Below are positions 1 through 64,000 of a DNA stretch of 64,000 nucleotides, one piece after another. The notes below the pieces were generated by a model that saw only the letters and a program-made list of their open reading frames with translations, searched no databases and was not told the DNA's origin. The stretch's first letter is position 1. The number at the start of each line of letters is the position of its first letter. The position numbers and the translations under genes were made by a program. The DNA comes from Salarchaeum sp. JOR-1 (lineage in GTDB: Archaea > Halobacteriota > Halobacteria > Halobacteriales > Halobacteriaceae): NCBI RefSeq assembly GCF_007833275.1, contig NZ_CP042241.1:1984001-2048000 (forward strand), given 5' to 3'.

Positions 1-599
1 GTCTCGTCGGGGTCGACTTCCATCCCGCAGTTCGGGTCGCGGACGGTGGTGTCGTCTGACGCGTGCTCGCGCGCGGACTCGACGACTTCGTCCGGGACGA
101 ACCGGAACCCGACCGCCATCAGGCCGATGAGGACGACGCCGCCGACGAAGTCCGCGACGACGAACTCCCAGCCGAGCAGAATCCAGATGACGAACCCGAT
201 CTCGATGACGAGGTTCGTCGAGGCGAACATGAACGCGCCCAGACTGGCGGCGGCGCTCGCGCCCTTCTTGAAGAGGTTCTTCGCCGTGGCGATGGCGGAG
301 TACGAACAGGAGGAGGAGACGAACCCGAAGAACGTCGCGGTGCCGAGTTCGCGGACGCCCGCGCCCTCCAGGTGCTGGGAGATGTCGTCCTCGGACAGCC
401 AGGCCTCGACGCCGCCGGCGATGGCGAACCCGAGCACGAGCGCCCACCACGTTATCCACGCCATCTCGACCGCGGTCCGCACCGTCTCCTCCGCGCCCGT
501 GAGGAGGTACGTGTCGAGCGGTTCGGTCGACGCAATCGCACCGCCTGCGACGATGAGGGCCGCGAACGCCACCAGAACGAGGTAGTCCCGTCGCTCCAT
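1..599 (-). CDS. ArsP/DUF318-type permease with YHS-like tail (3' end outside window)
   Basis: Integral membrane permease of the DUF318/ArsP group, whose studied members export organoarsenicals; the substrate here is inferred only by family. About 199 residues are visible, starting at ATG 599. Hydrophobic segments lie near residues 7-24, 44-63, 115-142 and 147-165. A Cys-containing SSCSYSA motif at residues 96-102 matches the family's conserved cysteine region. After the last membrane segment the chain continues into a DPNCGM motif near residue 188, the typical opening of a YHS metal-binding domain, which is cut off by the window edge. It stands in the same direction as the GNAT gene upstream, 78 bp away. 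Confidence 0.8.
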   Translation of the reverse strand, partial: MERRDYLVLVAFAALIVAGGAIASTEPLDTYLLTGAEETVRTAVEMAWITWWALVLGFAIAGGVEAWLSEDDISQHLEGAGVRELGTATFFGFVSSSCSYSAIATAKNLFKKGASAAASLGAFMFASTNLVIEIGFVIWILLGWEFVVADFVGGVVLIGLMAVGFRFVPDEVVESAREHASDDTTVRDPNCGMEVDPDE

Positions 600-677
600 A
601 CGTGATAGAAGGAACGCCCCGCTTACGCCGTTTGGGGCTCAGAATCCGAGGTGAATTCCCGGGAAAATTCGGCGTCG

Positions 678-1250
678 TTAACCGCCGGTGTCGTACTTGT
701 AGGTCGCTGTCTCGGAGTCGATACCGAAGTCCTCCGCGGTCTCCTGTGGGTCGTTCTCGCCCTCCTCAGACCGGAACCGGCGGCGGAGTCGGCCCGGAAC
801 GGAGAAGTCGTCCACGTCGAGTACGAGCGGAACGGCGTCCTCGCCCTCCGTCTCGCGGACTTCGGCGAGGCGGCGGACGAGTGGGTCGGGCAGTGTGGAC
901 TCGTCAATCCGCTCGAACCCGAACTGTTCGAGGTACGCGGGTTCGACGCTGAGCGAGAAGACGCGGTCGAACCCCTGGTCGTACGCGGACTCCACGAGCC
1001 GTTCGACGACGTGCGCGCCGACGCCGCGGTTCCGCCAGTCCACCAGGACGCCGATGTTCGTGAGTTCGCAGACGGACGTCTCGTCGCCCGAGTGAACGCG
1101 GAGCCGACCGAACCCGGCCTTCCCGCCCGTCTCCTCGTCCACCGCGAACACGTAGTCCCGGGAGCGAAAGGCGGGGTCCGGCATCCCGAACTCGTCTAGC
1201 CGGTCCAGCAACCACACCTCCTCGTGTTTCTCCGCGGGCCTGACGTGCAT
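678..1250 (-). CDS. GNAT family N-acetyltransferase
   Basis: Predicted acetyl-CoA-dependent N-acetyltransferase of 190 residues; substrate unknown. The core GNAT motif A is visible as VLVDWRNRGVGAH around residues 68-80 (R-x-x-G-x-G pyrophosphate-binding pattern), followed by the helix VVERLVESAYDQGF and the beta strand VFSLSVEP. A C-terminal extension of about 50 acidic residues follows the core. ATG 1250 (MHVRPAEK) is chosen over an upstream ATG at 1277 because a TATA-like CTTTTGAT on the minus strand (1273-1280) would fall inside the longer form and sits correctly for a leaderless transcript starting at 1250. Confidence 0.8.
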   Translation of the reverse strand: MHVRPAEKHEEVWLLDRLDEFGMPDPAFRSRDYVFAVDEETGGKAGFGRLRVHSGDETSVCELTNIGVLVDWRNRGVGAHVVERLVESAYDQGFDRVFSLSVEPAYLEQFGFERIDESTLPDPLVRRLAEVRETEGEDAVPLVLDVDDFSVPGRLRRRFRSEEGENDPQETAEDFGIDSETATYKYDTGG

Positions 1251-1272
1251 ACACGAGACGTCTGCCCCGCGC

Positions 1273-1280
1273 ATCAAAAG
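1273..1280 (-). promoter_or_regulatory. TATA-like box of the GNAT gene
   Basis: Minus-strand CTTTTGAT lies about 23-30 bp before ATG 1250 and supports that start. It is divergent from the ligase promoter at 1312. Confidence 0.4.
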
Positions 1281-1311
1281 CGTTCCTCCAGCGGGAAGAC
1301 GGCCGTCCCAG

Positions 1312-1320
1312 CATTATAAG
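1312..1320 (+). promoter_or_regulatory. TATA box of the acyl-CoA ligase gene
   Basis: CATTATAAG stands about 25-32 bp upstream of ATG 1345, the spacing for a leaderless archaeal mRNA. Confidence 0.6.
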
Positions 1321-1344
1321 ACACAGCCGGCAGAATTTGCGCGC

Positions 1345-3318
1345 ATGGAGTCACTCGACGACGTGAACGAGGTCGTCCACGAACCCGGTGAGGCGTTCGC
1401 CGACGCCACGAACGTCCGCGCGTTCATGCGGGAGCACGGGATCGACAGCGAAGCCGAACTCCGCGAGCGCTCCGCGAACGACCTCGACTGGTTCTGGGGC
1501 GAACTCCCCGACTACCTCGGCCTCGACTTCTACGACGACCCGGACAGTGTGCGCGACGAGTCCGACGGCCCCCAGTTCACGGACTGGTACCCCGGCGGGT
1601 CGCTGAACATCGCGCACAACACCGTCGACCGACACGCCCGCCGCGACTCCGGCACCCGGAATCACGTCGCGACGATCTGGGAGGGCGAGGACGGCGAGGT
1701 CCGCGAGCAGACGTATCACGACATCTATCGAGAGTCGAACCAGGTCGCGAACGCGCTCGAAGAACGCGGCATCGGCCGGGGCGACACGGTCGGCCTCTAC
1801 ATGCCGATGGTGCCCGAAGTCGTCTCAATCCTCTACGGAGTCTTCAAGGTCGGCGCGATCGCCGTCCCTATCTTCAGCGGGTTCGGCGTCGACGCGACCG
1901 CCACCCGCATCGCCGACGCCGAATGTAGCGTGCTGTTCACCGGAGACGGCTTCTACCGCCGCGGGAGCGCAGTCCGCCTCAAGGGCGGCGCGGACGACGC
2001 CATCGCGCAGGCCGGGCACGTCGAACACACCATCGTCTTCGACCGCCTGGGGGGCGAGACGGACGCCGTTCCGTGGGACGACGACCGGGACGAGTGGTGG
2101 GCGGACGCCGTCACGACTCAGTCCGGCGAGTACGACACCACCGAGATGGCGTCCGCGGACGAGTCGATGCTCCTCTACTCGTCCGGCACGACAGGGAAAC
2201 CGAAGGGGATCGTCCACACGCACGCCGGCGGCCTCGTTCAGCCCGCAAAGGAGATACACTTCAACTTCGACCACAAGCCCAGCGACCGCTTCTTCTGGGT
2301 GAGCGACATCGGCTGGATGATGGGGCCGTGGACGCTCATCGGGAACCACGCGCTCGGCGGCACCGTCGTGATGTACGAGGGCGCGCCCGACCACCCCGAA
2401 CCCGACCGGTTCTGGGACCTCATCGACACCCACGACGTGACGACGTTCGGCGTCAGCCCCACCGCGATTCGCGCGCTCCGCAAGCACGGCGACGAGTGGC
2501 TTGACGGCCACGACCTCTCCAGCATCCGAATTCTCGGCTCCACCGGCGAACCCTGGGATCCCGAGTCCTGGCGGTGGTTCCACGAGCACGTCGGGGGCGG
2601 CGACGCGCCCATCATCAACATCTCCGGCGGCACCGAAATCTTCGGGTGCTTCCTCTCGCCGCTCCCAACCGAACCCCTCAAGCCCTGCACGCTCGGCGGC
2701 CCCGGCCTCGGGATGGACGTGGACATCGTGAACAGCCGGGGCGACTCGATCGCGGACACCGGCGAACGCGGGTTCCTCGTCGCGCGCTCCTCCTGTCCGT
2801 CGATGACGAAGAGTCTCTGGAGCGGCGACGACCGCTACCTCGACGAGTACTGGAGTAGCTTCGAGGACATGTGGGATCACGGCGACTGGGCGCAGAAGGA
2901 CGGCGACGGGTTCTGGTTCCTCCACGGTCGCGCGGACGACGCGCTCAACGTCGCCGGCCGGAAAGTGGGGCCCGCCGAAGTCGAGGGCGCGCTCATCGAC
3001 CACGACGCCGTCACCCAGGCCGCCGCCGTCGGCGTCCCCGACGACACGACCGGCGAAGCCGTCGTCGCGTACGTCATTCTCGCCGACGGCTACGAGCCGT
3101 CCGACGCGCTGCGCGAGGAGCTGCGCGGACAGGTCGGCGAGGAACTCGGAAAGCCGTTCAAGCCCCGGGAAATCCTGTTCGTCGACGAGTTCCCGAAGAC
3201 GCAGTCGGGGAAGATCATTCGGCGCGCCATCGAGGGCGCGTACACCGGCGAGGACATCGGCGACCTCTCCAGCATCGAGAACCCGGACGCGCTCGCGAAA
3301 CTGAAGGAAGCCCGCTAG
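1345..3318 (+). CDS. AMP-forming acyl-CoA synthetase, acetyl-CoA synthetase-like
   Basis: 657-residue ANL-superfamily ligase that would activate acetate or another short carboxylic acid through an acyl-AMP to acyl-CoA. The P-loop signature YSSGTTGKPKG is at residues 278-288, with downstream adenylate-binding motifs (GGTEIFG, HGDWAQKDGDGFWFLHGRADD) and the C-terminal catalytic lysine in PKTQSGKIIRR (about residue 622). The N-terminal stretch with WFWGELPDYLGLDFY and FTDWYPGGSLNIAHN is typical of acetyl-CoA-synthetase-like members. Length matches full-size enzymes. The neighbours include a second, truncated ligase-like protein and an AtoE-like fatty acid transporter, which fits uptake and activation of short-chain acids; that functional link is inferred. 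Confidence 0.9.
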   Translation: MESLDDVNEVVHEPGEAFADATNVRAFMREHGIDSEAELRERSANDLDWFWGELPDYLGLDFYDDPDSVRDESDGPQFTDWYPGGSLNIAHNTVDRHARRDSGTRNHVATIWEGEDGEVREQTYHDIYRESNQVANALEERGIGRGDTVGLYMPMVPEVVSILYGVFKVGAIAVPIFSGFGVDATATRIADAECSVLFTGDGFYRRGSAVRLKGGADDAIAQAGHVEHTIVFDRLGGETDAVPWDDDRDEWWADAVTTQSGEYDTTEMASADESMLLYSSGTTGKPKGIVHTHAGGLVQPAKEIHFNFDHKPSDRFFWVSDIGWMMGPWTLIGNHALGGTVVMYEGAPDHPEPDRFWDLIDTHDVTTFGVSPTAIRALRKHGDEWLDGHDLSSIRILGSTGEPWDPESWRWFHEHVGGGDAPIINISGGTEIFGCFLSPLPTEPLKPCTLGGPGLGMDVDIVNSRGDSIADTGERGFLVARSSCPSMTKSLWSGDDRYLDEYWSSFEDMWDHGDWAQKDGDGFWFLHGRADDALNVAGRKVGPAEVEGALIDHDAVTQAAAVGVPDDTTGEAVVAYVILADGYEPSDALREELRGQVGEELGKPFKPREILFVDEFPKTQSGKIIRRAIEGAYTGEDIGDLSSIENPDALAKLKEAR

Positions 3319-3749
3319 AGAACGGCCGCGAGAGTCTCCGGGTAGACGGTCAGGTCGTCGAGCGAACCGAGTTCGACCCACTCGACGGGGAACGTCTCGC
3401 CGTGTTCGGGTTCCTCCGCCTCGAACTCGTCGCGCTCGTACGGCCACTCCTCGACCGTGGTTCCCGCGTACAGACGCCATATCTCGTGTCCGCGCCGCCC
3501 GTCAAATCCGAACGTGCGTTCGAGCGTGCCGAGACGGCGCTCAACGGTGAACTCGACGCCGAGTTCCTCCGCGAACTCGCGAACGACGGCGTCGCGACTG
3601 TGCTCGCCGAACTCGAATCCCCCGCCGACTGGACGATAGAACGTCTCCCCGTCCGACGGGTCTCGGTGGCGGGCGAGGAGGGTTTCGTCGCCTCTTCGGA
3701 GGACGCCGAGTGCGACCGGTCGGATGTCCCGCCAGGTTTTCTCGGACAT
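3315..3749 (-). CDS. NUDIX hydrolase
   Basis: 144-residue NUDIX hydrolase expected to cleave a nucleoside diphosphate derivative; substrate unknown. The complete Nudix box, G-x5-E-x7-R-E-x-x-E-E-x-G-V, is at about residues 43-65 (GGGFEFGE...REFAEELGV). ATG 3749 is preferred over GTG 3755 because a minus-strand TATA-like element (GTATAGG, about 3774-3780) is 26 bp upstream. The stop overlaps the end of the convergent acyl-CoA ligase by 4 bp. The promoter overlaps the last codons of the preceding gene on the same strand. Confidence 0.85.
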   Translation of the reverse strand: MSEKTWRDIRPVALGVLRRGDETLLARHRDPSDGETFYRPVGGGFEFGEHSRDAVVREFAEELGVEFTVERRLGTLERTFGFDGRRGHEIWRLYAGTTVEEWPYERDEFEAEEPEHGETFPVEWVELGSLDDLTVYPETLAAVL

Positions 3750-3774
3750 GGACACGAACCGACCCGTACGGTTC

Positions 3775-4464
3775 CTATACGCGTTCGGGACTCAGTGTCG
3801 GATCGACCGTCTGCTGTTCGGGCGCGTCCTCGGTGGTCACGGCGACCGTTCCCGTGGTGTCGCTATCCGGGAGGAGAATCGTTGCCCCGGCGACTAGGGG
3901 CGCGAGGACGCCCGCGACGACCGTCCCGGGATACGCGAGTGGCGCGCGCACCGCGACAACGTCGTCGCTGTCGTAGTCGAGGCGGCGCGCCGCGTCGAGG
4001 AGGACGGCGTGCGTGTAGCGGTCGTCGCCGGCGAGCGCGACCGCGTCGCCGCTGAACGACACCGGGGGAAACGCGGGGTTCTCGCTCCACACGTCGCGCT
4101 CGAAGTGCGCGCGACTCGGGTTGCCGGGTCGCTCGCCGTACCCGACGTACTGGCCGCCCGCGGGGAGCGACACGTCGTCGAGCGCCTCCGTCGGCCCGAC
4201 GTACGCGCGGGCGTCGAGGTCGCCGGTCGCACCGAACCGGACGCGCGCGCCGAGCAGGGCCGCGCCGAGGAGCGCGAGCACGGCTTCCGGTGCGCGGTCG
4301 TCCGCAACGGCGACCGTCGCGCCCTCGTGGACGCCGCAGTGCCGGAGGAAGTTCCCCGTCTTGAACGCCGTCTGACGGAGTTCGCGGCGGTTGTACTCCC
4401 GGGGCGGCGCGCGGAGTGCAGCGGACTCGGGGAGGTCGTTCACGAGGTCGTACAGCGTCTCCAT
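3775..4464 (-). CDS. Truncated ANL (acyl-CoA synthetase-like) N-domain protein
   Basis: 229 residues resembling only the N-terminal part of acyl-CoA synthetases. Residues 1-65 follow the usual opening (REYNRRELRQTAFKTGNFLRHCGVHEGATVAV, then LALLGAALLGARVRFG). Residues about 150-195 look like the helix/strand that follows the AMP-binding loop (THAVLLDAARRLDYDSDDVV...LAYPGTVVAGVLAPLVAGATILLPDS). The T/S-S-G-T-T-G-x-P-K-G loop and the C-terminal domain with the catalytic lysine are absent, so it is unlikely to be a working ligase. The frame is intact with a normal start and stop. It lies between the NUDIX gene and the divergent AtoE-type transporter. Regulatory or binding roles are speculation. 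Confidence 0.6.
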   Translation of the reverse strand: METLYDLVNDLPESAALRAPPREYNRRELRQTAFKTGNFLRHCGVHEGATVAVADDRAPEAVLALLGAALLGARVRFGATGDLDARAYVGPTEALDDVSLPAGGQYVGYGERPGNPSRAHFERDVWSENPAFPPVSFSGDAVALAGDDRYTHAVLLDAARRLDYDSDDVVAVRAPLAYPGTVVAGVLAPLVAGATILLPDSDTTGTVAVTTEDAPEQQTVDPTLSPERV

Positions 4465-4537
4465 ACGGGCGTTCGTGCGAGAGTCGAGTTCATCCTACCG
4501 ATTTAAGGCACATAATGACACAAGCCAGCACGTACCA

Positions 4538-5974
4538 ATGGCGAATATTGTGAGGAGAGCGGCCGAGTGGAGCAGCAGCCTCGTCGAACGATACCTCCCA
4601 GACGCGTTCCTGTTCGCGATCGGACTCACGTTCGTAGCGTTCGCGCTCGCGTTCGCGTTCGTCTCCCCCGCGAACGGGTACCCGACCCACGCGAAGAACA
4701 TCCTCATGGACGGCTGGTACGGTGGATTCTGGGGGCTGTTGACGTTCGCGATGCAGATGACGCTCATCCTCCTCACCGGATACGCGCTCGCACAAGCGGA
4801 CGTGGTCGACCGCCTGCTCGCGTGGCTCGCCGGACTCCCGTCATCCGAGAAGGGAGCCGCCGCGTTCGTCCCCGTCGTCGCCGCGGTCGCGTCCTTCATC
4901 CACTGGGGGCTCGGCCTCGTCGTCGGCGCAATATTCGCTCAGAAGGTCGCCGACGAGATCCGCACCATCGACTTCCCGATCATCGTCGCCGGCGCGTACG
5001 CCGGATTCCTCGTCTGGCACGGCGGCCTCGCCGGCTCCATCCCGCTCAATATCAACTCGACGGCCGAGGCCGGGAACTTCCTCCTCCAGCGCGGCATCCT
5101 CGAGTCGACCATCCCCACCGGAGAGACGATATTCACCGTGGCGAACCTCGTCATCTTCGCCGTCATCGCGTTCCTCTTCCTCCCCGCCGTCTTCGCGATC
5201 ATGTACCCCGAAGACGACGCGAAGAAGACGACGATCGACCCGGAGAAACTCGACGACGCCGGCGAACCCGGTCGTCCGGCGGACCCCGCACCGACCACCG
5301 GAAGCATGACGTTCGCCGAGCGCATCGAGCACTCGCGGCTCATCGCGTACACCATCGGACTCGCCGGCCTCGTCGCCGTCGCGCTCTACTTCGCCATCCC
5401 ACTCGTCGAGAACGGCGTCATGCCGTGGAACAACCTCAACCTCAACATCGTCAACTTCACGTTCCTCTTCCTCGGTATCACACTCCACGGCACACCCGGC
5501 GCGTACGTCGACGCCGTGAAGGACGGCGTCGAGAACGTCTGGGGAATCATCCTCCAGTTCCCGTTCTACGCGGGCATCATGGGAATCATGGGATACGCCC
5601 CCCAGGAAGGAACGAGCCTCGCTACCCAGATCGCCCAGCAGATGGTCGCGCTCTCCCCGGACGGCGCGCTTCCTGCGGTTGCGTTCCTCACGGCTGGCGT
5701 CGTCAACGTCTTCGTCCCGTCCGGAGGGGGCGAATGGGCGGTCATCGGTGAAACCCTGGTCACCGCCGCGCAGGCCAGCGGCGAGAGCGTCCCCCGCATC
5801 GCGATGGCGGCCGCCTGGGGCGACGCGTGGACGAACATGCTCCAGCCGTTCTGGGCGATCCCGCTGCTCGCCATCTCCGGACTCAGCGTCCGCGACATCA
5901 TGGGGTACTGCGTCGTCGTCCTCGTCGGCAGCGGCGCCATCATCGCCGTCGGCATCACCATCCTCCCCATGTGA
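4538..5974 (+). CDS. Short-chain fatty acid transporter, AtoE family
   Basis: 478-residue membrane protein of the AtoE/TIGR00366 short-chain fatty acid transporter family, expected to carry acetoacetate, butyrate or similar acids across the membrane. About ten to twelve hydrophobic segments are visible, with conserved stretches FIHWGLGLVVGAIFAQKVA, HGGLAGSIPL, FVPSGGGEWAVIGE and WGDAWTNMLQPFWAIPLL. ATG 4538 (MANIVRRAAEWSSS) is the start used by the family; a TATA-like ATTTAAG (4501-4507) lies upstream. It is divergent from the truncated ligase gene and near a full-length acyl-CoA ligase, suggesting uptake followed by activation. Confidence 0.9.
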   Translation: MANIVRRAAEWSSSLVERYLPDAFLFAIGLTFVAFALAFAFVSPANGYPTHAKNILMDGWYGGFWGLLTFAMQMTLILLTGYALAQADVVDRLLAWLAGLPSSEKGAAAFVPVVAAVASFIHWGLGLVVGAIFAQKVADEIRTIDFPIIVAGAYAGFLVWHGGLAGSIPLNINSTAEAGNFLLQRGILESTIPTGETIFTVANLVIFAVIAFLFLPAVFAIMYPEDDAKKTTIDPEKLDDAGEPGRPADPAPTTGSMTFAERIEHSRLIAYTIGLAGLVAVALYFAIPLVENGVMPWNNLNLNIVNFTFLFLGITLHGTPGAYVDAVKDGVENVWGIILQFPFYAGIMGIMGYAPQEGTSLATQIAQQMVALSPDGALPAVAFLTAGVVNVFVPSGGGEWAVIGETLVTAAQASGESVPRIAMAAAWGDAWTNMLQPFWAIPLLAISGLSVRDIMGYCVVVLVGSGAIIAVGITILPM

Positions 5975-6183
5975 GGACACCGACTCGCCGGACAGCGTCG
6001 CGGCCTCCCTCCGTCCCTGGAGTCGTGCGCGGACGGACGGTGGACGTCGTGGAGTCCGCGAACCCACTTGCACGTCTCCGACGCTCCCCCCGGATTCCGA
6101 CGTGAACGCTCGCTGTCGTTTGCTCGCGCGAACAGGAGGGCACGCAAGCGGTTCGCCGCCGGCGAACCCGAGCGGGAAAAACG

Positions 6184-7347
6184 CTAGAAGGAGTTCTTGA
6201 GTTTCTCGAAGAAGCCCTGCTCGACGTCGATCTCTTCGCCGCCGGCTTCGGCGAAGGCTTCGAGGGCGTCGCGTTGCTCCTCGTTGAGGCTGTCGGGGGT
6301 GACGACCTGGACGGTGACGTAGAGGTCGCCGTGGCCGCGGCCGCGGAGGTGGGGCATTCCCTTGCCCTGGAGGCGGAAGCGTTCGCCGCTCTGCGTGCCG
6401 CCCGGCAGATCGAACTCGGCGCTCCCGGTGACGGTCGGAACCTCGATGGTGTCGCCGAAGGTCGCCTGCGGGAAGCTGATGGCGTGGCGGTGGTGGAGGT
6501 CGTCGCCGTCGCGTTCGAAGTCGGGGTGGTCGTCGACGTCGACTTCGATGAGGAGGTCGCCGTTCGGCGCGCGTCGGTCGCCGGGCGCGCCCTCGCCGTC
6601 CATGCGGAGGGTCTGGCCGCTCCGGATGCCCGCGGGGACGTTCACGGTGAGCGTGGCGTCGCGTTCGACCTCGCCCTGACCGCCGCACGTGTCGCAGTTC
6701 TCGCTGTAGAGTTCGCCGTCGCCGCCACATCGGGGACACGTCTGGGTCTGCTGGACGCGTCCGAGCGGCGTCTGCTGGGTGCGCGTCGTCTGGCCCTGGC
6801 CGTTACACTCCGGGCACGTCCGCACGTCCGCGTCGTCGGGATGACCGGAGCCACCGCAGTCGGGACACCGCTCGGGCCGGCGGACAGTGACCTGTTTCTC
6901 GACGCCCTCGTAGGCGTCTTCGAGGTCGATGCTGAGTCTGGTGCGGAGGTCTTGCCCGGGCTGGGGGCCGCCGCGACCGCCGCGGCCCTGGCCGCCCATC
7001 CCGCCGAAGAACTGCTCGAAGATGTCGTTCATTCCGCCAGCACCGCCCTGACCGCCGAACGGCCCGCCAGCACCGCCCTGACCGCCGGCGCCGCCGTCCT
7101 GGTCGAACCCGCCGCGCTTCTCCGCCTGCGTGAACCGCTCGTGGCCGAGCTGGTCGTACGCCTGGCGCTTCTCGTCGTCCGTCAGCACTTCCTTCGCCTG
7201 CTGGAGTTTCTTGAACTGCTCCTCGGCGTCGGGTTCGTCGCTCACGTCGGGGTGGTACTTCTTCACCTGCTCTCGGTACGCCTGCTTTATCTCGGACTCG
7301 TCGGCGTCCCGACTCACCCCGAGCACGTCGTAGTAGCTCTCAGTCAT
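6184..7347 (-). CDS. dnaJ: Chaperone DnaJ
   Basis: 387-residue Hsp40 co-chaperone that delivers substrates to DnaK and stimulates its ATPase. All family domains are present in order: J-domain with the HPD tripeptide (KKYHPDVSDE, about residue 33), Gly/Phe-rich linker (about 75-120, with short Gly-Gln-Gly-Gly repeats), four CxxCxGxG-type zinc repeats (CPDCGGSG, CPECNGQG, CPRCGGDG, CDTCGGQG), then the C-terminal substrate-binding beta domains. It follows dnaK on the same strand after 24 bp and is probably co-transcribed with it. Confidence 0.97.
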   Translation of the reverse strand: MTESYYDVLGVSRDADESEIKQAYREQVKKYHPDVSDEPDAEEQFKKLQQAKEVLTDDEKRQAYDQLGHERFTQAEKRGGFDQDGGAGGQGGAGGPFGGQGGAGGMNDIFEQFFGGMGGQGRGGRGGPQPGQDLRTRLSIDLEDAYEGVEKQVTVRRPERCPDCGGSGHPDDADVRTCPECNGQGQTTRTQQTPLGRVQQTQTCPRCGGDGELYSENCDTCGGQGEVERDATLTVNVPAGIRSGQTLRMDGEGAPGDRRAPNGDLLIEVDVDDHPDFERDGDDLHHRHAISFPQATFGDTIEVPTVTGSAEFDLPGGTQSGERFRLQGKGMPHLRGRGHGDLYVTVQVVTPDSLNEEQRDALEAFAEAGGEEIDVEQGFFEKLKNSF

Positions 7348-7371
7348 CGATGCTGACGAGTGACCGGATAG

Positions 7372-9339
<1,968 letters not shown>

Positions 9340-9362
9340 CTTGGTACCGAATAAGCCGCGCG

Positions 9363-9375
9363 TTTCGTTTAAACC
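9363..9375 (-). promoter_or_regulatory. Promoter of dnaK
   Basis: Minus-strand GGTTTAAACGAAA is about 25-36 bp before ATG 9339. TTTAAA is the TATA element. CGAA next to a TATA box has been described in haloarchaeal heat-shock promoters; applying that here is inference. Confidence 0.5.
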
Positions 9376-9410
9376 TTGCTAGTGTGAACGCCTACCACGA
9401 CCGCCGTACT

Positions 9411-9433
9411 CCTCGAAAACAAGCGTTTCGAGG
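9411..9433. repeat. Perfect inverted repeat between grpE and dnaK
   Basis: CCTCGAAA and TTTCGAGG form perfect 8-bp arms around a 7-base spacer. It lies after the grpE stop and about 36 bp upstream of the dnaK TATA box. It could end the grpE transcript or bind a dimeric heat-shock regulator. Confidence 0.6.
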
Positions 9434-9477
9434 CGTCCCACCTCCCGACGGCACTACCTTTATGTCGAAGCGGTAGG

Positions 9478-10071
9478 CTACTCGTCCGCGACGGTGACCT
9501 GCGCCGCCCGCAACACCTTTCCGCCCATCTCGTAGCCGGGCCGGTAGAGGTCGACGACCGTTCCCGCCGACTGATCGCTCTCGACCCGCATCATCACCTC
9601 GTGGCGGTTCGCGTCCACGTCCGTCCCGGGGTCGGGTGCGATCTCCTCGACCCCCTCGTTCTCCAGCACGCGGTCGAACTCGGAGAGCGTCATCTCCACG
9701 CCCTCCCGGAGCGAATCCGCGTCGTCCGTGTCCTCCTCCAGCGCCCGCGCGAGGTTATCCCGCACGTCAAGCAGGTCGGAGACGAGGCTCTCGGTCGCGC
9801 GCTCCTCGATCTGCGCCTGCTTCTTCTTCGCGCGCTTCTTGTAGTTCTGGAAGTCCGCCTGCACGCGCTGCGCGCGCTCCTCTAACTCCTCGACCTCCCC
9901 TTCGAGCTCCTCGACCTCCGCGCGGAGTTCCTCGTTCTCCGCAGCGAGCGCGTCCACCTCGGCGGCGAGCGCGTCGTCGTACTCGGCCACGCGCTCCGCG
10001 AGCGGCTGCTCGGGCGCACCCGCTGCGTCGGGAGTCTGCTCGTCGGCACCGATGGCTTCCTCGTCACTCAT
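9478..10071 (-). CDS. grpE: Nucleotide exchange factor GrpE
   Basis: 197-residue co-chaperone that exchanges ADP for ATP on DnaK. Residues 25-90 form a long Glu-rich coiled coil (ENEELRAEVEELEGEVEELEERAQRVQADFQNYKKR), followed by the four-helix core and the C-terminal beta domain with HEVMMRVESDQSAGTVVDLYRPGYEMGGKVLRAAQV, the GrpE signature. ATG 10071 (MSDEEAIGAD) is the start; longer upstream reading has no support. It is first in the grpE-dnaK-dnaJ set and has a TATA-like box about 25 bp upstream. Confidence 0.96.
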   Translation of the reverse strand: MSDEEAIGADEQTPDAAGAPEQPLAERVAEYDDALAAEVDALAAENEELRAEVEELEGEVEELEERAQRVQADFQNYKKRAKKKQAQIEERATESLVSDLLDVRDNLARALEEDTDDADSLREGVEMTLSEFDRVLENEGVEEIAPDPGTDVDANRHEVMMRVESDQSAGTVVDLYRPGYEMGGKVLRAAQVTVADE

Positions 10072-10095
10072 ACTCCATGTCTGAACCGCGCTCGC

Positions 10096-10103
10096 GTATA
10101 AGG
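10096..10103 (-). promoter_or_regulatory. TATA box of grpE
   Basis: Minus-strand CCTTATAC is about 25 bp before ATG 10071 and fits a leaderless transcript. A divergent promoter for the small membrane protein at 10156 shares this 84-bp gap. Confidence 0.5.
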
Positions 10104-10155
10104 ATTTCAGAACGCCACGAGAAAGGCCCATTAGCCGGCGCGTCCGAATACGGAT

Positions 10156-10380
10156 ATGAGCGACACGGACCCCGAGTTCACCGCGGCGGGCGTCGGTATC
10201 GGCGTCGGCGTCGGCCTCTCCATCGGCGTCGCGCTCGGCGTCGCCCTCGACAACCTCGCACTCTGGATGGGCGTCGGCGTCGCGATGGGGATCTCGTTCT
10301 CCCTCGCGTTCTCGCAGGCGCTCGCAGACGAATCGAACGGAGAAGACGACGCGAACGGGGAGGCCGGACGGGCGCAGTGA
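10156..10380 (+). CDS. Small glycine-rich membrane protein
   Basis: 74 residues with two glycine/valine-rich hydrophobic stretches (about 11-31 and 35-53) and an acidic polar tail. The repeated GVGxGVG pattern suggests tightly packed transmembrane helices. No family recognised. A TATA-like CATTAGCC at about 10128-10135 supports ATG 10156. The stop codon overlaps the GTG start of the XPB helicase (GTGA), so the two are probably translated together and expressed from the same promoter. Confidence 0.7.
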   Translation: MSDTDPEFTAAGVGIGVGVGLSIGVALGVALDNLALWMGVGVAMGISFSLAFSQALADESNGEDDANGEAGRAQ

Positions 10381-11711
10381 TTCGCCTCTCGTTCGAGGAC
10401 GGCACGGTGCGCGTGGAGGGCGCGAGCGAGCGCGACCTGCCGGGCGTGGAGTCGGACGCGCGCACGGACACGGGCCGCGCGCCGGCGTACCGGTACGCCG
10501 CGATTCGGGCGGCGTTGGGGGACGCGGGGGTCGCGTACGAGGACGACGTGCTTCGGGACTCGGCGCTCGGCGTGGCGTCGTCGTACGAACTCCGCGACTA
10601 CCAGCGCGAAGCCAGCTCGGCATGGCGGGACAACGACCGCCGCGGCGTCATCGAACTCCCAACGGGGTCGGGGAAGACCGTCATCGGCGTGCACGCGATC
10701 GAGTCCGTCGGGCGGAGCGCGTTGGTCGTCGTTCCCACGGTCGACCTGCTCGTGCAGTGGCGCGAGGAACTCGAAGCCGAGTTCGACGTTCCGGTGGGAC
10801 AGCTCGGGGGCGGCGAGCAGGTCGTCGAAGACCTCACCGTCGCGACGTACGACTCGGCGTACCTGCGGGCTGACGGCCTCGGCGACCGCTTCGGCCTGCT
10901 CGTCCTGGACGAAGTCCACCACCTCGGCGGCGAAGGCTACCGCGACATCGGCCGGCTGTTCGCCGCGCCCGCCCGCCTCGGCCTCACCGCGACGTTCGAG
11001 CGACCGGACGGCGAACACGCGGTCATCGAGGACCTCGTCGGCCCCGTCGTCTACCGGCTCTCGGCGGACGACCTCGCGGGCACGCACCTCGCGGACTACG
11101 ACGTCAAGCGCCGCTCCGTCCCGCTGACCGACGACGAGCGCGAGCGCTACGAGGACGCGCAGGGAACCTTCACGGACTACCTGGAGTCGTCGAACATCCA
11201 GTTCCGGTCGGGCAGCGACTACCAGGAGCTCGTAAAGCGCTCCGGGAGCGACCCCGCGGCCCGCGAGGCCCTGCTGGCGAAACAGCGCGCCCGCGAAATC
11301 GTTCAGGAGTCGGAGAACAAGGTTCGGGAGTTGGCGTCGATTCTCGACCGCCACCGCGGGGACAGAGTGATCGTGTTCACGGCCTCGACCGACCTCGTCT
11401 ACCGGCTGAGCGAGCGCTACCTGATCCCCGCCATCACGCACGAGACGGGCGCGTCGGAGCGACGGCGCGTGCTCGACGCGTTCCGCCGCGGCGACTACTC
11501 GCGGGTGGTGACGGCGAACGTCCTGGACGAGGGCGTGGATGTACCAGCGGCGAATGTCGGTGTGCTTTTGGCCGGCAGCGGCTCGGAGCGGGAGTTTACA
11601 CAGCGGCTGGGACGCCTTCTCAGACCGACCGACGATGGCGGTCGAGCGGTTCTCTACGAACTCGTCTCGGAGGACACGGCAGAAGAGCGGGTGGCGGCGC
11701 GGCGGCGCTAA
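10377..11711 (+). CDS. XPB/Rad25-family DNA helicase
   Basis: 444-residue superfamily 2 helicase of the archaeal XPB type, acting in DNA repair. It starts at GTG 10377 inside the stop of the previous gene. Motif I is ELPTGSGKTVIGVH, motif II is LLVLDEVHHLGG (DEVH box), motif III GLTATFERPDG, and C-terminal motifs include VIVFTASTDLVYRL, VTANVLDEGVDVPAANVGVLLAGSGSEREFTQRLGRLLRP (motif VI QRLGRLLRP). An N-terminal damage-recognition-like segment precedes motif I, as in archaeal XPB. The partner nuclease Bax1 is encoded at 12140, separated by a lipoprotein gene read in the opposite direction. Confidence 0.92.
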   Translation: MIRLSFEDGTVRVEGASERDLPGVESDARTDTGRAPAYRYAAIRAALGDAGVAYEDDVLRDSALGVASSYELRDYQREASSAWRDNDRRGVIELPTGSGKTVIGVHAIESVGRSALVVVPTVDLLVQWREELEAEFDVPVGQLGGGEQVVEDLTVATYDSAYLRADGLGDRFGLLVLDEVHHLGGEGYRDIGRLFAAPARLGLTATFERPDGEHAVIEDLVGPVVYRLSADDLAGTHLADYDVKRRSVPLTDDERERYEDAQGTFTDYLESSNIQFRSGSDYQELVKRSGSDPAAREALLAKQRAREIVQESENKVRELASILDRHRGDRVIVFTASTDLVYRLSERYLIPAITHETGASERRRVLDAFRRGDYSRVVTANVLDEGVDVPAANVGVLLAGSGSEREFTQRLGRLLRPTDDGGRAVLYELVSEDTAEERVAARRR

Positions 11712-12067
11712 TCGTCGTCATCGGCGCGGCGGACGCTCGCGCTCGCGCTGAACGACTCGACCTCGCTGTACTGGGCGTCGTAGGGCACGGTGACGGTGCG
11801 GGTGGCGTGCGGGGCGAGCGTCACCCGCTGGAGTTCGACTGACTTCTCGCCGTTCAGGGTCGCGGTGACGTAGACGATGCCGGACTGAGCGGCGTCTCCG
11901 GTGTTCGTCACGGTGACCTCGACGGCGAGGCGGCCGTCGTCGAGTTCGATGATGGTGGTGCCGTGCGTGGAGAGCGTGAAGTCCGCGGGCCCGCCGGACG
12001 AACAGCCGGCGAGTCCGCCCGCGACGGCGACGGCCGCGCCGCGCCGGAGGAACGCGCGTCGATGCAT
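11708..12067 (-). CDS. Tat-dependent lipoprotein of unknown function
   Basis: 119 residues. The N-terminus has twin arginines, a hydrophobic stretch and a lipobox ending LAGC (Cys22), so the protein is expected to be exported folded and lipid-anchored outside the cell. The remainder is beta-rich with the sequence LAVEVTVTNTGDAAQSGIVYVTATLNG, resembling CARDB/FxLYD-like extracellular folds, and ends in an acidic tail. It is convergent with the XPB gene, overlapping by 4 bp, and sits between XPB and Bax1. No link to repair is evident. Confidence 0.75.
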   Translation of the reverse strand: MHRRAFLRRGAAVAVAGGLAGCSSGGPADFTLSTHGTTIIELDDGRLAVEVTVTNTGDAAQSGIVYVTATLNGEKSVELQRVTLAPHATRTVTVPYDAQYSEVESFSASASVRRADDDD

Positions 12068-12139
12068 ACGAGTGGGTTCCGTCGTCCGCGGAAAATACTT
12101 TCTGTCAGGCTTTTACCCGCGCCGGACGTACGTGAACGC

Positions 12140-13639
12140 GTGCTGACGAAAGACCTGCTGCGGGTGTCCCGGCGGGGCGGCGGCTACCGGCCCCGGTTCG
12201 CGGACGCGGACAGCGAGCCGCTCGCCGCGCGCGTGCTCGGCACCTATCAGGGCCACGTCGGCGAATCCCGGCAGGCGCTCGACGACGCGCTCACCGGCCT
12301 CGAACGCGAGAGCGAGGACTTCAAGCTCGTCCGGGGGTTCGCGGCGCTCGTCGAGCGGGACGCGACGTTCGAGACGCGGGCGGCTGTGGATCCGGAGCGT
12401 GCGCGGCGCGCCGCGTTCCGCGCCGCCGAGGACGCAGGTGTGGTCACCGAGCACGAGCGAGAGACGGCGATCGCGCAGGCCGCGAACCGCCTCGACACCG
12501 ACCCCGCCGCGCTCGACCGGTCGCTGTACGCCGACCGAGACGCCAGGCAGGTGCTCGCGGCGGTGGACGCGCGCTGGACGCCGACCGAACTCGTCGCGCA
12601 GTACAACCTCTCGCTCGCGCAGACGGCGCTGTTCGACGCGACGGAGGTGCGAGTGCGGACGAGCGACCCGCGTGGACTCGTCTCCGCCGTGAAGCGACTC
12701 GGGCTGCTGTACGAAATCGTGAAAACCGACGACGGTCGGGAAGTCGTTCTCACGGGGCCGGACGCGCTGTTCCGCGCGACCCGCCGGTACGGCACGCGGT
12801 TCGCCAGGGTGCTGCGGGCCGTCGTGGACGCCGACGACTGGCAGCTCAAAGCGACCATCGACGACCGCGGCACCGAGCGCGAGATGGCGCTGTCGAGCGA
12901 CGACCCCGTTCGCGCGCCCGGCGTCGAACCCGTGACGGACGTGTCGTACGACAGCGGCGTCGAGCGCGAGTTCGCGGCGGCGTTCGAGGGCCTCGACCTC
13001 GACTGGACGCTCGTCCGCGAACCCGACGTGCTCGACGCCGGCGACCGCGTGATGGTTCCCGACTTCGCGTTCGAGTACGACCACGCGGACTTCGAGGTGC
13101 TGTTCGAGATTATGGGGTTCTGGACGCCCGAGTACGTGGAGAAGAAGCTTCAGCAGTTGGACGCGGTGGACGAGGAGTTGCTCGTCGCGGTGGACGAGTC
13201 GCTGGGCGCGGGCGAGGACGTCGAACTCCGAGACCACCGCGCGATTCCCTACGCGGGGTCGGTGCGCGTGAAGGACGTGGTGCGAGAGTTGCGCGCGTAC
13301 GAGTCCGACCTCGTGGACGCGGCGGCCGCGTCGCTTCCAGACGAGCTCCGGCCGGACGCGGACGTGCTCACCATCGCGGCGCTCGCCGACGAACACGGCG
13401 TGAGCGAGGACGCGGTGGAGCGCGTCGACGTCCCCGAGCACCGCCGGGTGGGCCGAACGCTCGTCAGACCCCGCGTGCTCGACGATCTCGCCGACGAACT
13501 GACCGAGGGAATGGCGTTCAGCGACGCCGAGGACGTGCTCGACAGGTACGGGCTGTCGGACGCGAGCGCGGTGCTCGCGGAGCTCGGCTACCGGGTCGCG
13601 TGGGAGGGGCTCGGCAACGGGACACTCCGCGAGCGCTAG
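12140..13639 (+). CDS. Bax1, XPB-associated nuclease (DUF790)
   Basis: 499-residue DUF790 protein, the partner of archaeal XPB; in other archaea the pair forms a helicase-nuclease for DNA repair. GTG 12140 gives the family-typical beginning MLTKDLLRVSRRGGGYRPRF. The nuclease core is visible at about residues 305-340: VMVPDFAFEYDHADFEVLFEIMGFWTPEYVEKKL, a PD-(D/E)xK-like arrangement of Asp, Glu and Lys. A TATA-like CTTTTACC lies just upstream (about 12110-12117). The gene follows XPB on the same strand but has its own promoter region because a lipoprotein gene is inserted between them. Confidence 0.9.
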   Translation: MLTKDLLRVSRRGGGYRPRFADADSEPLAARVLGTYQGHVGESRQALDDALTGLERESEDFKLVRGFAALVERDATFETRAAVDPERARRAAFRAAEDAGVVTEHERETAIAQAANRLDTDPAALDRSLYADRDARQVLAAVDARWTPTELVAQYNLSLAQTALFDATEVRVRTSDPRGLVSAVKRLGLLYEIVKTDDGREVVLTGPDALFRATRRYGTRFARVLRAVVDADDWQLKATIDDRGTEREMALSSDDPVRAPGVEPVTDVSYDSGVEREFAAAFEGLDLDWTLVREPDVLDAGDRVMVPDFAFEYDHADFEVLFEIMGFWTPEYVEKKLQQLDAVDEELLVAVDESLGAGEDVELRDHRAIPYAGSVRVKDVVRELRAYESDLVDAAAASLPDELRPDADVLTIAALADEHGVSEDAVERVDVPEHRRVGRTLVRPRVLDDLADELTEGMAFSDAEDVLDRYGLSDASAVLAELGYRVAWEGLGNGTLRER

Positions 13640-14139
13640 AACTCGCGCCGCCGTCCCTTCGGCACCATCGACTGAAGCGAGCCGTACGTGAACAGGCCGA
13701 CGCCGATGGGTTCGATGTCGCCCGCGATGTCGTGTGCGGCGACGAGGTAGCCCCAGTCGCCGTCCCAGTCGAGGTCTTGGTCGTCGCCCGCGAGGAACCG
13801 CTCCGCCTGCTCGCGAGTCAGTTCCACGACGTTCCGCGTGGCGTCCCGGCAGAACCGCTGGACGCCCGCCGTCGTCGGCTTCCAGTGCTCCTGGCGCGTC
13901 CGGAGGACGTTCAATCCGAGCGCCTCCACGGGCACCGGCGGACTCGGGTCGGCGGGGAGCGCCCACACGCGCCCGGCGCCCTTCTCCCAGAACGTGTATC
14001 CCTCGAAAACAGAGTCGTCGAGGCCGAACCTGTCCGTCCACCACTCCACCACGGCCTCCCGGCTGGGGCGGCCCTCGACCTCGCGGTCGGCGGCCGTCTC
14101 CGGGAGCCGGTCGAACTGCGTGCTGTCGTTTCCTCTCAT
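13636..14139 (-). CDS. Conserved haloarchaeal protein linked to an RNA m5C methyltransferase (DUF7122-like)
   Basis: 167 residues. I recognise it as a conserved haloarchaeal protein, probably the family called DUF7122, but am not certain of the number. Its later half (RTRQEHWKPTTAGVQRF, WGYLVAAHDIAGDIEPIGVGLFTYG) resembles the PUA-like tail found fused to some NOL1/NOP2/Sun methyltransferases. The ATG at 14139 overlaps the stop of the methyltransferase (ATGA), implying coupled translation. I infer an RNA-binding accessory subunit. It is convergent with Bax1, overlapping by 4 bp. Confidence 0.7.
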   Translation of the reverse strand: MRGNDSTQFDRLPETAADREVEGRPSREAVVEWWTDRFGLDDSVFEGYTFWEKGAGRVWALPADPSPPVPVEALGLNVLRTRQEHWKPTTAGVQRFCRDATRNVVELTREQAERFLAGDDQDLDWDGDWGYLVAAHDIAGDIEPIGVGLFTYGSLQSMVPKGRRREF

Positions 14140-15041
14140 AGCGTGAGTTTCGCCGCGAAGAACCCGCCCGTGTCGTTCTGATGCGGGTAGAAGCGCTTCG
14201 CGTTCGCCAGCGACTCGTCGTACGATTCTCCGTCCCACTCGGTGAGGCCGTCGTCGTGGTCGAGCGCGATGTCGTACGGCTCCACGGAGAGGGCGTCGAA
14301 CTCGCGGAGAACCTCGTCAACGACGGCCTCGTTCTCCTCGGGCGCGAACGTGCACGTCGAGTAGACGACGGTGCCGCCGTCGCGCGTGAGTTCGACGGCG
14401 CGCCGCAGGATGTCCGCCTGTAACCGGGCGAGATTCCGGCTCGCACTCGGGCTCGCTTCGTCCAGCGCGTCGAGGTTCTTCCGAATCGTCCCCTCGCACG
14501 TGCAGGGCGCGTCCACGAGCGCGCGGTCGAACTCGTCTACGTCGACCACGCTCGGATCGAAGCGGCGGGCGTCCGCGTTCGTCACCGCCGCGCACGTCAC
14601 GCCGAGTCGGTCTGCGTTCCCGCGGAGCGCGGATAGCCGCCCGAGGTTGTCGTCGTTCGCCACCAACAACCCGGTGTCGTCCATCAGGTCGGCGAGCTGC
14701 GTCGTCTTGCTTCCAGGGGCCGCGCAGGTGTCCCAGACCGACTCGCCCGGCTGCGGATCGAGGACGCGCGCCGGAATCGCGGACACCTCCTCCTGTCCGT
14801 GCACCCAGCCGTGGACGTACGGCCACGTGTTCCCCGGTTTCTCCGTCTCGACTTCGAGCACGCGGTCGCTCCACTCGCGGCGCGTCACCGCCACGCCCGC
14901 CGCCTCGAACGCCTCGACCGCGCGCTCCACAGTTCCCGTAATTCCGCTCACGCGAACCACCGTCGGAAGCGGGCGCTCGCACGCGTCGAGAAACGCCTCG
15001 AAGTCGCCGATAATCGACTCGTACCGCCGCAGAGCCTCCAT
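14136..15041 (-). CDS. NOL1/NOP2/Sun-family RNA (cytosine-5) methyltransferase
   Basis: 301-residue SAM-dependent m5C methyltransferase acting on rRNA or tRNA. The SAM-binding motif VWDTCAAPGSKTTQLADLM is at about residues 114-132. Both catalytic cysteines are present: VDAPCTCEGTIRKN (motif IV) and VVYSTCTFAPEENEAVVD (motif VI). The C-terminal HQNDTGGFFAAKL motif is also present. ATG 15041 is chosen because it gives the compact family length; a longer upstream frame runs into the divergent PAC2 promoter. The next gene overlaps it by 4 bp. Confidence 0.92.
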   Translation of the reverse strand: MEALRRYESIIGDFEAFLDACERPLPTVVRVSGITGTVERAVEAFEAAGVAVTRREWSDRVLEVETEKPGNTWPYVHGWVHGQEEVSAIPARVLDPQPGESVWDTCAAPGSKTTQLADLMDDTGLLVANDDNLGRLSALRGNADRLGVTCAAVTNADARRFDPSVVDVDEFDRALVDAPCTCEGTIRKNLDALDEASPSASRNLARLQADILRRAVELTRDGGTVVYSTCTFAPEENEAVVDEVLREFDALSVEPYDIALDHDDGLTEWDGESYDESLANAKRFYPHQNDTGGFFAAKLTL

Positions 15042-15123
15042 TACTAGCGGAGTGGGCGAGCGCGCGCTAATGCGTTTCGCCTCCGCCCCACGAATTATGT
15101 GTCCGCCCCCCGTCTCACTCGGT

Positions 15124-15870
15124 ATGGCCCGAGTTCGCGAGAAGACGGACGTATCCCTCGACGACCCGATGCTCGTGGAAGGACTGCCCGGCGTCGGGTT
15201 GGTCGGGAAAATCGCGACCGACCTGCTCGTCGACCAGTTCGACATGGAGTACGTCGCCAGCATCGACGCCGACGGCATCCCCCGCGTCGCCATCTACGAC
15301 GAAGGCAACCGCGGTATCGAACCACCCGTCCGGATCTACGCCGACGAGGAACGAGACCTCCTCGCCCTCCAGAGCGACGTCCCCGTTTCCCGCACCGCCG
15401 CGGTCGACTTCGCCGACAGCGTCACCAACTGGCTCACCGACGTGGACGCCACGCCCATCTACCTCAGCGGCCTCCCCGTCGAAGACCAGACCGCCAACGC
15501 AATCCCCGATATCTACGGCGTCGCCACCGGTAACGCCGCCACCCTCCTCGACGAGAACGACATCGCCACTCCGCCCGAACGCGGCGTCGTCGGCGGCCCC
15601 ACCGGCGCACTCCTCAACCGCGCCGGCGAAACCCACCTCGACGCCGTCGGGCTCGTCGTAGAGAGCGATCCCCAGTTCCCCGATCCTGCTGCCGCCGACC
15701 AACTCCTCACCAACGGCATCGAACCCATCACGGGCGTCGACGCCGACACCGACGAACTCGTCGACCGCGCCGAGGAAATCCGCGAGCAGAAGGAGAAACT
15801 CGCCCAGCGCATGCAGCAAGCCTCCGAAGAGGAATCCAGTCAAGCCCAGCCGATGCGGATGTTCCAATGA
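15124..15870 (+). CDS. PAC2 family protein (proteasome assembly chaperone-like)
   Basis: 248-residue PAC2-family protein related to eukaryotic proteasome assembly chaperones and to archaeal PbaA/PbaB-type proteins. The signature MLVEGLPGVGLVGKIATDLLVDQF is at residues 16-39, with YLSGLPVEDQTANAIPDIYGVATG and GVVGGPTGALLNRAG further on. A C-terminal Gln/Glu-rich coiled coil (residues 215-240) and MRMFQ end follow; C-terminal tails of this kind can dock on the proteasome in PbaB, inferred here. TATA-like AATTATGTG at about 15092-15099 is 25-30 bp upstream. It ends before a strong hairpin at 15877. Confidence 0.85.
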   Translation: MARVREKTDVSLDDPMLVEGLPGVGLVGKIATDLLVDQFDMEYVASIDADGIPRVAIYDEGNRGIEPPVRIYADEERDLLALQSDVPVSRTAAVDFADSVTNWLTDVDATPIYLSGLPVEDQTANAIPDIYGVATGNAATLLDENDIATPPERGVVGGPTGALLNRAGETHLDAVGLVVESDPQFPDPAAADQLLTNGIEPITGVDADTDELVDRAEEIREQKEKLAQRMQQASEEESSQAQPMRMFQ

Positions 15871-15876
15871 CCCGTG

Positions 15877-15918
15877 TTCCCGCTCGAGTTAGCGCTCCGC
15901 GCTAACCGCTCGCGGGAA
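15877..15918 (+). terminator. Hairpin terminator after the PAC2 gene
   Basis: Perfect inner stem GTTAGCGC/GCGCTAAC around a TCC loop (15888-15906), extended outward by TTCCCGC/GCGGGAA-type pairing, then A-rich bases. It begins 7 bp after the stop. Confidence 0.6.
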
Positions 15919-16114
15919 AACCCGTCACGGGGAAAGCGGTCGCCCCCGTGACCGAGAATCCCGCGCTTCGCGCGAGAACAGCTGTGGCCGGCGAACGTTT
16001 ATCAGTGAGGACGCGGCCAGTCCCGGCCATGAGTTGACGGGTGAGCGTCGTGTCGGAGCGCGAAACCGGCGGAGACGCCGGCACGATAGTGAGGCGGTCT
16101 CTGCCTGTAAGCCC
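15919..16114. other. Non-coding stretch with a promoter-like element and a GAGA hairpin
   Basis: No gene longer than two codons is supported. A plus-strand TATA-like CGTTTATC (15996-16003) is followed about 26 bp later by ATG AGT TGA at 16029, and then by a hairpin CCGGCG-GAGA-CGCCGG at 16066-16081 with a GNRA-type loop. On the minus strand this is the 3' region of the ABC ATPase gene. It could be a small RNA or a terminator. Confidence 0.3.
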
Positions 16115-16867
16115 TTATTCGCCGATGAGCGAGCGAATTCGGTCTTCGTACTCGCGGAACGCCGCCGTCGTCCTGTCTCGAGGTCGTTCGAGGTCGACAG
16201 GAACGACCTCTTTCAGCCGTCCCGGGCCGGGCTGAAGGACGACGACCCGATCCGCAAGCGTCACTGCTTCTTCGACGTCGTGCGTCACGAAGAGTACGGT
16301 TTTCGCCGTCTCGCGCCAGATAGTGAGGAGTTCGGCGTGGAGGTTCGCCCGCGTCTGCGCGTCGACGCTCGCGAACGGCTCGTCCATCAAGAGGACGTCC
16401 GGATCGACGGCGAGCGCGCGAGCGATGCCGACGCGCTGTTTCATCCCCCCCGAGAGTTCCTTGGGGTACTGGTCGGCGGCGTCACGCAGACCGACGAGAT
16501 CGAGCATTTTGTCGACGCGCGTCTCGCGTTCGGTCGCGGAGAGAGCCTGCTGTTCGAGCCCGAACTCGACGTTCCCGCGCGCGGTTCGCCACGGGAAGAG
16601 CCCGTACTCCTGAAACACCATCCCTCGGTCGGTGCTCGGCCCGCGCACGCGGGATCCGTCCAGGCGAACCTCACCGTCGGTCGCAGTCTCCAAGCCCGCG
16701 ATGATGCGGAAGAGCGTTGTCTTCCCACAGCCCGACGGGCCGACGATACAGACGAACTCACCGTCCTCAACCTCGAACGACACGTCGTCGAGCGCCTGTA
16801 CGGCCTGTCGGCCGTCAAACCGCTTCGAAACGCTGTCGACCGCTACTTTTGGGGTCACGTCTGCCAC
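16115..16867 (-). CDS. ABC transporter ATPase, NitT/TauT type
   Basis: 250-residue nucleotide-binding subunit. Walker A is GPSGCGKTT (about residue 43), Q-loop MVFQEYGLFPWRT, signature LSGGMKQRVGIARAL, Walker B VLLMDEPFASVD and the switch VTHDVEEA. The Q-loop and PWRTARGNVEFGLE pattern are those of nitrate/sulfonate/taurine (SsuB/TauB/NrtD-like) ATPases. It overlaps the permease gene upstream by 13 bp and forms an operon with it and the binding protein. The transported compound cannot be decided from sequence. Confidence 0.92.
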   Translation of the reverse strand: MADVTPKVAVDSVSKRFDGRQAVQALDDVSFEVEDGEFVCIVGPSGCGKTTLFRIIAGLETATDGEVRLDGSRVRGPSTDRGMVFQEYGLFPWRTARGNVEFGLEQQALSATERETRVDKMLDLVGLRDAADQYPKELSGGMKQRVGIARALAVDPDVLLMDEPFASVDAQTRANLHAELLTIWRETAKTVLFVTHDVEEAVTLADRVVVLQPGPGRLKEVVPVDLERPRDRTTAAFREYEDRIRSLIGE

Positions 16868-17700
16868 GCGAGCACCTCCCGTTCGACGGCGCGGAACGCC
16901 GCGTCGCTCGCGAGGAACACGATGCTGATGACGAGCATGTAGGCGACGCTGACGTCGAGTGCGAGGTTCTGTGCGGCGATGAGTATCTCCTCACCGACGC
17001 CGGGCGGGCCGACGAGTTCCGCGGCGACGACGATCATCCAGCACTGTCCGATGCTCGTGCGGAGGCCAGTGAATATACCCGGGCTCGCCGCGGGAAGCAC
17101 GACCTTGCGAAGCATCGTCGGATGGTCGTGAACGCCGAGGCTTGCAGCGGCTTCGAGAACTGCTGAATCGACGCTTTCGACGCCGCTCAGGGCGTTGTAG
17201 AACGTGATCCAGAACGCGCCGATAGAGACGATGAACGTCGCTCCTGTGTGACCGATACCGAACCACACGATCGCGAACGCGACCCATGCGAGCGGAGGAA
17301 TCGGGCGCAACACACGGATCACGGGCGTGAGCGCGTCGTCAACCGCGGCGAACCAGCCGACGAGCACGCCGAGCGTCACGCCGAGCGTGGAGCCGATGAG
17401 GAGTCCGGGGAGGTAGTGCTGGAGGCTCTGCAAGAGGTGTGTCAGTATCGCCGGCAGTGCGAGAGGCGCCTCGACGACCGGGGTCGTGTACGTCGCGGTA
17501 GCGCTGAGTTGTCCCGCGAACGCTGCCGCGACTTCGAGGGGAGCGGGGAGAAGGTAGACCGGGAACTGGAGCGCGGCGACCGTCCACAGGACGAGGAACG
17601 CGGTGGTTCCGATAGCGCCACGCAAGACGCGCTGGCGGATCGTCGACGGACTGCGGTCGATTCCGGGGCTGCGTCCGCCCCTCGTCGTGTCAGCGCTCAT
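16855..17700 (-). CDS. ABC transporter permease, NitT/TauT type
   Basis: 281-residue inner membrane subunit with about six hydrophobic segments. The EAA-type cytoplasmic loop EAAASLGVHDHPTMLRKVVLPAASPGIFTGLRTSIGQCWMIVV (about residues 190-230) contacts the ATPase. An N-terminal 30-residue cytoplasmic leader is rich in Arg/Ser. The start ATG 17700 overlaps the stop of the binding-protein gene (ATGA) and the end overlaps the ATPase start, so the three subunits are translationally linked. Confidence 0.92.
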   Translation of the reverse strand: MSADTTRGGRSPGIDRSPSTIRQRVLRGAIGTTAFLVLWTVAALQFPVYLLPAPLEVAAAFAGQLSATATYTTPVVEAPLALPAILTHLLQSLQHYLPGLLIGSTLGVTLGVLVGWFAAVDDALTPVIRVLRPIPPLAWVAFAIVWFGIGHTGATFIVSIGAFWITFYNALSGVESVDSAVLEAAASLGVHDHPTMLRKVVLPAASPGIFTGLRTSIGQCWMIVVAAELVGPPGVGEEILIAAQNLALDVSVAYMLVISIVFLASDAAFRAVEREVLAWQT

Positions 17701-18740
17701 TCGCTGACGCCGTCGTAGAGGCTGTAATCGAATAGCTGGTCTATCGTGAGTTTCTGGCGTATCTTTCCGAGGCGGTGCGCGTACGCGGCGAACGTCCGGG
17801 CCCCGGATTCGATCTTGTGGGGATTCGAGATGAAGTCGGACGCTTTCGACGCCATCGCCCGTCGCGCGATGTTCTCGGGGAGGACGTCAGGCCCGATGAC
17901 GGAACTGGCGTGCGCCGCGGCGGCGTCCGGGTTGACTGCGGTGAACTCGGTCGCTCTGATGTGCTGTTCGATGAAGGATTTCGCGAGACTCGTCCGGTTC
18001 GTCCGGAGGTCGTCGTGCATCATCGCCACGGCGGCGGGCTGACCGGGCATGAAGTCACCCGCCCACGCGATGCTGGCGTAGCCCATGTCCCGGGCATTCG
18101 CGAGCGTGGGGACTGGTTCCATGATTGAGGTTCCGTCGATCTGACCGGCCGCGAGCGCCTGCCGGACAGGCCCTGCGCCGCCGAGCGATCGAATGTTGAC
18201 GTCGCGTTCGGGGTCGAGACCGAGTTCCTCTTTGAGCCAGTACCGCAGGAGGATGTCGGGAACGGAGCCGGGAGGGAACGTCCCGAACGTGAACTTCTCG
18301 CCCGTTTCTTCCGCCCAGGCAGCGAACGCGTCCGCGCCCTGCTGCTCGTACATCGCCGCAAACTCGTCGCGGGCGAGTATCTTCATCGCGTTCTGGATGT
18401 TCGCCGCGGTGACCTTCGCGAACCCCGTCTTGTCGGCGACGATCATCGCGGGAACGATGCCGAAGAGCGCGACGTCGTAGTCACCGGTCGCGTACGCCTG
18501 TACGATGCTCGGTCCGTCGGAGAACTCCGTCGCGTCGACCTCGGCGTCGAGCGACTCGTAGTAGCCCTCGCGCTCCATCACGAAGTGCTGCATATCCGGA
18601 TAGATCGGCATGTAGGCGACGCTCAGGGACTGGTCGCTGCTGCCACCGGTGCACCCGGCGAGTGCGGTGAGACCGACTGCACCGAGCGCGCCACCGGCGG
18701 CCTCTAGGTACTGCCGTCGCGTCGAACGGGAGTGCTGCAT
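17697..18740 (-). CDS. ABC transporter substrate-binding lipoprotein (NMT1/NrtA-like)
   Basis: 347-residue extracytoplasmic binding protein. It has a Tat signal (STRRQYLEAAGGALGAVGL) and lipobox LAGC with Cys30, so it is lipid-anchored outside the membrane. The core YMPIYPDMQHFVMEREGYYESLDAEVD, DYDVALFGIVPAMI and GAGPVRQALAAGQIDG is the NMT1/ThiY/SsuA/NrtA fold. Substrates of this fold include nitrate, sulfonates and thiamine precursors; none is implied here. ATG 18740 is chosen because a TATA-like GTTATACC (about 18778-18785, minus strand) leaves too little room for the upstream ATGs. Confidence 0.88.
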   Translation of the reverse strand: MQHSRSTRRQYLEAAGGALGAVGLTALAGCTGGSSDQSLSVAYMPIYPDMQHFVMEREGYYESLDAEVDATEFSDGPSIVQAYATGDYDVALFGIVPAMIVADKTGFAKVTAANIQNAMKILARDEFAAMYEQQGADAFAAWAEETGEKFTFGTFPPGSVPDILLRYWLKEELGLDPERDVNIRSLGGAGPVRQALAAGQIDGTSIMEPVPTLANARDMGYASIAWAGDFMPGQPAAVAMMHDDLRTNRTSLAKSFIEQHIRATEFTAVNPDAAAAHASSVIGPDVLPENIARRAMASKASDFISNPHKIESGARTFAAYAHRLGKIRQKLTIDQLFDYSLYDGVSE

Positions 18741-18949
18741 CGTACCGTCAGTTCGCGCCCCGTGGGTTTTCATCCGGGTATAACGGTGATGCACGCCACC
18801 GTGCGTGACGGCGAGCCGCGCGTTGTTCGATTCTTACGGCGGGTTAACGACCGGGTAGCGGCGTTTCGAGACGAATAGGCTCGTCGTAGGTAGGGGCAAG
18901 TATACGGGGGAGCGGAACGCCGGTTCGGTCGGTTCGCGCGAAACCCCCG

Positions 18950-18960
18950 CCTATTTATCG
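18950..18960 (+). promoter_or_regulatory. TATA box of the aminotransferase gene
   Basis: CCTATTTATCG lies 24-34 bp before ATG 18984. The same 240-bp divergent region also holds the promoter of the binding-protein gene. Confidence 0.55.
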
Positions 18961-18983
18961 GCGCAGGTGTCCCCCAGTATCAT

Positions 18984-20105
18984 ATGACGGAGTTCTCCGA
19001 GCGCGTGGAGTCGATATCCATCAGCGGCATCCGGGAAGTGTTCGAGGCTGCGAGCGAGAGCGCTATCAACCTCGGCATCGGCCAGCCGGACTTCCCGACG
19101 CCCCAGCACGCACGGGACGCCGCCGTGGACGCGATTCAGTCCGGGAAGACGGACGGCTACACGTCGAACTACGGGATTCCCGAACTCCGGGATGCGATTC
19201 GGGAGAAGCACGCCCGGGACAACGACGTGGTCGTGCCCGAGCGGGGCGTCGTCGCTACTGCGGGCGGGAGCGAAGCGCTCCACCTCGCGCTGGAAGCTCA
19301 CGTCGATGCGGGCGAGGAGGTTCTCTTTCCCGACCCCGGGTTCGTGGCGTACGACGCGCTCACGAAGCTCGCGGGCGGCGACCCCGTCCCGCTCCCGCTC
19401 CGCGACGACCTGACGCTCGACCCCGCGACGGTCGAAGAACACATCACGGACGACACGGCGGCGTTCGTCGTGAACAGCCCCGGTAATCCCACGGGAGCCG
19501 TGTCGCCCCCCGAGGACATGCGGGAGTTCGCGCGCATCGCGGACGAACACGACGTGCTCTGTATCAGCGACGAAGTGTACGAACACATCGTCTTCGACGG
19601 CGAGCACCGCAGCCCCCTCGAATTCGCGGAGTCCGACAACGTCGTCGTGGTGAACGCGTGCTCGAAGACGTACTCCATGACTGGCTGGCGTCTCGGCTGG
19701 GTTGTCGGGAGCGAGCGCCGCGTCGACCGCATGGTGCGCGTCCACCAGTACGTGCAGGCGTGTGCGAGCGCGCCGGCCCAGTACGCCGCCGAAGCCGCGC
19801 TCTCCGGCCCACAAGACCCCGTCGACGAGATGGTCGATGCGTTCGAGGAGCGGCGGAACGTCCTGCTCGACGGCCTCGAGGACATGGGACTGGACGTGCC
19901 GACGCCGTCCGGCGCGTTCTACGCGTTCCCGAGGGTTCCGGAGGGCTGGGTGGACGCCGTGATGGACGAGGGCGTCGTCGCCGTGCCCGGCGGGGCGTTC
20001 GGGGAGCGCGGTCAGGGATACGCCCGGCTCTCGTACGCGAACGGCGTCGAGAACATCAAGGAGGCCGTCGAGCGGATGCGCCGCGCGACGGAACGGGTAC
20101 GGTAA
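18984..20105 (+). CDS. Class I/II PLP-dependent aminotransferase
   Basis: 373-residue fold-type I aminotransferase, expected to transfer amino groups between an amino acid (Asp, aromatic or similar) and a 2-oxo acid. Conserved features are GIGQPDFPTP, YTSNYGIPELRDAI (about residue 60), NSPGNPTGAV (substrate and PLP contact), ISDEVYEHIVFDG, and the PLP lysine in NACSKTYSMTGWRLGWVVG (about residue 229-231). The C-terminal Arg region QGYARLSYANGVENIKEAVERM is intact. A separate promoter precedes it; the UbiA gene follows after 28 bp with its own TATA-like box. Exact substrate cannot be told. Confidence 0.92.
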   Translation: MTEFSERVESISISGIREVFEAASESAINLGIGQPDFPTPQHARDAAVDAIQSGKTDGYTSNYGIPELRDAIREKHARDNDVVVPERGVVATAGGSEALHLALEAHVDAGEEVLFPDPGFVAYDALTKLAGGDPVPLPLRDDLTLDPATVEEHITDDTAAFVVNSPGNPTGAVSPPEDMREFARIADEHDVLCISDEVYEHIVFDGEHRSPLEFAESDNVVVVNACSKTYSMTGWRLGWVVGSERRVDRMVRVHQYVQACASAPAQYAAEAALSGPQDPVDEMVDAFEERRNVLLDGLEDMGLDVPTPSGAFYAFPRVPEGWVDAVMDEGVVAVPGGAFGERGQGYARLSYANGVENIKEAVERMRRATERVR

Positions 20106-20133
20106 CTATACGGCTCTAGTCCGTCCCCCCGAT

Positions 20134-20985
20134 ATGCAGGTAGCGCGACACGCGAGTGGGGTTCGCGGCGCTGTGGCGGCGCTCGCCTCACAGATCCACC
20201 CGGTCTTCATGCTCCCGCCGGTCGCCGTGTCGGTGTTCGGCGGCGTGCTCGCAGCCGACTTCTCACTGCTTCGCGCGACCGTGTTCGCCTCGGCGGTGTT
20301 CTGCAGCGTGTACACCGCGCACGTCACGGACGGCTACGTGGATTTCTACGTCCGCGGGGAGGACGAGACGCATCCGCTCACGCCGAGCGGGTGCGCTCTC
20401 GGGTTCGCGCTCGGAACGCTCGGAGTCCTCGCGGCCGCGGTCGCGCTCGCCACGCTCGTCGGCCCAGCGGCCGCCGTGTTCGCAGTTCCGGGGTGGCTGC
20501 TCGCGGTGGCGCACGCGACCGTCCTCGACACGAACCCGATCGGAGCGACCGCCGGCTACCCGCTCGGCGTCGCAATCGCACTCCTCGGGGGGGCCTACGT
20601 GCAGTCCCGGGCCGTGATCGGGGTGGCGGTCGCGTTCGCGGGCGTGTTCCTCGTCGTGCTCGCCGGCGTGAAGGTCGTGGACGACGCGCAGGATTACGCG
20701 TACGACCGACGTATCGACAAACGCACGGTCGCCGTCGCGCTCGGTCGGCGGCGCGCCCGATGGGTCGCGTACGGGTTGATTGCTGGCGGCTTGGCCGGTG
20801 TCTTCGGGTTCGCCGCGCTCGCGGTGTTCCCGCCGAGCGCGGTCGGCGCGGTCGGCGTCTTCGCCGCCGTCGCGGGCGTCGCGTCCCGGGCGGACGACGA
20901 GGTGGCGACGATGCTCCTCATCAGGGGGTCGTACGTCTTCCTCGCGGCGCTCCTGCTCGCCGTGTGGCTGCGGCCGTTCGCGTAG
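20134..20985 (+). CDS. UbiA-family prenyltransferase
   Basis: 283-residue polytopic membrane enzyme of the UbiA superfamily, which joins isoprenoid diphosphates to an acceptor (quinone, heme or archaeal lipid precursors). Two Asp-rich motifs are visible: TDGYVDFYVRGEDE (about residues 68-81) and KVVDDAQDYAYDRRIDKRT (about 180-198), the latter matching the second D-x-x-x-D motif. Eight or nine hydrophobic segments surround them. The acceptor is unknown. TATA-like ACTATACGG (about 20105-20113) supports ATG 20134. Confidence 0.85.
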   Translation: MQVARHASGVRGAVAALASQIHPVFMLPPVAVSVFGGVLAADFSLLRATVFASAVFCSVYTAHVTDGYVDFYVRGEDETHPLTPSGCALGFALGTLGVLAAAVALATLVGPAAAVFAVPGWLLAVAHATVLDTNPIGATAGYPLGVAIALLGGAYVQSRAVIGVAVAFAGVFLVVLAGVKVVDDAQDYAYDRRIDKRTVAVALGRRRARWVAYGLIAGGLAGVFGFAALAVFPPSAVGAVGVFAAVAGVASRADDEVATMLLIRGSYVFLAALLLAVWLRPFA

Positions 20986-21026
20986 CGGTCGGTACGCATT
21001 ACTCCGTCCGGGCGCACAGCCTGCGT

Positions 21027-21758
21027 ATGGAAGTCGCGTTACTCACGGTCGGGGACGAACTCCTCGCTGGCGAGACGGAGAACACGAACGCGTCCTGGCT
21101 CTCACGCCGCCTCACGGAACGCGGCGCGACCGTCGCGCGCGTGCTGGTCGTGCCGGACGACCACGACACCATCGCGGCGTACACGCGGGAGTGGCGCGAG
21201 CGGTTCGACGCGGTCCTCGTCACCGGCGGTCTCGGCGGGACGCCGGACGACGTGACGATGGACGCGGTCGCGGACGCCGTCGACCGGGATGTCGTGGTGA
21301 GCGACGAGGCGAAGGAACAGGTGGTCGAGACGGCCGAACAGTTCGCGGACGAGAACCCCGAGTTAGTGGACGCGTACGACCTCGACCTGGATTTCGACGC
21401 GTGGTCGAGCGTGCCCGAGGGCGCGCGCGTCGTCCCGAACGACGCCGGCCTCGCCCCCGGCGCAGTCGTCGATTCGGTGTACGTCCTCCCGGGCGTTCCG
21501 AGCGAGATGCAGGCCGTCTTCGAACGGATGGCGGACGACTTCGGCGGCGATGTCGTCTCCGAAACCGTCTACACGCCCGCCCCCGAGGGCGCGCTCACGA
21601 GCCGACTCGAAGACCTGCGGGACGCGTTCGACGTGACCGTCGGCAGCTACCCCGCGACCGACGAACCGAACCGCGTCAAGGTCACCGGCACGGATAGCGG
21701 AGAAGTCGAACGCGCCGCCCAGTGGGTGCGGGAGAACGTCGAAACCACCGACGAGTAG
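21027..21758 (+). CDS. Molybdopterin-binding-fold protein (CinA N-terminal/MoaB-like)
   Basis: 243-residue protein with the MoaB/MogA-type fold found at the N-terminus of CinA. The start MEVALLTVGDELLAGETENTN and the loop VLVTGGLGGTPDDVTMDAVADA (about residues 63-84) are family signatures; VLPGVPSEMQAVFERM is the later conserved motif. It lacks the C-terminal nicotinamide-nucleotide amidase domain of bacterial CinA. It may bind a pterin or an ADP-ribose-like compound; the role is unproven in archaea. It ends about 100 bp before the convergent TGS GTPase gene. Confidence 0.85.
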   Translation: MEVALLTVGDELLAGETENTNASWLSRRLTERGATVARVLVVPDDHDTIAAYTREWRERFDAVLVTGGLGGTPDDVTMDAVADAVDRDVVVSDEAKEQVVETAEQFADENPELVDAYDLDLDFDAWSSVPEGARVVPNDAGLAPGAVVDSVYVLPGVPSEMQAVFERMADDFGGDVVSETVYTPAPEGALTSRLEDLRDAFDVTVGSYPATDEPNRVKVTGTDSGEVERAAQWVRENVETTDE

Positions 21759-21774
21759 CGACTACGTCGCGGCA

Positions 21775-21898
21775 CTGACGATCTTGATCACGTCGCCTTC
21801 GCAAGCCCTCACTCGCGCTTGGCGCTCGTTCGCCCTTGCAGGAGCCCCCAGGCGCGGACGTGTCACTTCGCGGTGCTGACGATCTTGATCACGTCGCC
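21775..21898. repeat. Direct repeat duplicating the 3' end of the TGS GTPase gene
   Basis: A 23-bp identical block, beginning CTGACGATCTTGATCACG, is at 21775-21797 and again at 21876-21898. The second copy is the end of the GTPase gene (minus strand, coding DVIKIVS). The first copy lies 101 bp beyond, and its flank still reads DVIKIVSAAT plus a stop, so the last ten codons and stop are duplicated. The segment between holds a Cys/Gly-poor stretch with short inverted bits (GCAAG...CTTGC). Confidence 0.75.
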
Positions 21899-23044
21899 GT
21901 CTTCGAGTTCGTAGGCGTCCGAGACTTCCATACTCGTCTTGGCGTCGACAGCGTGGAGGTAGCCGTCGCCGATGTCGGAGTGGACGGCGTACGCGAGGTC
22001 GACGGGCGTGCTGCCGCGCGGGAGGAGGTGGGCGTCGGGGAGGACGTTCCCCTGGCCGTCCGTCCACTTCGAGGCGTCCTGAACCGGGTAGGCGGTGATG
22101 TGGTCGAGGAGGTCGTAGACGGCGTAATCGAGCGCGCGCTGGACGCCGGTGCCGCCGTACTCAGCCATCGTATCTGAGAGCGCGTCGAGGAGCGCGCGCT
22201 GGTCGTCCGGAAGTTCGCCGACGACCTCGAACGTGGAGTCGCCCGGGTCGTAGTCGATAGCGCCGGCGTCCGCGCCGCGGCGGAGCGCGAGTTCGCCCTG
22301 AGCGGTCGCGGGAATCACGGGCTTGTCCAGGTCGCGGAGCGCGTCGACGTTCTCCTCGGGGGCGGCGTCTATCTTGTTCGCGACGACGACGATGGGTTTC
22401 GTGCGCTCCCGGACGAGGGTGGCGAGGGCTTCGCGGTGGTCGTCCCCCCACGCCATCGGACTCTCCGGGTAGTCGAGTTCGCGCAGGCAGGCCGCCACGT
22501 CGTGTTCGGTCGCGCCGAACCCCGTGAGGAGGTCGGTGAGCGCGTCGTCCATGTCGAACCCGGGGCTGCGGGACTGGCGCTCGACGGTCTCCCAGTTCCG
22601 GTCGATGATGCCGGCGAGCCAGAGATCCATCTCGCGCTCGATGAAGTCGATGTCTTCGAGGGGGTCGTGACTCCCGATTTCGACGGGTTCGCCCTCGGCG
22701 TTCGTGCCGCCGGTGGCGTCGACGACGTTCAGGATGGCGTCGGCGTTCGTGAGCTCGTCGAGGAACTGGTTCCCGAGGCCTTTCCCCTCGTGCGCGCCCG
22801 GGACGAGCCCCGCCACGTCCAGGAGTTCGACGGGGACGTAGCGCTTCCCGTCGTGGCAGTGTTCGTGTCCGCAGCGCTCGTCGCGTTCGAGGCAGGGGCA
22901 GTCGGTGCGGACGTGGGTGACGCCGCGGTTCGCGTCGATGGTCGTGAACGGGTAGTTCGCCACGTCCACGTCCGCCATCGTCGCCGCCGTGTAGAAGGTG
23001 GACTTGCCGGCGTTCGGCTTCCCGGCGAGCGCGAGAGAGAGCAT
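21863..23044 (-). CDS. OBG/DRG-like TGS-domain GTPase (YchF-related)
   Basis: 393-residue TRAFAC GTPase of the archaeal YchF/OBG-like group, implicated in ribosome or RNA-linked functions. G1 is GKPNAGKST (residue 7), the effector region ANYPFTTIDANRG, G3 DVAGLVPGAHEGKGLGNQFLDEL, G4 NKID. A Cys/His-rich insertion, CPCLERDERCGHEHCHDG, follows the effector region. The C-terminal TGS domain (residues about 320-393) ends in DVIKIVSTAK. ATG 23044 (MLSLALAGKPNAGKST) is used because the upstream ATG would add an unrelated 18 residues. The 3' end is duplicated downstream. Confidence 0.92.
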   Translation of the reverse strand: MLSLALAGKPNAGKSTFYTAATMADVDVANYPFTTIDANRGVTHVRTDCPCLERDERCGHEHCHDGKRYVPVELLDVAGLVPGAHEGKGLGNQFLDELTNADAILNVVDATGGTNAEGEPVEIGSHDPLEDIDFIEREMDLWLAGIIDRNWETVERQSRSPGFDMDDALTDLLTGFGATEHDVAACLRELDYPESPMAWGDDHREALATLVRERTKPIVVVANKIDAAPEENVDALRDLDKPVIPATAQGELALRRGADAGAIDYDPGDSTFEVVGELPDDQRALLDALSDTMAEYGGTGVQRALDYAVYDLLDHITAYPVQDASKWTDGQGNVLPDAHLLPRGSTPVDLAYAVHSDIGDGYLHAVDAKTSMEVSDAYELEDGDVIKIVSTAK

Positions 23045-23134
23045 AGCCCGAGTAGTCACAGCGCCGAAGAATGGCTTTCGGTTGCTGACAGTCGCCACAA
23101 GGGCTATTCGGCGTCGCGGGAAACGCAGGGGACG

Positions 23135-24196
23135 ATGAACTCGCTTGAGATTGCGATACGTCTCGTCGCGGGGCTCGGGCTGATTCTCGCGAACGGCTTC
23201 TTCGTCGCTATCGAGTTCGCGCTGACGCGCGCCCGCCAGTTCACCGAGGAGGAGTTCGTCGACGGGAACCCCGCGCTGGAGCGCGCGTGGGAGATGACGA
23301 ACGACCTCGAACTCTACCTGACGACGTGCCAGGTCGGGATTACGGCGTCAAGCATCGCGGTCGGTATCGTCGCCGAACCCGCGCTCGCCGCCATCTTCGA
23401 ACCGGTGTTCCACGGGACGTTCCTCGCGTCCGTCGGCGCGGGCGCGGTGCTCGCGTTCCTCCTCATCAACCTCCTCCACCTGACGCACGGCGAGCAGACG
23501 CCGACCTACCTCGGCGTCGAGCGCTCCCGGTTCGTCGCGAAGTACGCCGCGGCGCCGCTCTACTGGTTCCACTACGCTATCTCCCCCATCATCACGCTCG
23601 GCGACGGCATCGCGAAGGGAACGCTGCGGCTGTTCGGCGTGGAGATGACGGGCGCGTGGCTCGAAACCGAGACGGACGTCATCGAGAGCCGCGCCGACCT
23701 CCGCAACCGACTCGAATCAGTGCTCGAACGCGGCGACCTCTCCGAGGAACGCCTCACGGAGGTCGTGAACGCGCTCGACGTGGGAACGACCGCGGTGACG
23801 GACGTGATGGTCGACGTCAACGACGTGGTGTTCCTCTCCACCGCCGAGTCAATCGAGGAGAACCTCCACCGGCTCACCTCCTCGCCGCACACGCGCTATC
23901 CGCTCGTCGGCGAGACCCCCGAAGACCTCGCCGGTATCGTCTACGTCCCCGCCGTCATCGACCACATCGACGACATCCGGTCGGGCGAAATGACGCTAGA
24001 GGAGGTCGCTGCAGCGCCGATGACGCTCTCCGGGGACACCACCGTCAGCGACGCTATCGATCAGTTTCAGGCGGAGAGCCAGGAGCTCGCGCTCGTCCTT
24101 CAAGCGGGCGAGGTCGTCGGATTGGTCACCGCGACGGACGCGTTCGAGGCCGTGATGGGCGAAATAGAGGACCCGCTCGACCAGCAACGCGACTGA
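23135..24196 (+). CDS. CNNM/DUF21 membrane protein with CBS pair
   Basis: 353-residue protein of the CNNM/hemolysin C-like group, tied to divalent cation (Mg, Co) transport or efflux. The N-terminal DUF21 domain has about four hydrophobic segments, including LANGFFVAIEFALTRAR and ITASSIAVGIVAEPALAAIFEPVF, then two CBS motifs (VTDVMVDVNDVVFLSTAESIEE... and MTLSGDTTVSDAIDQFQ...GLVTATDAFEAVMGEIEDPLD). The usual CorC_HlyC C-terminal domain is missing, so it is a short member. A TATA-like GGCTATTCG at 23102 supports ATG 23135. Its stop directly abuts the convergent beta-helix gene. Confidence 0.85.
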   Translation: MNSLEIAIRLVAGLGLILANGFFVAIEFALTRARQFTEEEFVDGNPALERAWEMTNDLELYLTTCQVGITASSIAVGIVAEPALAAIFEPVFHGTFLASVGAGAVLAFLLINLLHLTHGEQTPTYLGVERSRFVAKYAAAPLYWFHYAISPIITLGDGIAKGTLRLFGVEMTGAWLETETDVIESRADLRNRLESVLERGDLSEERLTEVVNALDVGTTAVTDVMVDVNDVVFLSTAESIEENLHRLTSSPHTRYPLVGETPEDLAGIVYVPAVIDHIDDIRSGEMTLEEVAAAPMTLSGDTTVSDAIDQFQAESQELALVLQAGEVVGLVTATDAFEAVMGEIEDPLDQQRD

Positions 24197-25045
24197 CTAC
24201 TCGGGTTCTCGCTCCACGTCCGTCCCCGCCATCCGCGTCTCGCCGCTCGCGCGAATGGAGCCGTCAACGGCGGCCTCGGGCTGGATCTCCACGTCCGTTC
24301 CGGAGACGTTCCCGAGGACGAGCGCACCGGACTCGATGGTCACGTCCCCGCCCCGCGTGGTCACGTCGCCGTGGATCTTCGTGTCGGGGCCGACCACGAT
24401 GTCGCCCTGCGCGCGCAGGCTCCCGAAGATGTTGTTCTCCCGCCCCACGGTGATTTCGGTGGCGCGCACGTTCCCGTGAAGCCGGCACTCGTCCCCGATG
24501 GTCGCGGGAGTGGAGACGCGCCACGCGTCGTCGCTGACGTGCGCGCTCCGCGGCACCCGGACGGGTTCCGCTTCCTCCGCGTCCGTCAGTTCGTCCACGA
24601 GGTCCTGAGCCTCCTCCTCCTCGCCGATGCGGAGGAGGTGGGAGAGGTAGACCATGAAGAAGACGATGGTCGGCATCGGGTTCCGAATCACGATCCAGCC
24701 GTTCGCTTCGAACCCTTCAGTGATGTCCACGTCGTCGCCGATGTCGAGGTCGCCGCCGACGACGAGGCGGCCGTCGATGTTCACGCGCTCGCCGAGGTAG
24801 GCGTCCGCGCCGACGAGCACGGTTCCGTCGACCTCGCACCACATGTCGAGGCGGCAGTCGCCCTCGGCTTCGATGTTACCGTCGAACTGCACGCGTTCGC
24901 CCGCGATGACGTTGTGGCCGCGAACCCCGAACTCGACGGTGCTCTGTCCGCCGACGAGCACGTCCCCGTCCGTCACGAGGTCGTGTTCTTCGACCGTCGT
25001 CCCGTCCGGAATCGAGAGTTCGTCGAGGGGGTCCGTGCCCAGCAC
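24197..25045 (-). CDS. Bactofilin-like polymer-forming beta-helix protein
   Basis: 282 residues built of two right-handed beta-helix regions with short hexapeptide-like repeats (GDVLVGG, GERVQFDGNIEAEGD, GTVLVGADAYLGERVNIDGRLVVGGDLDIGDDVDI; then GNVRATEITVGRENNIFGSLRAQGDIVVGPDTKIHGDVTTRGGDV). Between them, residues about 120-165, is a short hydrophobic helix (MPTIVFFMVYLSHLL) and an acidic helix. The layout resembles bactofilin-like halofilins described in haloarchaea as cell-shape factors; I assign that by resemblance, not by a unique motif. It is convergent with the CNNM gene without any gap. Confidence 0.7.
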   Translation of the reverse strand: MLGTDPLDELSIPDGTTVEEHDLVTDGDVLVGGQSTVEFGVRGHNVIAGERVQFDGNIEAEGDCRLDMWCEVDGTVLVGADAYLGERVNIDGRLVVGGDLDIGDDVDITEGFEANGWIVIRNPMPTIVFFMVYLSHLLRIGEEEEAQDLVDELTDAEEAEPVRVPRSAHVSDDAWRVSTPATIGDECRLHGNVRATEITVGRENNIFGSLRAQGDIVVGPDTKIHGDVTTRGGDVTIESGALVLGNVSGTDVEIQPEAAVDGSIRASGETRMAGTDVEREPE

Positions 25046-25096
25046 ACACCGATTCTGGACGGCAGGGTGTAAAAGCCTCTCGGAGGACTCGACCCC

Positions 25097-25675
25097 CTAT
25101 CCGTGCGCGGTCTCGTACTCCTCGCGGGTGACGGTGTACCGGACTTCGTCGTGGACGCCGCCGTCCTGGTCTGCGAGCGCGTTCCGCAGGCGGCCTTCGC
25201 GGCGGCCGCCGTGGCGCTCGACGTACTTCGCGATGGCGCGCGCCGACTGTTCGTTCTCGGGGACGTGACTCACCTGCACGCAGTCGAGGTCGAGCGTGTC
25301 GAACGCGAGCCCGAGGAGGGCGTCGGCGCGTTCGCCAGAGTACCCGCGGCCCCAGTACGGCTTGCGGAGCCAGCAGCCGAGCGTCCCCAGGTCGCGCTCC
25401 CAGTCCACGCCGAGACCGGTCGCGCCCGCGAGTTCGTCGGCGTCCCGCGGGAAGATACCGTACTGCGCGCTCTCGGCGTCCGCCCACTGTTCGCGGACGT
25501 GGTCGAGGTAGTCTTTCGTCTCCTTCGGCGTGTCGTGCGGACTCCACGTCGTGTGCTCGGTTATCTCCTCGATTGCGGGGTCGTGCGCGCACACCTCGTA
25601 GTAGTCGAGCACGTCCACGTGTTCGTCGAGGCGTTTCAGTTCGAGTCGGTCGGTTTCGATGGTTTCCGGAAACAT
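25097..25675 (-). CDS. GNAT acetyltransferase, RimJ/RimL type
   Basis: 192-residue N-acetyltransferase resembling RimJ/RimL-type enzymes that acetylate protein N-termini or small molecules. The opening IETDRLELKRLDEHVDVLDYYEV and the motif GTLGCWLRKPYWGRGYSGERADALLGLAF (about residues 98-125; the G-R-G-Y-S/A-x-E coenzyme A site) are typical, as is VPENEQSARAIAKYVERHGG near residue 140. The substrate is unknown. A 230-bp gap with an inverted repeat (25781-25824) lies upstream. Confidence 0.85.
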   Translation of the reverse strand: MFPETIETDRLELKRLDEHVDVLDYYEVCAHDPAIEEITEHTTWSPHDTPKETKDYLDHVREQWADAESAQYGIFPRDADELAGATGLGVDWERDLGTLGCWLRKPYWGRGYSGERADALLGLAFDTLDLDCVQVSHVPENEQSARAIAKYVERHGGRREGRLRNALADQDGGVHDEVRYTVTREEYETAHG

Positions 25676-25780
25676 CTGTCTTGGTCGGTGGGTGGAAGCG
25701 ATGCGTCAGAAGCGGAGGGGCGAAGAGAGCGCGCCCGGCGCGCGAGGCGGGTGAGGCCCGCGTCACGCGGCTGAGCGCAC

Positions 25781-25824
25781 TGTCCGCTCCCGACTGGTGA
25801 CTGCGAATGTACTGAGAGCGGACA
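25781..25824. repeat. Inverted repeat upstream of the GNAT gene
   Basis: TGTCCGCTC (25781-25789) and GAGCGGACA (25816-25824) are perfect 9-bp arms with a 26-base spacer. The 25676-25908 gap is otherwise empty of recognisable genes. It may be a structured leader, small RNA end or terminator. Confidence 0.45.
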
Positions 25825-25908
25825 TCGTATCCGAACCAACCGCTTGCGGGGAGTTCAAACTATCGCCGTGACGCGACGTTTTTACTCGTAGAATGCCTTC
25901 TCGTCTCT

Positions 25909-26106
25909 ATGACCACGATGTCGTTCGACGAGGAGGGCGTGGACGCCGTCTACGCCGGGACGGAGTTCCGCCTGGAGAAGGAGATGATAGAGGACGCGAC
26001 CGAGAAGCCCTATCCGGACGTGACCGACCACGACGTCATCAAACTCATCGAACCGAACCCGAACCTCTCGGGAGAGCCGCGGCGCATCGCGGACATCCTC
26101 GACTGA
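25909..26106 (+). CDS. Small acidic haloarchaeal protein (DUF5800-like)
   Basis: 65-residue acidic protein (FDEEGVDAVYAGTEFRLEKEMIEDATEKPYPDVTDHDVIKL... SGEPRRIADILD). I recognise it as a conserved haloarchaeal small protein, probably DUF5800; function unknown. A T-rich TATA-like CGTTTTTACTC (about 25876-25886) lies 25-30 bp before ATG 25909. No signal peptide or membrane segment. Confidence 0.7.
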   Translation: MTTMSFDEEGVDAVYAGTEFRLEKEMIEDATEKPYPDVTDHDVIKLIEPNPNLSGEPRRIADILD

Positions 26107-26141
26107 CACGTTTTAATACCCTCGGCGGCGAGGGAGCGAGT

Positions 26142-26273
26142 ATGAGCGCTCAGTCGTTCGACCACCCGTCGTGGACGGCCGCCCTCGGAACCCTCGTCAG
26201 CTACCTCCTCGTGCTCGCCGGCATGACCGTCCTGTTCTTCGGCGTGCCCTACCTGCTCTTCACCGCGCTCTGA
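26142..26273 (+). CDS. Small single-span membrane protein
   Basis: 43 residues: polar start, then one long hydrophobic stretch (LGTLVSYLLVLAGMTVLFFG, residues 15-34, running on to the C-terminus). This very small protein appears to be widespread in haloarchaea by recollection; function unknown. TATA-like TTTTAATA (26110-26117) stands 25-32 bp before ATG 26142. Its TGA overlaps the ATG of the next gene (TGATG). Confidence 0.65.
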   Translation: MSAQSFDHPSWTAALGTLVSYLLVLAGMTVLFFGVPYLLFTAL

Positions 26274-26509
26274 TGAATAGGGCCGATATGCCCGACGCAC
26301 TCGACACCGACTCTCGGCTGCTCGCTGGGTACGCTGTCGTCCAGATCGCACTGCTCTCCTTCTCCTCCCTCGCGGTGACCGCGCTCGGCTTCGGAAGTCC
26401 CGGCTTCATGCATTTCGGGATGCCGTGGTACCTGTTCGTTCCCGGGCTCTGGGTTCTCGTTTTCGGCCTCGCGTTCGCCGCGTTCGCGCCGCGCGTCCGC
26501 GGGCCCTGA
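26273..26509 (+). CDS. Small two-span membrane protein
   Basis: 78 residues with two hydrophobic segments (about 19-41 and 52-70) separated by a Gly/Pro/Met-rich turn. Start ATG 26273 shares a base with the stop of the previous small membrane gene, suggesting coupled translation and a possible two-component membrane unit; an alternative ATG at 26288 is possible. No family recognised. Confidence 0.6.
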   Translation: MNRADMPDALDTDSRLLAGYAVVQIALLSFSSLAVTALGFGSPGFMHFGMPWYLFVPGLWVLVFGLAFAAFAPRVRGP

Positions 26510-26552
26510 CGACCTGTCACGCGAATATCGGGAAGTATCGGTCCGAGCGGAG

Positions 26553-26560
26553 CATTATTG
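26553..26560 (+). promoter_or_regulatory. TATA-like box of the liv operon
   Basis: CATTATTG, 25-32 bp before ATG 26585. It excludes the longer reading from 26558, which would start inside the box. Confidence 0.5.
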
Positions 26561-26584
26561 AACACCCGTGTCCTGACACCACCC

Positions 26585-27775
26585 ATGGGTATAGAAAACA
26601 ATGGACAGTCCGCCATCGAACGGGGGGTCGCGTTCGCCAAAAGCGGCCCGGGCGGCGCGCTCGTCGTCGGGTTCGGCGCGTTCCTCGTCGTCGACCTCAT
26701 CCTGAAACTCGCCGGCGTCGGCGCCAGCGTCTCCCTCGCGACGGTTCCGGTCGTCAGCGCGATACCGGTCGTCGGCGACCTCTCCGGCGGCATCGGCGGC
26801 GCGATTCCGTTCGGACAGTTCGGTAGCTACGTCTGGAACGGCGTCGTCATCGGCCTCGTCATCGGCCTCGCGAGCATCGGCCTCTCGCTCACGTACAGCA
26901 TCCTCAACTTCGCGAACTTCGCGCACGGCGACTACCTCACCGCGGGCGCGTTCTCCGGCTGGGGGGTCACGTACGTCGTCGCCGGGTTCGGCGGCCTCGA
27001 CCTCGTCAACCTCGTCCTCCTGCGCGCGCCGCCGGGCGACGTGGGCGCGAACCTCTGGCTCTCCCCGCTCGCGGTCGTGCTCGGACTCGTCGTGTCCATC
27101 CTCGCGACGCTCGTGTTCGCGCTCGCCATCGACCGCGTCGTCTACCGCCCCATCCGGGACGCGGACGGCATCTCGCTCCTCATCGCGTCCATCGGTGTCG
27201 CGTTCGCGCTGCGCTACCTCATCAGCCTCGTGTTCGGGAACAGCCGCCGCATCGTCACGTCGACCGAGAACCTCCCGAGCGCCACCATCGGCGGCGTCAT
27301 CGTGAACGCACACGAGGTCGCGCTCATCGTCATCGCCGTCGCGCTCATGCTCGGCCTGCACATCCTGTTACAGCGCACGAAACTCGGGAAGGCGATGCGC
27401 GCGATGGCGGACAACCGCGACCTCGCGCGCGTCACCGGCATCCCGACCGAGCGCGTCATCAGCACGACGTGGATAATCGGCGCCGGCCTCACGGGCGCGG
27501 CGGGCTTCCTGCTCGTGCTCAGCCAGGGCGGCCTCGGGTTCACGACCGGCTGGCGGCTCCTCCTCCTCATCTTCGCCGCCGTCATCATGGGCGGCATCGG
27601 CTCCATCTACGGCGCCATCGCTGGCGGCCTCGTCATCGGGCTCGCCAGCCGGGTGTCGCTGGTGTGGCTGCAGGGCGACTGGTCGGCGTTCGCGCGCCCG
27701 ACCGCGTTCCTGCTGATGATTCTCATCCTCCTGTTCCGCCCGTCCGGCATCTTCAGCGGGGTGAAGACCACATGA
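26585..27775 (+). CDS. livH: Branched-chain amino acid ABC transporter permease LivH
   Basis: 396-residue membrane subunit of a branched-chain amino acid transporter. It is LivH-like: the region TYSILNFANFAHGDYLTAGAF (about residues 103-123) and GKAMRAMADNRDLARVTGIPTERVISTTWIIGAGLTGAAG (about 265-304) are characteristic. An N-terminal hydrophobic segment and an unusual Gly-rich stretch precede the conserved core, making it longer than bacterial LivH. The stop overlaps livM (ATGA). Confidence 0.92.
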   Translation: MGIENNGQSAIERGVAFAKSGPGGALVVGFGAFLVVDLILKLAGVGASVSLATVPVVSAIPVVGDLSGGIGGAIPFGQFGSYVWNGVVIGLVIGLASIGLSLTYSILNFANFAHGDYLTAGAFSGWGVTYVVAGFGGLDLVNLVLLRAPPGDVGANLWLSPLAVVLGLVVSILATLVFALAIDRVVYRPIRDADGISLLIASIGVAFALRYLISLVFGNSRRIVTSTENLPSATIGGVIVNAHEVALIVIAVALMLGLHILLQRTKLGKAMRAMADNRDLARVTGIPTERVISTTWIIGAGLTGAAGFLLVLSQGGLGFTTGWRLLLLIFAAVIMGGIGSIYGAIAGGLVIGLASRVSLVWLQGDWSAFARPTAFLLMILILLFRPSGIFSGVKTT

Positions 27776-29079
27776 GCGAGACCGAAGAACCGAGCCTCCT
27801 CACGCAGGTGGTGCGCAACGACGCGTTCAAGGTCACCGTGCTGTTCGCCGCGATCTGGGCGCTGTTCTACGCGCTCAGCGCGTTCCTCGGCTACCCGACG
27901 TACGGCGTCGTCGCGACTCTCCGCCGGGTGACGTTCCTCGCCGCCGTCTACGCCATCGCCGTGCTCGCGCTGAACATCCAGTGGGGGTACACGGGCCTGT
28001 TCAACATCGGTGTCGCGGGCTTCATGGCGGTCGGCGCGTACACCACCGTCATCCTCTCTGCGAACCCCGGCGGCTCCCCGCCCGGCCTCGGCCTCCCGCT
28101 CCCGGTCGGCGTGCTCGGCGGCATCCTCGCCGCCGTCGTCATCGGACTGGTCGCCGCGCTCCCGGCGTTACGGCTGGACGCTGACTACCTCGCCATCGTC
28201 ACCGTCGCGTTCTCCGAAATCATCCGTCTCACGCTGAACTCGCCCGTCCTCATCGAGATCACGGGCGGTGCGAGCGGGTTCGACAACCTCCCGACGAGCC
28301 CCGTGCAAAGCCTCCTGCTCAGCGACCCCGGGAGCATCATCTCCGAACCGACCGCGATCGGCGCGTTCGTGTTCGGGCTCGGCGAACCGCTCGGCCTCAC
28401 GCGCATCGTGCTGATAAACGTCGTCTACACGGTCGGCGTGCTCGTCGTCCTCCTGCTCGTCTACCTCCTGCTCGAACGCGCCGGGAAGTCTCCGTTCGGG
28501 CGCGTCCTCAAGGCGATTCGGGAAGACGAGGTCGCCGCGCAGTCGCTCGGGAAGAACACGCAGAGCTTCAAGGTGCGCGCGTTCGCGCTCGGCTGCGGAC
28601 TCATGGGGCTCGCCGGAATCCTCTGGTACGCGATGGGGCCGCGCGCCTCCGTCGTCCCCGCGAACTTCCGGCCGGAGCTCACGTTCTACATCTTCATCGC
28701 GCTCATCATCGGGGGCGCCGGTTCGAACACCGGCAGCATCATCGGCGGCGCGGTGTTCGCGAGCCTGCTGTACGAGGCGCCACCGCTGCTCTCCGACGTC
28801 GTCGTGAAGCTGCTCGCGGACTACAACGTCACGCTTCCGAGCGCGCCAGGGAACGTCGTGACGACGGTCGCGAGCGCCGACCCGCTCGCCGTCCTGGCGT
28901 TCCTGCTGGCGAACATCGACACGCTACGCTTCATATTCATGGGCGTCCTGCTCGTCCTGCTCGTGCAGTACAAGCCGGACGGCCTGCTGGGCGACCGCAC
29001 CGAAACCGCGGCCGCCGTCCCGATTTCCGAGGACAGCCGTCCCGCGGGTTCCGACGCGGGAGGTGAGACCGATGAGTGA
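27772..29079 (+). CDS. livM: Branched-chain amino acid ABC transporter permease LivM
   Basis: 435-residue membrane subunit. Typical LivM features are LALNIQWGYTGLFNIGVAGFMAVGAYTTVIL (about residues 60-92), LRLDADYLAIVTVAFSEIIRL and GRVLKAIREDEVAAQSLGKNTQSFKVRAFALG (EAA-like loop, about 243-274). A C-terminal segment around residues 330-400 adds extra hydrophobic helices, and an acidic tail ends the protein. It overlaps livH by 4 bp and livG by 8 bp. Confidence 0.92.
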   Translation: MSETEEPSLLTQVVRNDAFKVTVLFAAIWALFYALSAFLGYPTYGVVATLRRVTFLAAVYAIAVLALNIQWGYTGLFNIGVAGFMAVGAYTTVILSANPGGSPPGLGLPLPVGVLGGILAAVVIGLVAALPALRLDADYLAIVTVAFSEIIRLTLNSPVLIEITGGASGFDNLPTSPVQSLLLSDPGSIISEPTAIGAFVFGLGEPLGLTRIVLINVVYTVGVLVVLLLVYLLLERAGKSPFGRVLKAIREDEVAAQSLGKNTQSFKVRAFALGCGLMGLAGILWYAMGPRASVVPANFRPELTFYIFIALIIGGAGSNTGSIIGGAVFASLLYEAPPLLSDVVVKLLADYNVTLPSAPGNVVTTVASADPLAVLAFLLANIDTLRFIFMGVLLVLLVQYKPDGLLGDRTETAAAVPISEDSRPAGSDAGGETDE

Positions 29080-29950
29080 CGCCGACAACCCCGATATCCC
29101 CGAGACCGACGACGAACTGGACGCGGAGCCCGAGTCGCAGGACTCGCCCGCCGAGAGAGCAGCGAAGACGACGCCGACGAGCCTCCCGCTCCGGGTGAAC
29201 GACCTCCGGAAGGAGTTCGGCGGCATCACCGCCGTGGACGGTGCGACGTTCGCCGTCGAGGAGGGCTCGCTCACCGGTCTCATCGGCCCGAACGGCGCCG
29301 GGAAGTCCACGACGTTCAACTGCATCACGGGCGTTCACGAGCCGACCAGCGGGAGCGTCCACTTCCGTGACGAGGACATAACGGGCGAGCCACCCCACGA
29401 GATCGCCCAGCGCGGTCTCGTGCGGACGTTCCAGATCGCACGGGAACTCGAAGAGATGACCGTCCTCGAAAACATGATGCTCGCGCCGGGCGGACAGTCC
29501 GGCGAGTCCGCGACCCGCTCCGTGCTCCCCGGTCTCCGGTCGGGCGTCGTCGCGGAGGAGGATGCGGTTCGCGAGCGCGCGTGGGAGACGCTCGACTTCT
29601 TCGAAATCGACCACCTCGCCGGGGAACGTGCGGGCAACCTCTCCGGCGGCCAGCGCAAACTCCTCGAACTCGCGCGGGCGCTGATGACCGACCCGGACGT
29701 GATGCTGCTCGACGAACCGTTCGCCGGCGTCAATCCGACACTGGAGGAGAAACTCCTCGACCGCATCCACGAACTCCGGGAGGCGGAGGGACTGACCTTC
29801 CTCCTGGTCGAACACGACATGGATCTCATCATGGAGAACTGCGAGCACGTCATCGTCATGCACCAGGGCCGCGTCCTCGACGAGGGGCCGCCGGAACAGA
29901 TAACGGAGAACGAGGAAGTTATCGAGGCCTACCTCGGAGGGACGGTATGA
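29072..29950 (+). CDS. livG: Branched-chain amino acid ABC transporter ATPase LivG
   Basis: 292-residue ATPase. An acidic 40-residue N-terminal extension precedes the ABC core. Walker A GPNGAGKSTTF is at about residue 73, signature LSGGQRKLLELARAL, Walker B VMLLDEPFAGVNP, switch VEHDMDLI. The GPNGAGKST-FNCITG pattern is LivG-like. ATG 29072 is chosen because it overlaps the livM stop and no closer start exists; the ATG at 29063 would add three residues. Confidence 0.92.
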   Translation: MSDADNPDIPETDDELDAEPESQDSPAERAAKTTPTSLPLRVNDLRKEFGGITAVDGATFAVEEGSLTGLIGPNGAGKSTTFNCITGVHEPTSGSVHFRDEDITGEPPHEIAQRGLVRTFQIARELEEMTVLENMMLAPGGQSGESATRSVLPGLRSGVVAEEDAVRERAWETLDFFEIDHLAGERAGNLSGGQRKLLELARALMTDPDVMLLDEPFAGVNPTLEEKLLDRIHELREAEGLTFLLVEHDMDLIMENCEHVIVMHQGRVLDEGPPEQITENEEVIEAYLGGTV

Positions 29951-30693
29951 CCGACGCCGCGACGGACGCCCGGCTCCCCGAGGACGAGGCTGGCCTGCTC
30001 TCCGTGCGCTCGCTGGACGCGGGCTACGGCGACCTCCAAGTGCTCTCCGACGTGGATTTGGACGTGCGGGACGGCGAGTACGTCACCATCGTCGGCCCGA
30101 ACGGCGCGGGGAAATCGACCGTGATGAAGTCCGTATTCGGCCTCACCACCTACATGGACGGCAGCATCACGTTCGCCGACACCGAAATCCACGGCTGGAA
30201 CCCCGAGGACATCATCCACGAGAGCCTCGGGTACGTCCCCCAGAACGAGAACGTGTTCGCGGGCCTGAGCGTGCGCGAGAACCTCGAGATGGGCGCGTAC
30301 ATCCTCGACGAAGTCCCCGAAGACCGTCTGCGGGACGTGTTCGACCGGTTCCCAATCCTCGAAGAACGCCAGGAGCAGACCGCGGGCTCGCTCTCCGGCG
30401 GCCAACAGCAGATGCTCGCGATGGGGCGCGCGCTCATGCTCGACCCCGACCTCTTGATGCTGGACGAACCCTCGGCGGGCCTCGCGCCCGACCTCGTGGA
30501 GGACATGTTCGACCGCATCGACCGCATCAACGACGACGGCACGTCCATCCTGATGGTCGAGCAGAACGCGAAGGAGGCGCTGCGGCGCTGCGACCGCGGG
30601 TACGTACTCGTACAGGGCGAGAACCGCTACATGGACGACGGCGACACGCTGCTCGGCGACGAGGAGGTCCGCAAGGACTTCCTCGGCGGCTAG
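29947..30693 (+). CDS. livF: Branched-chain amino acid ABC transporter ATPase LivF
   Basis: 248-residue ATPase. Walker A is GPNGAGKSTVMK (about residue 51), LivF-typical LGYVPQNENVFAGLSVRENLEMGAY, signature LSGGQQQMLAMGRALM, Walker B LLMLDEPSAGLAP, switch VEQNAKEAL. It overlaps livG by 4 bp and closes the operon, followed by a bidirectional terminator. Confidence 0.93.
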   Translation: MTDAATDARLPEDEAGLLSVRSLDAGYGDLQVLSDVDLDVRDGEYVTIVGPNGAGKSTVMKSVFGLTTYMDGSITFADTEIHGWNPEDIIHESLGYVPQNENVFAGLSVRENLEMGAYILDEVPEDRLRDVFDRFPILEERQEQTAGSLSGGQQQMLAMGRALMLDPDLLMLDEPSAGLAPDLVEDMFDRIDRINDDGTSILMVEQNAKEALRRCDRGYVLVQGENRYMDDGDTLLGDEEVRKDFLGG

Positions 30694-30702
30694 ACTGCTC
30701 GA

Positions 30703-30752
30703 CTTTTTTCGTCGCGCCTCGCGTCGCTGCGCTCCGAGTAGGTCGAAAAAAG
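30703..30752. terminator. Bidirectional terminator between livF and the binding protein
   Basis: CTTTTTTCG and CGAAAAAAG are perfect 9-bp arms with a GC-rich 32-base loop. Each strand has a T-run after a GC-rich segment. It lies between convergent genes. Confidence 0.7.
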
Positions 30753-30772
30753 AAAAGCGAGTGTCGGTCAGT

Positions 30773-32056
30773 TCAGGCGGTGTAGCTGATCTGGTCGATG
30801 GTGCGGATGCCGCCGCCGGCCTCGAAGCCGAAGTACTCGTAGGTCGCGGCCTTCAGGTCGCCGTTCTCGTCGAAGTCGACCGCGCTGGACGCGCCCTTGT
30901 ACTGGATTTCGGTTCCCTCCGCGGCCATCGTGAGACCGTCAGCGAGCGTGCTCGGCGTGACCTCTTGACCGCCGGGGTTGGCGACCGCCTGCATCTCCTG
31001 AGCGATGGCTGCGCCGCTGTTTTCGCCCGCAGCGGCGTTGGCGAGCAGGCAGACGGCGGTCGCGTCGAACGCCTGCGACGTGAACACGCCGGGCTCGTTC
31101 CCGAACTCCTGTGTGAACTGTTCGGTGAAGTACTGCTTGCCGGGGCCGGCCGCGAGCGGCGCGGTACCGGTGACGTTGGACATGTCGTTGCCGACGTCCG
31201 CGGGGAGGCTCGCAGACCGGAGGCCGTCCGTGACGAGGATCGGGATGTCCGAGTTGAAGTCCGAGTAGAAGTCCCGGAACAGCTGTTTGCCGCTCTCGGG
31301 GTAGCCGATGACGACTATCACGCCGGGGTCGTCGGAGAGCGCCTGCTGGAGGCGTGACGTGTACGAGGACTGGGCTTTCGGGTACGACACCTGCTGGAGG
31401 ATTTCGCCGCCGTCGTCCCTGAACGCGGTCGCGAAGCTCTGGGAGAGCAGTTGCCCGTAGGAGTTGTTGACGTACAGCGTCGCGGCCGTGGAGGCGTCGA
31501 GCCGTTCGGTCGCGACCTGCGCGAGGACTTCGCCCTGCAGCGCGTCCGTCGGCGGCGTCCGGTAGATGAGGCCGTTGTCCTGTAGGTCGGTGATTGCGGG
31601 TGACGTGCTCGCTGGCGAACAGCCGACCATCCCGGAGGGGATGAAGACGTTCTTCGCGACGGCGAGCGTCACTTCGGAGGACGCCGCGCCTGTGACCGCG
31701 GGATATCCGGAGTTACGGAGTGTCTGTGCGGCGGACTGCGCGGCGTTCGGGTCGGTCTGCGTGTCCTGTTCGGAGAAGTCGAGCGTGAAGTCCGTCTCGC
31801 CTTCGAGGAGGATGCGCGGGAGGATGGCGCCGTTGTTGATGGGGACGCCGAGATCCGCGAGTCCGCCCGTCGTCGGGAGGAGCACGCCCTGCTTGAGGGT
31901 GCGCGCGCTGGACGCGGTCGTCGTCGCCTGTGTGGTGTCGCCACCGCCGGTGGTGGTGTCGTCGCCCCCGCCGTTGCTCGAACAGCCGGCGAGACCGACG
32001 ATGCCTGCCGCCCCGACGCCACGAATCACGTCCCGTCTATTGACATAGGATGGCAT
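30773..32056 (-). CDS. Substrate-binding lipoprotein for branched-chain amino acid transporter
   Basis: 427-residue LivJ/LivK-like binding protein. It begins with a Tat signal (NRRDVIRGVGAAGIVGL) and lipobox LAGC, Cys25, followed by a Gly/Thr-rich linker. The core (LKQGVLLPTTGGLADLGVPINNGAILPRIL, VTGAASSEVTLAVAK, ATLYVNNSYGQLLSQSFATAF) is the type I periplasmic-binding fold of the Leu/Ile/Val family. It is convergent to the permease/ATPase operon rather than part of it, so its expression can be set separately; pairing with livHMGF is inferred from proximity. Confidence 0.9.
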   Translation of the reverse strand: MPSYVNRRDVIRGVGAAGIVGLAGCSSNGGGDDTTTGGGDTTQATTTASSARTLKQGVLLPTTGGLADLGVPINNGAILPRILLEGETDFTLDFSEQDTQTDPNAAQSAAQTLRNSGYPAVTGAASSEVTLAVAKNVFIPSGMVGCSPASTSPAITDLQDNGLIYRTPPTDALQGEVLAQVATERLDASTAATLYVNNSYGQLLSQSFATAFRDDGGEILQQVSYPKAQSSYTSRLQQALSDDPGVIVVIGYPESGKQLFRDFYSDFNSDIPILVTDGLRSASLPADVGNDMSNVTGTAPLAAGPGKQYFTEQFTQEFGNEPGVFTSQAFDATAVCLLANAAAGENSGAAIAQEMQAVANPGGQEVTPSTLADGLTMAAEGTEIQYKGASSAVDFDENGDLKAATYEYFGFEAGGGIRTIDQISYTA

Positions 32057-32146
32057 ACCTCAAGGTTTGGCTACCACCACATAAATCTGTTCCGAGAGTT
32101 TTGGCAGAATTTGCCCGTCAACGGGCCAAAGCGGGCTGGAACGCCG

Positions 32147-32950
32147 CTATCGGTTCCGGCTGAACCACTCGGCCGCGTAGTCGACGAGCGCGCGCTGGTC
32201 GAGCAGTTTCGCGTCCGCTGCGCCCACGCGTCCCCTCTCGACGCCCACGTCGTCCTCGAACGCCGCGCCCACGACCGGGAAGTCGTCCGTCGTCCGCTCG
32301 ACATCCGCGAACTCGACCCACTCGCGCTCGCCGTCCACCAGTAGTGGTCCCTCCTCGACGGTTTCGTCCCGCTCGTACTCCGCGCGGGTCTCCGCGAGGT
32401 GGAGCGAGGTGTTCGTCTCGTGGTCGGTTCCGAGCATGAGGACGAGTCCGTCCCGGTCGTAGACGGCGGAGAGCGGCGATTTCTCGCCGAGTCCGCGGTC
32501 GAGTTCGTGACCCGCCACGATGGCGTCGGCGTCCGCGCCCCACGCCGCGAAGGAGTACTGGAGATGGTCGCTCCGCACCGTGTCCGGGTATGTTCGGAAG
32601 CACTCCGGAACCGCCCCGACGCCGCGCGAGGGGGTGGCGTCGGGTCGGAACGCCGGCATCGACTCCCGAACCGCTGGGAGCCACGCGTCCGGAATCGGCG
32701 GGTTCTGCCAGACCGATGGCGTGCAGAGGTGGCTCGTGTGCGTCGGCACCACAATCGTCCCCGACTCGGTGACGGCGTCCCGGAGCGCCCCGACGACGCC
32801 CTGCGCGCCACCGGGCACCCAGCCCAGGCTCGACATCGACGAGTGGACGATGACGGTTTCACCCGCCACCTCGAGGTCGCGGAGGTCGCTCGCGAGTCGC
32901 GCCGGCGTCACCGGCTCGTCGACCGCCGCAACCGCGTCTCCTTCGCTCAT
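32147..32950 (-). CDS. AAC(3)-family N-acetyltransferase
   Basis: 267-residue member of the aminoglycoside 3-N-acetyltransferase/YokD fold, using acetyl-CoA; the natural substrate in a haloarchaeon is unknown and antibiotic resistance should not be assumed. Signatures are GETVIVHSSMSSLGWVPGGAQGVVGAL (residues about 30-57), TIVVPTHTSHLCTPSVWQNPPIPD and GLVLMLGTDHETNTSLHLAE. ATG 32950 is preferred because a minus-strand TATA-like CTTATGCC lies about 26 bp upstream; the ATG at 33004 would read through it. Confidence 0.85.
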   Translation of the reverse strand: MSEGDAVAAVDEPVTPARLASDLRDLEVAGETVIVHSSMSSLGWVPGGAQGVVGALRDAVTESGTIVVPTHTSHLCTPSVWQNPPIPDAWLPAVRESMPAFRPDATPSRGVGAVPECFRTYPDTVRSDHLQYSFAAWGADADAIVAGHELDRGLGEKSPLSAVYDRDGLVLMLGTDHETNTSLHLAETRAEYERDETVEEGPLLVDGEREWVEFADVERTTDDFPVVGAAFEDDVGVERGRVGAADAKLLDQRALVDYAAEWFSRNR

Positions 32951-33109
32951 ACCACCACACGGCGGCACGGCCGGCATAAGTCTTCTCGGAGACGGCGCAC
33001 TCACTGAAAGAACTGGCAGGAGCCAAATAAACGGATGGCGATAGCGGGCGTCACAACCGCGGGAGCGCCCGGCAGGGCGCGACCACGCTGGGTTGGGACA
33101 TTAAAGGGG

Positions 33110-33136
33110 TTTTTCGGGCGCTCCGCGCCCGAAAAA
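33110..33136 (-). terminator. Hairpin terminator after the PAN gene
   Basis: TTTTTCGGGCGC and GCGCCCGAAAAA pair perfectly (12 bp) around a TCC loop, just after the PAN stop on the minus strand. It ends in a T-run in both directions. Confidence 0.75.
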
Positions 33137-33141
33137 GGCTT

Positions 33142-34353
33142 TCAGGCGAACGTACGGGAGACGTCCGGTTCTTCGGTGTCGTTGGTGAGTTTGTCGTAGG
33201 CGTTCCGGAAGTCGTTCATGCTGACTTCGTCGCGGTCGTCGCGGATGGCGAACATGCCGGCTTCGGTGCAGATGGCTTTCACGTCCGCGCCGGAGGATCC
33301 GTCGGTCTCCTCGGCGAGTTCGGTGAAGTCCACGTCGTCGGCGAGATTCATGCCGCGCGTGTGAATCTGGAAGATCTTCTCGCGGCCCTCCTCGTCGGGG
33401 TGCGGGACTTCGATGAGGCGGTCGAACCGGCCGGGGCGCAGGATGGCGCGGTCGAGCATGTCGAAGCGGTTGGTCGCCGCGATGATGCGGATGTCGCCGC
33501 GCTCCGAGAAGCCGTCCATCTCGGAGAGCAACTGCATCATCGTCCGCTGGACTTCGGCGTCACCACTGGTCTTCGAGTCCGTGCGCTTCGAAGCGATAGC
33601 GTCGATCTCGTCGATGAAGACGACGGCTGGCTCGTGGTCGCGCGCGACCTGGAAGAGGTCGCGGACGAGTTTCGCGCCCTCGCCGATGAACTTGTGAACG
33701 AGTTCGCTGCCGGCCATCTTGATGAACGTCGCGTCGGTCTGGGCGGCGACGGCTTTCGCCATCATCGTCTTCCCCGTTCCGGGCGGGCCGTGGAGGAGCA
33801 CGCCGCTCGGCGGGTCGATTCCGACGGTGTCGAAGATGTCGGGGTTCTCCATCGGGAGCTCGACGGTCTCCCGGACTTCCTGCAGTTGGTCGTGGAGGCC
33901 GCCGATGTCCTCGTAGCCCACGTCGGGGGACTCGTCCACCTGCATCACGCGGGCGCGAACGTCGGCCTCGTCGTCGAGGCGTTGGACGACGGAGAGGCTG
34001 TTGTTCACGGCGACGCGCGCGCCGGGTTCGAGGTCTTCGCGGAGTTCCTCCGTCACTTCGGTGAGGGCTTCCTGGTTGTTCCCGTGCTGTTTGATGATGG
34101 CGCCGTTGTCGTTGAGTTCCTGGACGGTGGCGACGAACAGCGGGGACTGCTTGAGCTTCTTGTTCTCGTGGTTGAGGCGTTCGAGTTTCTGCTGGTACTT
34201 GTTGTTCTCCGCGTTCGCGTCGAGCAACTCGTCTCGCATCTCCTCGTTCTGCTCCTCGATGACGTCGAGGCGCTCCTGCAGGGCGTCGATTTTCTCCTGC
34301 TTGGACGCGCCGTCGTCGTACGGGAGGTCGACGTCGTCGACGGTGTCAGTCAT
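33142..34353 (-). CDS. panA: Proteasome-activating nucleotidase PAN
   Basis: 403-residue AAA+ ATPase that unfolds and feeds substrates into the archaeal 20S proteasome. An N-terminal coiled coil (residues about 10-70) precedes the OB domain. Walker A is GPPGTGKTMMAKA, Walker B AVVFIDEIDAIASKRTD, sensor IIAATNRFD and the second-region arginine-rich LRPGRFDR. The C-terminal residues are DVSRTFA, not the hydrophobic HbYX motif usual in PAN; the tail should be checked. ATG 34353 is chosen; a GTG at 34356 is adjacent. A TATA-like CATTTAGG on the minus strand lies about 26 bp upstream. It is divergent from a winged-helix gene, sharing an inverted repeat. Confidence 0.95.
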   Translation of the reverse strand: MTDTVDDVDLPYDDGASKQEKIDALQERLDVIEEQNEEMRDELLDANAENNKYQQKLERLNHENKKLKQSPLFVATVQELNDNGAIIKQHGNNQEALTEVTEELREDLEPGARVAVNNSLSVVQRLDDEADVRARVMQVDESPDVGYEDIGGLHDQLQEVRETVELPMENPDIFDTVGIDPPSGVLLHGPPGTGKTMMAKAVAAQTDATFIKMAGSELVHKFIGEGAKLVRDLFQVARDHEPAVVFIDEIDAIASKRTDSKTSGDAEVQRTMMQLLSEMDGFSERGDIRIIAATNRFDMLDRAILRPGRFDRLIEVPHPDEEGREKIFQIHTRGMNLADDVDFTELAEETDGSSGADVKAICTEAGMFAIRDDRDEVSMNDFRNAYDKLTNDTEEPDVSRTFA

Positions 34354-34401
34354 CACCAGTGTTAGGGCGGCGGTTCCTAAATGAGTTCGGGTGACAGTGA
34401 T

Positions 34402-34416
34402 ATTACCATAAGTAAT
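34402..34416. promoter_or_regulatory. Inverted repeat in the PAN/HTH divergent promoter region
   Basis: ATTAC-CATAA-GTAAT, a perfect 5-bp inverted repeat in an unusually AT-rich 45-bp stretch. It is about 20 bp upstream of the TATA-like box (TTATTATC, about 34432) for the HTH gene and just upstream of the PAN TATA. An operator is plausible. Confidence 0.4.
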
Positions 34417-34464
34417 TAGATAGAACCGAAGTTATTATCTTCCGGTATGCTGTAGGCGGTGGTG

Positions 34465-34713
34465 ATGAGCGCCATTCAGTCCGCCGAAGCCGACACCCTC
34501 GAACGCGTCCGCGACCTCCCGCCCAGCGCGAAACTCGTCGCGAAAGTCCTGGAGTACGAGGACACCCTCACCCAGAGCGAGATAGCCGACGAAACCCTCC
34601 TCCCCGCGCGCACCGTCCGCTACGCGCTCACCCGCCTCGAAGACGAGGGCCTCGTCGACTCCCGCTTCTCCTTCACCGACGCCCGGAAACGCCTCTACAG
34701 CCTCGACGTCTGA
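34465..34713 (+). CDS. Small winged-helix (MarR-like) regulator upstream of mre11
   Basis: 82 residues that are essentially one winged helix: SAKLVAKVLEYEDTLTQSEIADETLLPARTVRYALTRLEDEGLVDSRFSFTDARKRLYSLDV, with a clear HTH at about residues 37-58. ATG 34465 is chosen over two upstream GTGs. A small HTH protein here appears to be conserved next to mre11 in haloarchaea by recollection. It may regulate itself, PAN or the mre11-rad50 genes through the nearby inverted repeat. Confidence 0.8.
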   Translation: MSAIQSAEADTLERVRDLPPSAKLVAKVLEYEDTLTQSEIADETLLPARTVRYALTRLEDEGLVDSRFSFTDARKRLYSLDV

Positions 34714-34755
34714 GCGCCGAACCTTTATCCGCGAACGCCGGAGTAGGGAGTGACA

Positions 34756-35934
34756 ATGACGCGCGTCATCCACACGGGGGACACACACCTCGGTTATCGC
34801 CAGTACCACTCCCCCGTGCGTCGCCAGGACTTCGCGGACGCGTTCCGGAGCGTCGTCGAGGACGCCGTCGAGGACGACGTGGACGCGGTCGTGCACGCGG
34901 GCGACCTCTACCACGACCGCCAGCCCGGCCTCCCCGACCTCCTCGACACCATCGACATCCTCACCCCGCTTCGCGAACACGACATCCCCTTCCTCGCGGT
35001 CGTCGGGAACCACGAGAGCACCCGGCAGGGCCAGTGGCTCGACCTCTTCGAGACGCTCGGCCTCGCAACCCGACTCGACGCCCAGGGAACCGTCGTGGGC
35101 GACACGACGTTCTACGGCCTCGACTACGTTCCCGAGTCGAAGCGCGACCAGCTCGACTACGAGTTCGCTACGCCGGAGACGGCGCACGCCGCACTCGTCT
35201 CTCACGGCCTGTTCACGCCGTTCCCGCACGCGAACTGGGAGACGGAGACCGTACTCGGGGAGGCGAACGTCGAGTTCGACGCGCTCCTCCTCGGGGACAA
35301 CCACGCGCCCGACCGCGCCGAAGTGCTGGACACGTGGGTGACGTACTGCGGGTCGACCGAGCGCGCGAGCGCGAGCGAACGCGACCCCCGCGGCTACAAC
35401 ATCGTCACGTTCGACGACGGCGCGGAGATTACGCGCCGCGGCGTCGACACACGCGACTTCGTCTTCCTCGACCTCGAACTGAAGGGCGACGAGGGCACCG
35501 CGTACGTCCGCGACCGCGTCCGCGAGGCCGACGTGACGGACGCCGTCGTCATCGCCACTATCGAAGGGGAGGGCGGCCAGGTGACGCCCGCCGACGTGGA
35601 GGCGTTCGGCGAGGAGCGCGGCGCGCTCGTCACGCGCGTGAACGACCGCCGCGAAGTCGAGGACGAAGCGGACATCGACGTGAGTTTCGCCGACCCCGAC
35701 GAGGCCGTCCGGGAGCGCGTGCGCGAACTCGGACTGAGCCAGACCGCGCGCGACATCGACGAGGCCGTCCGGGAGAGCAAACTCGCCGACGCGAACGTCC
35801 GCGATGCGGTGAAAGACCGCGTGCAGGAGGCGATTTCGGACGCCCCCGACCCCGGCGACGGAGCGGCCGGCGTGACGGAGGAAGAAGCGGCCGACGAGAA
35901 CGACGGACAGGCGGCGATGGGTGAGTTCCAGTGA
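34756..35934 (+). CDS. mre11: DNA double-strand break repair nuclease Mre11
   Basis: 392-residue Mn-dependent nuclease that works with Rad50 on double-strand breaks. Phosphoesterase motifs are complete: HTGDTHLGYRQYHSPVRRQDF, VVHAGDLYHDRQPGLPDL and VVGNHESTRQGQW, with SHGLF and GDNHAPD further on. A highly acidic C-terminal third is likely the Rad50-binding and haloadapted part. ATG 34756 (MTRVIHTGDTH) is used rather than GTG 34750. The stop overlaps the rad50 GTG start (GTGA). Confidence 0.95.
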   Translation: MTRVIHTGDTHLGYRQYHSPVRRQDFADAFRSVVEDAVEDDVDAVVHAGDLYHDRQPGLPDLLDTIDILTPLREHDIPFLAVVGNHESTRQGQWLDLFETLGLATRLDAQGTVVGDTTFYGLDYVPESKRDQLDYEFATPETAHAALVSHGLFTPFPHANWETETVLGEANVEFDALLLGDNHAPDRAEVLDTWVTYCGSTERASASERDPRGYNIVTFDDGAEITRRGVDTRDFVFLDLELKGDEGTAYVRDRVREADVTDAVVIATIEGEGGQVTPADVEAFGEERGALVTRVNDRREVEDEADIDVSFADPDEAVRERVRELGLSQTARDIDEAVRESKLADANVRDAVKDRVQEAISDAPDPGDGAAGVTEEEAADENDGQAAMGEFQ

Positions 35935-38597
35935 AGTTCGAGCGCGTCAAGATTCGGAACTTCAAGTGTTACGACGCGGAGGACGTGCGACTCGACCGCG
36001 GCGTCACCGTCGTGTACGGCCTGAACGGGAGCGGGAAGTCGAGCCTCCTCGAAGCCTGCTTCTTCGCGCTGTACGGCACGGACGCCGTCCCCGGCACGGC
36101 GAACGAGGTCGTGACGACCGGCACGGAGGAGATGGCGGTGACGCTGTGGTTCACGCACGACGGCGACGAGTACGAGCTCTCCCGCGAGCTCAAGCTGCGC
36201 GACGGCCGCGTCGGCCGCCACGACTGCGTCCTCACCACCCCCGCGGGGAGCATCGAGGGCGTGACAGACGTGGAGGCGCACATCGTCGAGCTGTTGCGAA
36301 TGGACGCGTCGGCGTTCGTGAACTGCGCGTACGTCCGGCAGGGCGAGGTGAACAAGCTCATCAACGCCAGCCCGAGCGAGCGCCAGGACATGATAGACGA
36401 CCTCCTCCAGCTCGGGAAACTGGAGGACTACCGCGAGCGCGCCGGGGACGCCCGCCTCGGCGTCGAGGACGTGCTCACGGAGTACCGGAGCCGCCTCGAC
36501 CAGCGCGCGGAGGACGTGAACGAACTCGAAAACCAAGCCCTTCACGAGCGCCGGAACGCCCTGCAGTCGGACCTCGCGGAGGTCGAGTCCGAAATCGAGC
36601 GCTTCGAGGAGAACCAGCAGAACGCCCGCGAGACGAAGGAGGAGGCGGAGCGCGTGCTCTCCGAGTACGAGGAGAAGCGCGAGGAACTCGATTCGGTCCG
36701 GGAGACCATCGCGGACCTCCGCGAGGACATCAGCGACACCGAGAACGAACGCGACAGCCTTCAGGAGACGCTGCGCGAGCACCGCGAGCGCGCGAGCGAC
36801 CTCGACGACCGCGTCGAATCGCTCCTCGCCGACACCGACCTCGACGGGGACGCCGGCCTCGACGCGGTCGAGGCGCGCCGCGAGGAACTCGACGCGGAGC
36901 GCGAGACCGTGCAGTCGGACGTGCAGGAGGTCGCGAACGAGATGACGAGCGACCGGAAGGACGCCGAGTCCTTCGAGGAGCGCGCGGACGACCTCGCGGA
37001 GCGCGCTGCGGAGGCGCGAGAGCGCGCGGACGACCTCGAAGCCGCCGCGGCGGACGCCGCCGAGGAGGTTGCGGAACTCGACTCGACCATCGCGGACATC
37101 GAGAGCGACATCGAGGAGTCGCGGGAGGCGTTCGCGGACGCGCCGGTCGCGTTCGGCGAGGCCACCGAGTACCGCGAGCGACTCGAATCGGAGCGCGAGG
37201 AGCTGCGCGCGGAACGCACGGACGTCCGGGAGGAGCTGGCGTCCGCGCGGTCGCGCGTCGAGGACGCCGAGGAACTGCTCGCGGAGGGGAAGTGTCCGGA
37301 GTGCGGGCAGCCGGTCGAGGGGTCGCCGCACGTCGCGTCCATCGAGGAGTACCGCGAGCGCGTCGGCGACCTCGAAGCCGACCTGGACGGCATCGAGAGC
37401 GACATCGAGGACGTGACGGACCGCATCGAGCGCGCGAGCGAGCTCGAAGCCGTCGAGCGGACGGTCGCCGACCTCGAATCCCGCCGCGAGTCGAAGGCGG
37501 AGGTCCGGGAGGCGAAGGCGGAGACGGTCGCGGAGAAGCGCGACGACGCGGCGGCGGCCCGCGAGCGCGCGGACGACCTCGAATCGCGGGCCGAGGGGAA
37601 GCGCGAGGACGCGGCGGCGGCCCGCGAGCGCGTGGAGGAGCGGCGGGAGCGACTCGGGGACTTGCAGACCGAGAAGCAGTCGCTCGACGAGCGGATCGAG
37701 CGGCTCGGCGACCTCGCGGAGGCGTTGCGGGAGCGCGAGCGCGAGCGCGACGCGGCCGAGCGCGTGGCGGAGAAGCGCGAGAGCCTCGGCGAGCGAAACG
37801 AGGAGCGCCGCGAGCGCCTCGCGGAACTCCGGGAGCGAAAGCGCTCGCTCGAATCCGCGTACGACGAGGAGCGCATCGAGACGGCGGAGGCGAACAAGCG
37901 GGAGGCCGAACAGTACCTCGAACAGGTCGCGGGGAAACTCGACTCGTTGCGCGAGCGCCGCGACGAAATCCAGGGGGAACTCGGCGGCGTGAAGAAGGAC
38001 ATCGAGACGCTCGAACGGTTGCGCGAGGAGCGCGACGCCCTCGAAGAGACGGTCGAAGAACTCCAGGACGTGCACGGGGAAACGGAGGCCCTCGAATCGC
38101 TGTACGGCGACCTGCGGGCGGAGTTACGCCAGCGGAACGTCGACCGGCTGGAGCGCCTGCTGAACGAGACGTTCGACCTCGTGTACCAGAACGACTCGTA
38201 CGCCCGCATCGAACTGGACGGGACGTACGAGCTGACGGTGTACCAGAAGGACGGCGAGCGTCTCGACCCCGAACAGCTCTCGGGCGGCGAGCGCGCGCTG
38301 TTCAACCTCAGCCTCCGGTGCGCCATCTATCGGTTGCTCTCCGAGGGCATCGAGGGATCGGCGCCGATGCCGCCGCTGATCCTCGACGAACCGACCGTGT
38401 TCCTCGACTCCGGGCACGTCTCACAGCTCGTGGAGCTGGTGGAGTCGATGCGGGAGGTCGGGGTGGAGCAGATTCTCGTGGTGAGTCACGACGAGAGCCT
38501 GCTCGGCGCGGCGGACGATCTGGTGCGAGTGCAGAAGGACGCGACGACGAACCGCTCGCACGTCGAGCACGACACCCCGACGCTCAACGCCGAGTGA
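35931..38597 (+). CDS. rad50: DNA double-strand break repair ATPase Rad50
   Basis: 888-residue SMC-like ATPase. Walker A NGSGKSSLLEACFFAL (residues about 32-47) is at the N-terminus; a very long Glu/Arg-rich coiled coil follows, interrupted by the zinc hook GKCPECGQPVEG (Cys455 and Cys458), and the C-terminal half has the signature LSGGERALFNLSLRCAIY, Walker B LILDEPTVFLDSGHV and the D/H loops VVSHDESLL. Start is GTG 35931, overlapping the mre11 stop. It forms the Mre11-Rad50 complex with the previous gene. The end overlaps the convergent next gene by 14 bp. Confidence 0.96.
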   Translation: MKFERVKIRNFKCYDAEDVRLDRGVTVVYGLNGSGKSSLLEACFFALYGTDAVPGTANEVVTTGTEEMAVTLWFTHDGDEYELSRELKLRDGRVGRHDCVLTTPAGSIEGVTDVEAHIVELLRMDASAFVNCAYVRQGEVNKLINASPSERQDMIDDLLQLGKLEDYRERAGDARLGVEDVLTEYRSRLDQRAEDVNELENQALHERRNALQSDLAEVESEIERFEENQQNARETKEEAERVLSEYEEKREELDSVRETIADLREDISDTENERDSLQETLREHRERASDLDDRVESLLADTDLDGDAGLDAVEARREELDAERETVQSDVQEVANEMTSDRKDAESFEERADDLAERAAEARERADDLEAAAADAAEEVAELDSTIADIESDIEESREAFADAPVAFGEATEYRERLESEREELRAERTDVREELASARSRVEDAEELLAEGKCPECGQPVEGSPHVASIEEYRERVGDLEADLDGIESDIEDVTDRIERASELEAVERTVADLESRRESKAEVREAKAETVAEKRDDAAAARERADDLESRAEGKREDAAAARERVEERRERLGDLQTEKQSLDERIERLGDLAEALRERERERDAAERVAEKRESLGERNEERRERLAELRERKRSLESAYDEERIETAEANKREAEQYLEQVAGKLDSLRERRDEIQGELGGVKKDIETLERLREERDALEETVEELQDVHGETEALESLYGDLRAELRQRNVDRLERLLNETFDLVYQNDSYARIELDGTYELTVYQKDGERLDPEQLSGGERALFNLSLRCAIYRLLSEGIEGSAPMPPLILDEPTVFLDSGHVSQLVELVESMREVGVEQILVVSHDESLLGAADDLVRVQKDATTNRSHVEHDTPTLNAE

Positions 38598-39009
38598 GGA
38601 GTTTCGCGACGCCGCGGTCGCCGGTCGAGGTGAGAGTGTACGCGGGCTCGCCGGCGACGGTGGCTTCCTCGACGACCCCGGCGGCGCGGCACTCCGTGAG
38701 GAGGCCGAGGAGGTCGCTCTCGCAGAACGAGTAGTCGGTGAGCATGTCGCGGACGGGCCGCGGCCCGTTCTCGTGGAGGTCGAGGAGGAGGCCGAGCGAC
38801 CGGTCGTCGTGGGCGACGCGCAGGACGGCGCGCACGCTCTCGGGGACGGCGGCGGCCCGGGTTTCGAGCGCGGGGCTGTCGAGCGGTTCGACGGCGTCGT
38901 TCGGGGCGTACGCTTCCTCGCCGGTGTCGGGGTCGCGGAGGAGACTGCTCTCCGCGGACTCCTTCACGAGCACGTACACGTCGCCGTCGTATCGGACGGG
39001 TCGGGTCAT
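38584..39009 (-). CDS. Conserved haloarchaeal protein near rad50, winged-helix-like
   Basis: 141 residues, no motif that I can name with certainty (possibly the family called DUF7346). The N-terminal part is beta-rich and acidic (VRYDGDVYVLVKESAESSLLRDPDTGEEAYAPND); the C-terminal 70 residues look like a winged helix (LGLLLDLHENGPRPVRDMLTDYSFCESDLLGLLTECRAAGVVEEATVAGEPAYTLTSTGDRGV). The ATG overlaps the stop of the upstream membrane protein (ATGA), and the end overlaps rad50. Confidence 0.65.
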   Translation of the reverse strand: MTRPVRYDGDVYVLVKESAESSLLRDPDTGEEAYAPNDAVEPLDSPALETRAAAVPESVRAVLRVAHDDRSLGLLLDLHENGPRPVRDMLTDYSFCESDLLGLLTECRAAGVVEEATVAGEPAYTLTSTGDRGVAKLLTRR

Positions 39010-39299
39010 TCGTCTCGCCGCGCGACGAGTTCGCCGATGCGGGCCTTCGAGCGCTTGTAGTCTCTCGCGCAGTACGCGAGGACGGCCGCGCCGGCGAGCG
39101 CGGTGCCGCCGCCGACGACGAGGAGGCCGCGGAACGCGAGGAACATGAGGCCGAGCGCGAACAGGAGGATGCCGACGTTGAGGAAGGCGACGAGCTTCCA
39201 GAAGCGGAGTTTTATCTCCGCCGGCACCTCCGTGGACTCCCCGTCCTCGTCGTCGTCGGAGTCGGGGACGGCGGTCTGCGGTTTCAGCGGATTGTACAC
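39006..39299 (-). CDS. Small two-span membrane protein near rad50
   Basis: 97 residues: acidic N-terminal 35 residues, then two hydrophobic segments (LVAFLNVGILLFALGLMFLAF and GLLVVGGGTALAGAAVLAYCA), and a charged tail. GTG 39299 (MYNPLKPQTAVPD) is chosen because the upstream frame is Arg/Ser-rich antisense reading. It is probably the family called DUF7322; function unknown. It is translationally coupled to the winged-helix-like gene. Confidence 0.65.
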   Translation of the reverse strand: MYNPLKPQTAVPDSDDDEDGESTEVPAEIKLRFWKLVAFLNVGILLFALGLMFLAFRGLLVVGGGTALAGAAVLAYCARDYKRSKARIGELVARRDE

Positions 39300-39330
39300 G
39301 GATAGAGGGAGCCGTCGGAGCGAAGAAAAG

Positions 39331-39516
39331 TTATCGCTGCTCGGCGAGCGGCGTCGCGTTCGTGGCCTTGAGCCACGCGAGCGGGTTGTCCGCGTCGTAG
39401 AGTACGACCCCGTCTTCGGTGTCGTAGGACTCGACGGTCGGACCCTCCTCCCCCTCCGGCAGCTGGGGTACGTGGTTCCGGCGCTCTTCGTCACCCGTCG
39501 TCGCGTGGTCGGACAC
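39331..39516 (-). CDS. Small acidic protein (DUF7331-like)
   Basis: 61 residues. The conserved C-terminal part GPTVESYDTEDGVVLYDADNPLAWLKATNATPLAEQR looks like a small haloarchaeal family (probably DUF7331); function unknown. Two GTG starts are possible, 39516 and 39525; the inner one is favoured for its distance from the minus-strand TATA-like TTCTTATC (about 39534-39541). It is divergent from polB. Confidence 0.6.
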   Translation of the reverse strand: MSDHATTGDEERRNHVPQLPEGEEGPTVESYDTEDGVVLYDADNPLAWLKATNATPLAEQR

Positions 39517-39543
39517 GTGTGTCACCTCACCCCACGATAAGAA

Positions 39544-39555
39544 ATACCATGGTAT
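39544..39555. promoter_or_regulatory. 12-bp palindrome in the polB divergent promoter region
   Basis: ATACCATGGTAT is a perfect palindrome in the 104-bp gap between the small acidic gene and polB. It overlaps a second minus-strand TATA-like GTTATACC. Candidate operator. Confidence 0.35.
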
Positions 39556-39589
39556 AACCCTTTTCCCCGGCGGTCGGCGGACGCAGGGT

Positions 39590-39598
39590 CTTTTAGTC
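39590..39598 (+). promoter_or_regulatory. TATA-like box of polB
   Basis: CTTTTAGTC lies 23-31 bp before ATG 39621. Confidence 0.5.
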
Positions 39599-39620
39599 GG
39601 GCGCGACCAAGGGAGACCCA

Positions 39621-42320
39621 ATGCCTAACGCCAGCCTGACGGACTTCGACGGCGGCGGGGACGACGCGGACGCCGCGGGGGACGGCGACCGGCCCGCCGC
39701 GGAGGCGCGGTACATCGCCGGGGACGGCGACCCGGTCGTAAACGAAATCATCGACGCCGAGGAGGGCGCGCTCCCAGAGCCCGAGGGAACGGTCGACATC
39801 GCGGTGACGCAGGTGGATTACACCGTCGAGGGACAGGGAAGCCGGGAACGCCCGGTCATCCACGTCTTCGGCCGACGCGAGGACGACACGCCCGAACACG
39901 TCCGCGTGCACGGCTTCCGCCCCTACTTCTACACGCCCACGGACAGCCTCTCCGAGGGCGACCTGCAGGACGACGTCATCACTGGCAGCGAGGACGGCTA
40001 CGAGAGCATTCGCGGCGAGGAGCTGACGAAGGTGTTCGGTCGGACGCCCCGGGACGTCGGACAGATTCGAGACCGATTCGACCACTACGAGGCGGACATC
40101 CTCTTCCCGAACCGTTTCCTCATCGACAAGGACGTGAACAGCGGCCTCCGCGTTCCGGAGCGCCGCGCCGAGGAGGACGGCGCGCTCGTCGCCCACCACG
40201 GCGAGGTCGAACCCCTGGAAGCCGAGGCCAGCCTGCGCGTGAACACGTTCGACATCGAGGTGGACGACCGCTCCGGGTTCCCGGAGGACGGCGAGGAACC
40301 CATCGTCTGCCTCACCAGCCACGACAACTACCGCGACGAGTACGTCGCGTGGCTCTACGACGCCCCCGACGCCGACGTCCCCGCGCCCGACGACCTCGCG
40401 GACTACGACCTGCTCGACGAGAAGGCGGACGCCTCGGTCGAGGTGCGGTCGTTCGACGAGGAGGAAGCGATGCTGGACGCCTTCCTCGCGTACATCGAGG
40501 ACACCGACCCCGACGTGCTCACGGGCTGGAACTTCGAGGACTTCGACGCGCCGTACGTCATCGACCGCCTCGACGTGCTCGGGATGTCCTACGACCGGCT
40601 CTCCCGCGTGAACGAGGTGTGGACGGGCGGCTGGGGCGGCCCCGACGTGAAGGGCCGCGTGGTGTTCGACCTCCTGTACGCCTACCAGCGCACGCAGTTC
40701 AGCGAACTCGACTCCTACCGCCTCGACGCCGTGGCGGAGACCGAACTCGGCGTCGGGAAGGAACGCTACACGGGCGACATCGGCGACCTCTGGGAGCAAG
40801 ACCCCGAACGCCTCCTGGAGTACAACGTCCGCGACGTGGAGCTCTGCGTCGAAATCGACCGCAAGCAGGACGTGATTCCGTTCTGGGAGGAGGTCGCGTC
40901 CTTCGTCGGGTGTAAGCTCGAGGACGCGACGACGCCCGGGGACGCGGTGGACATGTACGTCCTGCACAAGGTGCACGGGAGTTTCGCGCTGCCGTCGAAG
41001 GGCCAGCAGGAGTCCGAGGACTACGAGGGCGGCGCGGTGTTCGACCCCATCACGGGCGTCCGCGAGAACGTCACCGTGCTCGACCTGAAGAGCCTCTATC
41101 CGATGTGCATGGTGACCATCAACGCCAGCCCCGAGACGAAAGTCAATCCGGAGGAGTACGACGGCGAGACGTACGTCGCGCCGAACGGCACGCACTTCCA
41201 GAAGACCCCCGACGGCGTGATTCGGGAGATGGTGGACGAACTCCTCGAGGAGCGCGAGCAGAAGAAGTCGCGGCGGAACGACCACAGCCCGGACAGCGAG
41301 GGCTACGAGCGGTTCGACCGCCAGCAGGCCGCGGTGAAGGTCATCATGAACTCGCTGTACGGCGTGCTGGGCTGGGAGCGCTTCCGCCTCTACGACAAGG
41401 AGATGGGCGCGGCGGTGACCGCGACCGGCCGGGACGTCATCGAGTTCACCGAGCGCGCCGCGAACGAAATCGGCCACGAAGTCGCATATGGAGATACCGA
41501 CAGCGTGATGTTAGAACTCGGCCCCGAGTTCTCGAAGGACGAGGCCATCGAGACCTCGTTCGAGATTGAAGAGCACATCAACGGCCGGTACGACGACTTC
41601 GCGCGCGACGACCTGAACGCGGACGAACACCGGTTCCAGATCGAGTTCGAGAAACTGTACAGGAGATTCTTCCAGGCGGGGAAGAAGAAGCGGTACGCGG
41701 GCCACATCGTCTGGAAGGAGGGCAAGGACGTGGACGACATCGACATCACGGGCTTCGAGTACAAGCGCTCGGACATCGCGCCCATCACGAAGGAGGTGCA
41801 GAAGGAGGTCATCGACCGCATCGTCCACGGGGAAGATATTGACAGCGTGAAGGACTACGTGCACGGTATCATCGAGGACTTCCAGGACGGCAACGTGGAC
41901 CTCGACGACGTGGGGATTCCGGGCGGTATCGGGAAGCGCCTCGACAACTACGACACGGACACCGCGCAGGTGCGGGGCGCGAAGTACGCGAACCTCCTGC
42001 TGGGGACGAACTTCCAGCGCGGGTCGAAGCCGAAACGCCTCTACCTCGCGAAGGTTCGACCGGAGTTCTGGCGGCGCGTCGAATCGGAGAAGGGACTCGA
42101 CCCCCAGACCGACCCGCTCTACGGGGAGTTCAAGCGCGACCCGGACGTCATCTGTTACGAGTACGCCGACCAGGTTCCGGAGGAGTTCGAGGTGGCCTGG
42201 GACACGATGCTCGATAAGACCCTCAAGGGCCCAATCGAGCGCATCCTCGAAGCGCTCGAAGTCTCGTGGGAGGAAGTGAAGAGCGGGCAGACCCAGACCG
42301 GCCTCGGCAGTTACATGTGA
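39621..42320 (+). CDS. polB: Family B DNA polymerase
   Basis: 899-residue replicative polymerase with proofreading exonuclease. The exonuclease I motif FDIEVDD is at about residue 210 and exonuclease II GWNFEDFDAPYV follows. Polymerase motifs are A, DLKSLYPMCMVTINASPET (about residue 488), B, KVIMNSLYGVLGW, and C, YGDTDS (residues 623-628). No intein interrupts any of these motifs, although many haloarchaeal polB genes carry inteins there. Codons at and next to YGDTDS (41484-41516) use unusual TAT, GGA, GAT and TTA. An N-terminal acidic leader of about 35 residues precedes the conserved part. Confidence 0.96.
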   Translation: MPNASLTDFDGGGDDADAAGDGDRPAAEARYIAGDGDPVVNEIIDAEEGALPEPEGTVDIAVTQVDYTVEGQGSRERPVIHVFGRREDDTPEHVRVHGFRPYFYTPTDSLSEGDLQDDVITGSEDGYESIRGEELTKVFGRTPRDVGQIRDRFDHYEADILFPNRFLIDKDVNSGLRVPERRAEEDGALVAHHGEVEPLEAEASLRVNTFDIEVDDRSGFPEDGEEPIVCLTSHDNYRDEYVAWLYDAPDADVPAPDDLADYDLLDEKADASVEVRSFDEEEAMLDAFLAYIEDTDPDVLTGWNFEDFDAPYVIDRLDVLGMSYDRLSRVNEVWTGGWGGPDVKGRVVFDLLYAYQRTQFSELDSYRLDAVAETELGVGKERYTGDIGDLWEQDPERLLEYNVRDVELCVEIDRKQDVIPFWEEVASFVGCKLEDATTPGDAVDMYVLHKVHGSFALPSKGQQESEDYEGGAVFDPITGVRENVTVLDLKSLYPMCMVTINASPETKVNPEEYDGETYVAPNGTHFQKTPDGVIREMVDELLEEREQKKSRRNDHSPDSEGYERFDRQQAAVKVIMNSLYGVLGWERFRLYDKEMGAAVTATGRDVIEFTERAANEIGHEVAYGDTDSVMLELGPEFSKDEAIETSFEIEEHINGRYDDFARDDLNADEHRFQIEFEKLYRRFFQAGKKKRYAGHIVWKEGKDVDDIDITGFEYKRSDIAPITKEVQKEVIDRIVHGEDIDSVKDYVHGIIEDFQDGNVDLDDVGIPGGIGKRLDNYDTDTAQVRGAKYANLLLGTNFQRGSKPKRLYLAKVRPEFWRRVESEKGLDPQTDPLYGEFKRDPDVICYEYADQVPEEFEVAWDTMLDKTLKGPIERILEALEVSWEEVKSGQTQTGLGSYM

Positions 42321-43067
42321 CTACCAGTCGCTGAACTTATCGCGGCGGTAGAGGTCGATTTCGCTGGCGGTGGATCGTTCCTGTCGGGCGGCGAACGCGA
42401 TTGCGTCCGCGATTTCCGCGGGGGCCGTGACCTCGCCCTCGTCGAACCGCTCCTCGAAGCTCTCGCCCAGCTCGCTCCCGAACTCGGTGCGAACCTCGGT
42501 GGGGTTGACGACGGTGACGCCCACGCCCTGGTCGCCGTACTGGGCTTCCACGCTGTGCGCGAACCCGCGCGTCCACCACTTCGTCGCGGCGTACACCGGG
42601 TTTCCCGGTCGCGGATACTGTCCGGCGAAACTCCCGACGAACACGAGGTTCCCCTGGGTGTCGACGAGGTGCGGGAGGGCGGCGCGGGTGGCGTAGAACA
42701 TCCCGTCACAGTTCACGGCCATCATCGTCTCGTACGCGTCGGTGTCCATGTCCGGCACGTCCCCGTCTCCGCGGGCGAGGCCGGCGTTGTTCACGAGCAC
42801 GTCGAGGCCGCCGAAGTGCTCTACTGTGTCCGCGACCAGCGCGTCCACGTCCGCCTCGTCAGTGACATCCGTCGGGGCGACGAGCGTGTCGGCGCCGTAC
42901 TCGGTTTCGAGGGCGTCGGCGATGGTCTCCAGTCGGTTCGTCCGGCGGGCGGCGAGCGCGACGTTCGCGCCGTCCGCCGCGAGCGCGTGGGCGGTTGCGC
43001 GTCCGATGCCGGCGCTCGCGCCCGTGACGATAGCGGTGCGTCCGTCGAGGGGTGGTTTCTGACCCAT
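42321..43067 (-). CDS. Short-chain dehydrogenase/reductase
   Basis: 248-residue classical SDR using NAD(P). Cofactor motif TGASAGIG is at residues 15-22, NNAG at 93-96, and the catalytic triad Ser146, Tyr159 and Lys163 (YAATK) is complete. Arg41-Arg42 after the second beta strand favours NADP. The C-terminal ERSTASEIDLYRRDKF is typical of a group of short-chain oxidoreductases acting on unknown substrates. It is convergent with polB (no gap) and divergent from sufC. Confidence 0.9.
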   Translation of the reverse strand: MGQKPPLDGRTAIVTGASAGIGRATAHALAADGANVALAARRTNRLETIADALETEYGADTLVAPTDVTDEADVDALVADTVEHFGGLDVLVNNAGLARGDGDVPDMDTDAYETMMAVNCDGMFYATRAALPHLVDTQGNLVFVGSFAGQYPRPGNPVYAATKWWTRGFAHSVEAQYGDQGVGVTVVNPTEVRTEFGSELGESFEERFDEGEVTAPAEIADAIAFAARQERSTASEIDLYRRDKFSDW

Positions 43068-43223
43068 ACGGGCCGTGCGTCGGGCAGTGGTTTCGGTCTT
43101 TTCCCACTCCGCAAAACCGACTTTTACGGTTTCAGGAAATTAATTTGTGTTTGAGAAAACTTGACACCCGTGGATGCGTAAGCATTATGCGTCGCAAACC
43201 CCTCGTTTGATACGACTGAAGGC

Positions 43224-44129
43224 ATGGCTACGCTAACACTACAGAACGTACACGCGGAAGTCGCAGAGGAGGGCGAGAAGATTCTCAACGGCGTCGACCT
43301 CGAAGTCGACTCCGGCGAGATTCACGCCCTGATGGGTCCGAACGGCAGCGGGAAGTCCACGACCTCCAAGGTCATCGCGGGCCACCCCGCGTACGAGGTC
43401 ACCGAGGGCTCCATCACGCTCACGCTCGACGACGACGACTTCGGTGACGTCGACGAGATACCGGAGGACGCACGCGAGTGGGACCTCCTCGACCTGGAGC
43501 CGAACGAGCGCGCCGCGCTCGGCGTGTTCCTCGCGTTCCAGTACCCCGCGGAGATCGAGGGGGTCACGATGACGAACTTCCTCCGCACCGCGGTCAACGC
43601 GAAGCTCGAGGAGCGCGAGGAACTCCTGTTCGGCGAGGACGAGGAGGCCGAAGACGAGGAGGCCGGCTACGACACCAGCCCGATGGAGGGGCCCGCGGAC
43701 GAGGGCGACATCGGCGTCGCCGAGTTCCAGCAGCTCCTCTCGGAGAAGATGGAGCTCCTCGACATGGACGAGAAGTTCGCGCAGCGCTACCTCAACGCCG
43801 GGTTCTCCGGCGGTGAGAAGAAACAGAACGAAGTCCTCCAGGCGGCCATTCTGGAGCCCGCAATCGCGGTGCTGGACGAGATCGACAGCGGTCTCGACAT
43901 CGACCGCCTGCAGGACGTCGCGGACGGCATCAACGCCCTGCGCGACGAACAGAACACCGGGATCCTCCAGATCACGCACTACCAGCGCATCCTCGACTAC
44001 GTCGAGCCCGACACGGTCCACATCATGCTCGACGGCGAGATCGCGATGGAGGGCGGCCCCGAGCTCGCGGCGAAGCTCGAAGACAAGGGGTACGACTGGG
44101 TGCGTGACGAGGTCTACGGCGCGGCCTAA
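43224..44129 (+). CDS. sufC: Fe-S cluster assembly ATPase SufC
   Basis: 301-residue ABC ATPase of the Suf iron-sulfur assembly complex. Walker A GPNGSGKSTTSK (about residue 38), signature FSGGEKKQNEVLQAAILEP and Walker B AVLDEIDSGLDID are clear. An acidic insertion EDEEAEDEEAGYDTSPMEGPADEGD (about residues 138-162) is a haloarchaeal feature. A TATA-like CATTATGCG lies about 35 bp before ATG 43224. It is followed by sufB after 8 bp. Confidence 0.95.
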   Translation: MATLTLQNVHAEVAEEGEKILNGVDLEVDSGEIHALMGPNGSGKSTTSKVIAGHPAYEVTEGSITLTLDDDDFGDVDEIPEDAREWDLLDLEPNERAALGVFLAFQYPAEIEGVTMTNFLRTAVNAKLEEREELLFGEDEEAEDEEAGYDTSPMEGPADEGDIGVAEFQQLLSEKMELLDMDEKFAQRYLNAGFSGGEKKQNEVLQAAILEPAIAVLDEIDSGLDIDRLQDVADGINALRDEQNTGILQITHYQRILDYVEPDTVHIMLDGEIAMEGGPELAAKLEDKGYDWVRDEVYGAA

Positions 44130-44137
44130 ACTAAATC

Positions 44138-45565
44138 ATGAGTTCAGACGAACACCTCAAAGACACCGACACGGAAGCCCGCTTCGAGTTCAAGAAAGAG
44201 GAGAGCTCGGCGTTCGAGTCGGGGAAAGGACTGACCGAGGAGACGATCCGTCTCATCTCGGAGGACAAGGACGAGCCCGAGTGGATGCTGCAGCGGCGTC
44301 TGCGCGCGCTCGAACACTACCAGGAGATGCCGCTGCCGACGGACTGGCCCGGCCAGCCCGACCTCACCGGACTCGACATCGAGGAGATCGTTCCCTACAT
44401 CCGTCCCGACATCGAGACGCGGGGCGGTGCGGAGAACTGGGAGGACCTGCCGGACGAGATTCAGGACACGTTCGAGAAGCTCGGCATCCCGGAAGCCGAG
44501 CGGGAGGCTCTCTCGGGCGTCGGCGCGCAGTACGAGTCCGAGATCGTCTACCAGAACATGCAGGAGCAGTGGGAGGAGAAGGGGGTCGTGTTCATGGACA
44601 TGGACAAGGCCGTCCAGGAGCACCCGGAGAAAGTGAAGGAGCACTTCATGACGAAGAACGTGCCCCCGAGCGACAACAAGTTCGCCGCGCTCCACGGCGC
44701 AGTCTGGTCGGGCGGGTCGTTCGTCTACGTCCCCGAGGACGTGACGGTTCAGATGCCGATTCAGGCGTACTTCCGCATGAACAGCGAGGGCATGGGCCAG
44801 TTCGAGCACACGCTCATCATCGCGGAGAAGGGCAGCGAAGTCCACTACATCGAGGGCTGTAGCGCGCCGAAGTACGGCACGCACAACCTTCACTCCGGCG
44901 GCGTCGAAGTCTTCGTCGGCGAGGACGCGCACGTGCAGTACTCGACCGTGCAGAACTGGTCGAAGAACACGTACAACCTCAACACGAAGCGCGCCATCGT
45001 CGAGGAGAACGGCACGATGGAGTGGGTTTCGGGGAGTATGGGGTCGAAGGCGACGATGCTCTACCCCTGCACCATCCTCAAGGGTCGCGGCGCGACGGAC
45101 AACCACATCACCATCGCGTTCGCGGGCGAAGACCAGGACATCGACACCGGCGCGAAGGTCTACCACAACGCGCCCGAGACGAAGTCCACCATCGAGTCCA
45201 AGTCCATCAGCAAGGACGGCGGCCGCACGAACTACCGCGGCCTCGTCCACATCTCGGACGGCGCGGAGAACTCCAGTACGTCGGTGGAGTGTGACGCGCT
45301 GATGTTCGACAACGAGTCCACGTCGGACACCATGCCGTACATGGAGATCGAGGAGTCGAAAGTGGACGTAGCCCACGAGGCCACCGTGGGTAAAATCGGC
45401 GACGAAGACGTCTTCTACCTCCAGTCGCGCGGACTGGACGACGACGACGCGAAGCAGATGATCGTCGCCGGGTTCATCGAACCCATCACGGAGGAACTGC
45501 CCATCGAGTACGCGGTCGAACTCAACCGCCTCATCGAACTGGAGATGGAGGGGAGTCTCGGATGA
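44138..45565 (+). CDS. sufB: Fe-S cluster assembly scaffold SufB
   Basis: 475-residue scaffold on which iron-sulfur clusters are built with SufC and SufD. Conserved features include KNVPPSDNKFAALHGAVWSGGSFVYVPEDVTVQMPIQAYFRMN, EGCSAPKYGTHNLHSGGVEVFVGEDAHVQYSTVQNW and the C-terminal FYLQSRGLDDDDAKQMIVAGFIEPI; the conserved Cys of the EGCSAP motif is in place. The stop overlaps sufD by 4 bp. No intein is present, although SufB inteins occur in other archaea. Confidence 0.95.
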   Translation: MSSDEHLKDTDTEARFEFKKEESSAFESGKGLTEETIRLISEDKDEPEWMLQRRLRALEHYQEMPLPTDWPGQPDLTGLDIEEIVPYIRPDIETRGGAENWEDLPDEIQDTFEKLGIPEAEREALSGVGAQYESEIVYQNMQEQWEEKGVVFMDMDKAVQEHPEKVKEHFMTKNVPPSDNKFAALHGAVWSGGSFVYVPEDVTVQMPIQAYFRMNSEGMGQFEHTLIIAEKGSEVHYIEGCSAPKYGTHNLHSGGVEVFVGEDAHVQYSTVQNWSKNTYNLNTKRAIVEENGTMEWVSGSMGSKATMLYPCTILKGRGATDNHITIAFAGEDQDIDTGAKVYHNAPETKSTIESKSISKDGGRTNYRGLVHISDGAENSSTSVECDALMFDNESTSDTMPYMEIEESKVDVAHEATVGKIGDEDVFYLQSRGLDDDDAKQMIVAGFIEPITEELPIEYAVELNRLIELEMEGSLG

Positions 45566-46824
45566 GCACGCAACTCCACGACGGCATCACCGAGGAGACG
45601 GTTCGGGAGCTCTCGGAAGAGCGTAACGAGCCGGAGTGGCTCCTCGAAACGCGTCTCGAGGCGCTCGACGAACTGGACAGCCTCGACTACCCGAGCGTCA
45701 TCCAGACGCCGGGTCGGACGTGGACGAACCTCGAAGACCTCGACTTCGAGGCGCTCGTCGAACCGCACGAGCAGACCGAGGAGAAAGACCTCGAAGTGGA
45801 CGCGGACGCGACGGTCGTGCCGTTCCACCGCGCGCTCGACGACGCCGACCTCGAAGAACTCGTGAAAGAACACTTCGGGTCTATCGTCTCGACCACCGAA
45901 AACCGGCTGACGGCGCTCTCCACGGCGCTGTTCACCACGGGCACGGTCATCTACGTCCCGAGCGGCGTGGACGCGGAGGACGTGAAGGTGCGGACGACGA
46001 TGAACGGCCGGTCGCTGTTCAACTACACGCTCGTCGTCACCGACGAGAACGCGTCCGTCACCATCCTGGAGCGACAGGACACCGGCGACGAACTGGAGTC
46101 GCGTAGCGACGCCGAACGAGCGAGCGGTGACGAACCGCGAGCAGACGACGAGCGGTACTACTCCGGTATCGTCGAGGTCGCCGCGGGCGAGAACTCGTAC
46201 GTCCAGTACGGGAGCCTGCAGGACTTCGACCAGCAGACGTACAACTACACGGTAAAGCGCGGCGACGCCGACACCTACAGCACCATCAACTGGATCGAGG
46301 GCAACCTCGGGAGTCGGCTGACGAAGACCGCGGTCAGCACCGAGCTCAACGGCGACAGTTCGGAGACGCAGATCGTCGGCGCGTTCTTCGGGCACGACGA
46401 CCAGCACTTCGACCTCGAGAGCGCGGTCTGGCACCGCGCCGAGCACACGACCGCCGACCTCGTCACGCGCGGCGTCATCGACGACCACGCGCGCTCCGTC
46501 TACGAGGGCACGCAGGACGTCGGCCGGGACGCCTGGGACACCTCCAGCTATCAGCGCGAGAACACGCTCATGTTGAGCGACGAGTCCGAGGCGGACGCGT
46601 CCCCGAAGCTCATCATCAACAACCACGACACGGAAGCGAGTCACTCCGCGACGGTCGGTCAGATCGACGAGGAGGACTTGTTCTACATGAAGAACCGCGC
46701 GGTTCCGCCGCAGGCCGCGAAGAACATGCTCGTCGAGGGGTTCTACGTCCCCGTCCTCGAAGAGATCGAGGTGGACGAACTCCGCGACGACCTCGAACAG
46801 CGCATCCACGAACGCCTCCAGTAG
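45562..46824 (+). CDS. sufD: Fe-S cluster assembly protein SufD
   Basis: 420-residue SufBD-family partner of SufB. The beta-helix core (FTTGTVIYVPSGVDAEDVKVRTTMNGRSLFNYTLVVTDENASVTILERQ) and the C-terminal SHSATVGQIDEEDLFYMKNRAVPPQAAKNMLVEGFYVPVL, where SufD carries a conserved His, are visible. An acidic insertion around residues 175-195 is haloarchaeal. It ends the sufCBD operon. Confidence 0.94.
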   Translation: MSTQLHDGITEETVRELSEERNEPEWLLETRLEALDELDSLDYPSVIQTPGRTWTNLEDLDFEALVEPHEQTEEKDLEVDADATVVPFHRALDDADLEELVKEHFGSIVSTTENRLTALSTALFTTGTVIYVPSGVDAEDVKVRTTMNGRSLFNYTLVVTDENASVTILERQDTGDELESRSDAERASGDEPRADDERYYSGIVEVAAGENSYVQYGSLQDFDQQTYNYTVKRGDADTYSTINWIEGNLGSRLTKTAVSTELNGDSSETQIVGAFFGHDDQHFDLESAVWHRAEHTTADLVTRGVIDDHARSVYEGTQDVGRDAWDTSSYQRENTLMLSDESEADASPKLIINNHDTEASHSATVGQIDEEDLFYMKNRAVPPQAAKNMLVEGFYVPVLEEIEVDELRDDLEQRIHERLQ

Positions 46825-46936
46825 GGGGGTTTTCTTTCGCGGCCGTGCTCAGTGTCGTGAGCGACAGCAGTGTCTGAGAAGCCGAACGAGTTCGACGCGC
46901 GGGACGCGGTGGACGCGAAGCGACTCGACGGCACTG

Positions 46937-46942
46937 TTTAAG
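46937..46942 (+). promoter_or_regulatory. TATA box of the ferritin-like/DtxR operon
   Basis: TTTAAG lies 25-30 bp before ATG 46967. A leaderless transcript would begin at the tiny ORF there, not at the ferritin-like GTG 46993. Confidence 0.55.
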
Positions 46943-46966
46943 TTCGCGCGGGACGACCCATCGAGT

Positions 46967-46996
46967 ATGACGGACGGACGCCGAGGTGAGCCGTGA
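46967..46996 (+). CDS. Nine-residue leader ORF
   Basis: ATG 46967 reads MTDGRRGEP then TGA at 46994-46996. The stop overlaps the GTG start of the ferritin-like protein at 46993. The TATA box position makes it the first ORF on the transcript. Whether the peptide is made is not known. Confidence 0.4.
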   Translation: MTDGRRGEP

Positions 46997-47487
46997 GTTC
47001 AGTCGCCGCACGCGTGGACTCGGACGACCAGCTCGCGCGCCTCCTCCAGATCGGTATCGTGCTCGAGGAGGTCGTGGAAGCCCGCGCGTACCAGCACTAC
47101 CAGCGCCTCCCCGCGGACGAACGCGACGAACGCATCGAGGAACTTCTGGCGGACGCGCGCGAGGAATCACACCGCCATCGCGAACGCCTCGAAGCGCTCG
47201 TCGACGAACTGGACGCGGACAGCATTCCGTTCGACGACATTCAAGCACTCGTGAACGCCCAGTACGCACAGACGCGCCCGGACGACTTCGACGGCGTGCT
47301 CTACGACCAACTGAACGGCGAAGAAACGGCCTACAAGTTCTACGACGACCTCATCGACGCCATCGAATCGAGCGACACGGAGTTCACCGTCTCCCGCGAC
47401 GACCTCTTGGGCGTCCTCCGGGCCATCAGGCAGGCCGAAGCCGAGGGCGTCGAAGAAGTCGCGAACCTCATGGAGGATCGCGTATGA
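46993..47487 (+). CDS. Ferritin-like/rubrerythrin-like protein
   Basis: 164-residue alpha-helical protein of the ferritin-like superfamily, probably binding iron or another metal. Helix 1 has LLQIGIVLEEVVEARAYQHYQRL, helix 2 AREESHRHRERLEALVDEL with an E-x-x-H pattern, and a later helix NGEETAYKFYDDLIDAIE. Conserved Glu and His are thus present in the arrangement for a di-iron site; true activity is unproven. GTG 46993 is inside the stop of a nine-codon leader. The DtxR-type regulator follows, so the pair is probably a metal-controlled operon. Confidence 0.75.
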   Translation: MSSVAARVDSDDQLARLLQIGIVLEEVVEARAYQHYQRLPADERDERIEELLADAREESHRHRERLEALVDELDADSIPFDDIQALVNAQYAQTRPDDFDGVLYDQLNGEETAYKFYDDLIDAIESSDTEFTVSRDDLLGVLRAIRQAEAEGVEEVANLMEDRV

Positions 47488-47507
47488 CGCGGGTGGTCGG
47501 CAAATGA
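47484..47507 (+). CDS. Seven-residue link ORF
   Basis: ATG 47484 (overlapping the ferritin-like stop, ATGA) reads MTRVVGK and stops at TGA 47505-47507, which itself overlaps ATG 47504 of the next tiny ORF. Translation is unproven. Confidence 0.3.
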   Translation: MTRVVGK

Positions 47508-47563
47508 ACCGAACGAGACGCGAGTCTCGCGTGCGCACGCGGCCCACGGGGTGGTCTGCATGA
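47504..47563 (+). CDS. Nineteen-residue link ORF
   Basis: ATG 47504 reads an Arg-rich peptide beginning MNRTRRESRV and ends at TGA 47561-47563, overlapping ATG 47560 of the DtxR-type gene. It completes a chain of four stop/start overlaps. Translation is unproven. Confidence 0.35.
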   Translation: MNRTRRESRVRTRPTGWSA

Positions 47564-48000
47564 ACACAGCGAATCAATACCTGAAGACGATCTTCGTCGT
47601 CCAGCAGTTAGAGGACGGCCCGGCGTCCACGGGCGCGCTCGCGAACCGCCTCGACGTGAGTCCCGCGAGCGTGAACGAGATGGTCGGAAAGCTCGAGGAT
47701 CGCGGGCTCGTGGTGCACGAGAAATACAAGGGCGCGTCTCTCACGGACGATGGAAAAGCCCGGGCAGTCGAAGCGCTCGGCACGTACTGCATTCTCGAAC
47801 GCTTTCTCGCGAACGTCCTCGACGTCGAGGAATACCGAGAAGAAGCACGCCAACTCGAGCCCGTCATCGACGAAACCGTCGCTGACCGCCTCGACATGAT
47901 CATCGACCGCGAACCCGACTGTCCCGCCTGCTTCGATCCCGAATCCGACGCGTGTGGGAAACTCGTCGAGGAACTCGAGGGCGTGCAGGCCGACGACTAG
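47560..48000 (+). CDS. DtxR-family metal-dependent regulator with altered metal site
   Basis: 146-residue regulator. The winged helix LEDGPASTGALANRLDVSPASVNEMVGKLEDRGLVVHEKYKGASLTDDG (residues 17-66) is clear DtxR type, and a dimerisation region follows. In this group a Glu-His pair binds metal; here the corresponding stretch reads EEARQLEPVID, so the usual His is replaced by Pro. A Cys-rich tail, DCPACFDPESDACG, may bind metal instead. It follows the ferritin-like gene through two tiny ORFs and probably regulates iron handling. ATG 47560 is favoured over GTG 47551 by family start. Confidence 0.8.
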   Translation: MNTANQYLKTIFVVQQLEDGPASTGALANRLDVSPASVNEMVGKLEDRGLVVHEKYKGASLTDDGKARAVEALGTYCILERFLANVLDVEEYREEARQLEPVIDETVADRLDMIIDREPDCPACFDPESDACGKLVEELEGVQADD

Positions 48001-48037
48001 CCGCCACACCTACACCGCTCGCCTGCAAAGTAGGCGT

Positions 48038-48391
48038 ATGGACGACGACCTCGGCACGGCGCGCATCGTCTACGACGACCCCGGCGAGGGAACCGTCGAA
48101 CGCGAACTCCAGAACGAACACATCGCGTACTTCCAGGATCACTGGATCCTGAAAGTCGACGAAGACGACGGCAAGGACGTGGTTCGACGCATTCCCGTCG
48201 AACGCGTCCACTACGTCGAACGAACCGTCGAGACCTTCGAGGACGAAGTCTCCACGCTCAAGTCCCAGGTGGAGTCGTTCGCGGACGACGTGCGCGACAC
48301 ACTCTTCGGCGGCCGCGACCGAACCAGCGAGTCGAGCGACGTGACCCGAATCGACGTGGAGAGCGGTGACGACACCGACCGGCAGAAATAA
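48038..48391 (+). CDS. Conserved acidic haloarchaeal protein of unknown function
   Basis: 117 residues. The N-terminal 65 residues look beta-rich (ARIVYDDPGEGTVERELQNEHIAYFQDHWILKVDEDDGKDVVRRIPVERVHYVER), followed by a short amphipathic helix (FEDEVSTLKSQVESFADDVRDTLFGG) and an acidic tail. No family recognised with certainty. It follows the DtxR gene by 37 bp, possibly co-expressed. The next gene's promoter begins within 20 bp of its end. Confidence 0.6.
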   Translation: MDDDLGTARIVYDDPGEGTVERELQNEHIAYFQDHWILKVDEDDGKDVVRRIPVERVHYVERTVETFEDEVSTLKSQVESFADDVRDTLFGGRDRTSESSDVTRIDVESGDDTDRQK

Positions 48392-48405
48392 ATCGGCGAA
48401 AGTGA

Positions 48406-48412
48406 CTATATC
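48406..48412 (+). promoter_or_regulatory. TATA box of the HNH gene
   Basis: CTATATC lies 21-27 bp before ATG 48433, pointing to that ATG as the original start although the present open frame begins at GTG 48438. Confidence 0.5.
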
Positions 48413-48437
48413 GCTGGGTTCGTGCTCGGTGCATGGA

Positions 48438-49160
48438 GTGTCCGACCTTCGGACTGAACAGGGCGTCCGCCAGCACCACACGAAAGTCCACGGCGACCCA
48501 CTCCCGAACCGCACCTGCGCGGACTGCGAGCGCGAGTTCTACGACCCGAAATCCCGCCGCACCTACTGCGACGACTGTTACAGCGAGGGCGGCGAGAAAA
48601 ACGGCAACTACCGGAACGCAAAAGAAAGCGCTACGTGTGAGAGCTGCAGCGACGCGTTCGGCTATTATCCATCCGAAAAGAAGGGTGTGTACTGTCCGGA
48701 CTGCGTCGAGGAATCGGATGACTTTCTGGGCACGCCGTACGCGGACATCGTCGACGCGAAGCGCGTGACGCGCTCATGCGCCCACTGCGAAAGCGATATC
48801 TCCGTACTCGAAAGCACTCGTCGTCAAGGCCAGGGGCGATTCTGTAGTAACGACTGCCTCTACGCATGGGTGCGAAAAGACGGCGACGAACCCGCCTATA
48901 ACGGCGGCTGGCGGGAAGCGAAGCGCAAAGCCCTCGAACGAGACGACCACACCTGTCAAAAGTGTGGTTCCGACGCGGAAGACCTAGGACAAGAACCAGA
49001 TATTCACCACAGCAAACCGCTCAGGACATACGACGACCCCGAACAGGCCCACCAACTGGAAAACCTTGTCGCGCTCTGCAAACGCTGTCACATGCGCGTC
49101 GAACACGCAAGCGCCACGCTCCCACGGCGAGCGAAGCGCTCGTCTCGCAACGCATATTAA
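48438..49160 (+). CDS. HNH endonuclease with zinc fingers, damaged 5' end
   Basis: 240 residues from GTG 48438. Three Cys-pair zinc ribbons precede the nuclease (CADCEREFYDPKSRRTYCDDC, CESCSDAFGYYPSEKKGVYCPDC, CAHCESDI...RFCSNDC), then the HNH core (CQKCGSDAEDLGQEPDIHHSKPL...LENLVALCKRCHMRVEHA). Homologues I know begin with a fourth finger, MECPTCG...TEQGVRQHHTKVHG. Here ATG 48433 reads MECPT in one frame, while RTEQGVRQHHTKVHG is in another, so about 13 bases seem to be missing between them. The gene directly precedes a tRNA-Gln gene. Confidence 0.7.
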   Translation: MSDLRTEQGVRQHHTKVHGDPLPNRTCADCEREFYDPKSRRTYCDDCYSEGGEKNGNYRNAKESATCESCSDAFGYYPSEKKGVYCPDCVEESDDFLGTPYADIVDAKRVTRSCAHCESDISVLESTRRQGQGRFCSNDCLYAWVRKDGDEPAYNGGWREAKRKALERDDHTCQKCGSDAEDLGQEPDIHHSKPLRTYDDPEQAHQLENLVALCKRCHMRVEHASATLPRRAKRSSRNAY

Positions 49161-49248
49161 ACTGGCATCCTGATTTCGAAGTGAAGTCCCAGGGCGTCGA
49201 ACGGTTCCAACAAGCTGAGAGACGATCTGGGCAACGACCAAAGCACAT

Positions 49249-49321
49249 AGTCCCGTGGTGTAGTGGCCAATCATAGCGGCCTTTGGAGCCGTTGACGGCG
49301 GTTCGAATCCGCCCGGGACTA
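49249..49321 (+). tRNA. tRNA-Gln (TTG)
   Basis: 73 nt. Acceptor stem AGTCCCG pairs with CGGGACT; the anticodon loop CTTTGGA holds TTG; T arm GGCGG-TTCGAATC-CGCC is canonical; discriminator A is at 49321. No intron and no encoded CCA. A T-rich sequence just after (49328-49343) could end transcription. The HNH gene lies directly upstream. Confidence 0.93.
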
Positions 49322-49391
49322 GTATCAATATTTTTACATTTTCTTTGGTGGGAGCGGAGTGGTTTTCCTCGCCGAGCGTGTGACTGAGGGT

Positions 49392-49709
49392 ATGAGTGTC
49401 TTGGAGTCGTTACCGGGGCGGGCGTTGAGTATGGGTGAAGTGGCGGCGTTGAACGAGTCGGACGCGTTCGAGCTCGTGGTGCCGGTGGAGCAGGAGGAGG
49501 CGGTGCGTGCGGAGTCGATGGAGGAGGTGACGGTGAGCGAGGCGGTGGTGTTGGTGACGGCGTCGTGGGCGAAGGCGGTTGTGTTCGACGACGAGTGGTC
49601 GGTGGTGGAGTCGGTCGAGTTGGAGGACGTGGAAGACCGGACGGAGGCGTTGTTGGAGTGCGAGCACGCAATCGAGGACGCGCGGTTGCCCGGCGAGCGC
49701 GCGAACTAG
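49392..49709 (+). CDS. Hypothetical acidic protein with TTG/GTG-rich codons
   Basis: 105 residues, no family recognised. The sequence alternates short hydrophobic and acidic stretches (EVAALNESDAFELVVPVEQEEA, SEAVVLVTASWAKAVVFDDEWSVVESVELEDVEDRTEALLECEHAIEDARL), suggesting a small alpha/beta fold. Leucine is coded mostly by TTG and valine mostly by GTG, unlike the CTC/GTC preference of most genes in this window. The start ATG 49392 is the only reasonable one. Confidence 0.55.
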   Translation: MSVLESLPGRALSMGEVAALNESDAFELVVPVEQEEAVRAESMEEVTVSEAVVLVTASWAKAVVFDDEWSVVESVELEDVEDRTEALLECEHAIEDARLPGERAN

Positions 49710-49822
49710 CGGGTCGCGGGTTCTTTCGGGGCGTGTGGGTGGCCTGCAAAAGGCTAAAGAGCGAAACAGGCCTTCTGTTACGTAATGAGTTGTACGTATC
49801 GGATTCGAACGGAGGTGCTGAG

Positions 49823-50509
49823 ATGGGCGTTGAAATAAGGGAATCGCCGATCTCGTCGGACGAGCTCGCGGAGATGAAGGCGTTCGTCTCGGACTATCTC
49901 GCGGCGAGCGTGGAGAACGAGGACGACGGCGGGCGGATGCGGTGGTATCCGTGGCACTCCGCGGAGTACCGATTCAATCACATCCTGAACGTGACGGATC
50001 TCGCGGTCGAAATCGCGCGAAAGGAGGGCGCGGACGTGGACGTGGTTCGCGTCGCGTCGCTCTTCCACGACGTGGCGAAACTGGAGGCCGACCAAGACGT
50101 GCACGCGGAGGAGGGCGCGCGAGTGGCGCGTCAGTTCCTGGAAACGCACGGCGACTACCCGGCATCGTTCGTGGATCGCGTGTGTGACGCCGTCGCGAAG
50201 CACTCCTATCAGGGGTCGCTCGCAGATCTCTCGCTCGAGGCGCGGTGTCTCGTGGAGGCTGATCTTCTGGATAAGGTCGGCGCGAACGGCACGGTGTTGA
50301 TGCTGTTGCGGATGGGGTACGAGGCGCGGACGCACATGGATTCGGCGGAGATGATAGAGCGCGTGTACGAGCGCGGCGAGAAGGCCGTGAGCCGTGTGGA
50401 GAGCGACGCAGCGGAGTCAATCGCGCACGAGCGGTTGAAGCGCGTGCGGTGGTTTCGCGAGTGGCTGGAGGGCGAGGTCACGCGGATGGAGACCGAAGAG
50501 CGCCTCTAG
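49823..50509 (+). CDS. HD-domain phosphohydrolase
   Basis: 228-residue metal-dependent phosphohydrolase of the HD superfamily. The H...HD...H...D pattern is visible: HILNVTDLAVEIA (His), SLFHDVAKLEAD (HD), HAEEGARVARQFLET and VEADLLDKVG. Substrate (nucleotide or cyclic nucleotide) unknown. A Shine-Dalgarno-like GGAGGTG (49811-49817) stands six bases before ATG 49823, which is not usual in haloarchaea, and a short out-of-frame ORF (ATG 49785, 17 codons) overlaps the start. Confidence 0.8.
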   Translation: MGVEIRESPISSDELAEMKAFVSDYLAASVENEDDGGRMRWYPWHSAEYRFNHILNVTDLAVEIARKEGADVDVVRVASLFHDVAKLEADQDVHAEEGARVARQFLETHGDYPASFVDRVCDAVAKHSYQGSLADLSLEARCLVEADLLDKVGANGTVLMLLRMGYEARTHMDSAEMIERVYERGEKAVSRVESDAAESIAHERLKRVRWFREWLEGEVTRMETEERL

Positions 50510-51240
50510 GCGGCGTGGTAGCGCTCGGCGGCCGCGCCGACGCAGAAGAAGAGCGCGGCGACGACCGCGACGATGAGCGCGAGATCGTCGATGAGACCGA
50601 AGACGAACACGCCGAACGCGGCGAACACGATCGCGGACGCGGCTTCGATGTAGAGCGAGGGGAGGACGCGTTCTGCCTGTTCTCCGATGAGTGCGTCGAC
50701 GCCGGTGCGGAGCGCGAGCGCGGCGACGACGCCGAGGAAGACGGATGCGAGCGAGTTCGGGAACGTCGCAGCGAGCGCGATGGTGAGGAGTTGGGTCTTA
50801 TCGCCGAACTCGGCGAGGCCGATGAACGTGAACCCGGTGAGGGTCGGGCCTCGACCGTCGGTGAGTCCACGGAGCGACGCGGGGACGACGCTCGCCGATT
50901 GGACGGAGTCAATCGGGTCGGCGCGCGCGGTGTTGAGGACGTTCAGGAGCGTCCACGCGGCGAACAGGAGGAAGAGACCGCCGGTCGCGACGGTCATCGC
51001 GGACGCGGGGACGACGCGCGTGATGGTGCTGCCGAACACGACTTCGAGCGCGCTCCACGCGGCGAACGCGGTCATCGCCCCGACGAAGATGCGTTTCGCG
51101 TCGTACTTCGTGGCGAGCGTGACGACCGCGAGCTGTCCCTTGTCACCGAAGGTCGCGAGGAGGTTCGCGAGGAACGCCGCGAGGAACGGCCCGTAGTGGG
51201 CGTACTGTTCGATGACCCCCTGGAGGCCGGTCGCAGTCAT
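50506..51240 (-). CDS. GDT1/TMEM165 (UPF0016) cation exporter, probably manganese
   Basis: 244-residue membrane protein of the UPF0016/GDT1/TMEM165 family of Mn/Ca exporters. About six hydrophobic segments. The second family motif is complete, GLAEFGDKTQLLTIALAA (about residues 143-160); the first, LLATFGDKGQLAVVTLA (about 27-43), deviates from E-x-G-D-K/R-T/S, reading T-F-G-D-K-G. It follows an MntR-like gene with a 4-bp overlap, so manganese export controlled by the regulator is likely. Confidence 0.85.
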   Translation of the reverse strand: MTATGLQGVIEQYAHYGPFLAAFLANLLATFGDKGQLAVVTLATKYDAKRIFVGAMTAFAAWSALEVVFGSTITRVVPASAMTVATGGLFLLFAAWTLLNVLNTARADPIDSVQSASVVPASLRGLTDGRGPTLTGFTFIGLAEFGDKTQLLTIALAATFPNSLASVFLGVVAALALRTGVDALIGEQAERVLPSLYIEAASAIVFAAFGVFVFGLIDDLALIVAVVAALFFCVGAAAERYHAA

Positions 51241-51908
51241 GGCTGTGTTTCAGCGGCGGGACGAACGCGGATGGTCGCGGCGACCGATTCTGGGAGCGTC
51301 ACCGTCTCGCCCTCGATGTCGAGGACGAGCGTGCCGATGGGCGTGGTATCGGAGACCGTGAGCGTGGTTCCGGGTTCGACGCCGACCTCGGAGAGGTAGC
51401 GGAGTTCCTCGTCGTCGCGGTCGCTCACGCGCGCGACCACCACCTCGTCACCGGGTTCCGAACCGGCGAGCGAGACGGTGTCGTCCTCCGTGAGTGTGAG
51501 GTCGGCGCTCGGAATGGGGTCACCGTGCGGATCCACGCGGGGGTCGCCGAGCGCGTCCGCGACCCGGCGCTCGAACTCCTCGCTGATGTGGTGTTCGAGC
51601 GCGTCCGCCTCGTCGTGTACCTCCGACCACTCGTAGTCGAGGTGTTCTGCGAGGTAGGCTTCGAGGAGGCGGTGGTGGCGCAGGACTTCGAGCGCGACTG
51701 CGTCGCCGTCCTCGGTGAGTTCGACGCCCTTGTACTTCTCGCGGGTGACGAACCCGCGGTCTTCGAGTTTCTCGAGCATCGAGGTGACGGTCGGCGAGGT
51801 CACGTCGAGGGCGTCCGCGACGGTCGAGGTGCGGACGGGCGGGCCGTGCTCGCGCTGGAGCATATATATCGTCTTCAGGTAGTCTTCCATCACGTCGGAG
51901 AGCATCAC
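51237..51908 (-). CDS. MntR/DtxR-type metalloregulator with SH3-like tail
   Basis: 223-residue metal-responsive repressor. Winged helix MEDYLKTIYMLQREHGPPVRTSTVADALDVTSPTVTSMLEKLEDRGFVTREKYKGVELTEDGDAV (residues 7-71), dimer/metal region with HDEADALEHHISEEFERRVADAL (intact Glu-His pair), then a FeoA/SH3-like domain (residues about 130-215). Two ATGs in a row (51908, 51905) are possible starts. It overlaps the GDT1-type exporter gene by 4 bp. A TTAG-N6-CTAA operator candidate overlaps its promoter. Confidence 0.88.
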   Translation of the reverse strand: MMLSDVMEDYLKTIYMLQREHGPPVRTSTVADALDVTSPTVTSMLEKLEDRGFVTREKYKGVELTEDGDAVALEVLRHHRLLEAYLAEHLDYEWSEVHDEADALEHHISEEFERRVADALGDPRVDPHGDPIPSADLTLTEDDTVSLAGSEPGDEVVVARVSDRDDEELRYLSEVGVEPGTTLTVSDTTPIGTLVLDIEGETVTLPESVAATIRVRPAAETQP

Positions 51909-51919
51909 GTATCCAGAAA

Positions 51920-51933
51920 TTAGCCTCGTCTAA
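51920..51933. promoter_or_regulatory. Operator candidate at the mntR promoter
   Basis: TTAG-CCTCGT-CTAA, an imperfect version of the DtxR-type operator half-site pair. It is 12-25 bp upstream of ATG 51908 and overlaps the TATA region on the minus strand, so binding would shut off mntR and the exporter. Confidence 0.45.
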
Positions 51934-51954
51934 CTATGAAGTTTGTGCCCTCGA

Positions 51955-53148
51955 CTAGATGCCCTTGCTCATCAGGTGGCTGCGGAGGACGTCGTCGTCC
52001 TTGCTCCCGTGGCCCGTGTTCAAGAGGACGATCGTGTCGTCCTCGTCGAACTCACCGCGCTGCGCGAGCTCCCACGCGCCGGACGCCGCCGCCGCGCACG
52101 TCGCACCCATCTCCACGCCCTCGTTCTGCGCGACCGTGATAGCGGAGTCCAGGATGTCCTGGTCGCTCGTCGCCACCGCACCGCCGTCGGACTCCCGGAG
52201 CGCCTCCAGCACCAACGGACTCGCGCCCGGGTCAGGGATCTCGATACCGCCGCAGATGGTGTCCGGGTTCTGCCACGGCTCGTGTACGTCCCGATCTTCC
52301 TCGAACGCTCGCACGACCGGCGCACAGCCCTCCGCCTGCGCCGCGTACATCGACGGCAGCGCGTCGGTGAGTCCGAGCTCCCGCAGTTCCTTCGCTGCCT
52401 TGTGCATCCCGACCAGACCGACACCGCCCCCCGTGGGATAGACGACCGCGTCCGGCACCGCCCAGTCGAGCTGTTCGACTGTCTCGTACAGCATCGTCTT
52501 CTTGCCCTCGTGACGATACGGCGTGACGAACGTCTTCACCGAGTACCACTCGGGGTTCTCCGCCATCGCGCCCTCGTACGCCGCACCCGCGTCCCCGATA
52601 CGTCCCTCGACGACGTTCATGTCGCCGCCGTGGACGTTCACCATCGCCTTCTGCGTGAACCCGGAACGCGAGGGCAGGAACACGTGCGCGTCGAGGCCCG
52701 CGCGGGCCGCGTACGCCGCCGCCGCCTGCCCCGCGTTCCCCGCCGACGCCAGCGCCACGTCGCTCGCACCGTGCTGGTCAGCGGCGGTAACCGCCACCGT
52801 CTGCCCGCGGTCTTTGAACGTTCCCGTCGGGTTCCGGCCCTCGTCCTTGATCAGCACGCGTCCGACGCCGAGTTCGTCCGCGAGCTTCGGCGCGTCCACG
52901 AGCGCCGTCGCCCCCTCGTCAATCGACACCGCCGACTCCCGCGTGAACGGCAAGAGCTCCTCGTACCGCCACATCGAATCGAAGCGCCGGGCCTCGAACG
53001 TCTCCCGAGACACGTCGAGCGCGTCAAGGTCGTACTCGGGGTCGAGAATCCCCTCGCACTCCGGACACCGATGCGTCGCGTCCGCCGCGTCGAACAGCTC
53101 TCCACAGTCCACACACCGCAACCCGATGAACGCCTCAGTCGTCTCCAT
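51955..53148 (-). CDS. thrC: Threonine synthase
   Basis: 397-residue PLP enzyme converting O-phosphohomoserine to threonine. An N-terminal zinc ribbon (Cys12-x-x-Cys15 and Cys28-x-x-Cys31) precedes the catalytic core with the PLP lysine at residue 112 (NPTGTFKDRG) and the pyridine/phosphate-binding glycines (SAGNAGQAAAAYAARAG, YPTGGGVGLVGMHKA). ATG 53148 is used; the longer frame is a Ser/Arg-rich reading of a repeat region. The promoter region holds a repeated TTCGCTCAC element. Confidence 0.92.
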   Translation of the reverse strand: METTEAFIGLRCVDCGELFDAADATHRCPECEGILDPEYDLDALDVSRETFEARRFDSMWRYEELLPFTRESAVSIDEGATALVDAPKLADELGVGRVLIKDEGRNPTGTFKDRGQTVAVTAADQHGASDVALASAGNAGQAAAAYAARAGLDAHVFLPSRSGFTQKAMVNVHGGDMNVVEGRIGDAGAAYEGAMAENPEWYSVKTFVTPYRHEGKKTMLYETVEQLDWAVPDAVVYPTGGGVGLVGMHKAAKELRELGLTDALPSMYAAQAEGCAPVVRAFEEDRDVHEPWQNPDTICGGIEIPDPGASPLVLEALRESDGGAVATSDQDILDSAITVAQNEGVEMGATCAAAASGAWELAQRGEFDEDDTIVLLNTGHGSKDDDVLRSHLMSKGI

Positions 53149-53213
53149 ACACGTACTGCACGGCCCGCGTCGAAAGGAGTTACCCTTGCGGGACGACGCA
53201 CCGCCTGCTGAGT

Positions 53214-53241
53214 CACTTCGCTCACTGCGTTCGCTCACGCG
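53214..53241. repeat. Short tandem repeat in the thrC/regulator divergent gap
   Basis: TTCGCTCAC occurs at 53217-53225 and 53230-53238 (period 13). Read on the minus strand this is the GTGAGCGAA type of element common in haloarchaeal gaps. No gene is seen in 53149-53335. Confidence 0.5.
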
Positions 53242-53335
53242 ACCAACGCAAACTCCGCGTGCTGGGTCGCACTCGCTCGCCCCGCGCCCTCGCGCGACCG
53301 GTGGAACTTTGACCGTCGCACACCCGGAGTCGAGT

Positions 53336-54115
53336 ATGGCCGACGTGCTCTCCGATAAGCGCTCCGCGACGCGCTTTCGAATCCTGGTGGAAATCGCGGA
53401 TCGACAGCCCGCGGTGAGCCAGGGGGAAATCGCGGACGCCGTCGGCGTCACCACGCAAGCGGTCTCCGAGTACATCCGCGAACTCACGGGGGAGGGACTG
53501 GTGGAAAAAGAGGGGCGCTCGCGCTATCGCATCACGAAAGAAGGCGTGGACTGGCTCCTCCGCACCGCGGACGACGTGCGGCGGTACGCCGACCGCGTGA
53601 CCGAGGACGTGCTCGGGAGCGTGCAGGAGGACGCCGCAATCGCGACCGGCGACATCAGGCAGGGTGACACCGTCACGCTCGACATGCGCGACGGCATGTT
53701 GCACGCCACGCCCGGCGAGGAGGGGCCGGCGACCGGCGTCGCCACCACGAACGCCGAGGCGGGCGAGGACGTGGGCGTCACGGGCTTCGAGGGCATCATC
53801 GACCTCTCGCCCGGCTCCGTCACCGTCTATCAAGTACCACCCGTCAGATCCGGCGGTAGCACTCGCGTCGCGCTCGACGAACTCGAAACCGAAGTCGTGG
53901 ACGCAGACCTCGTCCTCGCCGCCGGCGTCGAAGCAGTCGTCGCGCTCCGGAAGACCGAAACCGAACCCGCAGCCACGTTCGCCGTCGGGGACGTGGCCGC
54001 GGACGCCGCCAGCCGCGGTCTCGAAGTCGTCGTCGTCGCCACCGCGGACGCCGTCGGCCGCGTCACCGACCCGCTCCGGGACGCCGGCGCGACCTACGAA
54101 GTCGTCGACCTCTGA
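53336..54115 (+). CDS. Winged-helix regulator with C-terminal ligand domain (TrmB/DUF7839-like)
   Basis: 259 residues. N-terminal winged helix (SATRFRILVEIADRQPAVSQGEIADAVGVTTQAVSEYIRELTGEGLVEKEGRSRYRITKEGVDWLL, residues 10-75), a beta-rich middle (IRQGDTVTLDMRDGMLHATPGEEGPATGVATTNAEAGEDVGVTG, about 104-148), and a Rossmann-like end (VLAAGVEAVVALRKTETEPAATFAVGDVAADAASRGLEVVVVAT). It is probably a transcription regulator of the haloarchaeal DUF7839 type; ligand and targets unknown. ATG 53336 follows the divergent thrC gap. Confidence 0.75.
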   Translation: MADVLSDKRSATRFRILVEIADRQPAVSQGEIADAVGVTTQAVSEYIRELTGEGLVEKEGRSRYRITKEGVDWLLRTADDVRRYADRVTEDVLGSVQEDAAIATGDIRQGDTVTLDMRDGMLHATPGEEGPATGVATTNAEAGEDVGVTGFEGIIDLSPGSVTVYQVPPVRSGGSTRVALDELETEVVDADLVLAAGVEAVVALRKTETEPAATFAVGDVAADAASRGLEVVVVATADAVGRVTDPLRDAGATYEVVDL

Positions 54116-54176
54116 CCACCAGTCGCCTCACAACCGCGTTCTGCACGCCCGAAGAGAAAACCCGCCGCGGCCGCGT

Positions 54177-54932
54177 TCAGCCGATGTACCGGAGGTCGTC
54201 CTCGCTCCCGGGGCTCGGGCCCTGTTCCATTTGCTGCATCTGCTCCACAACGTCCTCCATCTCGTCCGCGCGTTCGTCGAGCGCGTCGAAGTCCACCTCG
54301 AACCCGAGGAGGTCTTCGAGGACTTCGAGGACTGCTTTCGCGCTCTTCGGATCGACGAGGTAGCCCGAGGTCTCGCCCATCAGGCAGGCGGCGTCGAACC
54401 CGCGGCGGCCGCCGAGACCCAGGAGGAGTCCGCTCGTGCCGACGATACCGCCCGCTGGTTCCTCGGAGCGGAACTCCACGCCCGCGTCCTCGAGGTCGCT
54501 CTTGATGGCTTCGTCGCTGACCGCGCCGACGACGCCGTACTCCTCGATGAGTTCGCCCGTGGGAACGCCGCCGAGCGCGAACACGTCCGAAACACCGAAC
54601 TCCTCGGCGATATCGAGGAACGCGTCCGTCACGCGGTAGTGACCGGCGTTCTCCTGTGCCTGATGGTCGCCCGTGAGCACGAGGAGGTCGCGGCCCGCCG
54701 TCTCGACCGCGTGCACTTCGACGTGCGCGAGTTCCGCGACGCCCTCGTCACCCACCGTCACCTGCGGCGGGAAGTGCTCGGAGTACACGCGTCGAACGAG
54801 CGTGCTCTCTCCCTCCTCGACGATGTGCTCGGCGACGAGCTTCCCGACGTGTCCGACGCCCGGAAGCCCCTCGACGAACACGGGCTCCGTGAGGTCGGCG
54901 TCCGCGAGCGTCTCGACTTCGAGTTCGTCCAT
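54177..54932 (-). CDS. PAC2 family protein (proteasome assembly chaperone-like)
   Basis: 251-residue second PAC2-family protein. The signature VFVEGLPGVGHVGKLVAEHIVEE (residues 18-40), FALGGVPTGELIEEYGVVGAVSD and GIVGTSGLLLGLGGRRGFDAACLMGETSGYLVDPKSAKAVLEVL match the family. Last gene of the L44e-S27e-aIF2alpha-Nop10 operon, as found in many archaea. It starts four bases after the Nop10 stop. A C-terminal coiled coil, MEDVVEQMQQMEQ, is similar to the other PAC2 protein of this window. Confidence 0.85.
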   Translation of the reverse strand: MDELEVETLADADLTEPVFVEGLPGVGHVGKLVAEHIVEEGESTLVRRVYSEHFPPQVTVGDEGVAELAHVEVHAVETAGRDLLVLTGDHQAQENAGHYRVTDAFLDIAEEFGVSDVFALGGVPTGELIEEYGVVGAVSDEAIKSDLEDAGVEFRSEEPAGGIVGTSGLLLGLGGRRGFDAACLMGETSGYLVDPKSAKAVLEVLEDLLGFEVDFDALDERADEMEDVVEQMQQMEQGPSPGSEDDLRYIG

Positions 54933-54936
54933 GTCC

Positions 54937-55107
54937 TTAGTCCCGAACGCGTCTCTTAAGAGCGCGTCGGTACTCGCCGTACGGGTCTTCGGGATTGAAC
55001 GGCGCTGGCGCGCTGTTCTCAGTTTCGCGACCGCACTCGGGACAGGAAGGAGAGAGTGTGTACACCGGGCGGTCGTGGTCGCGGCACACCCGGATGTCCG
55101 ACTTCAC
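54937..55107 (-). CDS. nop10: H/ACA RNA-protein complex protein Nop10
   Basis: 56-residue small zinc protein of the H/ACA ribonucleoprotein that guides pseudouridylation. GTG 55107 reads [26 protein letters not shown], then a C-terminal helix ([20 protein letters not shown]). Zinc ligands include Cys8, Cys22 and Cys25. The GTG overlaps the aIF2alpha stop (GTGA). It is too short for many gene callers, but this operon position and sequence are typical. Confidence 0.95.
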
Positions 55108-55907
55108 TGGTCTTCGTCGAGTTGGCGCTCGCGGTGGAACTCGCCGCTCCCCCCGGCCGCCTCGATGGCGTCGGTCGCGCGGGCGGCGCTCGCTTCGAGC
55201 TCGTCCTCCGCGGTCTTGTAGTTCGGCGCCTGCACCGTGATGCGGTACTCCGGCGACCCGACGTACGTCACGTCGAGGTCGATCTCGTCCGGAATCTCGC
55301 CGTCGCCCTCCGCGGCCCGCAGCGCCTCCTTGATGTCGTCTACGCCGTCCCCGTCCGGGGATTCGAGGTGGACGTACCCGGTCACGGTGACGTAGGGGAC
55401 GGAGACGTTGTCTCGCGCCGTGGAGACGATGGTCTCGATGTCGTCCTCGTCCAGGTCGGTGGGTTCGAGCGCGTCCGGCCCGTGGATCGCGGCCTGTTCG
55501 AAGCCCTCGTAGAGGCTACCGAACTCGGCGATGAGTTCGTTCGCGACGGCGCGGAACTGATCGTCCGCCATGTCCTCGCCGAACGCGATGCTCATCCACT
55601 TATCGGCCTTCTGCTCGTTCTTCCACTCCTGGATGGCGTCCGAGCGCTGGTGGTCGTTGACGTCCTTGATGGAGAGGTCGATCTGCTGGGCGTCCCTGTC
55701 CACGTCGAGGACTTTCGCGACGACGGTCTGTCCCTCGCGGACGTGGTCGCGGACGTTCTTGATCCAGCCGGACGCGACCTCGCTGATGTGGACCAGCCCG
55801 CGCTTGTCCTTGTACTCCTCGAGGTCGACGAACACGCCGAAGTCCTCGATCTCGTCGACCTTTCCGACGACGAGTTCACCGGGCTCGGGCCAGCCTTCGT
55901 ACTTCAT
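55104..55907 (-). CDS. Translation initiation factor aIF2 subunit alpha
   Basis: 267-residue alpha subunit of the initiation factor that brings initiator tRNA to the ribosome. N-terminal S1 domain (residues 10-85) with [61 protein letters not shown], then helical domain and C-terminal alpha/beta domain ([29 protein letters not shown]). ATG 55907 ([11 protein letters not shown]) overlaps the S27e stop. Confidence 0.96.
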
Positions 55908-56077
55908 CGAGTCTCGACGGTTTCGAGGACGTCGCCCTCGATGTCGGCCTCCCCGCCGGTCGGACGTGCGAGCGTCGTGCCGCAGACGGCGCACGCGACC
56001 TCGCTGGAGGCTTTTCCGAAGACGATCTGTTCGTTCTCACAGTCCGGACATTCGACGCTGTAGAAGTTCCCGGGCAT
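55904..56077 (-). CDS. rps27e: 30S ribosomal protein S27e
   Basis: 57-residue ribosomal protein with a four-Cys zinc finger: [12 protein letters not shown] and [19 protein letters not shown] 56077 shares its first base with the TAA stop of L44e (TAATG). It is in the operon L44e-S27e-aIF2alpha-Nop10-PAC2. Confidence 0.97.
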
Positions 56078-56361
56078 TATTCCTGAAGCTCCAGTCGGCC
56101 TGCGCGCCATCCCTCGCGGAGGTGGGCCTTCCCACACTCGTTGCAGCGGTACTTGAGATCCGTCTTCTTGGTGGGTTTGTCGCCACCGGGAACCTTCGAG
56201 AACTTCCCGGAGTTCCCGATGCGGGAGGTCTTGCGGTCGCGCTGGCGGCCGTTGACCTTCGTCATACCGGACGTGCGGCCGGAGCGGACTTTCTCCACCT
56301 CGTGTTCGTTGTGCTCGTTGCAGTGCGGGCAGTACGTATTGAAGCGGCGTGGCATCTGCAT
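56077..56361 (-). CDS. rpl44e: 50S ribosomal protein L44e
   Basis: 94-residue ribosomal protein. The first zinc finger half is [19 protein letters not shown] and the second is [45 protein letters not shown] is a hallmark. ATG 56361 (MQMPRRFN) is used; ATG 56355 is a near alternative. A minus-strand TATA-like TTTTAAGG at 56398-56405 lies upstream. Confidence 0.97.
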
Positions 56362-56397
56362 AGTGAATCGACTCTTGTCGTCTGCTTCGACTGGGGG

Positions 56398-56405
56398 CCT
56401 TAAAA
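56398..56405 (-). promoter_or_regulatory. TATA box of the L44e operon
   Basis: Minus-strand TTTTAAGG, about 37-44 bp before ATG 56361, giving a short leader of roughly 12-15 nt. Confidence 0.5.
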
Positions 56406-56454
56406 TCCGCACGGTTCGACCGCGGGCGACCGCCCGCACCGAAAACCCAATAGC

Positions 56455-57447
56455 GTGCGAGTGGTACGCACACGCGTGTCCCGACGCGCCCTCCTCGCGC
56501 TCGCCCTCCTTCTCGTCGCCGCCGGCGTCGCCGCACCTGTCGCGGCCCGCCCGCCGCCCGAAGACGTGGACGGGTTTCCGGCGTTCACGGGCGATCGCTA
56601 CGACTACCCCGAATCGGGCGTGACAAACGTCTCCGTCACCGTCGCCGTCGCCGCGAACGGCACGAGCGCGTGGACGGAGCGCGCGACCCTCGCCAACCGG
56701 AAGACCGCGGACGCGTTCCGGGAGAACGCCACACTCAGACGCCTCGTCACCGACCGAGCGTTCGACCACCGGTTCGGTCACGCGACAACGAACGTCCACG
56801 CCCGCCTCGACGGAGACACGCTCGTCGTCACGTACCGCCTCGACGGCGTCGTGCACACCGGGCCGGGCGGCGGCGTCCTGTTCGCGCCGTTCGCGGGCTA
56901 CGGGAACGACTACCGACCCGACAGCGCGGACGTGACGATACATGCGCCCGTGGACTACCGCGTCACCGACGCGCCGACCGCGATGACCGTCCGCGGAGAC
57001 ACAGTCCGGTGGAACGACGCCACGGGCACCGGTGCGGCCGGCGTCTCCCCGGGGCTCGTCACGTTCGCGCCCGACGACGCCGCTCTCCCCGGCCTGCGCG
57101 GCGAACTCGCCGTGGCCGCGACGTACGGCCCGACGACGCTCCGCACCGCCGCGGGCGGAACCCTGCTCTACGGCCCCGGATTCGGTCTCCTGCTCGCCGG
57201 CCTGCTCGGCCTCTCCGCCGCACTTCTCAGGACGCCGAGTATCGCGTCCAGCAGGGAGTCCCTCGAACGCGCCGGGTTCGTCGGCGTCCTGGTCGCGCTC
57301 TTCGCGTGGCTACTCGTCGAGAACTATCCCGATACCGGCGTCGTGCCCGGCGTCGTCATCCCGTGGTGGTTCGTCGCGCTCATCGTCACGCTCCCCGCGG
57401 GCGTCGTCGGCGTCGCGTTGCTCGCGCTCGCCCGCCGGTACGACTGA
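56455..57447 (+). CDS. Exported membrane protein of unknown function
   Basis: 330 residues. A signal-like segment [19 protein letters not shown] is at residues 13-31; the middle is an extracellular beta-rich domain with many Asn-x-Ser/Thr sites ([27 protein letters not shown]), and three hydrophobic helices close the protein (about residues 242-262, 273-291, 303-325). GTG 56455 is the first start; a GTG at 56476 is also possible. No family named. It is divergent from the ribosomal operon. Confidence 0.65.
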
Positions 57448-57494
57448 CGGGGAGTGCGAAGCGTTTAATCGGCCCGCCCGCGCAACCTCCAGTC

Positions 57495-57758
57495 ATGAAG
57501 CGGCTCATCATCGACGGGGACCCAGGGGTCGGGAAGGACGCCGTCATCGAACACGACGGCGAGGAACAGGTCCTCTTCGGTATCTCGCGGAACGGCGACT
57601 GGCACGGCCCGAAGCGCGTCCAGCTCTGGTGCACGATGGGGACCGAGGACGAGCGCGAGGACTTCGAGAAGCGGAACTTCGTCCCGCAGTGGCTGGACGT
57701 GGAGCGCGTGGACGCGGAAGACGTGACGGTCGTCGACCCCGCGAGCGCGCGCACCTAA
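57495..57758 (+). CDS. Conserved small protein (HAH_0734-like)
   Basis: 87 residues. MKRLIIDGDPGVGKDAVIEHDGEEQVLFGISRNGDWHGPKRVQLWCTMGTEDEREDFEKRNFVPQWLDVERVDAEDVTVV matches a haloarchaeal family that I recall as HAH_0734; function unknown. The GDPGVGK stretch resembles a P-loop but the protein is too small and lacks other motifs, so ATP binding should not be assumed. It overlaps the DUF2298 gene end by 4 bp. Confidence 0.75.
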   Translation: MKRLIIDGDPGVGKDAVIEHDGEEQVLFGISRNGDWHGPKRVQLWCTMGTEDEREDFEKRNFVPQWLDVERVDAEDVTVVDPASART

Positions 57759-59989
57759 GACGCGAGCGCGGACTGGTTTACGGCGTACACGGTCACTTTC
57801 TCGTTCTCGTAGGCGACGCGGATTCCGGGTTCAGATGCGAACGACACGGAGCCGTAGGCGTCGCGTTCGAGCGGCCCGTAGTAGATGTACTGCACGTCGT
57901 AGTAATCGAGAAGCAGTGCCCGGGAGTCCGCGCTGTCGATCGTGTAAATGAAGTCCACATCGCGGACGCGGCGGTCGTAAACGTCCGCGTCGTGGTAGTT
58001 CCGGGCGTGCACCCAGCCGGCGACGGTGGGGATGCCGGTGAGGCTGGACGCGGGGTTCGCCCACTGGTAGACGTCGCTGCTCGGCCGGGAGACGATGGTG
58101 GGCTGCCCGGACACGTTCGCGTCCAGCCACTCGATGGCGGCGGCCTCGTAGGGGTGGTAGTCCTCGGCGGTCTCGAACGCGTCGAGCGACGGGTCGCCCA
58201 TGTCCGCGAAGTGCCGGGACAGCGAGAGCGACGCGTACGGCACGCACAGCGAGCAGACGAGCAACGCGACGAGCGCGACCCGAACCGCGCTCGCGCGGTC
58301 GAGATCCCGAAGGCCGGTGCGTCGGTCGCGGGCGTGCGGGAGGAAGCCCGAGAGCGCGACGCCGGCGGCGATGGCCCAGAGCGCCCACACCTGCGCGTAC
58401 GTCTTGAAGACGGTGTTGAACCGGCCCGCGCCCGCGGCGTCGTTCAGGTAGACGAACTCCACGAGCACGACGAGGCCCGCGCCCGCGACGACGAGCATCG
58501 TCTCGTAGCCGGCGTCCCGGCGGCGCAGGGCGTACCAGCCGGCGGCGACGAGCGGGCCGGCGAGCGCGAGGCCGACGAGGTCGAACAGCCAGCCGAACGC
58601 CGCGAGCGTGAGACAGAGCGCGGTGACCGCGGCGGCGAGCACGCGAGCAGCGGTGTCGCGTGCGGTCTCCCGGGCGAGGTACGCGGCGAACACCGCGAGG
58701 AACGCGCCGTGCACGAGCACGAACGGTCCGAGCGGGCTTCGTTCCGGGAGGACGGCGAGTGTCTGCTTGCTCGCGCCCGCGAGGAGCACCGTGGAGACGA
58801 ACGGCCACGTCCACGCGAGCGCGAGCGGAACCACCGGACTCACGAGGAGGAGCGCGACGACCGGGCGCGCGACCTCCGCGCGAACGCCGTCGAGAGAGGG
58901 GCGGACGCGCTCGGGGAGCAGCGTCCGCGGCGGGTGGGAGGAGAGCGCGAGCGCGAGCCACGCCAATCCGACGCCCGTGGGGAAGCTCCACGTGTTCGTC
59001 GCGAGGAGCAGGCCGAGGACGGGCGGGAACGCACCGTAGACGAGGCGGCGGCGGCGCCACGCGCCGTCGGCGTGCCAGTACGCGTAGAGCACGGCGAGCG
59101 CGGCGGCGAGCACGGGGACACTCATCATGTGCGCGTGGAGGTCGCCGTTCAGGTACGCGAACAGCGGGAACTCGTTGATCGTGCCGGGGATGACGCGGCT
59201 CGCCGGCCAGTACGAGAACGTTCCCGGGTCGATAACGGCCGTTTCGTAGGGGGTGCCGACGAGACCGGTGAGCCAGCGACCCAGGCCGTCGGGGAGGAGC
59301 GTGACGACGACGCGGGCGGGCGGGCGGAGGTTGCTCGCGAGGCCGAACAGGAGCGCCGCGAGCGCGCCACCGGCGAGCGGCCGATAGCCACGACGGCGGG
59401 CGAGTTCGCGGCCGAACCCGAAGACGGCGGTGACCGCCATCGCGTAGAACGACGCGAGCGCGGGGCCGTACGCGAACCGCGGGTCGGTTCCGGCGAGCGT
59501 GGTGAAGAGTGCGGCGACGAGGTGGCCGCCGTAGTAGTAGACGACGTGCTCGCCCGCGAACCAGAAGTCCTCGGGAGGCAGGCTATCCCCGCGGAGGAGC
59601 GACCGGAGGAGGCCGTAGTCGAGGAACTTCTCACCGCCGCTCGCGTACACGCCGGGGTCGGCCGCGCGCACCGCTAGCAGGAACAGGAACGCCGCCGAGA
59701 ACACGCCAAGCGTCATCGCGAGCGCGCGCCGCTCCACGTCGAGCCCGTTCCGCGCGCTCCAGAGCGACACGCCCGCGAACACCGCGAGCACGCCCAGGGT
59801 CACCGGCAATCCGAAGGAGAGTCGTCCGAGCCAGAAGAGGGGCACCGTCACGGACACGACGACGAGCGGGAGCGCGACGAACGCCCCGCCGTCACGCGCG
59901 TCCGGTACTAGCCGGGACGCCACGGGAACACCCAGTCCGAGCAGCGCCACCAGCAACACCCACCACGTCAGTACGACCCCGTACTCCAT
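57755..59989 (-). CDS. DUF2298 polytopic membrane protein
   Basis: 744-residue membrane protein with at least 14 hydrophobic segments, of the DUF2298/Chlor_Arch_YYY family, related in layout to large GT-C glycosyltransferases. A conserved central part with EHVVYYYGGHLVAALFTTLAG, YWPASRVIPGTINEFPLFAYLNGDLHAHMMSVP is present, where acidic and His residues (Glu and LHAH) may bind metal. The C-terminal 120 residues are outside the membrane. ATG 59989 is favoured over GTG 60001. Function unknown; glycan work at the surface is an inference. Confidence 0.75.
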   Translation of the reverse strand: MEYGVVLTWWVLLVALLGLGVPVASRLVPDARDGGAFVALPLVVVSVTVPLFWLGRLSFGLPVTLGVLAVFAGVSLWSARNGLDVERRALAMTLGVFSAAFLFLLAVRAADPGVYASGGEKFLDYGLLRSLLRGDSLPPEDFWFAGEHVVYYYGGHLVAALFTTLAGTDPRFAYGPALASFYAMAVTAVFGFGRELARRRGYRPLAGGALAALLFGLASNLRPPARVVVTLLPDGLGRWLTGLVGTPYETAVIDPGTFSYWPASRVIPGTINEFPLFAYLNGDLHAHMMSVPVLAAALAVLYAYWHADGAWRRRRLVYGAFPPVLGLLLATNTWSFPTGVGLAWLALALSSHPPRTLLPERVRPSLDGVRAEVARPVVALLLVSPVVPLALAWTWPFVSTVLLAGASKQTLAVLPERSPLGPFVLVHGAFLAVFAAYLARETARDTAARVLAAAVTALCLTLAAFGWLFDLVGLALAGPLVAAGWYALRRRDAGYETMLVVAGAGLVVLVEFVYLNDAAGAGRFNTVFKTYAQVWALWAIAAGVALSGFLPHARDRRTGLRDLDRASAVRVALVALLVCSLCVPYASLSLSRHFADMGDPSLDAFETAEDYHPYEAAAIEWLDANVSGQPTIVSRPSSDVYQWANPASSLTGIPTVAGWVHARNYHDADVYDRRVRDVDFIYTIDSADSRALLLDYYDVQYIYYGPLERDAYGSVSFASEPGIRVAYENEKVTVYAVNQSALAS

Positions 59990-60042
59990 CACCACGAACA
60001 CCCGCGGCCGACGGCATACGCTTTGGGATATCTCGCACCGCG

Positions 60043-60243
60043 CTACTCACACCGACCGCGCAGTCCCGCGAGCGCCCACGCCACCAACACCACGCCCTCC
60101 AGCCTCGCCGCGACGTACACCCAGGACTCCAGCTCGACGTCCTGTCCGTCCGTCGCCGCGACATCCATCCAGACGTCGACGAACCGCCGTGGAACCACCA
60201 GCTCGAACACGCCGACCAGCAGCGCGAGTACACGAAGCAACAT
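60043..60243 (-). CDS. Small membrane protein near DUF2298 gene
   Basis: 66 residues with two hydrophobic parts (LLRVLALLVGVFELVVP and VYVAARLEGVVLVAWALAGL) and an RFVDVWMDVAATD stretch between. No family recognised. Start ATG 60243 is chosen; longer upstream reading has no support. Same direction as the DUF2298 gene, 53 bp away. Confidence 0.6.
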   Translation of the reverse strand: MLLRVLALLVGVFELVVPRRFVDVWMDVAATDGQDVELESWVYVAARLEGVVLVAWALAGLRGRCE

Positions 60244-60435
60244 ACGCCCGCTTACACGAGCCATCCACATAGAGGCCGAGGATGCTGAGAACAATCCGAC
60301 GGTAACACGATACGGACGCGAACACCAACCGCCAAACAACACGACAAACCCCTCGTTCGACCAGTGCGGAATCTACCCGCGTACGACCGCGTTCACGACC
60401 GAACGCACTGTGAGTGCGTTGGTTCACGCCAGAAA

Positions 60436-60510
60436 TAGCGGGAGGTAGATTTGAACTACCGATCTCCGGGTTATGAGCCCGGCGGAATCTCCTGGCTATC
60501 CCATCCCGCT
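60436..60510 (-). tRNA. Initiator tRNA-Met (CAT)
   Basis: 75 nt on the minus strand. Acceptor stem AGCGGGA pairs with TCCCGCT; the A1-T72 pair and three G-C pairs next to the anticodon loop (CCGGG-CTCATAA-CCCGG) mark an initiator tRNA. T arm GGTAG-TTCAAAT-CTACC is canonical. Discriminator A at 60436; no CCA encoded and no intron. Confidence 0.92.
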
Positions 60511-60575
60511 ACCAGTTCGTAGACGAGTGCAACGAATAAGGGTTGTGATTCGGTCGCCGTGTGGGAGTTCTCCCC

Positions 60576-61253
60576 TTACTCGAGTTCGCCGAGGAGGGTG
60601 TCCGCAGCGGCTGCGGACGACTCGGGGCCGCGACCGGTCACGAGGTCGCCGTCCACGGTGACGGAGGTCTCCGAGTCGAGTTCGGCGTCCCAGTCGCCGC
60701 CGGCCGCAACCACTTCGTCCTCCACCCAGTACGGGAGCTTCCGGCCGTCCGGCATCCGGTCGTGCTCGTCCACGATGCCCTCCTCCCAGGCGTTCGGGAA
60801 GCCGGTGACCTCGCGGCCCTCGACGAGGCTCCCGCCGTCGTCCGCTCTAGTGAATGCGAGGAGGCCGGCCGCGTGACAGACGACGAGCGCTTTCCCGTCC
60901 TCGCCCGCGACCGCGTTCCGGAGGAGGCGACGGGCGTCCCGGTCCTGGTTCACGTCCCACGCGGTTCCGTGACCGCCCGGGAACACGACCGCGTCGTAGC
61001 CGTCCGCGTCCACCGCGGCGAGCGGTTCGGGGTCGTTCAACCGCTCGTCGTTCTCGTGGACGTCACGCACGAACTCCGCCGTCTCCTCGCCGACCTCGTC
61101 GGGGTCGGCCGAGCGCTCGTCCAGCACTGGCGGCGACCCGGACGGCGTCGCCACCGTGATATCGAACCCCTCGCTGTCCAGCGTCGTCAGTGGTTCCGCG
61201 CACTCTTCGCCCCAGTAGCCTTCCTCGCTCACGACAAACAACGCACGAGACAT
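60576..61253 (-). CDS. DJ-1/PfpI (class I glutamine amidotransferase-like) protein
   Basis: 225-residue DJ-1/PfpI-superfamily protein of the Hsp31-like type. The nucleophile elbow is ALVVCHAAGLLAF with Cys126; Glu16/Glu17 in GYWGEE is the nearby acid, and VVFPGGHGTAWD carries the His/Asp. It may act as a chaperone, glyoxalase or protease; not decided. ATG 61253 (MSRALFVVSEEGY) is chosen as the family start. Confidence 0.85.
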   Translation of the reverse strand: MSRALFVVSEEGYWGEECAEPLTTLDSEGFDITVATPSGSPPVLDERSADPDEVGEETAEFVRDVHENDERLNDPEPLAAVDADGYDAVVFPGGHGTAWDVNQDRDARRLLRNAVAGEDGKALVVCHAAGLLAFTRADDGGSLVEGREVTGFPNAWEEGIVDEHDRMPDGRKLPYWVEDEVVAAGGDWDAELDSETSVTVDGDLVTGRGPESSAAAADTLLGELE

Positions 61254-61310
61254 ACGAGAACGAACGGCCGTCACGGGCAAAAGTAGTGTGGCGGCGGTGG
61301 CGAGTGCCGG

Positions 61311-62615
61311 TTAGTCGTCCGCGGGGTTCAGTGTGCGCGCCATGTCCTCCGAATGAAGGTGGCAGGCAGCCGGATGACCGGCTTCCGTCCGTTCGAGGGG
61401 GGGCGCGTCGCGCTCGCACACCGTCTCGAACTCGGCTTCGAGGAGCTCGCGCGCCTCGTCCTGGTCGTCGCGGACGAGTTCGTCGAGCGCGTTCTCGAAC
61501 ACGCGTTCGGCGCCCGCGTCCCCGAGCGTGTCCGGGACGTCGAACTCGTCTCGAATCGCGTCCTTCATCTCCTCGTGCGGCAGTTCTGACTCGGACGCGT
61601 CCTCGGGAACGCCGAGGAACGTCTTCACGGCGTCCAAGTCGATACCGCTGTCACGCAGTTGGACGCGTACGTCCATCACCGCCCGCCACGCCTCCTGATC
61701 GAAGTCGTAGTCCTCCGGCTGAATGACCGTCGGACACCGCGTGTGGAACCGACAGCCGGACGGCGGGTTCGACGGCGACGGCACGTCGCCCGTGAGCGTG
61801 ACGGAGTCTCCGCGCTTCGTCGGGTCGGGCTGCGGAATCGACCCGAGCAACGCCTTCGTGTACGGGTGCTGTGGGTTCTCGAACAGCTCGTCAGTGGGGG
61901 CTGACTCCACGATTTCGCCGAGGTACATGACGTTCACGCGGTCACAGACCTCGCGAATGACGCCCATGTTGTGGCTGATGAACACGATCCCGAGACCGAA
62001 CTCCTCCTGGATGTCGTCGATGAGGTTCAGAATCTCGGCCTGCACGGACACGTCCAGCGCCGACACCGGCTCGTCCGCGACGATGAGATCTGGGTTCACG
62101 GACAGCGCTCGCGCGAGGCCGATGCGCTGTTTCTGCCCGCCGCTGAACTCGTGCGGGTACCGGTCGATGTCGTCCGCCGACATCCCGACGCGTTCGAGGA
62201 GATCCGTCACGATTTCGCGCCGCCGAGACTTATCCCGCATGCCGTGGATGAGCAGGGGTTCCGCGATCGACTCCCCGATTGTCATCCGCGGGTCGAAGCT
62301 CGACGTCGGATCCTGGAAGATCATCTGAGCGCGCCGACGGAACCGCTTCAGTTCGCCGCTGTCGTACTTCGTGATGTCGTCACCGTCGAAGTACACGTCG
62401 CCGCCCGTCGGATCCTCGAGCCGGAGGAGCGACGTCGCAGCGGTAGACTTCCCGCAGCCGGACTCGCCGACGATCCCGACCGTCTCGCCGCGCGACACGT
62501 CGAACGAGATGCCGTCGACGGCGCGCACGCGACCGACCTCGTTCCGTAACACCCCCTCCGTGATCGGGTAGTGTTTCTCGAGGGCGTCCACCCGGAGGAT
62601 CGGATCCGTGCTCAC
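61311..62615 (-). CDS. Dipeptide/oligopeptide ABC transporter ATPase (OppF-like) with insertion
   Basis: 434-residue ATPase. Walker [16 protein letters not shown] (about residue 51), Q-loop [24 protein letters not shown], signature [15 protein letters not shown], Walker [15 protein letters not shown] and switch ISHNMGVI are typical of OppF/DppF. The C-terminal Cys motif (GCRFHTRCP, about residue 286) and its final part (HPAACHLH, about 417) are separated by about 115 extra residues, acidic and helical, that bacterial OppF lacks. It follows the OppD-like gene with a 4-bp overlap. Confidence 0.9.
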
Positions 62616-63655
62616 TGTCGCTCACCTCCATCGGTCGCCGCGGACGCGCCGGAGTCCTCGTGCTCCGCGAGCACTTGCGGGTCGGTCGTCGTCTCGTAGT
62701 GGACGCACGAGACCGTGTGACCGGGTTCGCCCGCGTCGTACTGGGGCGGCTGTTCGCCCGTCCGACAGCTCTCGATAGCGTGCGGGCAGCGGTCGCTGAA
62801 CCGACAGCCGGACGGCGGGTTCACGAGACTCGGAAGCGTCCCACCGATGGGTTCGGACTCCTCGCCCTGTCCGGGGAGGCAGTCGAGGAGCGCTCGCGTG
62901 TACGGATGCGCGGGGTTCTCGAATATCTTGTAGACGTCCCCGGTCTCCATGACCTTCCCCGCGTACATCACCACGACTTTGTCCGCGATTTCTGCGACGA
63001 CGCCGAGGTCGTGCGTGACGAAGATGATGCCCATGTCGTACTCGTCCTGCAAGTCCTGCAGGAGTTCCAGAATCTGGGCCTGAATCGTCACGTCCAGCGC
63101 CGTGGTCGGTTCGTCCGCGATGAGGAGATCCGGTTTCGCGGCGAGCGCCATCGCGATGACGACGCGCTGCTTCATCCCGCCCGAGAACTCGTGGGGATAG
63201 TCGTCGAACCGCGTGGTCGCCTCCGGAATACCGACGCGGTCGAGGAGGTCGATGCCGCGCCGCCGCGCCTCCTCGTTGCTCACGTCGTCGTGAACCTGGA
63301 TCGCTTCCCGGATCTGCCAGCCGACCGTGTACACGGGGTTGAGCGCGCCCTGCGGGTTCTGGAAGACGTGCGCGATCTCGTCGCCGCGAGTGGAGCGCAG
63401 GTCGCTCTCGGAGATCCCGAGGAGGTCGCGGCCCTTGAACTCGATACTGTCCGCCGTGATTTCGCCCGGCGGCATCGGGATGAGGCGGGTGATGCTCTCG
63501 CTCGTCACGGTCTTCCCGCTCCCGCTTTCGCCGACGATACAGACCGTCTCACCGCGGTCGACACTGAAGTCGACGCCGTCGACGGCGCGTACGATTCCGT
63601 TGTCAGTGTCGAACTGCGTGTGGAGGTTTTCGACGTTGAGTAGGTGTTCGCTCAT
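62612..63655 (-). CDS. Dipeptide/oligopeptide ABC transporter ATPase (OppD-like)
   Basis: 347-residue ATPase. Walker A GESGSGKTVTSESIT, Q-loop HVFQNPQGALNPVYTVGWQI, signature FSGGMKQRVVIAMALA, Walker B LLIADEPTTALDVT and switch VTHDLGVV. The C-terminal oligopeptide/dipeptide region with PPSGCRFSDRCPHAIESCR and HTVSCVHY is of normal length, unlike the partner. It precedes the OppF-like gene and follows the permease by three bases. Confidence 0.92.
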   Translation of the reverse strand: MSEHLLNVENLHTQFDTDNGIVRAVDGVDFSVDRGETVCIVGESGSGKTVTSESITRLIPMPPGEITADSIEFKGRDLLGISESDLRSTRGDEIAHVFQNPQGALNPVYTVGWQIREAIQVHDDVSNEEARRRGIDLLDRVGIPEATTRFDDYPHEFSGGMKQRVVIAMALAAKPDLLIADEPTTALDVTIQAQILELLQDLQDEYDMGIIFVTHDLGVVAEIADKVVVMYAGKVMETGDVYKIFENPAHPYTRALLDCLPGQGEESEPIGGTLPSLVNPPSGCRFSDRCPHAIESCRTGEQPPQYDAGEPGHTVSCVHYETTTDPQVLAEHEDSGASAATDGGERQ

Positions 63656-63658
63656 AGT

Positions 63659-64000
63659 TCAGTCACTCCGGGGGTCGAGTGCGTCTCGCAGGGCGTCACC
63701 GATGAAGTTGAACGCCAGAATCGTGAAGAACAGGAAGAGCCCGGGAATCGTCGATATCCAGGGCGCGTCGCTGAGACTGCCACGCCCGGCCGAGATCACC
63801 TGCCCCCACGAGGGAACGGTCGGGTCACCGAGACCGAGGAAGGACAGCGCCGCCTCGGCGAGGATGATGGTCGGGATGGTGAGCGTCGCGGCGGTGATGA
63901 CCGTATTCGATACGTTCGGGATGATGTGGCGGCGGATGATGTACGGCGTGCTCGCGCCCGCGCCGTCCGCGGCCATGATGTACTCTTCTTCGTTACGCTG
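63659..64000 (-). CDS. Dipeptide/oligopeptide ABC transporter permease (OppC-like), 5' end outside window
   Basis: Last 113 residues of a membrane subunit. PYIIRRHIIPNVSNTVITAATLTIPTIILAEAALSFLGLGDPTVPSWGQVISAG is the EAA loop and following helix typical of OppC/DppC, and the end NFIGDALRDALDPRSD is likewise diagnostic. It is the first visible gene of the transporter operon; the frame continues past 64000 (QRNEEEYIM). Confidence 0.92.
   Translation of the reverse strand, partial: QRNEEEYIMAADGAGASTPYIIRRHIIPNVSNTVITAATLTIPTIILAEAALSFLGLGDPTVPSWGQVISAGRGSLSDAPWISTIPGLFLFFTILAFNFIGDALRDALDPRSD

Follow-up and report, generated by a model that had tools for sequence, protein, structure and literature searches.

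A chain of tiny open reading frames (ORFs), joined to one another and to their neighbours by stop/start overlaps, leads from an internal promoter through a ferritin-like gene to a DtxR-family metal regulator in the window (the whole analysed stretch of 64,000 nt of haloarchaeal DNA), and corresponding chains bridge every longer gap between these two genes in the relatives analysed. The tiny ORFs are likely to be disposable ribosome relays that operate by termination-reinitiation, a role for which both their translation and the coupling are inferred rather than observed.

The locus comprises sufB (44138-45565), its downstream neighbour sufD (45562-46824; TIGR01981, E-value 5e-82), the ferritin/Dps-like gene (46993-47487, 164 aa, GTG start, stop TGA 47485-47487) and the DtxR-family regulator (47560-48000, 146 aa, PF01325 and PF02742), all of them, like the smaller features described here, on the + strand. 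The internal promoter is represented by a TATA-like box (TTTAAG, 46937-46942), and the ATG of a leader ORF (MTDGRRGEP, 9 codons plus stop, 46967-46996) lies 29-30 nt downstream of it. The TGA of this leader (46994-46996) overlaps the GTG at 46993 as GTGA, with an SD-like motif for reinitiation at this GTG (GAGGTGA, 46983-46989) inside the leader. At the other end of the ferritin-like gene, a GGAGG in its C-terminal codons (47472-47476), found at the matching place in many relatives with directly overlapping genes, would serve as SD for the ATG at 47484, where relay ORF 1 begins (MTRVVGK, 7 codons, 47484-47507, TGA 47505-47507). Relay ORF 2 (MNRTRRESRVRTRPTGWSA, 19 codons, 47504-47563, TGA 47561-47563) follows from the ATG at 47504, which is preceded by the SD-like GGGTGGTC (47491-47498) resembling the site before the DtxR start, while the ATG of the regulator at 47560 is preceded by the SD-like GGGGTGG (47548-47554). 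Both relay ORFs carry ATGA at both ends. The four consecutive stop/start overlaps claimed by an earlier sequence-only reading were all found at their positions when read from the sequence, and its linker length of 73 bp was off by one, the gap between the two genes being 72 nt.

In the window, a gene caller based on codon usage prefers the in-frame GTG at 47014 over that at 46993 as the ferritin-like start, so gene finders may choose a start that masks the overlap with the leader. The start at 46993 is supported by the relatives, most of which lack a start codon where 47014 would align and begin with NTG-AG(C/T) at the position of 46993.

In the mechanism that we propose, a ribosome would enter at the leaderless ATG (46967), read the 9-codon leader, terminate at the GTGA overlap, be held there by the SD motif just upstream and reinitiate at the ferritin-like GTG; from the stop of the ferritin-like gene, further rounds of reinitiation would take it to relay ORF 1, then to relay ORF 2 and in the end to the DtxR/TroR-type regulator. 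The chain would bridge the leader and the 72-nt gap, both otherwise uncrossable for a terminating haloarchaeal ribosome, so that both proteins would depend on one initiation event and their ratio would be linked. Reinitiation in Haloferax volcanii amounts to ~40-60% at a distance of 13-14 nt and is near zero at 22-23 nt (PMC10666635), and a regulator start 72 nt away should therefore be unreachable unless the ribosome is handed on. In the same species, SD motifs are non-functional for de novo initiation, and when stops were introduced into nine upstream genes, translation of the downstream genes was abolished and the transcripts remained stable (PMC6728339); for coupling in E. coli, 15 nt of the upstream gene are enough according to the literature. 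The earlier proposal that the regulator and the iron protein are kept in step is supported in the form of termination-reinitiation coupling, with the translation of the tiny ORFs still unobserved; actual translation, the efficiency of reinitiation, the dependence of downstream on upstream translation and the benefit of coupling are all inferences.

Loci were collected from 30 genomes in a first search (the window's own included), from 80 haloarchaeal genomes and from 20 more distant ones, and 126 haloarchaeal loci, each with a ferritin-like gene followed by a DtxR/TroR-type regulator, were analysed jointly. A few genomes were present twice, and these duplicates were removed by clustering. Three very distant loci (L148-L150) were not counted, since their regulator start aligns at a different position, and in two of them a direct ATGA overlap was seen on inspection. 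Under a strict test, a bridge had to connect the stop of the ferritin-like gene with the start of the regulator via 4-nt or 1-nt overlaps only. The two genes overlap directly (ATGA or GTGA) in 25 of the 126 loci and are 2-13 nt apart in 11, and an unbroken bridge spans all 90 larger gaps (16-183 nt), consisting of one tiny ORF in 87 of them (gaps of 16-160 nt) and of two in the other three (gaps of 72, 114 and 183 nt), with bridging ORFs of up to 55 codons. No unbridged gap above 13 nt occurs among the 126 loci; L041 and L042, which have gaps of 13 and 2 nt and no relay, are both within reinitiation reach. At every joint the chain thus fulfils the criterion for coupled genes: either the stop and the start share 4 or 1 nt, or a few nt separate them.

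With its two-step chain, the window shows the less common form (3/126 loci), one bridging ORF being usual in relatives with a gap. A relative of the same genus (G001) has a 34-nt gap crossed by a single 13-codon relay; the window gap is 38 nt longer, a difference that would break the frame, and the extra ATGA overlap restores the chain and keeps it intact. A tree of the two proteins implies at least 39 changes of bridge length among taxa with one relay, and at least 28 of leader length, with the chain always kept (Fitch counts, dependent on one tree). The sequence-only reading had named overlaps conserved despite changing bases as the test of a relay, and this test was passed strongly (90/90 long gaps bridged): the length and sequence of the tiny ORFs vary among relatives, and the overlaps stay.

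For the chance expectation, linkers were dinucleotide-shuffled with their length left free by 0-2 nt, and a relay was expected in ~30% of cases under this null model. When loci were clustered at 80% identity, 24/24 clusters were bridged versus 7.4 expected (log10 of the product P -12.4), and at 95% identity the figures were 71/71 versus 21.7 (log10 of the product P -36.8). Loci of relatives are not fully independent despite the tree and cluster statistics, and we consider the direction of the result unambiguous. Stops in 73 distinct linkers number 0 in the relay frame, compared with 19 and 11 in the other two frames. As an internal control, the spacer between sufD and the ferritin-like gene, which carries a promoter in most loci, showed no frame preference (46, 35 and 34 lengths over the three frames). 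Over gaps of 13-200 nt elsewhere in the window genome, 6 relays were observed versus 3.5 expected in a random sample of 464 kb composed of 20-kb stretches (restriction to SD-bearing starts left 12 gaps, too few). The relay as a genome-wide rule for every gap was therefore rejected, as this sample was near chance, and the ferritin-DtxR operon stands out as special.

What is selected in these chains are the joints, the frame and the SD motifs, while the relay and leader peptides are nearly unconstrained and not kept. The pN/pS ratio is 0.78 for linkers and 0.82 for leaders, versus 0.25 for the adjacent ferritin-like gene in the same genome pairs. SD motifs of at least 4 nt precede the DtxR start in 122/126 loci and the ferritin-like start in 108/127, mostly ending 6-7 nt ahead of the start, and the ferritin-like starts that lack them include leaderless ones. 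The stretch GGGTGGTC...ATGAAC resembles the junction at the regulator start in the window (p ~0.03), and the likeness is closer in L025 (p 0.001); given this likeness between SD-start junctions, new relays may arise by junction duplication, which for the second relay remains no more than a suggestion.

An ATG-started leader ORF that ends by a 4-nt overlap on the ferritin-like start was found in 110 of 125 loci, including all of the GTG-started ferritin-like genes (93/93). The 15 ferritin-like genes without a leader are all ATG-started, 14 of them at TATA+29/30, and the leader ATGs of the relatives lie mostly at TATA+28-32, like these leaderless genes. From this pattern it follows that an ATG, either of the gene or of a leader ORF, almost always occupies the leaderless position. 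It is likely that the window leader is translated as a leaderless ORF, an inference that rests on TATA distance, from which transcription starts were deduced, and not on observed translation. Leader lengths range from 6 to 31 codons, counted from the start nearest the gene. In five Halalkalicoccus-type loci (L025, L027, L040, L067, L106) the sufD stop and the start of the leader ORF are separated by 5-6 nt, which would make one coupled chain of sufD, the ferritin-like gene and the regulator. An alternative promoter inside the linker was rejected, as no TATA-like site was present in 87 linkers.

The regulator meets the criteria of the DtxR family, with both domains above the Pfam cutoff (PF01325, E-value 1.3e-18; PF02742, E-value 9.2e-09). 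A primer published as flanking HVO_0863 (PMC6801745) aligns, with 1 mismatch, to the leader in two Haloferax relatives; HVO_0863 has been named TroR and belongs to a set of three DtxR regulators with a link to iron homeostasis in H. volcanii (PMC11349517). The match points to an ortholog of TroR, and the regulator is probably just that. The ferritin-like protein had no Pfam or NCBIfam match and no meaningful match in a sequence search against the PDB. AlphaFold predicts it to be a helix bundle (pLDDT 77.5), for which the best Foldseek matches in the PDB were mostly Dps/ferritin-like (probability up to 1.0, TM up to 0.68), none with an E-value < 0.001 and hence weak. The ferritin-like assignment is plausible and unproven, being predicted from a model without metal-site evidence. 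The protein is present in 388 of the 394 genomes of the class and yet lacks a family match, and can be regarded as a conserved haloarchaeal family that is still without a name.

Several other explanations could be put forward for such chains. The simplest, which the sequence-only reading had itself raised as a caveat, is that short open frames are common in GC-rich DNA and the overlaps arise by chance; linkers of the right length indeed relay in 50-100% of shuffles for most gaps (the two-step linker of the window in 17%), linkers of free length do so in ~30%, and relays elsewhere in the sampled window genome are near chance. Against it stand the lack of a single exception in 90 long gaps, the occurrence of only those length classes that allow an unbroken chain, a relay frame without stops and a neighbouring promoter spacer without frame bias. 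The caveat is contradicted by the comparative data and has failed, and coincidence can be all but ruled out. A similarly remote possibility is that, instead of reinitiating, ribosomes shift frame or read through the stop at ATGA joints and make fused proteins; a minor frameshifted fusion has been reported for an AUGA joint of M. tuberculosis (PMC11260477). However, reinitiation was dominant in that same report, and fusion across a series of tiny ORFs that vary freely in length would append random peptides to a conserved protein.

Two further rivals are not excluded to the same degree and appear very improbable. Continuous ribosome cover might guard the linker mRNA from cutting or transcription termination without any coupling; this would also need an unbroken open frame over the gap and would be indifferent to the peptide, but it requires neither exact 4-nt joints with an SD at each step nor a leader ORF, and H. 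volcanii transcripts are stable even when long parts of them are untranslated (PMC6728339). Alternatively, the leader or bridging peptides might sense a signal (by stalling or attenuation) and pass it to the regulator gene, a reading for which we have no fold or stall data. Leader residues are common to some clades, e.g., MRTGVSNGDGWSR in Halorubrum, but the common residues are partly due to the SD motif, and sequences and lengths vary between genera at a pN/pS of ~0.8. The leader ORFs fail the criterion for a regulatory leader peptide or attenuator, which calls for a conserved peptide or regulatory codons (pN/pS 0.82, varying lengths). The sequence-only proposal of a signal passed through leader-peptide translation is consequently not supported, since both the sequence and the length of the peptides vary freely, with little constraint (pN/pS 0.82).

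Relay ORFs were also seen outside this operon. At the rpl4-rpl23 junction of the window genome (G000:C2:1215497-1215562; L151/L181), a 58-nt gap is crossed by a 21-codon relay, and in most relatives these two genes overlap directly. The sequence involved is a 62-nt element of the form ATGA-[21 codons, ...LTGGESR]-ATGA with the inverted repeat CTCACCGGAGGTGAG, which a pattern for its 3' half detected in 22 of 394 genomes (L218-L239) from several haloarchaeal families; 21 of the 22 loci carry ATGA at both ends, fused to the preceding stop and the following start. Its sites are rpl4|rpl23, etfB|etfA, trpB|trpA and rpl2|rps19.

A bolder reading, towards which we lean by a small margin, is that relay ORFs are a regular haloarchaeal device that carries post-termination ribosomes over untranslated spacers. 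In the ferritin-TroR operon the device would have arisen on the spot (possibly by junction duplication), and it would have been spread to other places by the portable 62-nt element, which inserts precisely into ATGA junctions. If the relay operates as proposed, operon gaps can hold translated, meaningless ORFs whose sole role is to hand the ribosome on; annotation pipelines would miss them, and small-protein surveys may misread them as functional peptides. The level of the TroR-type metal regulator would then be locked to that of its ferritin-like partner, as is suggested here. The conservation of the relay also lends evolutionary support to the claim that ribosomes of archaea are unable to scan over a gap, and the chain offers a natural system for measuring how many successive reinitiations one ribosome makes.

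Termination-reinitiation coupling is already known, and the multi-step relay via disposable ORFs is new within the literature searched, in which no bridging ORFs were found for haloarchaea (most subscription papers were outside its scope). The known relatives are the TeRe gene pairs of Haloferax volcanii and E. coli (Huber 2019, PMC6728339; Huber 2023, PMC10666635), which share with the present chain the 4-nt NTGA joints, an SD motif in the upstream frame and, in haloarchaea, the use of SD motifs for reinitiation only. Whereas TeRe pairs consist of two protein genes, the chains described here add one or two tiny ORFs, whose peptide is not conserved, in series over gaps of up to 183 nt. The coupled mycobacterial uORFs (uPPE2-PPE2, PMC11260477) are similar in that a short upstream ORF delivers ribosomes via an NTGA overlap, as are the leaderless small ORFs of mycobacteria (PMC4633059) and synthetic bicistronic designs; in contrast to the mycobacterial uORFs, the haloarchaeal leader is conserved before one gene in most of the class and is free in length. 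Mycobacterial MIRUs (Supply 1997, per PMC12548453) are likewise short intergenic ORFs joined to the downstream gene by a -4 overlap. Unlike them, the linkers between the ferritin-like gene and the regulator are not repeat elements: in the window genome the linker occurs as a single copy and linker lengths vary (16-183 nt across loci), and the interpretation of the window linker as a MIRU-like repeat element was rejected on these grounds. It is the 62-nt element, and not the ferritin-DtxR linker, that resembles the mycobacterial MIRUs.
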